Positions 1 to 33,830 of a stretch of 33,830 bases of DNA are shown in pieces (the stretch's first letter is position 1; each line of letters opens with the position of its first letter). The DNA lies in assembly GCA_016783905.1 (NCBI GenBank), contig JADHVQ010000017.1:1-33830 (forward strand), read 5' to 3'. A program made the translations under genes and the position numbers. The DNA comes from Bacteroidales bacterium (GTDB lineage Bacteria; Bacteroidota; Bacteroidia; Bacteroidales; FEN-979). Below the pieces are notes generated by a model, which searched no databases, was not told the origin of the DNA, and saw only the letters and a list, made by a program, of their open reading frames with translations.

Positions 1-35
1 AAAGGTTTGCCAGGGAAAATTTACCAGCTATCCTA

Positions 36-83
36 ATTGCCAAGTATTGCACATATATTGCACATATATTGCGCATGGATTGC
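36..83. repeat. Short tandem repeat, ~11-bp unit, downstream of the PrsW-like gene
   Basis: The pentamer ATTGC begins at 36, 46, 57, 68 and 79, so its period is 10-11 bp. The best-conserved unit is ATTGCACATAT. The array ends 22 bp before the stop codon of the PrsW-like gene, which is read leftward. A smaller duplication (TTCGCTA) follows at about 90-103. Positions 1-35 show nothing recognisable. Confidence 0.8.
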
Positions 84-105
84 CATAATTTCGCTATTTC
101 GCTAC

Positions 106-792
106 TTATATTTTATCCAGCGGCTCCGGCTTGGTGTAAGAAGCCTTGATCCCAAGGATAAAGACGATGACGGTTGACCCAAAAGCAAAGAGGCTGAGGA
201 GCTTGAAATCTTTGGTGAGCAAACAGAAGTTGAAGAGTCCGTGGAAGAAGGCGGCGGCAAACAGGCCGGTCATGTTGTAGACAAACCTTGACTTGAGGAA
301 CTTGGCCATCCCAACGTAGAAACCCATGATGACGGCAAAGATCAGGTTGGCCGGAACAAAGACAAATGCATAGAGGGTCTCCGGGAAAAGGGATCGAATG
401 CCCAGGGGATCGAGGATGAACAATAAAATCCGTATGGTGGAGAAGCCCAGTGCTACCATGATGGAGAAGGTGATCCCATGAATGGGTTTATCAATGAGCT
501 CTCTGGGGATGATCACATATCTGTAAATGATGTACATGCCTAACTCAGAAGCAAAACCTACAGTAACAAAGGAATAAAAAAGGGTGCGTTTAAGGTTCCG
601 GAGTTCATTCAGGCCAAGCAATGAAGAAAGGTACTGGGCTGCAATCAGGACGACTACCCCAAGCATGCCCAGGAAAAAGCTTTTCACAAGCAGTGAAGAA
701 AACGCTTTCCCATTCCGGCGGTGAAAATAAAAATACAACACACCTGCCATCACAGGCGCAAAGGTTAAGGTGATATACACAAGTGGTCTCAT
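106..792 (-). CDS. PrsW-like polytopic membrane protein
   Basis: This 228-residue protein has about seven hydrophobic segments and begins with a membrane segment. The overall pattern resembles the PrsW/CPBP group of intramembrane proteases: a helix carrying SELGMYIIY, then GFSTIRILL, then a late helix carrying HGLFNF. The acidic residues expected in PrsW (an EExxK-type motif and a glutamate in the second motif) are mostly absent, because only one glutamate remains in SELG and the second motif has R where E is usual. It may be a non-catalytic relative or a different membrane family. The gene is divergent from rsgA; their starts are less than 100 bp apart. Family assignment is tentative, but the open frame and membrane character are clear. 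Confidence 0.55.
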   Translation of the reverse strand: MRPLVYITLTFAPVMAGVLYFYFHRRNGKAFSSLLVKSFFLGMLGVVVLIAAQYLSSLLGLNELRNLKRTLFYSFVTVGFASELGMYIIYRYVIIPRELIDKPIHGITFSIMVALGFSTIRILLFILDPLGIRSLFPETLYAFVFVPANLIFAVIMGFYVGMAKFLKSRFVYNMTGLFAAAFFHGLFNFCLLTKDFKLLSLFAFGSTVIVFILGIKASYTKPEPLDKI

Positions 793-874
793 GCTAACTG
801 GATTGGTGATTCAGACGATCAAATGTAAGATATTTTATACTTTTACCAAGTTTTATTCTTTAATTTCCCCTGAG

Positions 875-1813
875 TTGACAGCTGAAAAGAGAATCCTGAA
901 AGGGTTGGTGGAGAAATCCACCGGGAGCTGGGTGTATGTACGAAGCGAGGAGGGGAGGAGATATCAATGCAAGGTCAAGGGGCGTTTCCGCATCCAGGGG
1001 ATCCGGCTGACCAACCCTGTTGCTACAGGTGATCACGTGGAGTTTACTCTGCTTCCGTGTGAAGAGGAGGGAGTGATCCACCGGATCATGCCCCGTGATA
1101 ACTACATCATCCGCAGGGCCACCAAACTTTCCCGGGAGGCTCATATCATCGCGGCAAATCTCGATCACGCGTACCTGATTGTTACCCTTGCCAATCCGCG
1201 GACATCAACCGGTTTTATCGACCGTTTCCTGGTGACTGCCACCGGATATTTCATCTCCGCCAGCCTGATATTTAACAAACTGGATATCTATGAGCAAGAA
1301 GAAAAGCGCCGGTTAGAGGAACTGTTCCGCATATACCAAAAGGCCGGCTATCCATGTTATGCAGTTTCTGCCCTGCGTGGCGACCATATTGATCAAGTCA
1401 GAGCGCTTTTAAAAGACAAAGTCAATCTTTTTGCCGGTCACTCCGGTTCTGGCAAATCTGCACTGATCAAGGCGATAGATCCCCAGTTGAATCCCCGTAT
1501 CGGGGAAATCTCTGAAGTCCACCGGAAAGGCATGCATACCACTACTTTCGCTGAGATGTATGAACTGGAAGGAGGGGGCTATATCATCGACACTCCGGGC
1601 ATCAAGGAGTTTGGGCTGGTTCACTTTGAAGCAACCGAGATCCCCCGGTGTTTTCCCGAGATGGACCGTCTCCTGCCCCAATGCCAGTACAGCAACTGTA
1701 CCCATGTTCATGAACCGGGATGTGCCGTGAAACAGGCACTGAAGGCGGGAGAAGTCAGTGAGATCAGATATAATAGCTATCTTAGCATCCTGAATGACGA
1801 TAGCAAACGATAA
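875..1813 (+). CDS. rsgA: Ribosome small subunit-dependent GTPase A (RsgA/YjeQ)
   Basis: RsgA is a circularly permuted GTPase that helps mature the 30S ribosomal subunit in the cytoplasm. Visible in order are an OB-fold-like N-terminus (GLVEKSTGSWVYV), the G4 motif NKLD, the P-loop GHSGSGKSAL, a switch region HTTTF, G3 as DTPG, and a C-terminal zinc site of type C-x5-C-x-H-x5-C (CQYSNCTHVHEPGC). The frame is open from 770, which would overlap the PrsW-like gene. The TTG at 875 gives 312 residues, the usual family length, and starts just before the conserved N-terminal strand; ATG at 791 is the alternative. A weak -7-like TACTTTTA at 838-845 fits the shorter start. The CBS gene follows 5 bp after the stop. 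Confidence 0.93.
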   Translation: MTAEKRILKGLVEKSTGSWVYVRSEEGRRYQCKVKGRFRIQGIRLTNPVATGDHVEFTLLPCEEEGVIHRIMPRDNYIIRRATKLSREAHIIAANLDHAYLIVTLANPRTSTGFIDRFLVTATGYFISASLIFNKLDIYEQEEKRRLEELFRIYQKAGYPCYAVSALRGDHIDQVRALLKDKVNLFAGHSGSGKSALIKAIDPQLNPRIGEISEVHRKGMHTTTFAEMYELEGGGYIIDTPGIKEFGLVHFEATEIPRCFPEMDRLLPQCQYSNCTHVHEPGCAVKQALKAGEVSEIRYNSYLSILNDDSKR

Positions 1814-1818
1814 TTCCA

Positions 1819-2484
1819 ATGATAGCCCGCGACCTGATAACCGATTCCCTAACCCCCCTGAAGACCTCCGACAGCGGCGCCCTGGCGCTGGGCATGATGG
1901 ATGAATACCGGGTTTCGCATATGCCCATTGTCAACAATAAGGAGTTCCTTGGCGTGATCAGCGATACCGACATCTTCAACCTGAATGCCTTCGACGATCC
2001 GCTGGGGAACCATAATCTGTCGTTGAATGGCGCTTATGTGAAAGAGAACCAGCCTATCTATGAGGTGATCCAGACCTTTGCAAACTTAAAACTCACCATC
2101 ATGGCTGTGGTGGATGAGAAAAATCAATACCTGGGAGCCATCACCCTGGCCAACCTGGTTCACCACATGGCTAATATCACCTCCATCGACACACAGGGAG
2201 GAATCATTGTGTTGGAAATCAATGATAAGGACTACTCACTTTCTCAGATCTGCCAGATTGTTGAGTACAATGATGCTACTGTCCTCAGCTCTTACATCAC
2301 CTCTTTTCCCGATTCCACCAAACTCGAAGTGACCCTGAAGATAAACCGCCTCGATATTGGCTCCATCCTCCAGACCTTCGACCGTTACGGGTACCATGTT
2401 ATCTCCAGCTACTCCAATAAAGATGCTTATTCTGAGACCATTCAGGAACGATTTGACTCGTTGATGAATTACCTAAATATTTGA
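1819..2484 (+). CDS. CBS-domain pair protein with C-terminal ACT-like region
   Basis: The protein has 221 residues. Two CBS motifs fill the first ~125 residues: MIARDLITDSLTPL with HMPIVNNKEFLGVISD, then an AVVDEKNQYLGAIT stretch. CBS pairs bind adenine nucleotides and act as regulatory modules. The C-terminal ~90 residues (GGIIVLEINDKDYSLSQI onward) look like a small ACT-type ligand-binding fold. It starts 5 bp after rsgA and ends 9 bp before the Omp85-like gene, so co-transcription is likely. In Bacteroidota a protein of this type commonly sits beside nadK, as it does here. Its partner and ligand are unknown. Confidence 0.85.
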   Translation: MIARDLITDSLTPLKTSDSGALALGMMDEYRVSHMPIVNNKEFLGVISDTDIFNLNAFDDPLGNHNLSLNGAYVKENQPIYEVIQTFANLKLTIMAVVDEKNQYLGAITLANLVHHMANITSIDTQGGIIVLEINDKDYSLSQICQIVEYNDATVLSSYITSFPDSTKLEVTLKINRLDIGSILQTFDRYGYHVISSYSNKDAYSETIQERFDSLMNYLNI

Positions 2485-2493
2485 CGGCTGGCT

Positions 2494-3894
2494 ATGAGAT
2501 CACTCTTGCTGACCGGGCTCCTCCTGTTCATGGGTATCCTTCAGGTCAGAGGGGCAGGTGACAGCACGGCCCTGGTTATCATAGAGCGCATCACCCTGGA
2601 AGGGAATAAGATTACCCGTCCGGGGATTATCCTTCGAGAGCTCAGGTTCAGCGCCGGAGACACCATGACTGCTCAGACGTTACCTTCTGCACTTCAGAGA
2701 AGCCGTGAAAATGTGTTCAACACCGCTCTTTTTAATGTGGTGGACATCGATACGGTGAGGCTTTCCTCTGCCCCCACCTGCCTGGAGGTGTTCGTGAGGG
2801 TGATCGAACGGTGGTACATATGGCCCATCCCCTACATTGAATTTCCAAACAGGAACATCAATGCCTGGATGAAGACCTTTGACTTCCGGAAGCTTACCTA
2901 CGGACTGAATTTCAAGTTTTTCAATGCGCGTGGACGGAACGAGACGCTCACCCTCCTGATCCACCTCGGATTCAACCAACAGGTTGGATTTACATACCAA
3001 ACTCCCTGCCTGAATAAAAAACAGACCTGGGGTTTTGGTTTTGGCGGAGCTTACAGCAGGAACAGGTCGCTTATCATTGGGACTACCGGCAATAAAAGCA
3101 ACTACCTGGATACGGCCGGTGGAAGCCTCCAGCAACGGGCTCTCGGATTTATAGAGGGGTACTTCAGACCCAACCTTTACAGTTATCATATCCTGGCCCT
3201 GGGGTATGATTACTACCACTTCGCCGATACACTGCTGAAGATCCCCGGTTACCTGGCAGACAGCACCGCCGATCAATCCTTCTTCACCCTCCATTACAAA
3301 TACAAGCTGGATCACCGGGATGTGCGGTACTATCCCTTGCAGGGTTTCTATTTTGACCTTGAATTGACCAAACGGGGTTTTGCTGCGGAGCCGGTGAACC
3401 TCTTCAGCATCCAGTCGGCTTTCCGGAAATACTGGAAGTTCACAGAACGTTGGTACCTGGCTGCCGGAGCAACAGCCAAATGGTCGTGGCCCGATGATCA
3501 ACCCTTCTTTCTGCAGCGAGGAGTAGGGTATGGCCGTGATATCATCCGGGGTTTTGAATACTATTCGATCAATGGCTCCTGGTTCGGGCTGGTGAAGACG
3601 AATCTCAAGTTTGCCCTCATCAAACCACGGATCGGGAAGATCCCATTCATTCATACGCCAAAATTCGGGGTTATCCCATACGGTTTATTTCTGAACCTCT
3701 TTGTGGATGCTGGTTATGTAAATAATTCAGTGGCCCGGGTGAAGCAGAATAACCCCTTGGTCAACACCATCCTTGCCGGCTACGGCCTAAGTATCGATTT
3801 TATCACCTATTACGACATTGTGCTGGATCTCAATTTTGCCATGAACAGTTTGGGTGAACCGGGGATCTACATCCATTTCATTGCACCGATCTAG
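2494..3894 (+). CDS. Short Omp85/BamA-like outer membrane protein with one POTRA domain
   Basis: The protein has 466 residues. An N-terminal signal peptide (MRSLLLTGLLLFMGILQVRG) is followed by a single POTRA-like domain (VIIERITLEGNKITRPGIIL through VFVRVIERW, residues ~28-110). The rest is rich in alternating aromatic and hydrophobic strands typical of a 16-strand Omp85 barrel, with a loop containing GVGYGRDIIRGFEYY. That RGFEYY resembles the (V/I)RG(F/Y) tip of the Omp85 loop 6. It is much shorter than the BamA encoded at 6499 and is likely a paralogous assembly or transport barrel (a TamA/BamA-type surface antigen). It sits in the same direction as, and close to, the CBS gene. Substrate unknown. 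Confidence 0.8.
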   Translation: MRSLLLTGLLLFMGILQVRGAGDSTALVIIERITLEGNKITRPGIILRELRFSAGDTMTAQTLPSALQRSRENVFNTALFNVVDIDTVRLSSAPTCLEVFVRVIERWYIWPIPYIEFPNRNINAWMKTFDFRKLTYGLNFKFFNARGRNETLTLLIHLGFNQQVGFTYQTPCLNKKQTWGFGFGGAYSRNRSLIIGTTGNKSNYLDTAGGSLQQRALGFIEGYFRPNLYSYHILALGYDYYHFADTLLKIPGYLADSTADQSFFTLHYKYKLDHRDVRYYPLQGFYFDLELTKRGFAAEPVNLFSIQSAFRKYWKFTERWYLAAGATAKWSWPDDQPFFLQRGVGYGRDIIRGFEYYSINGSWFGLVKTNLKFALIKPRIGKIPFIHTPKFGVIPYGLFLNLFVDAGYVNNSVARVKQNNPLVNTILAGYGLSIDFITYYDIVLDLNFAMNSLGEPGIYIHFIAPI

Positions 3895-3899
3895 TTGCG

Positions 3900-3930
3900 T
3901 TGGGTTTTCACGAAAAATCGAGTATCTTTG
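3900..3930 (+). promoter_or_regulatory. Bacteroidota-type promoter for nadK
   Basis: A perfect TAnnTTTG -7 element (TATCTTTG, 3923-3930) is preceded, 20 bp upstream, by TTGG at 3900. This matches the known Bacteroidota -33/-7 arrangement. It lies 23 bp before the nadK start and suggests nadK can be transcribed separately from the upstream genes. Confidence 0.6.
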
Positions 3931-3953
3931 CGCACTGAAATTCAGAATCATCA

Positions 3954-4832
3954 ATGAATTTAGCACTCTTTGGCCGGACGGTCACGGACCAGTTACTTCC
4001 CTACATCCAGGAGTTCATTCAACGACTGGAGGAGGTGAACGGAACAATCTGGATTTATAAGTCTTTTTACGAGCAGCTGGAAGGGCGGATCCGATTTGCA
4101 ACGAGTCCTGATCTCTTTCTCCAGGCTTCTGACCTCCATGAAAAGGTCGATTTTCTCTGTACCATAGGCGGTGACGGGACCATCCTCGATGCCGTTGCCC
4201 TGACAGGGAACAGCGGGATCCCCATCATTGGCATCAACATGGGAAAGCTGGGATTTCTTTCAAGTATCTCAAAAGATGAGATCCTCCCTGCGTTGGAGGA
4301 AATTCAAAACCATAAGTATACGCTCGAGAACCGGGCACTGCTGCAGCTTCACGAGCCACAAGACCTGTTTGGCAACTTTCCCTATGCCCTGAATGATCTT
4401 ACTATCTACAGGAGTGATCTAATGACGATGCTGACCATCCGAACTTACATCAACGATGAATTTTTGAATTCATACTGGGCCGATGGCCTGATCGTATCCA
4501 CACCCACCGGGTCAACAGCCTATTCATTGAGCTGTACAGGTCCGATCGTGACCCCCGGCTCAGAGAATTTCGTCATCACCCCGATAGCCAGTCACAACCT
4601 TACAGTGAGGCCGATCGTGATCCGTGATGATACCCGGATCAGAATCGTTGTGGAAGGCAATGGGGAGGAGTTTTTCGTTTCCATGGATTCAAGGAAAGAG
4701 AAGGTAAAGACCGGACGTGAACTGATCGTCACAAAGGCCGGATTCCAGGTCAGGCTGCTCCGGTTACCCGGGCGCCATTTTTTCAAGACCATCCGTGAAA
4801 AACTTAACTGGGGATTGGATGCACGCAATTGA
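3954..4832 (+). CDS. nadK: NAD kinase
   Basis: NadK phosphorylates NAD to NADP in the cytoplasm. The 292-residue protein carries the hallmark GGDGT motif at residues 72-76 (TIGGDGTILD), then GINMGKLGFLS, the NE/D-type NDLTIYR stretch, and the second conserved segment STPTGSTAYSLS. Length is normal for the family. The start ATG follows a clear promoter and no better upstream start is seen. The stop codon overlaps the first unit of a 7-bp tandem repeat. Confidence 0.96.
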   Translation: MNLALFGRTVTDQLLPYIQEFIQRLEEVNGTIWIYKSFYEQLEGRIRFATSPDLFLQASDLHEKVDFLCTIGGDGTILDAVALTGNSGIPIIGINMGKLGFLSSISKDEILPALEEIQNHKYTLENRALLQLHEPQDLFGNFPYALNDLTIYRSDLMTMLTIRTYINDEFLNSYWADGLIVSTPTGSTAYSLSCTGPIVTPGSENFVITPIASHNLTVRPIVIRDDTRIRIVVEGNGEEFFVSMDSRKEKVKTGRELIVTKAGFQVRLLRLPGRHFFKTIREKLNWGLDARN

Positions 4833-4858
4833 ATTAAGAATTAAGAATTACGAATTAA
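4831..4858. repeat. Heptamer tandem repeat (GAATTAA x4) on the nadK stop codon
   Basis: There are four consecutive 7-bp units: GAATTAA, GAATTAA, GAATTAC, GAATTAA. The first unit begins inside the TGA stop codon of nadK (4830-4832). The 86-bp gap to the next gene contains no other recognisable element. Confidence 0.85.
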
Positions 4859-4918
4859 GGTACATTTCTTCAATAATTTCCCGAAACTATCGTTAATGAG
4901 ATGTCTGAGTATACGGGT

Positions 4919-5713
4919 ATGAAATTTTCTTTTATTTTGCTTTTTTCCGTTTTCTTTGTTTATGCCGGTTCTGCGCAGGATCTGGAAGTGGGCATTTTTG
5001 GAGGCGGGTGCTATTACCTGGGGGATGTGAATCCCTCGGGCCATTTTAAGGGAACCCGACTCGCCTACGGGGTTCTGGCCCGGTATAACATCGATAGCCG
5101 ATGGGCTGTGAAGTTAAGCGGTACCCGCGGAACAGTCACCGGAAACTCTGCCAATACCTGGTTCCTGCCTGACCGGAATCTGCAGTTTGAGAGTCCGGTT
5201 ACCGACATCTCAGCGGTAGCGGAGTTTAACTTTCTACCCTATTTCACCGGGAGCAAGCGGAATTTCATTTCCCCATACGTCTTCGCAGGCATCGGGATGT
5301 TCTTTTTCAAACCTGCCTCCATAGGTGTGGAACTTCAGCCACTTGGAACGGAAGGACAACAGGTAGGGTATGACGGACGGAAGCCCTATTCTCTCATCGG
5401 GTTCAACATCCCGTTCGGATTAGGAGTAAAAGCAGGGATCACCAGGAAGATCGGGATGACACTCTTCTGGGAGATGCATAAAACCTTCTCCGATTACCTC
5501 GACGACATCAGCACAACCTATTACCTCGACGGGGCGGTGATCGATCCGAATGATCCGGGACAATACCTCTCCGATCCCACCATGAGCTACCAGCCGGGCA
5601 TGCAGAGAGGAAATTCGCGGAACCAGGACTGGTATTCTTTTTACGGTATCACAATTACTTATAAATTTGCACTCGACGGAAGTAAGCGCTGCAAAGATGC
5701 TTACAACTTTTGA
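4919..5713 (+). CDS. DUF6089-type outer-membrane beta-barrel protein
   Basis: The protein has 264 residues from the ATG at 4919. That start is chosen because it directly precedes a signal peptide (MKFSFILLFSVFFVYAGSAQ); an ATG at 4901 would add six residues. The mature part begins DLEVGIFGGGCYYLGDVNP, the typical opening of the DUF6089 family of small barrels, and continues with amphipathic strands and glycine/aromatic turns to YSFYGITITYKF near the end. Proteins of this family regularly precede uppS-bamA in Bacteroidota, so an envelope role is inferred, but no specific function is known. Confidence 0.82.
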   Translation: MKFSFILLFSVFFVYAGSAQDLEVGIFGGGCYYLGDVNPSGHFKGTRLAYGVLARYNIDSRWAVKLSGTRGTVTGNSANTWFLPDRNLQFESPVTDISAVAEFNFLPYFTGSKRNFISPYVFAGIGMFFFKPASIGVELQPLGTEGQQVGYDGRKPYSLIGFNIPFGLGVKAGITRKIGMTLFWEMHKTFSDYLDDISTTYYLDGAVIDPNDPGQYLSDPTMSYQPGMQRGNSRNQDWYSFYGITITYKFALDGSKRCKDAYNF

Positions 5714-5728
5714 TCTGACATTGCCTTC

Positions 5729-6502
5729 ATGGAGATAAAGGAGCAGATAAACAGGGAAAAGTTACCGGGCCACGTAGCCGTAATCATGGATGGCAACGGT
5801 CGATGGGCACGGAAACAAGGCTTTGCAAGGATCAAGGGCCATGAAAAAGGTGTGGGCGCGGTGAGGGATACTGTTGAAGCAGCAGCTGAGCTGGGGATTC
5901 GGTATCTGACCCTCTTTGCATTTTCAACAGAAAACTGGAATCGTCCGAAATACGAGATCGATGCCCTGATGAAGCTCCTGGTCGAGTCGATCCACAACGA
6001 GATGAAAACCCTGATGGATAATAACATTCGTCTGGCAACCATCGGGGATCTTCAATCTCTCCCATCAAAGAGCCAGCAGGAGTTGAAAAAAGCAATGGAT
6101 ACTACCTCCGGCAATACCGGTCTGACACTCGTTCTGGCACTCAGTTACAGCTCCCGCTGGGAAATCGTTGAAGCCTGCAGGAAGATCGCAGAAACTGTTC
6201 AGAAGGGAGAGATGAAGCCGGAAGAGATTGATGTACATTCGTTTACAGCAGGACTTACCACCGTTGGTATACCCGATCCTGAACTGCTTATCCGAACCAG
6301 TGGGGAGTACCGGATCAGTAATTTTTTACTTTGGCAGATTGCATACACCGAACTCTATTTCACACCAACACTCTGGCCGGATTTTAACAAGGAGGAGTTT
6401 TTTCGTGCCATCCTGGATTTCCAGAACCGCGAACGGAGATTTGGCCTGACCAGTGAACAGATAACCAAAGTAGAATCTGCCAAGAAGAAACGGACTCAAT
6501 GA
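5729..6502 (+). CDS. uppS: Isoprenyl transferase (undecaprenyl diphosphate synthase)
   Basis: The enzyme adds isopentenyl units in cis to make undecaprenyl diphosphate, the carrier for peptidoglycan and O-antigen precursors. The 257-residue protein shows the catalytic and P-loop motif MDGNGRWARKQG (Asp21), then LTLFAFSTENWNRP, and the C-terminal RTSGEYRISNFLLWQIAYTE, all diagnostic. The start lies 15 bp after the DUF6089 gene. Its TGA overlaps the ATG of bamA (ATGA at 6499-6502), which implies translational coupling. Confidence 0.97.
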   Translation: MEIKEQINREKLPGHVAVIMDGNGRWARKQGFARIKGHEKGVGAVRDTVEAAAELGIRYLTLFAFSTENWNRPKYEIDALMKLLVESIHNEMKTLMDNNIRLATIGDLQSLPSKSQQELKKAMDTTSGNTGLTLVLALSYSSRWEIVEACRKIAETVQKGEMKPEEIDVHSFTAGLTTVGIPDPELLIRTSGEYRISNFLLWQIAYTELYFTPTLWPDFNKEEFFRAILDFQNRERRFGLTSEQITKVESAKKKRTQ

Positions 6503-9120
6503 AGCTAAGATCTCTCATCATTCTCGTTTTGGCAGGTATGATCTTACACCCGGTTGTGGCCCAGATTGCTCTGGGCGATATAGAGATTGACTACAGTAAT
6601 CCGAAAGAGTATGAGATTGGCGGGATTACTGTCAGCGGAGTGAAATACCTTGATGGCAATGTCCTGATCATGCTTTCGGGATTGACGGTAGGAGAGAGGA
6701 TCCAGGTGCCGGGTGACCAGGTCACCTCTGCTATCAAGAAGCTCTGGGACCAAGGGCTGTTTGAAGATATCCGGATCACCGTGACCAACCTCATCGGGAA
6801 TCAGATATTCCTTGATATATACCTCCGTGAGCGTCCCCGCCTGTCGAAGTTCTCCTTTACCGGCATTAAAAAATCGGACGCGGATAACATCCGGGATAAG
6901 ATCCGGCTGGTCAAAGGGGACTATGTGACCGATAACCTGATCATCAAGACCAGGAACATCATCAAAAAATATTTCGAGGATAAAGGTTTTCTGAATGCCG
7001 ATGTAGAGATAGAGCTCAAGAGGGACTCAGCCACGGCCAACCAGGTCACCATGGTAATCAACATCAGTAAGAATGGACGGGTGAAGATTCAAAATCTGGA
7101 TGTGCATGGCAACGAACACCTTACTAACGAACAGATCTCTGCTGTCTTTAAAGACACCAAGGTGAAGGCTGTGTTCAACCCGATGGATGGGCTTGATAAG
7201 ATGATCTGGGAGTCGGCAAAGGCCGCCCTGCGAATCGATTTTGTTGAGATTGCCAGCATCATTCAGCAACATTCCTTTAGCACCGTGAGGATACGTATCT
7301 TCAAAGCGTCGAAATTCATCCCCGACGATTACGAAGAGGACAAGATCAACCTGATCACCAAATATAACTCACTTGGATACAGGGATGCCCGGATCATTGC
7401 CGATACGGTGACGCGCAACGATGACAACACCATCAATGTGAATATCTGGGTGGAAGAGGGCCCGAAATATTACATCCGGAAAATCAGCTGGGTAGGGAAT
7501 GCCAAATACAACGATCCTTATCTCTCCCGCTTTCTGAAAGTCAAACCCGGTGATGTTTACAACAAGGAGGCGCTTGAAGCAGCTCTGAGTTATGATCCCA
7601 ACGGGGGTGACCTTCGTTCGCTATACATGGATGACGGCTATCTCTTTTTTGATGTAATTCCTGTAGAGGTACGGGTGGAGAACGACTCGATTGACCTGGA
7701 GATCAGGATGCATGAAGGAAAACAGGCTACGGTCAACAAGGTGACCATCACAGGGAATACCAAGACGAATGATCACGTGGCGTTGCGGGAAATCCAGACC
7801 CGGCCCGGACAGCTGTTCAGCCGCGACCGGCTGATCCGCTCACAGCGGCAGCTTGCCCAGTTGCGATACTTCGACGCCGAGAAGCTGGTCCCTAATGTCA
7901 ATCCCCATCCGGAAGACGGGACCGTGGATATCGAGTACGTCGTGGAGGAGACTTCCGCCGATCAGATCGAACTTTCAGGTGGATGGGGATATGGACGTAT
8001 CATCGGAACCCTGGGGCTCTCTTTCAACAATTTCTCCCTGCGCAACATATTGAATTTCAAGGCATGGCGACCTATCCCTTCAGGCGATGGCCAAAAGCTA
8101 AGCCTCCGGGTTCAGACGTATGGGAAAGGATACTTCAGCTATAGTTTTTCTTTCACGGAGCCGTGGCTGGGTGGTAAAAAGCCACTGGCCCTCAGCCTCT
8201 CTTACGTCCACTCGAAGTATTCCAACGGGTTGGACAAAAGCGACTCTCTCTATGGTTATTTCAAGATTGACGGGGTCTCGGTAGGACTTGGAACCATGCT
8301 CAAGTGGCCTGATGATTACTTCTCACTCTACAACAGCATCAACTACTTCAGGTATAATACCCGGAACTACTCCGCGATCTTTACCTTCGGTGGAGGAAAC
8401 GGAGCTTATAACGCCCTTTCCTACACGATCACATTATCACGAAACTCCATCGACAATCCGATATTCGCCCGGTCCGGATCCGAAATGGCGGTTACGCTTG
8501 AACTTACCCCGCCATACAGCCTCTTTCGCAGCGGACCGGTTGACTACGATACAATGCCCTACAACGAACGGTATAAATGGGTGGAATACTACAAAATCAA
8601 ATTCAAGGGATCGTGGTATATCAACCTCATCGGAAAGCTGGTGCTTTCTCCCCGGATACAGATCGGTTACCTGGGAGCTTACAACTCTAACCTGGGGGTG
8701 ACTCCGTTTGAACGTTTCTACCTCGGAGGCGACGGACTTACCGGTTATAACAACATGGACGGACGGGAACTGATTGGGATGCGTGGATATGCCAATAACT
8801 CGTTGACACCAGGTTATCCCAATACGATTGGGGGTACGGTATACACAAAGAATACACTCGAATTACGCTACCCGATCTCTCTGAACCCGAGTGCTACCAT
8901 TTATGCCCTGGGATTCCTGGAAGCCGGTAACGACTGGGCACGCTGGAAAGATGTCAATCCCTTTAACTTATATCGCTCCGTAGGATTGGGGATCCGTGTC
9001 TTTTTGCCGATGTTCGGGTTGCTGGGACTCGACTGGGGTTATGGACTGGATGCTGTGCCAGGCGTACCCGGAGCAAATGGAAGCCAGTTCCACTTCTCGA
9101 TCAATTCGTCGATTGATTAA
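6499..9120 (+). CDS. bamA: Outer membrane protein assembly factor BamA
   Basis: BamA is the core of the machine that inserts beta-barrel proteins into the outer membrane. The 873-residue protein starts with a signal peptide (MKLRSLIILVLAGMILHPVVAQ). Repeated POTRA domains follow across residues ~35-460; recognisable strand motifs include ITVSGVKYLDGNVLI, FTGIKKSDADNI and VTITGNTKTNDHVALREI. The C-terminal ~400 residues form the surface-antigen barrel, with the loop-6 motif GMRGY. Its length exceeds E. coli BamA (about 810), as is common in Bacteroidota. It overlaps uppS by 4 bp and is followed by two ompH genes, the usual order. Confidence 0.96.
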   Translation: MKLRSLIILVLAGMILHPVVAQIALGDIEIDYSNPKEYEIGGITVSGVKYLDGNVLIMLSGLTVGERIQVPGDQVTSAIKKLWDQGLFEDIRITVTNLIGNQIFLDIYLRERPRLSKFSFTGIKKSDADNIRDKIRLVKGDYVTDNLIIKTRNIIKKYFEDKGFLNADVEIELKRDSATANQVTMVINISKNGRVKIQNLDVHGNEHLTNEQISAVFKDTKVKAVFNPMDGLDKMIWESAKAALRIDFVEIASIIQQHSFSTVRIRIFKASKFIPDDYEEDKINLITKYNSLGYRDARIIADTVTRNDDNTINVNIWVEEGPKYYIRKISWVGNAKYNDPYLSRFLKVKPGDVYNKEALEAALSYDPNGGDLRSLYMDDGYLFFDVIPVEVRVENDSIDLEIRMHEGKQATVNKVTITGNTKTNDHVALREIQTRPGQLFSRDRLIRSQRQLAQLRYFDAEKLVPNVNPHPEDGTVDIEYVVEETSADQIELSGGWGYGRIIGTLGLSFNNFSLRNILNFKAWRPIPSGDGQKLSLRVQTYGKGYFSYSFSFTEPWLGGKKPLALSLSYVHSKYSNGLDKSDSLYGYFKIDGVSVGLGTMLKWPDDYFSLYNSINYFRYNTRNYSAIFTFGGGNGAYNALSYTITLSRNSIDNPIFARSGSEMAVTLELTPPYSLFRSGPVDYDTMPYNERYKWVEYYKIKFKGSWYINLIGKLVLSPRIQIGYLGAYNSNLGVTPFERFYLGGDGLTGYNNMDGRELIGMRGYANNSLTPGYPNTIGGTVYTKNTLELRYPISLNPSATIYALGFLEAGNDWARWKDVNPFNLYRSVGLGIRVFLPMFGLLGLDWGYGLDAVPGVPGANGSQFHFSINSSID

Positions 9121-9210
9121 AAGATAAATATTAACCATATCAAATAAATACAAAGCATTAACTATCGCGCATCTCGCATCATGGATCGCGAATCAATAAA
9201 AATTACAACT

Positions 9211-9771
9211 ATGAAACGGATTACGTTAACTTTCATCGGGCTGGTATTCGCCATGACCCTGATCCAGGCACAGAAGTTTGCCTATGTGGACACCAAATAC
9301 ATCCTGGATAACATCCCGGAGTATGCGGAGGCACAGGCTCAGATTGATGAGCTTTCAGTCCAGTGGCAAAAGGAGATCGAAGATAAATTTGCAGAAGTGG
9401 AGAAGATGTACAACGAATTCCAGGCACAATCGGTGCTGCTTCCCGAAGAGATGAAGGCAAAGAAGGAACAGGACATCGTTGACCTGGAACGGGAAGCGAA
9501 AGATTTGCAGCGGAAGTATTTCGGGAAGGAAGGGGAGTTATTCAAAAAACGCCAGGAACTGGTCAAACCCGTCCAGGAAAAGATCTATAATGCCATCCAG
9601 CAGATCGCTGAAGATTACAACTATGCCGTGATCTTTGACAAGGCAGGAAGCCTCACCATGATGTATGCGAATCCCAAGTACGACATCAGCGATGATGTGT
9701 TGGATCAGTTGGGCGCTGCCATGGGATCACGAACCCGTAACCAGCCTTCAACTGGTGAAAAACGAAAATAA
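9211..9771 (+). CDS. OmpH/Skp-family periplasmic chaperone (first copy)
   Basis: Skp-like chaperones hold unfolded outer-membrane proteins in the periplasm for delivery to BamA. The protein has 186 residues from the ATG at 9211, chosen because it immediately precedes the signal peptide MKRITLTFIGLVFAMTLIQA; an in-frame ATG at 9181 would place ten extra residues before it. The mature N-terminus QKFAYVDTKYILDNIPEYAEA is the OmpH signature, followed by a long charged coiled coil and a C-terminal strand (YNYAVIFDKAGSLTMMYANP). It lies downstream of bamA and upstream of a second copy. Confidence 0.92.
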   Translation: MKRITLTFIGLVFAMTLIQAQKFAYVDTKYILDNIPEYAEAQAQIDELSVQWQKEIEDKFAEVEKMYNEFQAQSVLLPEEMKAKKEQDIVDLEREAKDLQRKYFGKEGELFKKRQELVKPVQEKIYNAIQQIAEDYNYAVIFDKAGSLTMMYANPKYDISDDVLDQLGAAMGSRTRNQPSTGEKRK

Positions 9772-9807
9772 ACGAGCCAGACAATACGTAAGTAATCATA
9801 TTTTTTC

Positions 9808-9815
9808 TATTTTTG
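9808..9815 (+). promoter_or_regulatory. Promoter -7 element before the second ompH
   Basis: TATTTTTG matches TAnnTTTG and lies 38 bp before the second ompH start in the 82-bp gap between the two ompH genes. No convincing -33 TTTG is seen at the usual distance. Confidence 0.4.
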
Positions 9816-9853
9816 CGAACCCAAAAGTACAAACCCATATTTAAAAGAAAACA

Positions 9854-10378
9854 ATGAAAAAGTCAGCAAAGATCTATGCCGTAATGGCGCTCTTGATCGG
9901 TATAGCTTTCAGCTCCCAGGCTCAAACCCAAGCTCCTTTGAAAATAGGATATGTTGATTTCAACACCCTGTTGCAGGCCATGCCAGGTATTGATTCCGTC
10001 CGGAACGCACTTCAGGTATACCAGCAGACGCTTACCGACCAGATGGACCAGATGCGGGTAGAGTTTGAAAACAAGTATCTCGACTATCAGTCTAAAGCAG
10101 CTGGAATGTCAGATATCATTAAGCAGAACAAAGAACAGGAGCTACAGCAGCTGCAGGAGCGAATTGATGCCTTCCAGGCGCAGGCCCAGCAGGATCTTCA
10201 GAACAAGCAACAAAAACTCCTTCAACCACTCATCAATGAAGCCAAACAGGCTATCTCGGCAGTGGCCAAGGAAAAGGGGTATACCTATGTGCTGAATGCC
10301 ATCGAAGATGTGGTGCTCTTTTCAACTCCGGTCCATAACCTCCTTCCGGCTGTAAAACAAAAACTGGGGATCGAGTAA
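9854..10378 (+). CDS. OmpH/Skp-family periplasmic chaperone (second copy)
   Basis: The protein has 174 residues, with a signal peptide (MKKSAKIYAVMALLIGIAF followed by SSQAQ) and the OmpH opening LKIGYVDFNTLLQAMPGI. A glutamine-rich coiled coil follows (roughly residues 50-130), then a C-terminal strand KGYTYVLNAIEDVVLFS. It is a paralogue of the preceding gene; tandem ompH genes after bamA are usual in Bacteroidota. It converges on nadB with a 13-bp gap and has its own possible -7 element. Confidence 0.92.
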   Translation: MKKSAKIYAVMALLIGIAFSSQAQTQAPLKIGYVDFNTLLQAMPGIDSVRNALQVYQQTLTDQMDQMRVEFENKYLDYQSKAAGMSDIIKQNKEQELQQLQERIDAFQAQAQQDLQNKQQKLLQPLINEAKQAISAVAKEKGYTYVLNAIEDVVLFSTPVHNLLPAVKQKLGIE

Positions 10379-10391
10379 AAAGGTTTTCAAA

Positions 10392-11960
10392 TCAGCTTTT
10401 CATCTTTCGGTAGTCAAGCGAATAGTGCAATCCCTTGTTCTCTTTACGGGTAGTAGCTTGTTTGATCACCAGGTATGCCACATTGATCATGTTGCGCAAT
10501 TCACTAATGCGTGGGGTGAGGATGGATTTGTTGTAGAGATCTTCCGTCTCTTCATAGAGCAGGTTGAGGCGGTCGAGTGCCCGTTGCAGGCGAAGGTTGG
10601 AGCGAACGATGCCTACGTAGCTGCTCATGATCGCCTGGAGCTCCTTCTGCGACTGCGTGACCAGGATCATCTCTTCGGTGAGAACCATCCCTTCTGCATT
10701 CCAATCGGGGATCGCATTGCAGTAATCGATATGTGAAAGACATTCGATGGCATGCTGACTGGCCCGGTGAGAGAAGACTACCGATTCGAGCAGTGAGTTC
10801 GAAGCCAGCCGGTTGGCTCCATGCATACCGGTGCTTGCACATTCACCGGAGGAGTAGAGATTCCGGATGGTGGAGCGGCCAAATTCATCGGTTTTGATCC
10901 CTCCACAGATATAGTGGGCTGCAGGAACAACCGGGATCTGGTCGCGTGAGATATCGATTCCCAGACTCAGACACTTGGCGTAAATCCTGGGGAACTGTCG
11001 AATCAGGTCATTCTTGTCCAGATGCCGGCAATCGAGGTAGACAAAATCCTCTCCGCTGATCTTCAGCTCATTATCAATTGCCCTTGCCACAATATCGCGG
11101 GGAGCAAGGGAGAGGCGCTCGTCGTATTTCTGCATGAACTCCTTTCCGGAGTAATCCTTGAGGATCGCTCCAAAACCACGTAGTGCTTCGGTTATCAAAA
11201 AGGAGGGACGTTCCTGCGGATGGAAGAGTGCGGTGGGATGGAATTGTACAAACTCCATGTTTTCAATCACCCCTTTGGCACGGTATACCATGGCGATCCC
11301 GTCACCGGTGGAGATCGTGGGATTGGTGGTGTTGCTGTAAATGTTGCCTGCCCCGCCGGTAGCAACCAGCGTTACTTTGGCGAGGATGGTGTCAACCTGG
11401 TTGGTTTTGGGATTGAATACATACACCCCGTAGCAGGTAACATCGGAAGTCCGGATGTTTACCTCTATGCCCAGGTGGTGCTGTGTGATGATATCGATGG
11501 CGTAATGGTTCTCCAGCACCTCTATCTTCGGATGCTTCCGTACCTGGTCGATCAGCGTATCTTCAATCTCCTTGCCGGTGCTGTCTTTATGGCGTAATAC
11601 GCGATACTCGGAGTGACCTCCCTCTTTGGCCAGGTCGTAATGGCCCGACTCGTCTTTATCAAAATTGGTTCCCCATGAGATCAACTCCCTGATCCGGTCG
11701 GTCGACTCCGTAATGGTGAACCTTACGATCTTTTCGTTGCAGAGGCCATCTCCCGCAATGATGGTATCCTGGATGTGCTTCTCATAGGTATCGGGGGTGT
11801 GCATGACCGCTGCAATCCCACCCTGGGCATAGCTGGTAGCCGTGTCATCCATCTTCTGCTTGGTGACGACGCATACCTTCCCATGTTCTGCCACTTTGAG
11901 AGCAAATGTGAGGCCGGCTATTCCCGACCCGATGACCAGAAAATCAACATGGGTTCTCAT
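10392..11960 (-). CDS. nadB: L-aspartate oxidase
   Basis: NadB oxidises L-aspartate to iminoaspartate with FAD, the first step of de novo NAD synthesis; under anaerobic conditions fumarate can be the acceptor. The 522-residue protein has the FAD-binding GSGIAGLTFALKVAEHGKV at the N-terminus, the active-site region EGGHSEYRVLRHKDSTG, VTLVATGGAGNIYSNTTNP, EFVQFHPTAL, and the FAD-binding ECASTGMHGANRLASNSLLE, all diagnostic of the succinate dehydrogenase/NadB flavoprotein family. nadA and nadC are not in the window. Confidence 0.95.
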   Translation of the reverse strand: MRTHVDFLVIGSGIAGLTFALKVAEHGKVCVVTKQKMDDTATSYAQGGIAAVMHTPDTYEKHIQDTIIAGDGLCNEKIVRFTITESTDRIRELISWGTNFDKDESGHYDLAKEGGHSEYRVLRHKDSTGKEIEDTLIDQVRKHPKIEVLENHYAIDIITQHHLGIEVNIRTSDVTCYGVYVFNPKTNQVDTILAKVTLVATGGAGNIYSNTTNPTISTGDGIAMVYRAKGVIENMEFVQFHPTALFHPQERPSFLITEALRGFGAILKDYSGKEFMQKYDERLSLAPRDIVARAIDNELKISGEDFVYLDCRHLDKNDLIRQFPRIYAKCLSLGIDISRDQIPVVPAAHYICGGIKTDEFGRSTIRNLYSSGECASTGMHGANRLASNSLLESVVFSHRASQHAIECLSHIDYCNAIPDWNAEGMVLTEEMILVTQSQKELQAIMSSYVGIVRSNLRLQRALDRLNLLYEETEDLYNKSILTPRISELRNMINVAYLVIKQATTRKENKGLHYSLDYRKMKS

Positions 11961-11968
11961 AGTTATCC

Positions 11969-12070
11969 TCAGATATCGAGAAGAACCTGGTACAGATCCT
12001 CCCCGGCTGTTAGCATTTGACCAGGCTCTTCCATGAGTTCTTTCACTTTTCGGGCAGTTTGATCAGGATT
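11969..12070 (-). pseudogene. Possible 3' remnant of an unidentified gene upstream of nadB
   Basis: A 33-codon stretch ending in TGA at 11969-11971 reads like a natural protein C-terminus (NPDQTARKVKELMEEPGQ, then MLTAGEDLYQVLLDI). It has no start codon in a plausible position and a stop lies just upstream in the same frame. The remainder of the 258-bp gap up to the dipeptidase gene shows nothing recognisable apart from the promoter. This could be chance; the family was not recognised. Confidence 0.25.
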
Positions 12071-12166
12071 CGTTCAGGTGGTGCACGATCAAGTGGAGGG
12101 AGGCATTCCCGATGCCAATATGAAAATGTATCCATCTCATAAGATTCACCGAATGTTGAAACAATG

Positions 12167-12198
12167 TTGCAAAAATAGAGTATAAATCGCTACCTTTG
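12167..12198 (+). promoter_or_regulatory. Promoter for the M20 dipeptidase
   Basis: A perfect -7 element TACCTTTG (12191-12198) has a TTG 21 bp upstream at 12167-12169. The start codon follows 20 bp downstream. The layout matches the Bacteroidota promoter consensus. Confidence 0.6.
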
Positions 12199-12218
12199 CC
12201 GCAAAATTTTACCTGGGA

Positions 12219-13589
12219 ATGAATTATCTACAAGACTATATTGAGACTCACAAAGATCGCTTCCTGCAGGAGTTGTTCGGGCTGATCAGGATATCCTCCA
12301 TCAGCTCTGAGAAAGAGCACAAGGAAGATATGATCAAAGCTGCTGAATACTGGAAAAAATCAATCCGTGAAGCTGGTGCCGACAAGGTTGAGGTAATCTC
12401 CACGAAAGGGAATCCGGTAGTATACGGAGAGAAGATTGTTGACCCATCCTTACCAACGGTTCTTGTATATGGGCATTACGACGTGATGCCGGTAGATCCC
12501 CTGGATCTCTGGGAATCCCCTCCCTTCAAACCCGAAGTGCGAAACGGGAAGATATATGCCCGTGGAGCCGATGATGACAAAGGGCAGGCTTTTATGCATG
12601 CCAAAGCGTTTGAGCTGATGGTGAAGACCCACACGCTTCCCTGCAACATCAAGTTCATGATAGAAGGGGAGGAGGAGATTGGCTCTCCCAGTCTTGCCGC
12701 ATTCTGTGAAGAGCACAAAGAGATGTTGAAATCGGATATCATCCTGGTTTCCGATACGGGTATGATCTCGATGGATTGTCCTTCGGTAACTGTTGGATTA
12801 CGCGGACTGGCCTACATGCAGGTAGAGCTGACTGGCCCGGATCATGATCTTCATTCAGGCCTGTTTGGAGGTGCTGTTGCCAACCCAATCAACGTGCTTA
12901 CCAAGATGGTGGCATCCCTTACCGTTGAGGATGGAAAGATCAACATTCCTGGATTTTACGACGATGTATTGGTCGTGAGCGAAAAGGAGAGGAGGCTGAT
13001 GGCCCAGGCGCCTTTCAGCGAGGAAGATTACATGAAGGCGATCGATGTGAAGGCGCTGGATGGGGAAGCCGGATATACAACCCGCGAACGGACCGGAATC
13101 CGTCCTTCGCTCGATGTCAATGGAATCTGGGGTGGTTATACAGGAGAAGGCTCTAAAACCGTACTCCCATCCAAAGCGTATGCCAAGATCTCGATGAGAT
13201 TGGTACCCAACCAGGATCACAAAAAGATAGCCAAACTTTTTGAGAAGCATTTTCAATCGATTGCCCCGGATACTATCAGGGTAAAAGTGACTGCATTGCA
13301 TGGCGGACAGGCATATGTATCTCCGATCGATACCCCCGGGTATATGGCGGCCAGCAAAGCGATAGAAGCAACGTTCGGAAAAATTCCTGTCCCGGCAAGA
13401 AGTGGTGGCAGTATCCCTATTATCTCCACCTTCGAGCAGATTCTTGGAGTGAAATCAATCCTGCTGGGATTCGGTCTGGAGTCGGATGCCTGCCACTCTC
13501 CCAACGAGAACTACCCACTGAAGAATTTCTACAAGGGCATCGAGACGATCCCCTATTTCTTTAACTATTTCGCAGAACTTGCAAAATAG
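12219..13589 (+). CDS. M20-family dipeptidase (metallopeptidase)
   Basis: The protein has 456 residues and no signal peptide, so it is likely cytoplasmic. Zinc-ligand motifs of the M20 carboxypeptidase/carnosinase-like group are visible in order: GHYDVMPVDP (His and the catalytic Asp), ARGADDDKGQ (bridging Asp), MIEGEEEIGSPSL (general base Glu and ligand Glu), LVSDTGM (Asp), and the C-terminal ACHSPNENY (His). The region VGLRGLAYMQVELTGPDHDLHSG opens the dimerisation domain. It probably cleaves dipeptides; the exact substrate cannot be read. It converges on dsbD with an 8-bp gap. Confidence 0.92.
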   Translation: MNYLQDYIETHKDRFLQELFGLIRISSISSEKEHKEDMIKAAEYWKKSIREAGADKVEVISTKGNPVVYGEKIVDPSLPTVLVYGHYDVMPVDPLDLWESPPFKPEVRNGKIYARGADDDKGQAFMHAKAFELMVKTHTLPCNIKFMIEGEEEIGSPSLAAFCEEHKEMLKSDIILVSDTGMISMDCPSVTVGLRGLAYMQVELTGPDHDLHSGLFGGAVANPINVLTKMVASLTVEDGKINIPGFYDDVLVVSEKERRLMAQAPFSEEDYMKAIDVKALDGEAGYTTRERTGIRPSLDVNGIWGGYTGEGSKTVLPSKAYAKISMRLVPNQDHKKIAKLFEKHFQSIAPDTIRVKVTALHGGQAYVSPIDTPGYMAASKAIEATFGKIPVPARSGGSIPIISTFEQILGVKSILLGFGLESDACHSPNENYPLKNFYKGIETIPYFFNYFAELAK

Positions 13590-13597
13590 ATCCCGTG

Positions 13598-15664
13598 CTA
13601 TTTTTGTTGGTTTTTACGGAAGGCCTCTACCCCTTTATCCAGGAAGTTGATGAATCCCTGTATATTGGTATCAAACGCCCGGGGAGGGATCAGCATTTTG
13701 CCGTTGGTGTCGAGTAAAACGTAATAGGGCTGGGCATTGACGTTAAAACGGGAAATCTCAAAATCCACATTTTTCCTGCCCAGGGTCTTTTTCACCTTTC
13801 CATCGACTGTGGAAGTAATCCACTCGGATTCAGGTAGTTCTGTCCGCTCATCTACGTACAGCGCTACGATGATGTAATCATCCCGTAGCCGTTTCATTAC
13901 CTCAGGGTCGGGCCATACAGTACGTTCCATTACCTTGCAGTTGACACAACCGTGACCGGTGAAGTCGATCAGGATCGGTTTGTTCAGCTGTTTTGCGCAG
14001 GCCAGGCCCTGTTCGTAATCAAAATACCCCTGCAATCCATGTGCAAGCTTTAGCTTGTCACCATATCTCGGTTTATCGCACAACCGCCAGGCATCCTCCG
14101 CGGCCGGTCCGCTTCCCCTGTGTTCCTGGATGAGTTCAATGAGGTTGAACGATGATTCAGCAGGCAGGAAAGCCGAAACTGTCCTCAGCGGAGCGCCGAT
14201 CATGCCGGGCAGCAGGTAGACTACGAATGTGAAGGTGGCGATGATCAGTAACAGACGAGGTACTCCAATGTATTTCAGGTCGCTGTCGTGCGAAAATTTG
14301 ATCTTCCCCATCAGGTATAAGCCCATCAGGGTGAAGAGAACGATCCACACAGCGATGAAGAACTCACGGGTGATGCCCCAGCCAAGAGCCTGGTTGGGTA
14401 CCAGCAGGAATTTCATGCCAAGAGCCAGGATGATAAAGCCCAGGACCACTTTCACCGAGTTCAGCCAGCCACCTGATTTAGGCATCTTGGCCAGCATCGA
14501 AGGGAAGAAAGCCAGGATGGTGAACGGCAGGGCGAAGGCTACAGAGAAGCCAAACATCCCTATGGTGGGTTTCAGGATGTTGCCGGAGGAGGCCTCCACC
14601 AGGATGCCCCCGATGAAGGGAGCCGTACAGGAGAAGGAGACGAGAACGAGCGTGAGAGCCATGAAAAAGGTTCCGATCAGTCCTCCTTTGTCCACCTGCT
14701 GATCTGATTTATTGGTTAGTTTGGAGGGGAGTACGATCTCGAACAGACCGAAAAAGGATGCAGCAAATGTCGCAAAGAGTAAGAAGAAGATGATGTTTGT
14801 GATCCAGCTCGAACTGACGTTCTTGATGGCATCGGACCCAAATAACAGGGTTACCAGCACCCCGATAAAGGTGTAGATCACAATGATTGAGAGGCCATAA
14901 AAGAGGGCATTCACTTTGGCTCCGAGTTTGCTCTTACTGCTGCTCATAAAAAAGGTGACGGTCATGGGGATCATTGGATAGACGCAGGGTGTGAGCGCAC
15001 CGGCGAATCCGGCCAACAGGGCAACCACGAAAAACACCCAGAGGGAGCCGCTTTCTGTTGCCGGTTCTTCCACCGGGGATTCGATGGTTGTAGCTGTGAT
15101 CTTTTCGGATTTTGCCTCTTCCCCGGCCATCATGGAATCGGACCGGACTTCCTGGTTTTCTACAACCGAAATCACCTGCTCGGGCTGTTTTTCTGCCACA
15201 GATGGTTGAATGGCTTCCAGCTTATATTCGAAGTCAACCCCGGTAGGAGGTAAACATCGCTTATCATCGCAACACATGAACTCCAGTTCACCGGTGACGG
15301 TAAATGCCTTTGGAGTGAGGATCTTGATCTTCTGTTTGAATACAATCGTCCCGTCAAAAAATTTCAGGTTCATCTCAAAATTAGGATCGTATTCTTCCAC
15401 TCCCTCCGGTTCCGTTACTTTTCCAACCAGTTTGAAGTTGTCACTTGGTTTGAAAGTAAATACAGTTGGGAGGGGGCCTCCCACGGGAATATATTGGGAG
15501 TAAAGGTGCCAGCCTTTATCAATTTTAGCAATGAGCATCAGGATTGCTTCATCCTGTGATGTCCGTTCCGACTCGAACGACCACTTTACCGGATCCAGCA
15601 CCTGGCTGAAGGAAATCAGGGGTATTAATAACCATACAAATCCTGCCAAAGCAAATTTTTTCAT
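13598..15664 (-). CDS. DsbD-type thiol:disulfide interchange protein
   Basis: It transfers electrons from cytoplasmic thioredoxin across the inner membrane to periplasmic disulfide partners. About 688 residues from the ATG at 15664, which directly starts the signal peptide MKKFALAGFVWLLIPLISFS; an ATG at 15676 would add four. Domains in order are an N-terminal DsbD-alpha domain with ECMCC-like cysteines (EFMCCDDKRCLPP); a CcdA-type eight-helix membrane domain with conserved cysteines in ALTPCVYPMIPMT and SFSCTAPFIGG; and a C-terminal thioredoxin domain with CVNC (DFTGHGCVNCKVME). A linker of ~50 acidic/serine residues separates the alpha and membrane parts. All three redox pairs seem intact. 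Confidence 0.92.
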   Translation of the reverse strand: MKKFALAGFVWLLIPLISFSQVLDPVKWSFESERTSQDEAILMLIAKIDKGWHLYSQYIPVGGPLPTVFTFKPSDNFKLVGKVTEPEGVEEYDPNFEMNLKFFDGTIVFKQKIKILTPKAFTVTGELEFMCCDDKRCLPPTGVDFEYKLEAIQPSVAEKQPEQVISVVENQEVRSDSMMAGEEAKSEKITATTIESPVEEPATESGSLWVFFVVALLAGFAGALTPCVYPMIPMTVTFFMSSSKSKLGAKVNALFYGLSIIVIYTFIGVLVTLLFGSDAIKNVSSSWITNIIFFLLFATFAASFFGLFEIVLPSKLTNKSDQQVDKGGLIGTFFMALTLVLVSFSCTAPFIGGILVEASSGNILKPTIGMFGFSVAFALPFTILAFFPSMLAKMPKSGGWLNSVKVVLGFIILALGMKFLLVPNQALGWGITREFFIAVWIVLFTLMGLYLMGKIKFSHDSDLKYIGVPRLLLIIATFTFVVYLLPGMIGAPLRTVSAFLPAESSFNLIELIQEHRGSGPAAEDAWRLCDKPRYGDKLKLAHGLQGYFDYEQGLACAKQLNKPILIDFTGHGCVNCKVMERTVWPDPEVMKRLRDDYIIVALYVDERTELPESEWITSTVDGKVKKTLGRKNVDFEISRFNVNAQPYYVLLDTNGKMLIPPRAFDTNIQGFINFLDKGVEAFRKNQQK

Positions 15665-15692
15665 GTGATTCAGCATTGTTTTTTTAGATGCG

Positions 15693-15700
15693 CAAAGGTA
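15693..15700 (-). promoter_or_regulatory. Promoter -7 element for the dsbD-type gene
   Basis: Read on the minus strand the sequence is TACCTTTG, a perfect TAnnTTTG. It is 28 bp from the preferred start at 15664. A start at 15676 would leave an untranslated leader of only about 10 nt, which supports 15664. No clear -33 element was found in the short gap after tilS. Confidence 0.5.
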
Positions 15701-15712
15701 GATAATTTTATC

Positions 15713-17053
15713 TTACCGGGGATGGTAATCAACCACCCATAACTCCCTGGAACGGGTTGAAACGCGGTAACGGTGGTCGATCCGGTGACCGATCACCCAG
15801 GCAATACGGTTTCCGGAGCAAAGCAACCAGCACTGTTCTTTACCGGGGATCGGTATCTTTTCGTCAATGAAAAAATCACTCAGTTTTTTCCGTTTATTCA
15901 TGCCAAACGGATAGAAATAGTCGCCCGGTTTCCATCTTCGGAGGATCAGCGGGAAGGTGAGTTTCTTTTTGTCCAGGGTGGCCCTGTTCTTATCGGCGCT
16001 GATCTGATAACCGGCCTCTCTGGTGAACGATTGAATGGATAGCCGGATGGGTTTCGTTACATTCTTAGTTGCTTCGTTAACAAGATACTCCCCTGTGCTT
16101 GCATGCTGTTCTGCGGAAGGAATCATAGTTATGATCAGCTGGTTGCGATCTTTGATGATCCGGTGAGTGGATGAGTAAAATGCCTTCCCGCTCTCCTGGT
16201 CGAGTGATCTGATCAGGTCCCGGATGGTGGCTTCATTGAACTCAAATGGGGTAAGCAATTCATACAACCAGGCTGAAAGTGGTTCCAGCTTCCGGAGTTC
16301 GACAATATGGATGATCCAATGGTCTTTCATGCGCCGGATCAGGTTCTTCCGGCTCTTTTCGACCAGGGGTTTCAGGATCAACTCGGTCTCCTGTATCCGG
16401 CTGATGGTGGCTGTAATCTGTTTCGCGTAATCGGGATCAATGGAGTGGAGCAGCGGGATCAGCTGATGCCGGATTTTGTTCCTGGCATATTTGAGGGAGC
16501 TGTTGGAACTATCTTCGCGGAATGAGAGATCGTGTTTCCGGGCAAACCGGAAAATATCTTCCCGCGATGCGAACAGGAGGGGCCGGATCACCTTTCCTTG
16601 CCTGACCAGTATCCCATGCAATCCTGAGATGCCTGTCCCACGGAGCAGGTTGATGAAGAAGGTCTCTACCTGATCGTCCAGGTGATGGGCAGTAGCAATC
16701 CAATCGAATCCTTCCTTATGGCGGGTCGCTTCAAACCACTCATAGCGAAGCTCTCTCGCCGCCATCTGGATAGATACTTTATGGGTATCTGCGTAATCTA
16801 CGGTGAAAAACCGTTTCGAGAAAAACGGAACGCGGCAAGAGACCGACAGCTCTCCTGCAAAACGTTCATCCTCTTCCGACTCCTCTTCCCGCAATTGAAA
16901 ATTGGCATGTGCGATTCCGAAGGGATAACCAGCCTGATGGAATAAATCCACCATTACCACCGAATCCACCCCTCCCGATACCGCCAGCAGCACCCGGTCA
17001 TCCGGCTGAAACAGCCTCTGTTCTTCAATGAAAGATTTGAATCTCTGTAACAT
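15713..17053 (-). CDS. tilS: tRNA(Ile)-lysidine synthetase
   Basis: TilS attaches lysine to C34 of the CAU-anticodon isoleucine tRNA using ATP, so that it reads AUA. The protein has 446 residues from the ATG at 17053. The frame is open 45 codons further upstream, but that would run into korB and is rejected. The PP-loop SGGVDS is at residues 26-31, followed by TAHHLDDQVETFFINLLRGT and the NSSLKYARNKIRHQLIPLL region typical of TilS. The C-terminal domain contains RRWKPGDYFYPFGM and KKLSDFFIDEKIP. The gene starts 40 bp after korB, with an octamer repeat array in between. Confidence 0.95.
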   Translation of the reverse strand: MLQRFKSFIEEQRLFQPDDRVLLAVSGGVDSVVMVDLFHQAGYPFGIAHANFQLREEESEEDERFAGELSVSCRVPFFSKRFFTVDYADTHKVSIQMAARELRYEWFEATRHKEGFDWIATAHHLDDQVETFFINLLRGTGISGLHGILVRQGKVIRPLLFASREDIFRFARKHDLSFREDSSNSSLKYARNKIRHQLIPLLHSIDPDYAKQITATISRIQETELILKPLVEKSRKNLIRRMKDHWIIHIVELRKLEPLSAWLYELLTPFEFNEATIRDLIRSLDQESGKAFYSSTHRIIKDRNQLIITMIPSAEQHASTGEYLVNEATKNVTKPIRLSIQSFTREAGYQISADKNRATLDKKKLTFPLILRRWKPGDYFYPFGMNKRKKLSDFFIDEKIPIPGKEQCWLLCSGNRIAWVIGHRIDHRYRVSTRSRELWVVDYHPR

Positions 17054-17072
17054 CCAGGCAAAGATACAACAA

Positions 17073-17096
17073 CTGGATAACTGGATAACTGGATTA
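17073..17096. repeat. Octamer tandem repeat (CTGGATAA x3) on the korB stop codon
   Basis: Three 8-bp units: CTGGATAA, CTGGATAA, CTGGATTA. The last unit covers the korB stop codon (TTA read forward at 17094-17096). The same octamer recurs in the array behind vorA at 26711. The array fills most of the 40-bp gap between korB and tilS. Confidence 0.85.
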
Positions 17097-18134
17097 CTTA
17101 ATCTCCCACGTATCTCCGCTTTTAAACAGGTGATCCATCTTTTTGATGGGGGCATCCTTTTGCCCGAGGCGGATCTTCTCCTCCACAAGGTCGTCGTAGG
17201 TGGGAAACATGGCCGACCGGATGACGCCGAAAACCTTCGGAAAATGAGGCGGTCCGAGTTTAGCCAGCATCATGTGGATCCAGGGATCCGGGTTGTAGCG
17301 GTCATGGACGAGGATATCGTCGATGGTAATGTTGTTGTTACCAAGTTCCACGACTTCGAGCTCGGTTCCGTTAAGCCGTAATCCTTTCTCCTTGTTGTGC
17401 CCGAAGAGAATGGGTTGTCCGTCAATGACCACACACATGTGATCGTCGCGGTTCTCTTTGCTGGTGATGCCGAAGTGGGCTTTATCAGCAAAGATGATGC
17501 AGTTCTGCAGGATCTCAACGATGGAGGCGCCGTCGTGTTTGGCTGCTTCAAACATCGCCTCTGTCATCATGGTGAGGTCGTTATCCGGAACCCGGGCAAA
17601 GAAGGTCCCCTGGGCGCCCATTACCAGTTCCCCGATGTTGAACGGGTGTTCAATGGTGCCGTGCGGGCTGGATTTGGTTACCGTGTTCATGGGGGTGGTG
17701 GGAGAGTATTGTCCCTTGGTCAGGCCATAGATCTCGTTGTTGAAGAGCATGATGTTGAGGTCCACATTCCGGCGGATGGTGTGGATGAAGTGGTTCCCGC
17801 CAATCGCCAGAGAGTCACCGTCACCTGTGGCAACCCATACGCTCAGGTGTGGGTTGGCTACCTTTATACCCGTGGCAATAGGCAGTGCCCGCCCGTGAAT
17901 GCCATGGATTCCATAGGTATTCACATAGTAGGGGAAGCGTGAAGAACACCCGATTCCGGAAACAAGACAAAAGTTCTCCTTTTTGTATCCAAGTCTGGGG
18001 AAGACGCGTTCTACGGCTGCCAGAATAGCATGAGCGCCACAACCGGGACACCATTTGACCATCTGATCACTTTCAAAATCGGCTTTCTCAAGCTGAACCG
18101 TCGTTCTCTCTATGGTTGAATTGATATATTCCAT
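17094..18134 (-). CDS. korB: 2-oxoacid:ferredoxin oxidoreductase, beta (TPP) subunit, probably 2-oxoglutarate type
   Basis: With KorA this subunit oxidatively decarboxylates a 2-oxoacid, probably 2-oxoglutarate, to the acyl-CoA while reducing ferredoxin. In the 346-residue protein the iron-sulfur and TPP region WCPGCGAHAILAAVERVF is followed by SGIGCSSRFPYYVNTYGIHG, HGRALPIATG, and the TPP/Mg motif GDGDSLAIGGNHFIH with FNNEIYGLTKGQYSPTT. NHFIH and NEIYGLTKGQ are typical of KorB-type enzymes. KorA ends 2 bp upstream, so the two are one operon. Substrate choice is inferred from family resemblance, not proven. Confidence 0.9.
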   Translation of the reverse strand: MEYINSTIERTTVQLEKADFESDQMVKWCPGCGAHAILAAVERVFPRLGYKKENFCLVSGIGCSSRFPYYVNTYGIHGIHGRALPIATGIKVANPHLSVWVATGDGDSLAIGGNHFIHTIRRNVDLNIMLFNNEIYGLTKGQYSPTTPMNTVTKSSPHGTIEHPFNIGELVMGAQGTFFARVPDNDLTMMTEAMFEAAKHDGASIVEILQNCIIFADKAHFGITSKENRDDHMCVVIDGQPILFGHNKEKGLRLNGTELEVVELGNNNITIDDILVHDRYNPDPWIHMMLAKLGPPHFPKVFGVIRSAMFPTYDDLVEEKIRLGQKDAPIKKMDHLFKSGDTWEIK

Positions 18135-18136
18135 GG

Positions 18137-19987
18137 TTATTTTTCTTCTAACAGTTGGTTGAATTTATCCGTTAACTCATTGATCATGAAAGGAAGTCCC
18201 TGCACCTTATTAAACTGGTGGATGTTTGGTAAGGTGAAACTCATCCGAAGATAGTTCACAAACTGACCTGCATTTAGCTCACACACCAGGATCTTCTTGA
18301 AACCCTTCAGGATCTTTTCAGTATTTTTCGGCAACGGGTTGATGTAGTGGAAATGAGCATGACTGATCTTCTTGCCTTCTTGTTGCATCTGTTGTACGGC
18401 CGAATGGACTGCCCCGAAAGTTCCTCCCCAGCTGACCACGAGCAACTCACCCTTTTTAGGTCCGTCAATCTCCTGTTCAGGGATGTAGTTAGCAACTCTG
18501 GCTACCTTCTCAGCACGCAGTTCGGTCATCCTCTGATGGTTCAGGGGATCGGTGGATACAGTGCCGGTGATGTTCTCTTTCTCCAGTCCGCCAATCCTGT
18601 GCCGCAATCCTTCTGTCCCCGGGATGGCCCAATCTCTGACCAGCGTTTCCGGGTTCCGTTTGTATGGTTTATAAGTAGAATCATTGGGTTTGGCAACGGG
18701 TGGATGGATGGGTGGCATGTTAACCATCCTTGGATCCCGGAAAAGGGCCGATCCGAATCCCAGATACCCATCGGTTAACAGGATGCAGGGGGTCATGTGT
18801 TCCATCGACAGCTTTGCTGCCATGTATGCATAATAAAAGCAGTTGTCGGAAGATGAAGCAGCGATCACGATCACGGGACATTCCCCGTTTCGGCCAAAGA
18901 GGGCCTGCATCAGATCCGACTGCTCCGATTTGGTAGGCAGTCCTGTAGACGGGCCTCCCCGCTGTACATCTACGATCACCAGAGGTAGTTCTGTCATGAC
19001 CGCCAGCCCGATCGCTTCGCTCTTCAGCGAGAGACCGGGGCCGGAGGTGGTGGTGCAGGCCATCAATCCGGCATAGCTTGCTCCGATGGCGGAGCATATT
19101 CCTGCAATTTCATCCTCAGCCTGGAAGACTTTCGCGCCAAGCGACTTGTGTTTGGCCAGCTCCATCAGGATCTCTGAAGCCGGAGTGATAGGATAAGAGC
19201 CCAGGAAAAGTGGGCGCTTCGATTTCTCGGCAGCAGCCAAAAGCCCCCAGGCAGTAGCGACGTTCCCGGTAATGTTCCGGTAACGGCCGGGTGGCAGCTT
19301 TGCAGCAGAGACCTGGATGACCGATGCGATGGCCTCAATCGTATCGGCATAGTTGTATCCGGCCTCCAGCACTATTTTATTAATCCTGGCAAGGGTGGGA
19401 TCCTTTTTGAATTTGGCATCAAAAAACTTAAAGGAGGGTTTTAGCGGACGGTTGAAGATAAAATAGAGCATACCCAGAGCGAACATGTTCTTGCTTCGGG
19501 CCGCAGTCTTCGGTTCTACTCCTAAATCTTTCAGACCCTCTTTGGTAAGTGTAGTGATCGGAGCTTTGATCAGGTTGTACTTTGCCAGGCTGTTATCCTC
19601 AAGCGGGTTGGAGGTATACCCGGCTTTCTCGATTGCTTTTTCATCGAACGCATCAGAGTCGACCAGCAGGGTGGCTCCCACCTTTGCCCATTTGAGGTTC
19701 GCTCTCAGGGAGGCCGGATTCATCACTACGATCACATCACAAAGGTCACCGGTGGTGTAGATCTTAGCGCTTCCCATGTGTACCTGGAATCCGGATACTC
19801 CCGGGATGGTGTTCTGGGGTGCCCGTATCTCAGACGGAAAATCAGGGAAGGTGGCCAGGTCGTTTCCTGCGAATGCAGCCGAATCGGAGAAGAGCCCTCC
19901 GGCGAACTGCATCCCGTCGCCCGAATCACCCACAAACTTAACAACTACCGATTCCCGCTCTTCTACTGGTCGATTAAATTTTGTCAT
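18137..19987 (-). CDS. korA: 2-oxoacid:ferredoxin oxidoreductase, fused gamma-alpha subunit
   Basis: The protein has 616 residues. The N-terminal ~190 residues are the gamma-type domain (VVKFVGDSGDGMQFAGGLFS). A pyruvate-ferredoxin-oxidoreductase-like alpha (PYR) domain follows, starting near LFLGSYPITPASEILMEL, with AEDEIAGICSAIGASYAG (the glutamate that activates TPP) and TTSGPGLSLKSEAIGLAVM. The C-terminal transketolase-like domain includes LVVSWGGTFGAVHSAV. This gamma-alpha fusion paired with a separate beta gene is the standard two-gene Kor arrangement in Bacteroidota. The gene is divergent from a small ferredoxin gene that could be its electron acceptor. Confidence 0.93.
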   Translation of the reverse strand: MTKFNRPVEERESVVVKFVGDSGDGMQFAGGLFSDSAAFAGNDLATFPDFPSEIRAPQNTIPGVSGFQVHMGSAKIYTTGDLCDVIVVMNPASLRANLKWAKVGATLLVDSDAFDEKAIEKAGYTSNPLEDNSLAKYNLIKAPITTLTKEGLKDLGVEPKTAARSKNMFALGMLYFIFNRPLKPSFKFFDAKFKKDPTLARINKIVLEAGYNYADTIEAIASVIQVSAAKLPPGRYRNITGNVATAWGLLAAAEKSKRPLFLGSYPITPASEILMELAKHKSLGAKVFQAEDEIAGICSAIGASYAGLMACTTTSGPGLSLKSEAIGLAVMTELPLVIVDVQRGGPSTGLPTKSEQSDLMQALFGRNGECPVIVIAASSSDNCFYYAYMAAKLSMEHMTPCILLTDGYLGFGSALFRDPRMVNMPPIHPPVAKPNDSTYKPYKRNPETLVRDWAIPGTEGLRHRIGGLEKENITGTVSTDPLNHQRMTELRAEKVARVANYIPEQEIDGPKKGELLVVSWGGTFGAVHSAVQQMQQEGKKISHAHFHYINPLPKNTEKILKGFKKILVCELNAGQFVNYLRMSFTLPNIHQFNKVQGLPFMINELTDKFNQLLEEK

Positions 19988-20009
19988 GACAGGAGGAATT
20001 TTAAGTCTG

Positions 20010-20017
20010 CAAATTTA
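20010..20017 (-). promoter_or_regulatory. Promoter -7 element for korAB
   Basis: On the minus strand the sequence is TAAATTTG, a perfect TAnnTTTG, 22 bp before the korA start. The -33 element is not convincing. It shares a 159-bp divergent intergenic region with the ferredoxin promoter. Confidence 0.5.
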
Positions 20018-20076
20018 CAGCTTTCATACTCAATTGAAAGAAAAAAGCGAAATCTTTTGCGTATTCCAAAAAATTG

Positions 20077-20084
20077 TATATTTG
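20077..20084 (+). promoter_or_regulatory. Promoter -7 element for the ferredoxin gene
   Basis: TATATTTG matches TAnnTTTG. A TTTTG lies upstream at 20055-20059, giving a spacing of about 17 bp, slightly shorter than usual. The leader to the ferredoxin ATG is about 60 nt and contains a small inverted repeat (CCCGGATGCCGGG, 20114-20126) of unknown meaning. Confidence 0.5.
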
Positions 20085-20146
20085 CCGCCAAAATCTAAAT
20101 CACAAACCAATTTCCCGGATGCCGGGATCATAAAAATCACTAAATC

Positions 20147-20314
20147 ATGGCTTACATTATCAACGACGATTGCACCGCTTGCGGAACCTGTCTCGACGAA
20201 TGTCCCGTTGAGGCAATAGCAGAAGGTGACATCTACACGATTGACCCGGAAGTTTGTACTGACTGTGGTGCTTGCGCCGACGTTTGTCCGGTGGAAGCAA
20301 TCCATCCGGAATAA
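20147..20314 (+). CDS. Small 2[4Fe-4S] ferredoxin
   Basis: The protein has 55 residues. Two complete cluster motifs are seen: C9-x2-C12-x2-C15-x3-C19-P (CTACGTCLDECP) and C37-x2-C40-x2-C43-x3-C47-P (CTDCGACADVCP), each followed by VEAI. This is the classical clostridial-type ferredoxin, a low-potential electron carrier in the cytoplasm. It is divergent from korAB and has its own promoter, so it is a good candidate electron acceptor for the oxidoreductases in this window. A strong terminator follows 33 bp after the stop. Confidence 0.95.
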   Translation: MAYIINDDCTACGTCLDECPVEAIAEGDIYTIDPEVCTDCGACADVCPVEAIHPE

Positions 20315-20347
20315 AGTTATCTGATCGATCCCTTGTGGTCGCTCGAC

Positions 20348-20380
20348 AAAAACGTGGTATCCTCTCGATTCCACGTTTTT
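20348..20380 (+). terminator. Rho-independent terminator between ferredoxin and lpxH
   Basis: A perfect 10-bp stem (AAAAACGTGG / CCACGTTTTT) with a 13-nt loop is followed by a further T-run to 20383. It lies between convergent genes. The A-run on the left arm means it could also end leftward transcription from lpxH, whose stop is at 20382. Confidence 0.88.
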
Positions 20381-20381
20381 T

Positions 20382-21140
20382 TTATTCAAAAAACTGCAAG
20401 ATAACATCCTCCCCGTCAAACACGGCACTGGAGAAATGGGTCAGCCAGTCGCCCAGGACGATTTGCCGGCAACGGTCGTTTAACCGTATGTCAAGCGGGA
20501 GATGGTAATGGCCGTAGATCATGAAATCGAGATCAGGATGGTCAGCCAGAACCTCTTTGGAATGGGGGGTGAGTCTCTTCTCAATCATCCGCCGGGTAAT
20601 ATCTTCATCTTTCTGTTCCCTTACTTGTGAGGCATACCTGCTCCGATGCGACCAGTAGAGTGCCATCCGGATGCCGATATCGGGATGCAGTAAGCGGAAG
20701 AGCCACTGATTGAACCGGCTGGCAAAGACCTTCTTCAGGAATTTGTATCCTTTATCGCCTGGGCCCAGACCATCGCCATGAGCAAGGTAAAACCGTTTTG
20801 AACTGAACTCCCTGAACTCCGGTTCGTGGTGCAACTGTATGTGCAGTTCCTCTGTGAGGTAGCTGAACGCCCACATGTCATGATTTCCCAGGAACAGGTG
20901 AACAGGGATGCCGGCATCTGTGATCTCAGCCAGTTTCCCAAGCAGCCGGGTATACCCTTTGGGAATGGCCGTGCGGTATTCAAACCAGAAATCGAACAGG
21001 TCGCCCATCAGGTAGATCTCCGAAGCGTCGACACGGACCTTATCCAGCCACCGGATAAAGCGGGATTCACGTTCCAGGCTGCGGGTACGATCAGGAATCC
21101 CGAAGTGAAAGTCAGAAACAAAATAGACCTTGTTACCCAT
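20382..21140 (-). CDS. lpxH: UDP-2,3-diacylglucosamine diphosphatase (LpxH)
   Basis: LpxH cleaves UDP-2,3-diacylglucosamine to lipid X and UMP in lipid A synthesis, at the inner face of the inner membrane. The protein has 252 residues from the ATG at 21140, next to the first strand; an ATG at 21158 would add six. Calcineurin-like metal motifs are all visible: VSDFHFG, GDLFDFWFEY, LGNHDMW, LAHGDG and the late YGHYHLP. The DLFDFWFEY and HNDMW-like spacing is typical of LpxH rather than a general phosphoesterase. It is the last gene of a minus-strand run beginning at mnmD. Confidence 0.9.
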   Translation of the reverse strand: MGNKVYFVSDFHFGIPDRTRSLERESRFIRWLDKVRVDASEIYLMGDLFDFWFEYRTAIPKGYTRLLGKLAEITDAGIPVHLFLGNHDMWAFSYLTEELHIQLHHEPEFREFSSKRFYLAHGDGLGPGDKGYKFLKKVFASRFNQWLFRLLHPDIGIRMALYWSHRSRYASQVREQKDEDITRRMIEKRLTPHSKEVLADHPDLDFMIYGHYHLPLDIRLNDRCRQIVLGDWLTHFSSAVFDGEDVILQFFE

Positions 21141-21170
21141 GGTGAAAAGTTGGCCCAAACTTACAACTTT

Positions 21171-21887
21171 TTACTTTACTTCCCTCAACCATTGATGAAA
21201 GAAAAGGGTGTGCCGGTTCCCCGGAAAGGTAGCCATCAACCCGCTGTCAACTCTGCGGTAGTCTGCTGCATCCGTTTTCGTCGACAACACCGGCCTCACA
21301 CCGAAGTGATAGTTGACAACCAGGAGGGTGGAAAAGGCTCCGGCATGTTCCTTGATGAATGCTTTTTCATATTGCCGTTGCGCTTCCCAGATCTGGTTGA
21401 ACAGGGAATCAACCATCACCGTCAGCTCGAAAAAGTCAGGTTCCCCCTGATGCTTGTCAATGATCAGTTGCAGGGAATCGACTTTTCGAAGATGACCGGC
21501 CGTATAGGCATAAAAGGTTTGCAGTAATGCTGACTCATCATTCCCTTCAACCTGAAATATAGATGGGTAGCAATCGAGACTCCCTGTTATCCGGATTGTA
21601 TCCCCGGGTGATGCAATGAACACAACCTGGTCGCCGGGAGCCACCCGCAGGGCATAAATGCTTGTTTCATCTGCAGCAACGGTGCATTGGAACGTTCCGT
21701 TGCCATCAGGCTTTACTGAGTCAATGTTCTGTAATTCAAAGGTTTTTTGTTCCAGCAGAAAGAACTTCCCTGAAGCTCCTTCAATTTGTCCCATGACAAA
21801 AAATTGATTCTTATCATGATGAAGGCATGCAGAAAATAACAGGAGCATTATTATTAAACAGATGACTGGGATGGATTTTTTTGTCAT
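21171..21887 (-). CDS. DUF4369-domain lipoprotein
   Basis: The protein has 238 residues with a lipoprotein signal (MTKKSIPVICLIIMLLLFSAC; lipobox LFSAC). A beta-rich domain follows with FFVMGQIEGASGKFFLLEQK, DSVKPDGNGTFQCTV and VFIASPGDTIRITGSL, which is the DUF4369 pattern found at the N-terminus of Bacteroidota TlpA-like thioredoxins. Here the protein ends without a thioredoxin domain or CxxC motif, so it is a stand-alone version of the domain or has lost it. Function unknown. It sits between an exonuclease gene (19-bp gap) and lpxH. Confidence 0.78.
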   Translation of the reverse strand: MTKKSIPVICLIIMLLLFSACLHHDKNQFFVMGQIEGASGKFFLLEQKTFELQNIDSVKPDGNGTFQCTVAADETSIYALRVAPGDQVVFIASPGDTIRITGSLDCYPSIFQVEGNDESALLQTFYAYTAGHLRKVDSLQLIIDKHQGEPDFFELTVMVDSLFNQIWEAQRQYEKAFIKEHAGAFSTLLVVNYHFGVRPVLSTKTDAADYRRVDSGLMATFPGNRHTLFFHQWLREVK

Positions 21888-21906
21888 TTCGGTCGGTTAA
21901 TTTTTT

Positions 21907-22632
21907 CTATACTACCTGAATCTTCTCCGCCTCAATCAATGCCAGGCCTTTAAACTTCAATAACAAATTGACGATGGTTATCACATCTTTCTGGCAGTAG
22001 TTGACAATCCGGGGCAGGTCATGGTCCTGCCAGTATACACGACCCACATCGCTTCCCTCTATGTCGTCTTTAGGGGTAGGGATGTCAAACAGGGCAGCCA
22101 GCAATTCAAGGGAGGTATAGCTCTTGAAGTCGCCAAACTTCCACAACTCCATGGTGTCGAGATGATTAACCTCCCAGGGCTTTTTCCCGGAGAGATCGAG
22201 GATGGCAGGGACGGCAAGACTATTGATCAGCATCCGGCGGATCAGGTAAGGGTAATCAAACTCCTTCCCGTTATGTGCACACAGGAAGTGGTATTTTTTC
22301 TCCTGCGCTTTGGCAAGCTGGGAAGCAAAGTCGGTCAGGATAGACGCTTCATCGTCTCCGTAAAACGATTTGATCCATAACGTTCCGTTCCGGTAGATCC
22401 CGGTGGAGATGCAGATGATCTTCCCAAACTCAGCATAGATGCCGGCCCGTTCATACAGCTGGGCAGGACTCTTCACTTCAGGAACAACGCTACGGTCGAA
22501 GCGGTTCAGTTGTTCGGCTTTTTTATCCCAAAGCTTCTTGAACCGCTCCGGCACTTCGTCGTAGCTGCTGTATCCCGACACGGTTTCGACATCAAGAAAA
22601 AGAATTGATTCGAGGTTGATGTTACTTAGCAT
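21907..22632 (-). CDS. Predicted 3'-5' exonuclease, PolB-like
   Basis: The protein has 241 residues. DnaQ/RNase H-fold exonuclease motifs are seen in order: LFLDVETVSG (Exo I, D and E), CAHNGKEFDYPYLIRRM (Exo II), and NYCQKDVITIVNLLL (Exo III, Y-x3-D). This arrangement matches the family related to the exonuclease domain of DNA polymerase B, common in Bacteroidota. No polymerase domain is attached. It overlaps the Nudix gene by 11 bp, and both read leftward. The cellular role (repair or RNA processing) cannot be decided here. Confidence 0.9.
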   Translation of the reverse strand: MLSNINLESILFLDVETVSGYSSYDEVPERFKKLWDKKAEQLNRFDRSVVPEVKSPAQLYERAGIYAEFGKIICISTGIYRNGTLWIKSFYGDDEASILTDFASQLAKAQEKKYHFLCAHNGKEFDYPYLIRRMLINSLAVPAILDLSGKKPWEVNHLDTMELWKFGDFKSYTSLELLAALFDIPTPKDDIEGSDVGRVYWQDHDLPRIVNYCQKDVITIVNLLLKFKGLALIEAEKIQVV

Positions 22633-23086
22633 AGAGGTTAGAATTTTGAATTAAACAAACCACCTTTTTATCAATGGGAAAAGTCACCTCCTTTTCTGTG
22701 AGGGTGGTAAGCGGGACCCAGCGAAAACACTGGGCTCCTTCGATCATCCCGGGGAGATCGAATGGAATATCTGTAGTGGGAAAACGCATGGGACCGGTAG
22801 CTGTCACGAGGTAATAGATGCTGATCAGTTGCATGGTGGATGGAAGGAGTTTGGTGGGCTGGAAATAGTCGGTTGTATAGATGTGCCTGCCCACATCAAT
22901 CTCCAGGTCCAGCTCTTCCTTAAACTCCCGCTTCAGGCAATCGATGGTCCCTTCGCCAAACGCAAGGGCTCCACCAGGAAATTTTGTCATCAGGGTATCC
23001 ATCCGGAACTCATCAGTCACCAGGATCTTCCCGTCAGCGACCAGTAATCCATACACGCGTATATTGAACTGGTTTATCATCATCAA
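22622..23086 (-). CDS. Nudix hydrolase
   Basis: The protein has 154 residues. The Nudix box is complete: GGALAFGEGTIDCLKREF followed by KEELDLEI, which fits G-x5-E-x7-REUxEExGU except that D replaces the last glycine position. Such enzymes cleave nucleoside diphosphates linked to other groups; the substrate cannot be inferred. It is coupled to both neighbours: its start overlaps the mnmD stop by 4 bp and its end overlaps the exonuclease start by 11 bp. Confidence 0.9.
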   Translation of the reverse strand: MMMINQFNIRVYGLLVADGKILVTDEFRMDTLMTKFPGGALAFGEGTIDCLKREFKEELDLEIDVGRHIYTTDYFQPTKLLPSTMQLISIYYLVTATGPMRFPTTDIPFDLPGMIEGAQCFRWVPLTTLTEKEVTFPIDKKVVCLIQNSNLYAK

Positions 23087-23760
23087 TTCTTTCCAGCACG
23101 GAGAATTTCTCGTTTCCCGGGAGGGCCCGGGAGCTTTTCGATCGAAAAACCGGCATACCTGAGGTTACGTTTTACCTCCCCTTGGCAGGAGTAAGTTACT
23201 AAAAGACCGCCGGGATGCAACATCCGGTACATTCTTTCAAAGATCTCTTTCGTCCAGAGATCCGGCTGCACACCGGGAGCGAATGCATCGAAAAAGACCA
23301 CATCGAAGGCGGAATCCGGTGGTGTATACTGACGAAGATCAGCCTGGATCTTGGTGAGATGGAATCCCTGGTTCATTTGTTGCGGGACCTCCCAGGGTGC
23401 TTCATGGATTTTGTTGAACCGTTCCGCAGCATCGGTCTCCGGCAAGTATGCGGGATAGTTTAACGTTCCCCAAACCGTTCTGTCCAACGGATAGAGCTCA
23501 ATGGTTGTATAACGTACTTCGCGTCTATGCGACTTTGCGGTTAAGTCTGTCAGCAATGCATTCAATCCCGTTCCGAAACCCACCTCAAACACCGATACCG
23601 GATCAATATCCTCACTCACCGCCAGCAATCCCTGCTCAATGAACACATGTCTGGACTCCTGCACCGCCCCGAAGATGGAGTGGTAATGTTCCTTTATCGC
23701 CGGAACGAACAGGGTATCAGATCCATCGAGCGTTCGTTTGATTTCTATGTTCAAGGCCAT
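23083..23760 (-). CDS. mnmD: tRNA U34 methyltransferase, MnmD type
   Basis: The family methylates the aminomethyl group at the wobble uridine of tRNAs to give mnm5(s2)U, using S-adenosylmethionine. The protein has 225 residues. The SAM-binding motif is VFEVGFGTGLNALLT, followed by DVVFFDAFAPGVQPDLWT, the signature of the MnmC N-terminal domain, then LLVTYSCQGEVKRNLRYAGF and GPPGKREILRA. There is no FAD-dependent oxidase half, so this is the single-domain (MnmD) form. It begins 64 bp downstream of the truncated TPP enzyme, after two tandem repeats. Confidence 0.88.
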   Translation of the reverse strand: MALNIEIKRTLDGSDTLFVPAIKEHYHSIFGAVQESRHVFIEQGLLAVSEDIDPVSVFEVGFGTGLNALLTDLTAKSHRREVRYTTIELYPLDRTVWGTLNYPAYLPETDAAERFNKIHEAPWEVPQQMNQGFHLTKIQADLRQYTPPDSAFDVVFFDAFAPGVQPDLWTKEIFERMYRMLHPGGLLVTYSCQGEVKRNLRYAGFSIEKLPGPPGKREILRAGKN

Positions 23761-23772
23761 AGGAGTATTGGG

Positions 23773-23838
23773 TCATGAGGTGATGAGGTGATGAGGTGAT
23801 GCAAGTGATGAAAGTCTTGGCAATTCATGGCAATTCAT
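23773..23838. repeat. Two tandem repeats at the 3' end of the truncated TPP enzyme
   Basis: From 23773 an octamer repeats about 3.5 times (TCATGAGG, TGATGAGG, TGATGAGG, TGATGCAA). From 23819 a decamer, GGCAATTCAT, occurs twice in succession. The first decamer copy contains the stop codon of the TPP enzyme (23825-23827), and the second supplies that protein's last few residues. The arrays fill most of the gap before mnmD. Confidence 0.85.
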
Positions 23839-25129
23839 GTGCAATCAGCGGATTGTTGTTAAACAAGTAATCGTAATTGGCCAGCAATACCTCGCCACCG
23901 GTCACAATGGGAGATTCTTCCGTAAAACGAGGAGGTACTCCATTGATATTCAGTGCTTGTTGTTCTGATTCGCTATACAGGTGAGAGTTATACCTGTTGG
24001 CATTTTCAATTTTTTTGCAGGGGCAATGGGTCGTCTTAACTGTGTCAATCAGTTTTTTACGCTCCTCCCTGATGGGGGTCTGAAAATGGTTCCACGCTTT
24101 CTTCCGGGCTTCACGGGCGCGTTGAAATGCCCCCTCCTCAATCTGATCCAGCTCGTCCCTTGTTGCCAGATCACTGTCAATGATCCACTTTCTCATCTGG
24201 GCAATGCAGTCGAACTCCTTTTCCCAGGCCAGGCGTTCTACAGATTTGTAACGTTCGTGGGAACCGGAGGTGGAGTGTCCCTGCGGCTGGGTCAGTTCGG
24301 TTACATGAAACAGGACAGGGGTATGGTCTTTCCGGCAAATAGCAACTCCCTCTTTGAAGGTCTTATAGAGTTCAGGGTAATCCCAGCCCTTGACCTTGTA
24401 GATAAGGATTCCGGGGTTTTGGTCGTCCTGTTCAAATCCCTTCAGGGCTTCCGAGATACTTTGTTTGGTGGTTTGGTACTTCCGCGGAACAGAGATCCCG
24501 TAGCCGTCGTCCCACACCGCCATGGCTATGGAAACCTGCATCACACCGGCGGCATTCATGGTCTCCCAGAAAGGGACTTCCGAAGTAGAGGCATCGCCAA
24601 TCATCCCAAAAGCTACCTCATTTCCTTTGTTGGAAAACTGTGTAAACGACTTTAGTCCCGGAGTGTTCCTGTAAAATTTCGAAGCAAGGGGCAACCCAAG
24701 AAGCCGGGGCATCTGGCCGGCGGTGGGGGAGATGTCAGCAGAGGAATTTTTCTGCTTCGCCAAATCCTTCCAGTGACCATTTTCATCGAGGCTTCGGGTG
24801 GCAAAGTGGTTGTTCATGATCCGGCCGGCAGTTCCGGGATTGACACTCAAGTGTGTATCTCCGTATAGTTGGGCAAAAAACTCCTCAGGAGTGAACAACC
24901 CGGAAGCCATCATGAATGTCTGATCGCGGTAATATCCTGACCGCCAGTGACCCTCCTGGAAAAATTTGGCCAGAACCAGCTGAGGCACCTCTTTCCCATC
25001 ACCGAAGATGCCAAAGTTGGCTCTTCCACCCAGCGCTTCCCGTCTTCCAAGCAAACTCAGCTGCCGGCTCAGATTTGCCAGCCGGTAGTCGGCCAGGAGA
25101 TCCTCTTTGGTGAATTTTGTCTTGGTCAT
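23825..25129 (-). CDS. TPP-dependent dehydrogenase E1, alpha half only (truncated fused E1)
   Basis: The protein has 434 residues and resembles the fused alpha-beta E1 (branched-chain 2-oxoacid dehydrogenase-like) proteins of Bacteroidota. It has the opening LSRQLSLLGRREALGG, FGIFGDGKEVPQLVLAKFF, SGYYRDQTFMMASGLFTPEE, and a TPP/Mg region GDASTSEVPFWETMNAAGV with WDDGYGISVP. QPQGHSTSGSHERYK is also present. In the fused family a second, beta half of several hundred residues follows the segment SPIVTGGEVLLANYDYLFNNNP. Here the frame ends seven residues later, inside a tandem repeat, and mnmD follows. No separate beta gene is nearby. In SEVPFWE a valine stands where I expect glycine. A functional enzyme is doubtful. 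Confidence 0.8.
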   Translation of the reverse strand: MTKTKFTKEDLLADYRLANLSRQLSLLGRREALGGRANFGIFGDGKEVPQLVLAKFFQEGHWRSGYYRDQTFMMASGLFTPEEFFAQLYGDTHLSVNPGTAGRIMNNHFATRSLDENGHWKDLAKQKNSSADISPTAGQMPRLLGLPLASKFYRNTPGLKSFTQFSNKGNEVAFGMIGDASTSEVPFWETMNAAGVMQVSIAMAVWDDGYGISVPRKYQTTKQSISEALKGFEQDDQNPGILIYKVKGWDYPELYKTFKEGVAICRKDHTPVLFHVTELTQPQGHSTSGSHERYKSVERLAWEKEFDCIAQMRKWIIDSDLATRDELDQIEEGAFQRAREARKKAWNHFQTPIREERKKLIDTVKTTHCPCKKIENANRYNSHLYSESEQQALNINGVPPRFTEESPIVTGGEVLLANYDYLFNNNPLIAHELP

Positions 25130-25143
25130 TCGTTATTTTTTTG

Positions 25144-25193
25144 CCCCTAAATCCCCTGAAGGGGACTTACTCCCCCTTTAGGGGGTCGGGGGG
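25144..25193. repeat. GC-rich palindromic intergenic element (CCCCTAAA...TTTAGGGG)
   Basis: Nested hairpins fill the whole gap between rubrerythrin and the TPP enzyme. Outer arms are CCCCTAAA (25144-25151) and TTTAGGGG (25177-25184), inner hairpins are CCCCT-GA-AGGGG and CCCCC-TTTA-GGGGG, and a G-rich tail touches the rubrerythrin stop codon. Elements of this look are scattered between genes in many Bacteroidota genomes. It may act as a transcription terminator or mRNA stabiliser. Confidence 0.75.
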
Positions 25194-25772
25194 TCAATAA
25201 TTCCCTGCCTTGATCTCAAAATACGCCATCGGGTGATCACAAACCGGACATTTGTTCAGGGCTTTATTGCCATAATGCACATGCCCGCATTTCCGGCAGA
25301 TCCAAACCTGTTTCTCTTCCCGTTGGAACACTTCGTCCTTTTCAATATTTCCTAACAGCTTCAGGTACCTGGCTTCGTGATCGGCTTCGATCTTGGCAAT
25401 CAGTTTAAACGCTGTGGCCACTTTTGGAAATCCCTCCTCCTGTGCAACCCTGGCAAATTCAGGATAGAGATCCTCCCACTCTTCATGCTCTCCCATGGCG
25501 GCTGCTTTCAGGTTTTCAGCGGTTGTTCCGATCATACCGGCAGGGTAAGCCGCGGTGATCTCTACCATGCCACCTTCAAGGAAACGGAAAAAGATCTTGC
25601 CATGCTGCTCTTCATTCAAAGCAGTCTCATCAAAAAGGGCCGCGATTTGCTGGTATCCCTCTTTTGCCGCCTGCTTGGCGAAAAACTGGTAGCGGTTCTT
25701 GGCTTGGGATTCTCCTGCAAAGGCTTTCAGCAGGTTCTGCTCTGTTTGGGTTCCTTTGATACTTTTTTCCAT
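25194..25772 (-). CDS. rbr: Rubrerythrin
   Basis: Rubrerythrin reduces hydrogen peroxide in the cytoplasm of anaerobes using a di-iron site and a rubredoxin-like iron. The 192-residue protein has an N-terminal ferritin-like four-helix domain with the ligands in AFAGESQAKNRYQFFA, LNEEQHGKIFFRF and KIEADHEARYLKLL. The C-terminal rubredoxin-like domain has CRKCG and CPVC (WICRKCGHVHYGN... NKCPVCDHPMAYF). Its length is normal for the family. It has its own promoter -7 element and is followed by a palindromic element. Rubredoxin, a likely electron donor, lies 73 bp upstream on the same strand. Confidence 0.96.
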   Translation of the reverse strand: MEKSIKGTQTEQNLLKAFAGESQAKNRYQFFAKQAAKEGYQQIAALFDETALNEEQHGKIFFRFLEGGMVEITAAYPAGMIGTTAENLKAAAMGEHEEWEDLYPEFARVAQEEGFPKVATAFKLIAKIEADHEARYLKLLGNIEKDEVFQREEKQVWICRKCGHVHYGNKALNKCPVCDHPMAYFEIKAGNY

Positions 25773-25807
25773 GATGATATCGGGTTTAATGGTTGAATTT
25801 CCAATTT

Positions 25808-25815
25808 CAAAGATA
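25808..25815 (-). promoter_or_regulatory. Promoter -7 element for rubrerythrin
   Basis: On the minus strand the sequence is TATCTTTG, a perfect TAnnTTTG, 35 bp before the rubrerythrin start. The -33 position is weak. It implies that rubrerythrin can be expressed apart from the upstream vor and rubredoxin genes. Confidence 0.5.
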
Positions 25816-25845
25816 TCAAATTAACACCAGATTAACCGTTTGGTT

Positions 25846-26007
25846 CTAATCCATCAGAACATAATCAGCCTTTGTCACCTGGCAGATTGGGCAACACCAG
25901 TCATCCGGAATGTCTTCAAATGCAGTTCCCGGGGCAATCCCCGAATCGGGATCTCCTTCCGCAGGATCATACACGTGGCCGCAGACTGTACACTTGTATT
26001 TATTCAT
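25846..26007 (-). CDS. Rubredoxin
   Basis: The protein has 53 residues from the ATG at 26007, chosen because the conserved N-terminus [15 protein letters not shown] starts there. An upstream in-frame ATG at 26031 would add eight residues. Both iron-binding pairs are present (CTVCG and CPICQ), with the usual [20 protein letters not shown] between them. It is a one-electron carrier, probably feeding rubrerythrin downstream. Its ATG overlaps the stop of a short glutathione-peroxidase-like remnant (ATGA). Confidence 0.96.
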
Positions 26008-26078
26008 GCTAGCTCTTTTTCCGTCAGCCATGCATAGAGCGGGGCGATATCCTTACCTTTACCGGAAATTTTGGCCAT
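26004..26078 (-). pseudogene. Glutathione peroxidase remnant (24 codons)
   Basis: The gap between vorC and rubredoxin contains [18 protein letters not shown] followed by TEKELA and a stop. This resembles the internal segment of Bacteroidota glutathione peroxidases (consensus of the form AKI.VKG.....PLY.WLT). Neither the catalytic Cys region upstream nor the WNF-type region downstream is present, and the upstream frame is closed. It therefore appears to be a leftover internal piece of a deleted gene, fused by ATGA overlap to the rubredoxin start. Confidence 0.55.
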
Positions 26079-26114
26079 CAGAAGCCCTGGCAATGCTGAA
26101 AGCACTTGGTGAGA

Positions 26115-26666
26115 TTATAGAACATGCACCGGCTGGATCAGATCCTGTCCGATCGTAACGGCTTTCTCATTATCCGGAATAAGTTTATGGTGCCTGGCGG
26201 GAAGGGATTTCTCCAGCCCTTTATGGATATTCTCCATTTTGACGATTGGTTTCAGCTTCAGGAAACCGCCAAGCACCATCATGTTAAAGACTTTCGACAA
26301 TCCCATTCTTCCGGCCTCATCGGCAGCAGCAATGGAATAGATATTAATGTCTTTCCGCTCGGGATGTCGCGTGATCCCGTTGGGATCGTAGATTAGCAAG
26401 CCTCCCGGTTTGACTGCGTTTTCAAACTTATCCAGGGACTGCTGGTTCAGGATGATAGCTGTATCATATTTATTCAGGATGGGAGAGCTGATCCGTTCAT
26501 CGGATACGATCACTGTCACATTGGCGGTTCCACCCCGCATCTCCGGACCATAGGAGGGCATCCAGCTTACCTCCTGGTTTTGAATCACGCCTGAATAGGC
26601 TAAGATCTTACCCATGGAGAGGACCCCTTGTCCCCCAAAGCCTGCTATAATGATTTCTTCAGTCAT
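26115..26666 (-). CDS. vorC: 2-oxoacid:ferredoxin oxidoreductase, gamma subunit (VorC/KorC type)
   Basis: The protein has 183 residues. The gamma-domain opening IIIAGFGGQGVLSMGKILAYSG is followed by SYGPEMRGGTANVTVIVSD, both diagnostic of the CoA-binding gamma subunit of four-subunit enzymes. It is the last gene of the vorD-B-A-C set, separated from vorA by a 100-bp gap that holds an octamer repeat. It works as a cytoplasmic complex with the other three subunits. Confidence 0.92.
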   Translation of the reverse strand: MTEEIIIAGFGGQGVLSMGKILAYSGVIQNQEVSWMPSYGPEMRGGTANVTVIVSDERISSPILNKYDTAIILNQQSLDKFENAVKPGGLLIYDPNGITRHPERKDINIYSIAAADEAGRMGLSKVFNMMVLGGFLKLKPIVKMENIHKGLEKSLPARHHKLIPDNEKAVTIGQDLIQPVHVL

Positions 26667-26710
26667 AACGTATAGTTCTTATTTGACGATTGTTTCTTCT
26701 TTTTCAGATG

Positions 26711-26767
26711 CTGGATGACTGGATAACTAGATAACTCGATATCCAGGAATCCAGTGATCTAGTTATC
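26711..26767. repeat. Degenerate CTGGATAA octamer array with inverted copy, behind vorA
   Basis: Four consecutive 8-bp units: CTGGATGA, CTGGATAA, CTAGATAA, CTCGATAT. The array then turns into related sequence in inverted orientation that ends at the first base of the vorA stop codon. A perfect 11-bp inverted repeat is present, GATAACTAGAT (26722-26732) and ATCTAGTTATC (26757-26767). The basic octamer is the same as in the array on the korB stop codon at 17073. Confidence 0.8.
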
Positions 26768-27564
26768 TATTTAAGTTTTTCAATCAGTTCACCATCCACC
26801 TTGATGTCTCCAATCGGATAGTACGGAAACATGTTTTCCTCCATCCACTTGTTGGACTGTACCGGGGTCATCTTCCAGCCGGAGTTGCAGTTTGAGACAA
26901 TCTCCACAAAGGAGATCCCTTTGCCCAGATCCTGACAGTCGAACGCCTTTCGCAACGCTTTTTTCGTCTTTCTGACCGCTGCAGGAGTATGAACGGATTG
27001 CCTGGTTACATAGTAGGTGCCCGGAAGCTGGGCAATCAACTCGGTGATCTTAAGCGGGTAGCCCATGATGTCGGTATCCCTGCCGTAGGGAGAGGTTGAG
27101 GAACGCATGCCCGGAAGTGTGGTCGGAGCCATCTGACCGCCGGTCATTCCGTAAATACCGTTGTTGATGAAGATGATGGTGAAGTTCTCCCCGCGGTTAC
27201 AGGCATGGATGGTTTCGGCCGTTCCAATGGCCGCAAGGTCGCCGTCACCCTGGTATGTGAAAACATAGCGTGAGGGCCAGAGGCGTTTGATCGCGGTTGC
27301 CAGTGCAGGAGCGCGGCCGTGAGCAGCACCAAGCATGTCGATATTCAGGAAATCATAAGCCAGTACCGAGCAACCAACCGGACTGATCCCGATGGTTTTT
27401 GACGCAATTTCTTTCTCTTCCAATACCTCCATCAGCATGCGGTGAGCCACCCCATGGCCACAGCCAGGACAGTAGCTGAGAGGACAGTCAACTAGGAGGT
27501 CTGTGCGTTTGTAAACCAGGTTTTCTGGTGTTCTCAGTTCAGGATGTGCAAATTTCTCTTCCAT
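26767..27564 (-). CDS. vorA: 2-oxoacid:ferredoxin oxidoreductase, beta (TPP) subunit (VorA type)
   Basis: The protein has 265 residues. The iron-sulfur/TPP region LSYCPGCGHGVAHRMLMEV is followed by GISPVGCSVLAYDF, AHGRAPALATAIKR, the TPP/Mg motif YQGDGDLAAIGTAETIH, and INNGIYGMTGGQMAPTT. The GMTGGQM motif is typical of the Vor/four-subunit Kor group rather than the two-subunit KorB encoded at 17094. VorB ends 1 bp upstream, so they are translationally linked. Substrate is a branched-chain 2-oxoacid or 2-oxoglutarate; sequence reading alone cannot decide. Confidence 0.92.
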   Translation of the reverse strand: MEEKFAHPELRTPENLVYKRTDLLVDCPLSYCPGCGHGVAHRMLMEVLEEKEIASKTIGISPVGCSVLAYDFLNIDMLGAAHGRAPALATAIKRLWPSRYVFTYQGDGDLAAIGTAETIHACNRGENFTIIFINNGIYGMTGGQMAPTTLPGMRSSTSPYGRDTDIMGYPLKITELIAQLPGTYYVTRQSVHTPAAVRKTKKALRKAFDCQDLGKGISFVEIVSNCNSGWKMTPVQSNKWMEENMFPYYPIGDIKVDGELIEKLK

Positions 27565-27565
27565 G

Positions 27566-28648
27566 TTAACCTCCTATGATTTTTTCTTCCAAAACCCTGA
27601 CTACCTCATCCGGCGTTGGAATGATTCCGCCAAATCGTCCGTAATGTTCAATGGGGATGTTGCATCCAACCGAGAGTTGTACATCCTCGATCATCTGTCC
27701 AGCATTCATCTCTACCACCAGCATTCCTTTTACTTTTTCTCCTATCTTCCGGATCTCTTTTTTCGGAAATGGAAACAGCGTGATAGGACGGAAGAGGCCT
27801 ACTTTGATCCCTTTATCCCTTGCCAGCTGCATCGCTTTTTGACAGATGCGGGCCGAGAGGCCGAAGGCAACCAGGAGGTATTCGGCATCCTCACAATCAA
27901 GCATCTCAAACTTCACCTCTTTCTCTTCTATCTCCCTGTATTTCTCCTGTAGGCGCAGGTTCAGTCTCTCCTGTCCGGCCGGATCGAGATCCAAAGAGGT
28001 GAGGATGTTGTGTTCGCGGGTCATAGGACGGCCGGTGGAAGCCCATGGACACTGTGTGATTACCTCTTCATCGCCACGACGGGGTATTGGATCATCCAGG
28101 TAAACCTTTTCCATCATCTGTCCGATCGCTCCGTCGGAGAGGATCATAACCGGTGTCCGGTACTTGAAGGCAGCATCAAAACCCAACTTCACGAAGTCGG
28201 CCATCTCCTGAACCGAAGCAGGTGCGTAAACAATGATGTGGTAATCGCCATGCCCCCCTCCCTTAACTGATTGAAAGTAGTCGGCCTGGGAAGGTTGAAT
28301 GGTCCCCAAACCGGGGCCTCCCCGTACTATGTTGACCAGCAGAGCAGGCAATTGAGTTCCGGCCATGTAGCTGATACCCTCCTGCATCAGGCTGATGCCC
28401 GGACTGGACGAGGAGGTCATCACCATTTTCCCGGTCCCCGCGCCTCCGTATAACATATTGATGGCAGCTACCTCACTCTCAGCCTGTAAAACAACCATGC
28501 CCGTGGTCTCGTATGGTTTCTCTGCCATGAGGTACTCCAATACTTCCGACTGGGGAGTAATAGGATAGCCGAAGTAACCGTCGCAACCGGCACGGATAGC
28601 AGCTTCAGCAATCGCTTCATTCCCCTTCATTAATCTTAGTTCGCCCAT
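27566..28648 (-). CDS. vorB: 2-oxoacid:ferredoxin oxidoreductase, alpha subunit (VorB type)
   Basis: The protein has 360 residues. It opens with LMKGNEAIAEAAIRAGCDGY followed by FGYPITPQSEVLEYLM, the PYR-domain signature, then VVLQAESEVAAINMLYGGAG (TPP-activating glutamate), TSSSSPGISLMQEGISYMAG and NIVRGGPGLGTIQPSQADY. The C-terminal transketolase-like domain ends with MIEDVQLSVG and a VVRVLEEKI tail. There is no N-terminal gamma domain, which is separate here (VorC). Close spacing to vorD (20 bp) and vorA (1 bp) marks an operon. Confidence 0.93.
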   Translation of the reverse strand: MGELRLMKGNEAIAEAAIRAGCDGYFGYPITPQSEVLEYLMAEKPYETTGMVVLQAESEVAAINMLYGGAGTGKMVMTSSSSPGISLMQEGISYMAGTQLPALLVNIVRGGPGLGTIQPSQADYFQSVKGGGHGDYHIIVYAPASVQEMADFVKLGFDAAFKYRTPVMILSDGAIGQMMEKVYLDDPIPRRGDEEVITQCPWASTGRPMTREHNILTSLDLDPAGQERLNLRLQEKYREIEEKEVKFEMLDCEDAEYLLVAFGLSARICQKAMQLARDKGIKVGLFRPITLFPFPKKEIRKIGEKVKGMLVVEMNAGQMIEDVQLSVGCNIPIEHYGRFGGIIPTPDEVVRVLEEKIIGG

Positions 28649-28668
28649 TAGTTAGTATTTTTAATGTT

Positions 28669-28899
28669 TTATTCTACAGTGACTTTTGCCCGGTATACCG
28701 TAATGACACCATCCGGACAAACCAGTGCGCAATTGGAGCATCCGGTGCAATCATCATTCACCTTGATGGCAAAAAGGTACCCTTTGCTGTTCACCTCCTC
28801 CGACATAGCGATACACATAAAAGGACAGGCTGCGATGCATACTTCACACCCTTTGCATCGTTCGATATTCACCACAATGTCTCCTTTGATCTTTGCCAT
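28669..28899 (-). CDS. vorD: 2[4Fe-4S] ferredoxin subunit (VorD type)
   Basis: The protein has 76 residues. Two cluster motifs are seen: C15-x2-C18-x2-C21-x3-C25-P (CKGCEVCIAACP) and C51-x2-C54-x2-C57-x3-C61-P (CTGCSNCALVCP). It is the electron-transfer subunit of the Vor complex and the first gene of its operon. Upstream (28900-29017) the minus strand has TACTTTCG about 40 bp before the start, one mismatch from the TAnnTTTG consensus, a possible operon promoter. Confidence 0.94.
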   Translation of the reverse strand: MAKIKGDIVVNIERCKGCEVCIAACPFMCIAMSEEVNSKGYLFAIKVNDDCTGCSNCALVCPDGVITVYRAKVTVE

Positions 28900-29017
28900 A
28901 TTATTTGAGATTTTTTATGTTTAAAAGGAAGCACGAAAGTAAAGAAATAAATTCGAAGGATTTATCCTGAGACTTAGGTTTTTTGGGGAAAAGAGGTTAA
29001 TTTAGAACTGGTTTAAT

Positions 29018-29833
29018 CTAAAGCGCATACGGCAGGGCACGGAAATATTCTTCCGTGAATTGAGGATTAATCTGCTGGTAAAAATCGATAACCAGCCTGG
29101 CCTTCTCGCGGATCCTGTCAAACGTATCGACGATGAACCAGAATTGCTCGCCACCAGAGAAGAGATTCTGGGCAAATACGTTGATATCCTCTTCAAAGGC
29201 CGATTGGGAATATTTGTTCAGAAATCCAAATGCAAGGAGGTCATAATTGTAATCCAGAGAGGCCTCTCCTTTCTTAATAGCCTCCACTCCGCCAGTGCCA
29301 TAGGAGAAGTCGGGAGGATTGATGGCTACCCAGCTTCGTTTGTCAAATTGCTTATAAAATTTACGCAGCAAGACACTGGAGAATTCATGATGGAATACCC
29401 CCTCCACATACTCGCTTGTACGTTCGGGATTGGAGTTATCATAGGTGAGGTATATCACATCTTTGGTGTTGGTGCCTCCATAAGGGACACCAAAGAAAGT
29501 AAGTGATTTCAGGACATATACTTTTCGCAGGTAGACAAACAGTACATCTTCAGGATACTTTGCTATGGCTTTGTTCAGAATATCCATGGCTTCTGTACGG
29601 TACTCACGTGGCAGCGAAACCGCATCGGCACTGATCCGTTTGCAATACCAGCTGGAGGGAAACATCCGGGGTTCGCTATTAAACAGGATATCAATCCCTT
29701 CCAGGATCGCAGGATGCTCGGGAATATCAATGGGGGCAGCTGAGGTAAGGAGAAGCAGGGGCAGGAACAGAAACAGGGATAGTCTGTTCACTTCAGGTTT
29801 TCGTTTGGTATTATCCTGTTGGGTGTTGTTCAT
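29018..29833 (-). CDS. Secreted metallopeptidase-like protein with HEFSS in place of HExxH
   Basis: The protein has 271 residues with an N-terminal hydrophobic segment (LSLFLFLPLLLLTSA). The ATG at 29833 overlaps the end of the aminotransferase gene by 23 bp; a GTG at 29791 would avoid the overlap and give a tidier signal peptide. The central segment EGVFHHEFSSVLLRKF looks like a zincin active-site helix, but the second histidine is replaced by serine (HEFSS). A later segment, QSAFEEDINVFAQNLF, could supply the acidic third ligand. It resembles a family of putative zinc-binding peptidase-like proteins of Bacteroidota. Whether it binds zinc or cleaves peptides is unknown. Confidence 0.65.
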   Translation of the reverse strand: MNNTQQDNTKRKPEVNRLSLFLFLPLLLLTSAAPIDIPEHPAILEGIDILFNSEPRMFPSSWYCKRISADAVSLPREYRTEAMDILNKAIAKYPEDVLFVYLRKVYVLKSLTFFGVPYGGTNTKDVIYLTYDNSNPERTSEYVEGVFHHEFSSVLLRKFYKQFDKRSWVAINPPDFSYGTGGVEAIKKGEASLDYNYDLLAFGFLNKYSQSAFEEDINVFAQNLFSGGEQFWFIVDTFDRIREKARLVIDFYQQINPQFTEEYFRALPYAL

Positions 29834-31130
29834 AGAACCGTTTTAATCGTTCTTCCAGTTCCGGGAACTGATCACGGAGTACCAGGGATACACAGGCTCT
29901 TACACCTTCGTGACGTGTGCTTCCGGTAATGGAAAGGGCAATGGCACTGATGCCGTAATACAACAACTCTTCAATCAGCTCTTCACCGGTGAATCCGGTG
30001 TAACTGATGGTAAAATAGAAGCCATCCGCAATAGGGTCATCTTCATCCATGTCGTAGACGATGCGAAATCCATTATCCGTGAAGAGCTTCTTCATGATCT
30101 TCGCCTTGTGACCATACTCCTTCACTACCTCTACGAAATTATAAGTCCCTTCATTGGAAGCTTTCAACATGGCAGCCAGGCCATGTTGGGCCGAATGGCT
30201 GACGCCTGCACTTAATGCATATACCGTGCCGTAGACCAATGCCCGTCCCAGGATATCCGTGGTGTAGTATCTCAGCAGATCTTCCGACTGCATGTCAAAG
30301 AGTTGGTCGGAGACCAGCATCAATCCTACCCGCTGCCCGGCGTAACTGAATACTTTGGAGCTACTGATCAGCAGGATGTAATTGTCAGTATATTTTGCCA
30401 CTGTAGGCTGGTAAGGGGGGACACCCGGTTGGGAGTAATCCTTGCGGAAGTCCATGGCAATATAAGCCAGATCCTCTATGATCACCACCCCATATTTGGT
30501 GGCCAGTTCTCCAATGATCCGTAGCTCCTTGTCGGTGAAACAGACCCAGGAAGGATTATTGGGATTGGAATACAATACCGAATGGATATTCCCCTTGGCG
30601 AAGAAGGACTCCAGTTTATCCCTCAACTTATCCCCACGGTAGTCGTAGATGTCAAACGAATCAAACTTCTGGCCAAGGATAATATGCTGTTGCCGGTGAA
30701 CCGGAAAACCCGGGTCGATGAACAGGGTGGTATCTTTGTCTTTGTTCAGTCTTGCCAAGGTAAGAAAAGCGGCAAATCCTCCCTGCATCGAACCAACTGT
30801 AGGGATGCAATGGTGAGGATCAATATCGACATCCAGGAAAAACTTGGCAAACCGGGCCGCCTCTGTTTTCAGTTCCGGGATGCCTTCAATCTCCGGATAG
30901 ATGGAGGCCACACCAGACTTCAATGCGGCAATTTCCGCTTGAACACCCACCTCAACTGCTTTCAGACCCGGTACTCCCATCTCCATGCGAACAAACTTCT
31001 GGCCGGTCTCCTTCTCAATCCCGTTGATTAACCGCTTAATTTCACGAATAGAAGCTTTGCCTATATTACGGATTTTACTCTCTTTAATGTGCCTGCTGAC
31101 AACCTCAAAAGGAATAGGAGTATTTTTCAT
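29811..31130 (-). CDS. PLP-dependent aminotransferase, class I/II
   Basis: The protein has 439 residues. Fold-type I features are seen: IYPEIEGIPELKTEAARF (substrate-side region), TVGSMQGGFAAFLTLAR (cofactor-binding turn), SNPNNPSWVCFTDKEL, IIEDLAYIAMDFR (the Asp that binds the PLP ring nitrogen), and SSSKVFSYAGQRVGLM, with the PLP lysine and phosphate-binding arginine. The N-terminus is longer than in AspC-type enzymes. The substrate cannot be read from sequence. Its stop overlaps the next gene's start region by 23 bp. No perfect promoter was seen in the 205-bp upstream gap, which mainly holds a tandem repeat. Confidence 0.9.
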   Translation of the reverse strand: MKNTPIPFEVVSRHIKESKIRNIGKASIREIKRLINGIEKETGQKFVRMEMGVPGLKAVEVGVQAEIAALKSGVASIYPEIEGIPELKTEAARFAKFFLDVDIDPHHCIPTVGSMQGGFAAFLTLARLNKDKDTTLFIDPGFPVHRQQHIILGQKFDSFDIYDYRGDKLRDKLESFFAKGNIHSVLYSNPNNPSWVCFTDKELRIIGELATKYGVVIIEDLAYIAMDFRKDYSQPGVPPYQPTVAKYTDNYILLISSSKVFSYAGQRVGLMLVSDQLFDMQSEDLLRYYTTDILGRALVYGTVYALSAGVSHSAQHGLAAMLKASNEGTYNFVEVVKEYGHKAKIMKKLFTDNGFRIVYDMDEDDPIADGFYFTISYTGFTGEELIEELLYYGISAIALSITGSTRHEGVRACVSLVLRDQFPELEERLKRFYEQHPTG

Positions 31131-31266
31131 TATCCTGATAATTAGATAGATTAGTAATTGGGTCCGTCAGGCAAAATTGTTAAATAATTCCGAAATATCC
31201 AATGTTTTTCGGCACTGCAGAGTGGGAGCGGAGATATTTTATTAACAATCGCTTTGTTGAAAACGT

Positions 31267-31336
31267 GGACAAGCGGACAAGCGGACAAGCGGACTGCCAA
31301 CTGCCAATTGCCAACTGCCAATTGCCAACTGCCAAC
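31267..31336. repeat. Compound tandem repeat: octamer GGACAAGC x3, then heptamer TGCCAA(C/T) x6
   Basis: From 31267 the octamer GGACAAGC occurs three times and is followed by GGAC. From 31295 six 7-bp units run TGCCAAC, TGCCAAT, TGCCAAC, TGCCAAT, TGCCAAC, TGCCAAC. The last base of the array (31336) is the first base of the activase stop codon read on the plus strand. The rest of the gap (31131-31266) shows nothing recognisable. Confidence 0.9.
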
Positions 31337-32142
31337 TAAAAAGGCGTTTCACTGCCGACGTAACAGGTAATCCCTTCCGCTTCGAGGGTATCCTTGATAT
31401 GTTGCATCGAAACGGGAGTTGGAATATAAAAATCGCTGGTGAAGTAGGAGCAACCGGTGAGCAGGTATTTTTCGCGTCCCAGGTGATGAAGGGGAAGCAG
31501 GTTGATCTCTTTCAGACCGGTTGAAGAGATGAAGCTACCGATCCGGTGGATATGATCTGGCTGGTCGTTGTATCCTGGAACTACAGTCATGCGATAAACC
31601 ATTCTGCCTTGGAATTCATCGGCCAGCCATTTGGCATTTTCCAGAATATGGCTGTTCGAATGGCCGGTCCACTCCAGGTGAAGATCCGGGTCCATCTGCT
31701 TGAGGTCAAAAAAGAGCCAGTCAAGGTAAGGTAGGGAAGGCTCTATGAAGGAGCGGGAAACCTCCCCGCATGTTTCCACGGCCGTATGCACATAGGCATC
31801 ATGGCAGCGCTTCAGGATTGCAGCAGCGAACGCGGGTTGAAAAAAGGGTTTTCCACCCGTAAGGGTGATCCCTCCCCGGCTTCCCCAGTATTGCCTGTCG
31901 CGCTGAACCAGGGAATAAAGTTCACTCACAGAAATGGCATAACCACCTTGCTGTAAAGCTCCGGTGCAACAAGCGGCGGTACAATCAAAGGTAGTACAGG
32001 AAATACATTTTTCGCGGTCGATAACCAGCTCCCCGGATTCCTCTGTAATGGCTTGATACGGACAGGCTTCTATACATAGCCTGTCAAGTGTACATTTCTC
32101 ACGACGGAAAAGAGGTTCGGGAAAAGGATTCTTGCCTTCGGG
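31336..32142 (-). pseudogene. Glycyl-radical-enzyme activase (radical SAM), 5'-truncated
   Basis: Only the C-terminal part of a PflA/YjjW-like activase remains. The open frame reads from about 32142 (PEGKNPFPEPLFRREKC) through two ferredoxin-like cysteine clusters (CTLDRLCIEACP and CISCTTFDCTAACC), then GGITLTGGKPFFQP, VHTAVETCGE, WLFFDLKQMDP and MTVVPGYNDQ to the end. The N-terminal segment that carries the CxxxCxxC radical-SAM motif is missing; at that point the sequence changes to an IS3 transposase. No ATG lies upstream; a GTG at 31929 would give 197 residues without the cysteine clusters. In GGKP a lysine replaces the usual glutamate of the SAM-binding GGEP motif. The product is most likely inactive. 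Confidence 0.8.
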
Positions 32143-32531
32143 ATGTACGTGATATCAACGGCCCAGGCCTGATTTGGTTTTCCTATTTTAAGTCCTTTAA
32201 GAAGATAGGGGCGGATGTATTTGGCATGCCCCAACTTACTCAAGTTTCTTTTCGGGAAAATTGCCATAAGTCCCATTTTCCTGAGTAAGCGACGAACCCT
32301 TTTATGATTGACAAGAAAGCCCAATAAAAATAAGAAGTCCTGCATTTGTAGTACACCGTGAGTGGGATGATCCAGGTAATGTTCATCCATTAACCGCATG
32401 ATGGCCAGGTTTTCTTCTGATTCACCAATCGGTTCGTAATACACCGTGCTACGATTTACTGTTATCAATTCACATTGAGAACGAATGCTTATGTTCTCAT
32501 CTTCTGCAATATAACTTATTATCTCTTTCAT
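32143..32531 (-). pseudogene. IS3 transposase OrfB, truncated before the catalytic core is complete
   Basis: The reading frame from 32531 shows the HTH_21-type region (YLDHPTHGVLQMQDFLFLLG, VNHKRVRRLLRKMGL) and reaches NQAWAVDITYIP, the start of the DDE integrase core with its first Asp. The second Asp and the Glu are missing. After ITYIP the frame runs another ~25 codons into activase DNA and ends at 32070, so the last residues are not transposase. The start overlaps the orfA stop (ATGA). Inactive. Confidence 0.85.
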
Positions 32532-32815
32532 AGACCGGCTCGTTTTGAAATTTTTTTTAGCCAGTCTCGCTCAACTTCTAACTTCCCGATTGTGGCATAC
32601 AGTGTTTCTCGTTCCGCCTCAAAGTCCACTTCCGGGGGTTGAGTCTCGAAAATCTCGGAGGACCGGTCTATAAATTCCTGTTTCCATTTGGAAATCATGT
32701 TGGGATGCACTTCATACCGTTTCGAAAGTTCTGCCAGTGATTCACGTTCCTTTAACGCTGCAATGGCGACTTCGGCTTTAAATGCCGCTGTAAATTTTTT
32801 TCTTTTTGTTTTCAT
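32528..32815 (-). CDS. IS3-family transposase OrfA
   Basis: The protein has 95 residues. A typical helix-turn-helix OrfA: FTAAFKAEVAIAALKERESL, then AELSKRYEVHPNMISKWKQE, followed by a leucine-rich coiled coil (LYATIGKLEVERDWLKKI). It is intact, but its partner OrfB is broken, so transposition cannot be supported by this copy. Normal OrfAB is made by a -1 frameshift near the end of this gene. Confidence 0.9.
   Translation of the reverse strand: MKTKRKKFTAAFKAEVAIAALKERESLAELSKRYEVHPNMISKWKQEFIDRSSEIFETQPPEVDFEAERETLYATIGKLEVERDWLKKISKRAGL
32551..32558 (-). promoter_or_regulatory. Probable -1 frameshift slippery site of the IS3 element
   Basis: On the minus strand there is a run of eight A residues read as CTA AAA AAA ATT in orfA, 20 bases before the orfB start codon. 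A -1 slip here would enter the orfB frame without meeting a stop and would fuse OrfA to OrfB, as is known for IS3-family elements. Confidence 0.55.
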
Positions 32816-32867
32816 ATTCCACTGTTAAAATTAAGTTTTTTTCTCAACTTAACCAGTGGTCTGAATT

Positions 32868-33428
32868 TTGGGGAGTATTATAAGTCGCCATAGCTTTTGT
32901 AATGCCCATTTGTTAAGGGATTTGAAAAGCCTGGTGGAGGATGGCAAAATATGGGCCTCAGAAATGATCACGTTGCTTCTGAAGGCTAAAGAACTAAAAG
33001 AAACCGTCAAACTGACAAAGAAAATCAAGGGAACAATTTTAGCAGAATATGATGAAATTGTCAGATCAGGCCTTGCCATAGAACCACTGCCGGAAGAAAA
33101 TCACATAAAAAAACGGGGGAAAAAGAAAAAACCACCCTCTTTGCGCCTGTTGGAAACTTTTTCAAACAGGAAGCAGCAGGTAATGGAATTTTTTGTAAAC
33201 CCAGCCGTGCCATTTGATAATAATTTGGCTGAACGTGACCTTAGAATGGTGAAATTAAAACAAAAAATATCTGGTTGTTTCCGAACAAAAAAAGGCGCTG
33301 AAACATTTTTTAGAATTCGATCCTATATTTCTACACTTAGAAAACAAGGCTACAACATCCTTGACTCATTGCAACTCGCTATTGAAGGCACTCCCGTGAG
33401 TTTTGCCTTGGCTAAAGCTGAACAGTAA
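32868..33428 (+). pseudogene. IS66-family transposase, C-terminal fragment
   Basis: The open frame carries the IS66 signature CNAHLLRDLKSLVEDGKIWA and, further on, FFVNPAVPFDNNLAERDLRM and KLKQKISGCFRTKKGAETFF, with the late catalytic Glu in NNLAERD. The N-terminal two thirds, including the zinc-finger region and the first catalytic Asp, are absent, cut at the end of the IS3 element near 32860-32880. No IS66 terminal repeat is seen after the stop. This is a remnant. Confidence 0.85.
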
Positions 33429-33429
33429 C

Positions 33430-33696
33430 CAATTTTTTTGAGAAAACTCGTTTCTAGATCTCCCATCCATAATAATGTAGCACCATTTTTTAAGCTATAT
33501 TGAATGACCGCAGAAATGTTATTAAAACTTTGTCCCTCTTTTGCTTTTACTAATTCTTCCATATAGTACCGATTACTTGTTACAGGCCATAAAATATGTA
33601 TTCCCGATGAACCGCGTTCAGTATCATTATCATTAAGCCATTTTCTTTCACATCCCATATAAATAAAAAATGATTTTTCCGAATCACGTAATGTAT
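33430..33696 (-). pseudogene. Fragment of an MBL-fold (ComEC-like) protein
   Basis: Read on the minus strand, the frame gives YTLRDSEKSFFIYMGCER, then GIHILWPVTSNRYYMEELVK, GQSFNNISAVIQYSLKNGAT and LLWMGDLETSFLKKI. The pattern N-N-I-S-x-V-I followed by a hydrophobic strand and GD(L)E is typical of the metallo-beta-lactamase fold of ComEC-like proteins. The fragment is cut on the left by the IS66 remnant (near 33430) and on the right by the IS21-like repeat (near 33697), so both ends of the gene are missing. The original function is unknown. Confidence 0.5.
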
Positions 33697-33768
33697 ATTC
33701 CGGTGGATACTGACCCCCCCATTCCGGAGCAAGCTGACCCCACCATTCCGGTGATACTGCCCCCCCCT
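33697..33768. repeat. Three-copy 24-bp repeat, probable end of an IS21-family element
   Basis: ATTCCGG begins at 33697, 33721 and 33745, exactly 24 bp apart. Each unit continues with a CTGACCCC-like block (GGATACTGACCCC, GCAAGCTGACCCC, GATACTGCCCC). IS21-family elements carry multiple such repeats near their ends, and Bacteroidota copies have similar CCCC/ATTCCGG units. The rest of the element would lie to the right, outside the window. Positions 33769-33830 are open in one forward frame but gave no recognisable product. Confidence 0.6.
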
Positions 33769-33830
33769 GCTGTTGAGAAGCGCTGATTCTTTCCTTGTTG
33801 CTATAAAGCCTTGGATATTAGCCTTTTGTT

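Follow-up and report, generated by a model that had tools for sequence, protein, structure and literature searches.

An hpdA-type activase gene probably truncated by a recent deletion next to an IS3 remnant in a Bacteroidales genome

Operons of the hpdBCA type, which include the activase gene hpdA, are found in Clostridium scatologenes and Clostridioides difficile. A 4-hydroxyphenylacetate decarboxylase (HPAD) of Tannerella forsythia is also named in PMC6181972. In C. scatologenes, HpdDEFG, a VOR-like four-subunit 4-hydroxyphenylpyruvate:ferredoxin oxidoreductase, adjoins the HPAD (PMC13285125); the same source describes the C. scatologenes cluster with HpdDEFG as not occurring in other bacteria with an HPAD, C. 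difficile among them.

The locus described here is on contig C18 of a 2.47-Mb Bacteroidales genome that consists of 128 contigs and is about 89% complete. The genome is taken to be a metagenome-assembled genome (MAG), based on its fragmentation and on the fact that the named ones among its same-genus relatives (G001 to G005) are MAGs. The contig was analyzed at its whole length of 33,830 bases (referred to below as the window). The locus is similar to the known hpdBCA operons in that its activase has HpdA as the best NCBIfam model, the partner enzyme of its relatives scores above the HPAD cut-off, and a small Cys-rich open reading frame (ORF) lies between the genes for these two proteins in an intact copy. 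In contrast to HpdA of those operons, the window copy lacks residues 1 to 42 along with the CxxxCxxC motif and has GGKP in place of GGEP. As in the C. scatologenes hpd cluster, the HPAD genes are found close to those of a putative VOR-like four-part 2-oxoacid:ferredoxin oxidoreductase; unlike in that cluster, an aminotransferase gene belongs to the gene order. Half an insertion sequence (IS) beside a cut gene, with partner genes missing, is also what is generally known from IS-associated gene truncations, and the event is of an ordinary kind, IS-associated gene decay. Nothing about it stands out from such cases; the joint lies inside the IS gene orfB, at a probable microhomology, and not at an IS end. 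No report of an IS-truncated hpdA was found among the literature matches listed. The favored reading, to which a probability of about 0.7 is assigned, is that the gene is a recent pseudogene of hpdA that arose through a real and recent deletion.

The truncated activase gene

The activase frame, on the minus strand, is open for 272 codons (31339 to 32154, followed by a stop codon at 31336 to 31338), and an in-frame TGA within IS3 sequence closes it on the upstream side (Table 1). Activase homology begins at PEGKNPF (32142), the Pro residue at position 5 of the frame (codon 32140 to 32142). Direct comparison aligns residues 42 to 310 of the intact ortholog from G003 to window positions 32145 to 31339, with clear homology starting from PEG at residue 43. 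The best NCBIfam activase models are matched from profile position 34 to 38 in the remnant, compared to position 1 to 2 in the intact G003 copy. Alignment to intact activases, which had been proposed as a check in the initial annotation, fixes the breakpoint at ortholog residue 42/43 and the joint within 32138 to 32144. That annotation had described a frame that begins abruptly, runs open to its stop codon, and is closed upstream by another stop at 32155 to 32157; all of this is found in the sequence, and the coordinates given are correct to within a few bases.

Table 1. Features of the hpdA remnant, the insertion elements, and the downstream genes in the window
Feature	Position	Strand	Basis or remark
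2-Oxoacid:ferredoxin oxidoreductase, gamma-type subunit	26115..26666	-	Below equivalog cut-off
2-Oxoacid:ferredoxin oxidoreductase, beta-type subunit	26767..27564	-	Below equivalog cut-off
2-Oxoacid:ferredoxin oxidoreductase, alpha subunit, VorB subfamily	27566..28648	-	532.7 bits; cut-off, 399
76-aa two-cluster ferredoxin resembling 2-oxoacid oxidoreductase delta subunits	28669..28899	-	Below curated cut-offs
271-aa protein, Peptidase_Mx1 match below cut-off	29018..29833	-	Same place in G002 and G003
PLP-dependent aminotransferase (class I/II)	29811..31130	-	Directly follows hpdA in G002 and G003 as well
hpdA remnant, HpdA-type glycyl-radical-enzyme activase residues 43 to 310	31336..32144	-	Profile matches, ortholog alignment
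AAA (Lys) in place of the GGEP Glu	31849..31851	-	Glu in all 21 intact relatives of the alignment
Breakpoint interval ATCCCGA, up to 7 bp of inferred microhomology	32138..32144	-	Activase and IS3 comparisons
In-frame TGA closing the activase frame upstream, within IS3 sequence	32155..32157	-	Read from sequence
IS3-family remnant with the left end, orfA, and the start of orfB (~130 codons), lacking the right half	32138..32882	-	Profile and sequence comparison
IS3 orfA, 95 aa, HTH_Tnp_1	32528..32815	-	Profile match
IS3 left terminus TATAATACTCCCC	32870..32882	-	Also in L062 to L067
IS66 transposase gene, C-terminal part, interrupted at IS3 left end	32883..33428	+	Profile match

Profile searches show that the best model for the remnant is HpdA (NF033717), with an E value of 3.5e-69 and 233.4 bits, a match far beyond chance. 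The remnant also passes the family cut-off of TIGR02494 (202.9 bits versus 174.35). Unlike members of the HpdA equivalog, the G003 copy, although intact, falls short of the NF033717 equivalog cut-off of 420 bits (319 bits), as does the remnant; this model is still the best-scoring one for both. The gene is predicted from these scores to be hpdA-like, coding for an activase of 4-hydroxyphenylacetate decarboxylase, and to be closest to the HpdA-type activases. The PflA/YjjW-like identity under which it had been annotated was rejected, as the HpdA-type model scores far higher than the YjjW and PflA models (86.9 and 121.6 bits).

The remnant has kept the ferredoxin-like Cys clusters and the C-terminal radical-SAM region. 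Its first 42 residues are gone, and with them the CxxxCxxC motif, which in radical-SAM enzymes holds the SAM-cleaving [4Fe-4S] cluster. This motif is absent from the window frame and is found exactly once in each of the 21 intact relatives that were aligned (out of 25 close loci, L021 to L045; L037 and L043 to L045, whose matches are split into pieces, were left out). The SAM-binding motif reads GGKP in the window and GGEP in every one of these 21 sequences. Both losses had been suggested in the initial annotation, which spoke of a deleted segment with the radical-SAM cysteines and of an altered GGEP, and comparison with the 310-aa orthologs bears them out. Because it has no CxxxCxxC motif, the product of the remnant cannot hold the SAM-cleaving cluster. 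Judged by its sequence, the hpdA gene is a remnant rather than a functional member of the activase family and its product could hardly work.

The frame is nevertheless open and not decaying, and the ferredoxin-like Cys clusters are still present in the DNA, as would be expected if the remnant still functioned, for instance as a ferredoxin-like electron carrier or as an activase rebuilt with another start. However, the first ATG, GTG, or TTG codon in the frame (GTG at 31929) comes only after these clusters. Combined with the absence of CxxxCxxC, the altered GGEP, and the failure to find a partner glycyl radical enzyme (GRE) of the HPAD type in the MAG, this makes a working protein hardly credible.

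Intact hpd loci and the genes kept downstream

Protein searches of 61 genomes (the MAG itself and 60 relatives) gave matches in 52, roughly half of which are only distant ones. Close matches in 25 relatives, all from the same family, were treated as orthologs. The best of these, with 310 aa and 70% identity, are found in the same-genus genomes G002 and G003. The gene order hpdB-hpdC-hpdA is seen in 24 of the 25 close loci, and the 25th consists of hpdC and hpdA, with a contig end 355 bases beyond hpdC. An aminotransferase gene is found downstream, within the ~1.5 kb examined, in 16 of these loci and was not found within that distance in the other 9. In G002 and G003, hpdB-hpdC-hpdA is followed by aminotransferase and oxidoreductase genes; hpdB of G002 is cut by a contig end.

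The GRE encoded in G003 (HpdB, 886 aa) scores 1420.1 bits with the HPAD large-subunit model (NF033715; cut-off, 1150) and shows similarity to the solved enzyme 2y8n along 850 residues. Its residues C491, E493, and E625 align, by count, with C503, E505, and E637 of 2y8n, which are assumed here to be the thiyl-loop Cys, Glu1, and Glu2, respectively. According to PMC6181972, HPADs conserve Glu2 and indoleacetate decarboxylases do not. The Cys-rich ORF between hpdB and hpdA of G003 codes for 84 aa and shows weak matches to PF18524 (E value of 5.3e-5) and PF18671 (E value of 4.2e-4), both below the cut-off, as well as a weak match to the HPAD small subunit 2y8n_B (E value of 0.0096). The partner enzyme of the relatives is a probable p-cresol-forming enzyme (HPAD).

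The genes hpdBCA, the aminotransferase gene, and the VOR-type oxidoreductase genes are found together in G003 (L051, 2906 to 11957) and also in G002, where the stretch starts inside hpdB. The stretch from 26115 to 31130 of the window is the counterpart of the aminotransferase-oxidoreductase stretch of G003. Among its four VOR-type oxidoreductase genes, only the one for the alpha subunit scores over a curated cut-off. A role of this cluster in the conversion of tyrosine to p-cresol appears reasonable from its predicted gene content, and the hpdBCA-aminotransferase-oxidoreductase stretch possibly represents a full tyrosine-to-p-cresol unit. The window contains short tandem repeats in the gap that separates the hpdA remnant from the aminotransferase gene (31267 to 31337), with 3.5 copies of GGACAAGC and 6.4 copies of ACTGCCA; 15 more matches to the ACTGCCA part were found in the MAG. 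Other short repeats are found at the same place between hpdA and the aminotransferase gene in L050, L051, and L095.

The joint with the IS3 remnant

The residues WAVDITYIP encoded directly upstream of the remnant come from the interior of an IS3 orfB, which runs as far as DITYIP, as had been noticed in the initial annotation. In profile searches, IS3 orfA and the 5' half of orfB both score below the whole-protein cut-off; the left end of the element is present and the right half is absent. The left terminus TATAATACTCCCC is common to all six correctly oriented IS3 copies in the alignment (L061, which has the wrong orientation, was excluded). The left end at 32882, inside the IS66 gene, is genuine on this comparison.

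At the breakpoint, two of four intact activase genes read AATCCCGA, and the other two differ by one base. The stretch ATCCCGA is also found at the matching place of orfB in 3 of 24 IS3-type homologues, a set that includes distant elements and in which identical stretches are counted once. One of these three, the IS copy L128, matches the window from there at 12 of 13 bases. A search for the parental IS3 in 393 genomes of the order, evenly drawn from a larger group, matched 16 at an E value of 1e-40, the window's own genome included. The best other IS3 in these genomes shows 75% DNA identity over the full length (81% over 240 bases in G082), and the best protein match elsewhere shows 77% identity. 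Because the parental copy was not found among the 393 genomes searched, the microhomology has to be inferred. No second copy of the IS3 segment was found in the MAG. A 31-base junction pattern had 0 matches in viral_contigs, which is uninformative.

An IS3 remnant at the joint would also be expected from an IS-adjacent deletion that was made by the IS3 transposase itself and started at the IS end. However, a transposase-made deletion of this kind leaves the IS end in place next to the breakpoint, whereas the joint seen here is between two gene interiors, those of hpdA and of IS3 orfB directly behind the DITYIP codons, and the element lacks its right half. Such an origin is disfavored because there is no IS end at the joint, and it must be regarded as very unlikely.

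In the favored reading, an IS66 element and then an IS3 element within it would have ended up either upstream of the hpd genes or inside them. Later recombination at a short shared sequence would have taken out everything from the right half of IS3 through hpdB and hpdC to codon 42 of hpdA. The position of the joint in the shared 7-base stretch fits a microhomology-mediated deletion after the insertions. A deletion after IS insertion had already been proposed in the initial annotation, and the joint of two gene interiors, the intact IS3 left end, the missing right half, and the up to 7 shared bases all agree with it. The last step, from 4-hydroxyphenylacetate to p-cresol, would then be lost, and the genes that possibly serve the earlier steps would be kept. 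With no CxxxCxxC motif and no partner enzyme found, the bacterium should lack the 4-hydroxyphenylacetate-to-p-cresol step, and its loss of p-cresol formation is considered likely.

Partner genes and the possibility of an assembly artefact

Neither hpdB nor hpdC was found in the 128 contigs of the MAG. The search of the genome for the missing 5' part of hpdA and for a partner GRE, which had been suggested along with the proposed truncation, retrieved neither and returned only one other activase and one other GRE, both from contig C117. The one PFL-like GRE gene in the MAG, a 33% paralog on that contig with an activase gene nearby, was rejected as the missing hpdB partner. The nearby activase (39% over residues 71 to 231) was rejected as the missing 5' part of hpdA. 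The two genes upstream of hpdB in G001, G003, and G004, presumably those of an M28-like peptidase and an HI0933-like flavoprotein, were sought as the far edge of the deletion and have only weak partial matches in the MAG. Among the same-genus relatives, no hpdB of the HPAD type and no hpdC were found in G005, and no hpdC was found in G001 and G004. In a bin of 89% completeness, the missing hpdB and hpdC are no more than suggestive of loss, and these genes may be unassembled rather than absent.

No relaxed selection on the remnant was seen in the comparison of private changes and invariant columns. Over 268 residues, the remnant has 7 private changes, compared to 9 and 10 in the intact copies of G002 and G003. 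It departs once (the Lys of GGKP) from columns that are invariant in all others, a count that sets aside four IS3-derived residues at the joint; for the intact copies, such departures number 0 to 3. The dS values of the remnant versus G002 and G003 are 1.37 and 2.74, with synonymous sites near saturation, so that dN/dS is rough. The aminotransferase comparison in this test was made without an outgroup. The lack of accelerated change in the remnant means either a very recent loss or an erroneous join in the assembly.

An assembly or chimeric-read artefact would mean that hpdBCA is intact in the population and that hpdA was wrongly linked with an IS3 copy of other origin. The contig, which is part of a MAG, ends 1.7 kb away from the joint, in a stretch of IS fragments. 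In four of the five same-genus relatives (G001, G002, G004, and G005), a contig end is likewise found in or beside the hpdB-to-aminotransferase stretch: inside hpdB in G002, inside hpdB and inside hpdA in G001, inside hpdB as well as 59 bases short of the aminotransferase gene in G004, and some 56 bases before that gene in G005. These contig ends speak for an artefact, as does the lack of decay in the remnant, and the absence of hpdB and hpdC from a bin of this completeness is weak evidence of their loss. However, the shared sequence at the joint amounts to about 7 exact bases (12 of 13 with L128), which is below the usual assembly k-mers. The IS3 segment is the only copy found in the MAG and is continuous to a proper IS3 end, there is no N in the window, and GGKP is a separate change that a misjoin would not create, although a sequencing error could. 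An artefact is thus unlikely, if still to be reckoned with, and a real, recent deletion is preferred. As a side observation, the hpdB-to-aminotransferase stretch seems to assemble poorly (L094, L095, L096, L098, L115, and L116).

The gene is now better identified, as that of the activase of a p-cresol-forming enzyme, and it points to an hpdBCA-aminotransferase-oxidoreductase order in an uncultured Bacteroidales genus. The surrounding gene cluster is mildly interesting and a more useful lead than the pseudogene. It is tentatively proposed that this genus has a complete Bacteroidales-type tyrosine-to-p-cresol cluster and that, in this population, an IS3/microhomology deletion might recently have removed just the cresol-forming end, changing a p-cresol maker to a 4-hydroxyphenylacetate maker. 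The recent loss of p-cresol formation is a testable proposition.

The outer part of the contig shows further traces of mobile elements. The end of the IS66 fragment (33315 to 33439) has a 125-base copy with 92% identity on contig C76 of the same genome. Near the contig end, there are three 24-nt direct repeats similar to ATTCCGGTGGATACTGACCCCCCC (33697 to 33767), which possibly mark where a further insertion element ends, presumably an IS21-like one.
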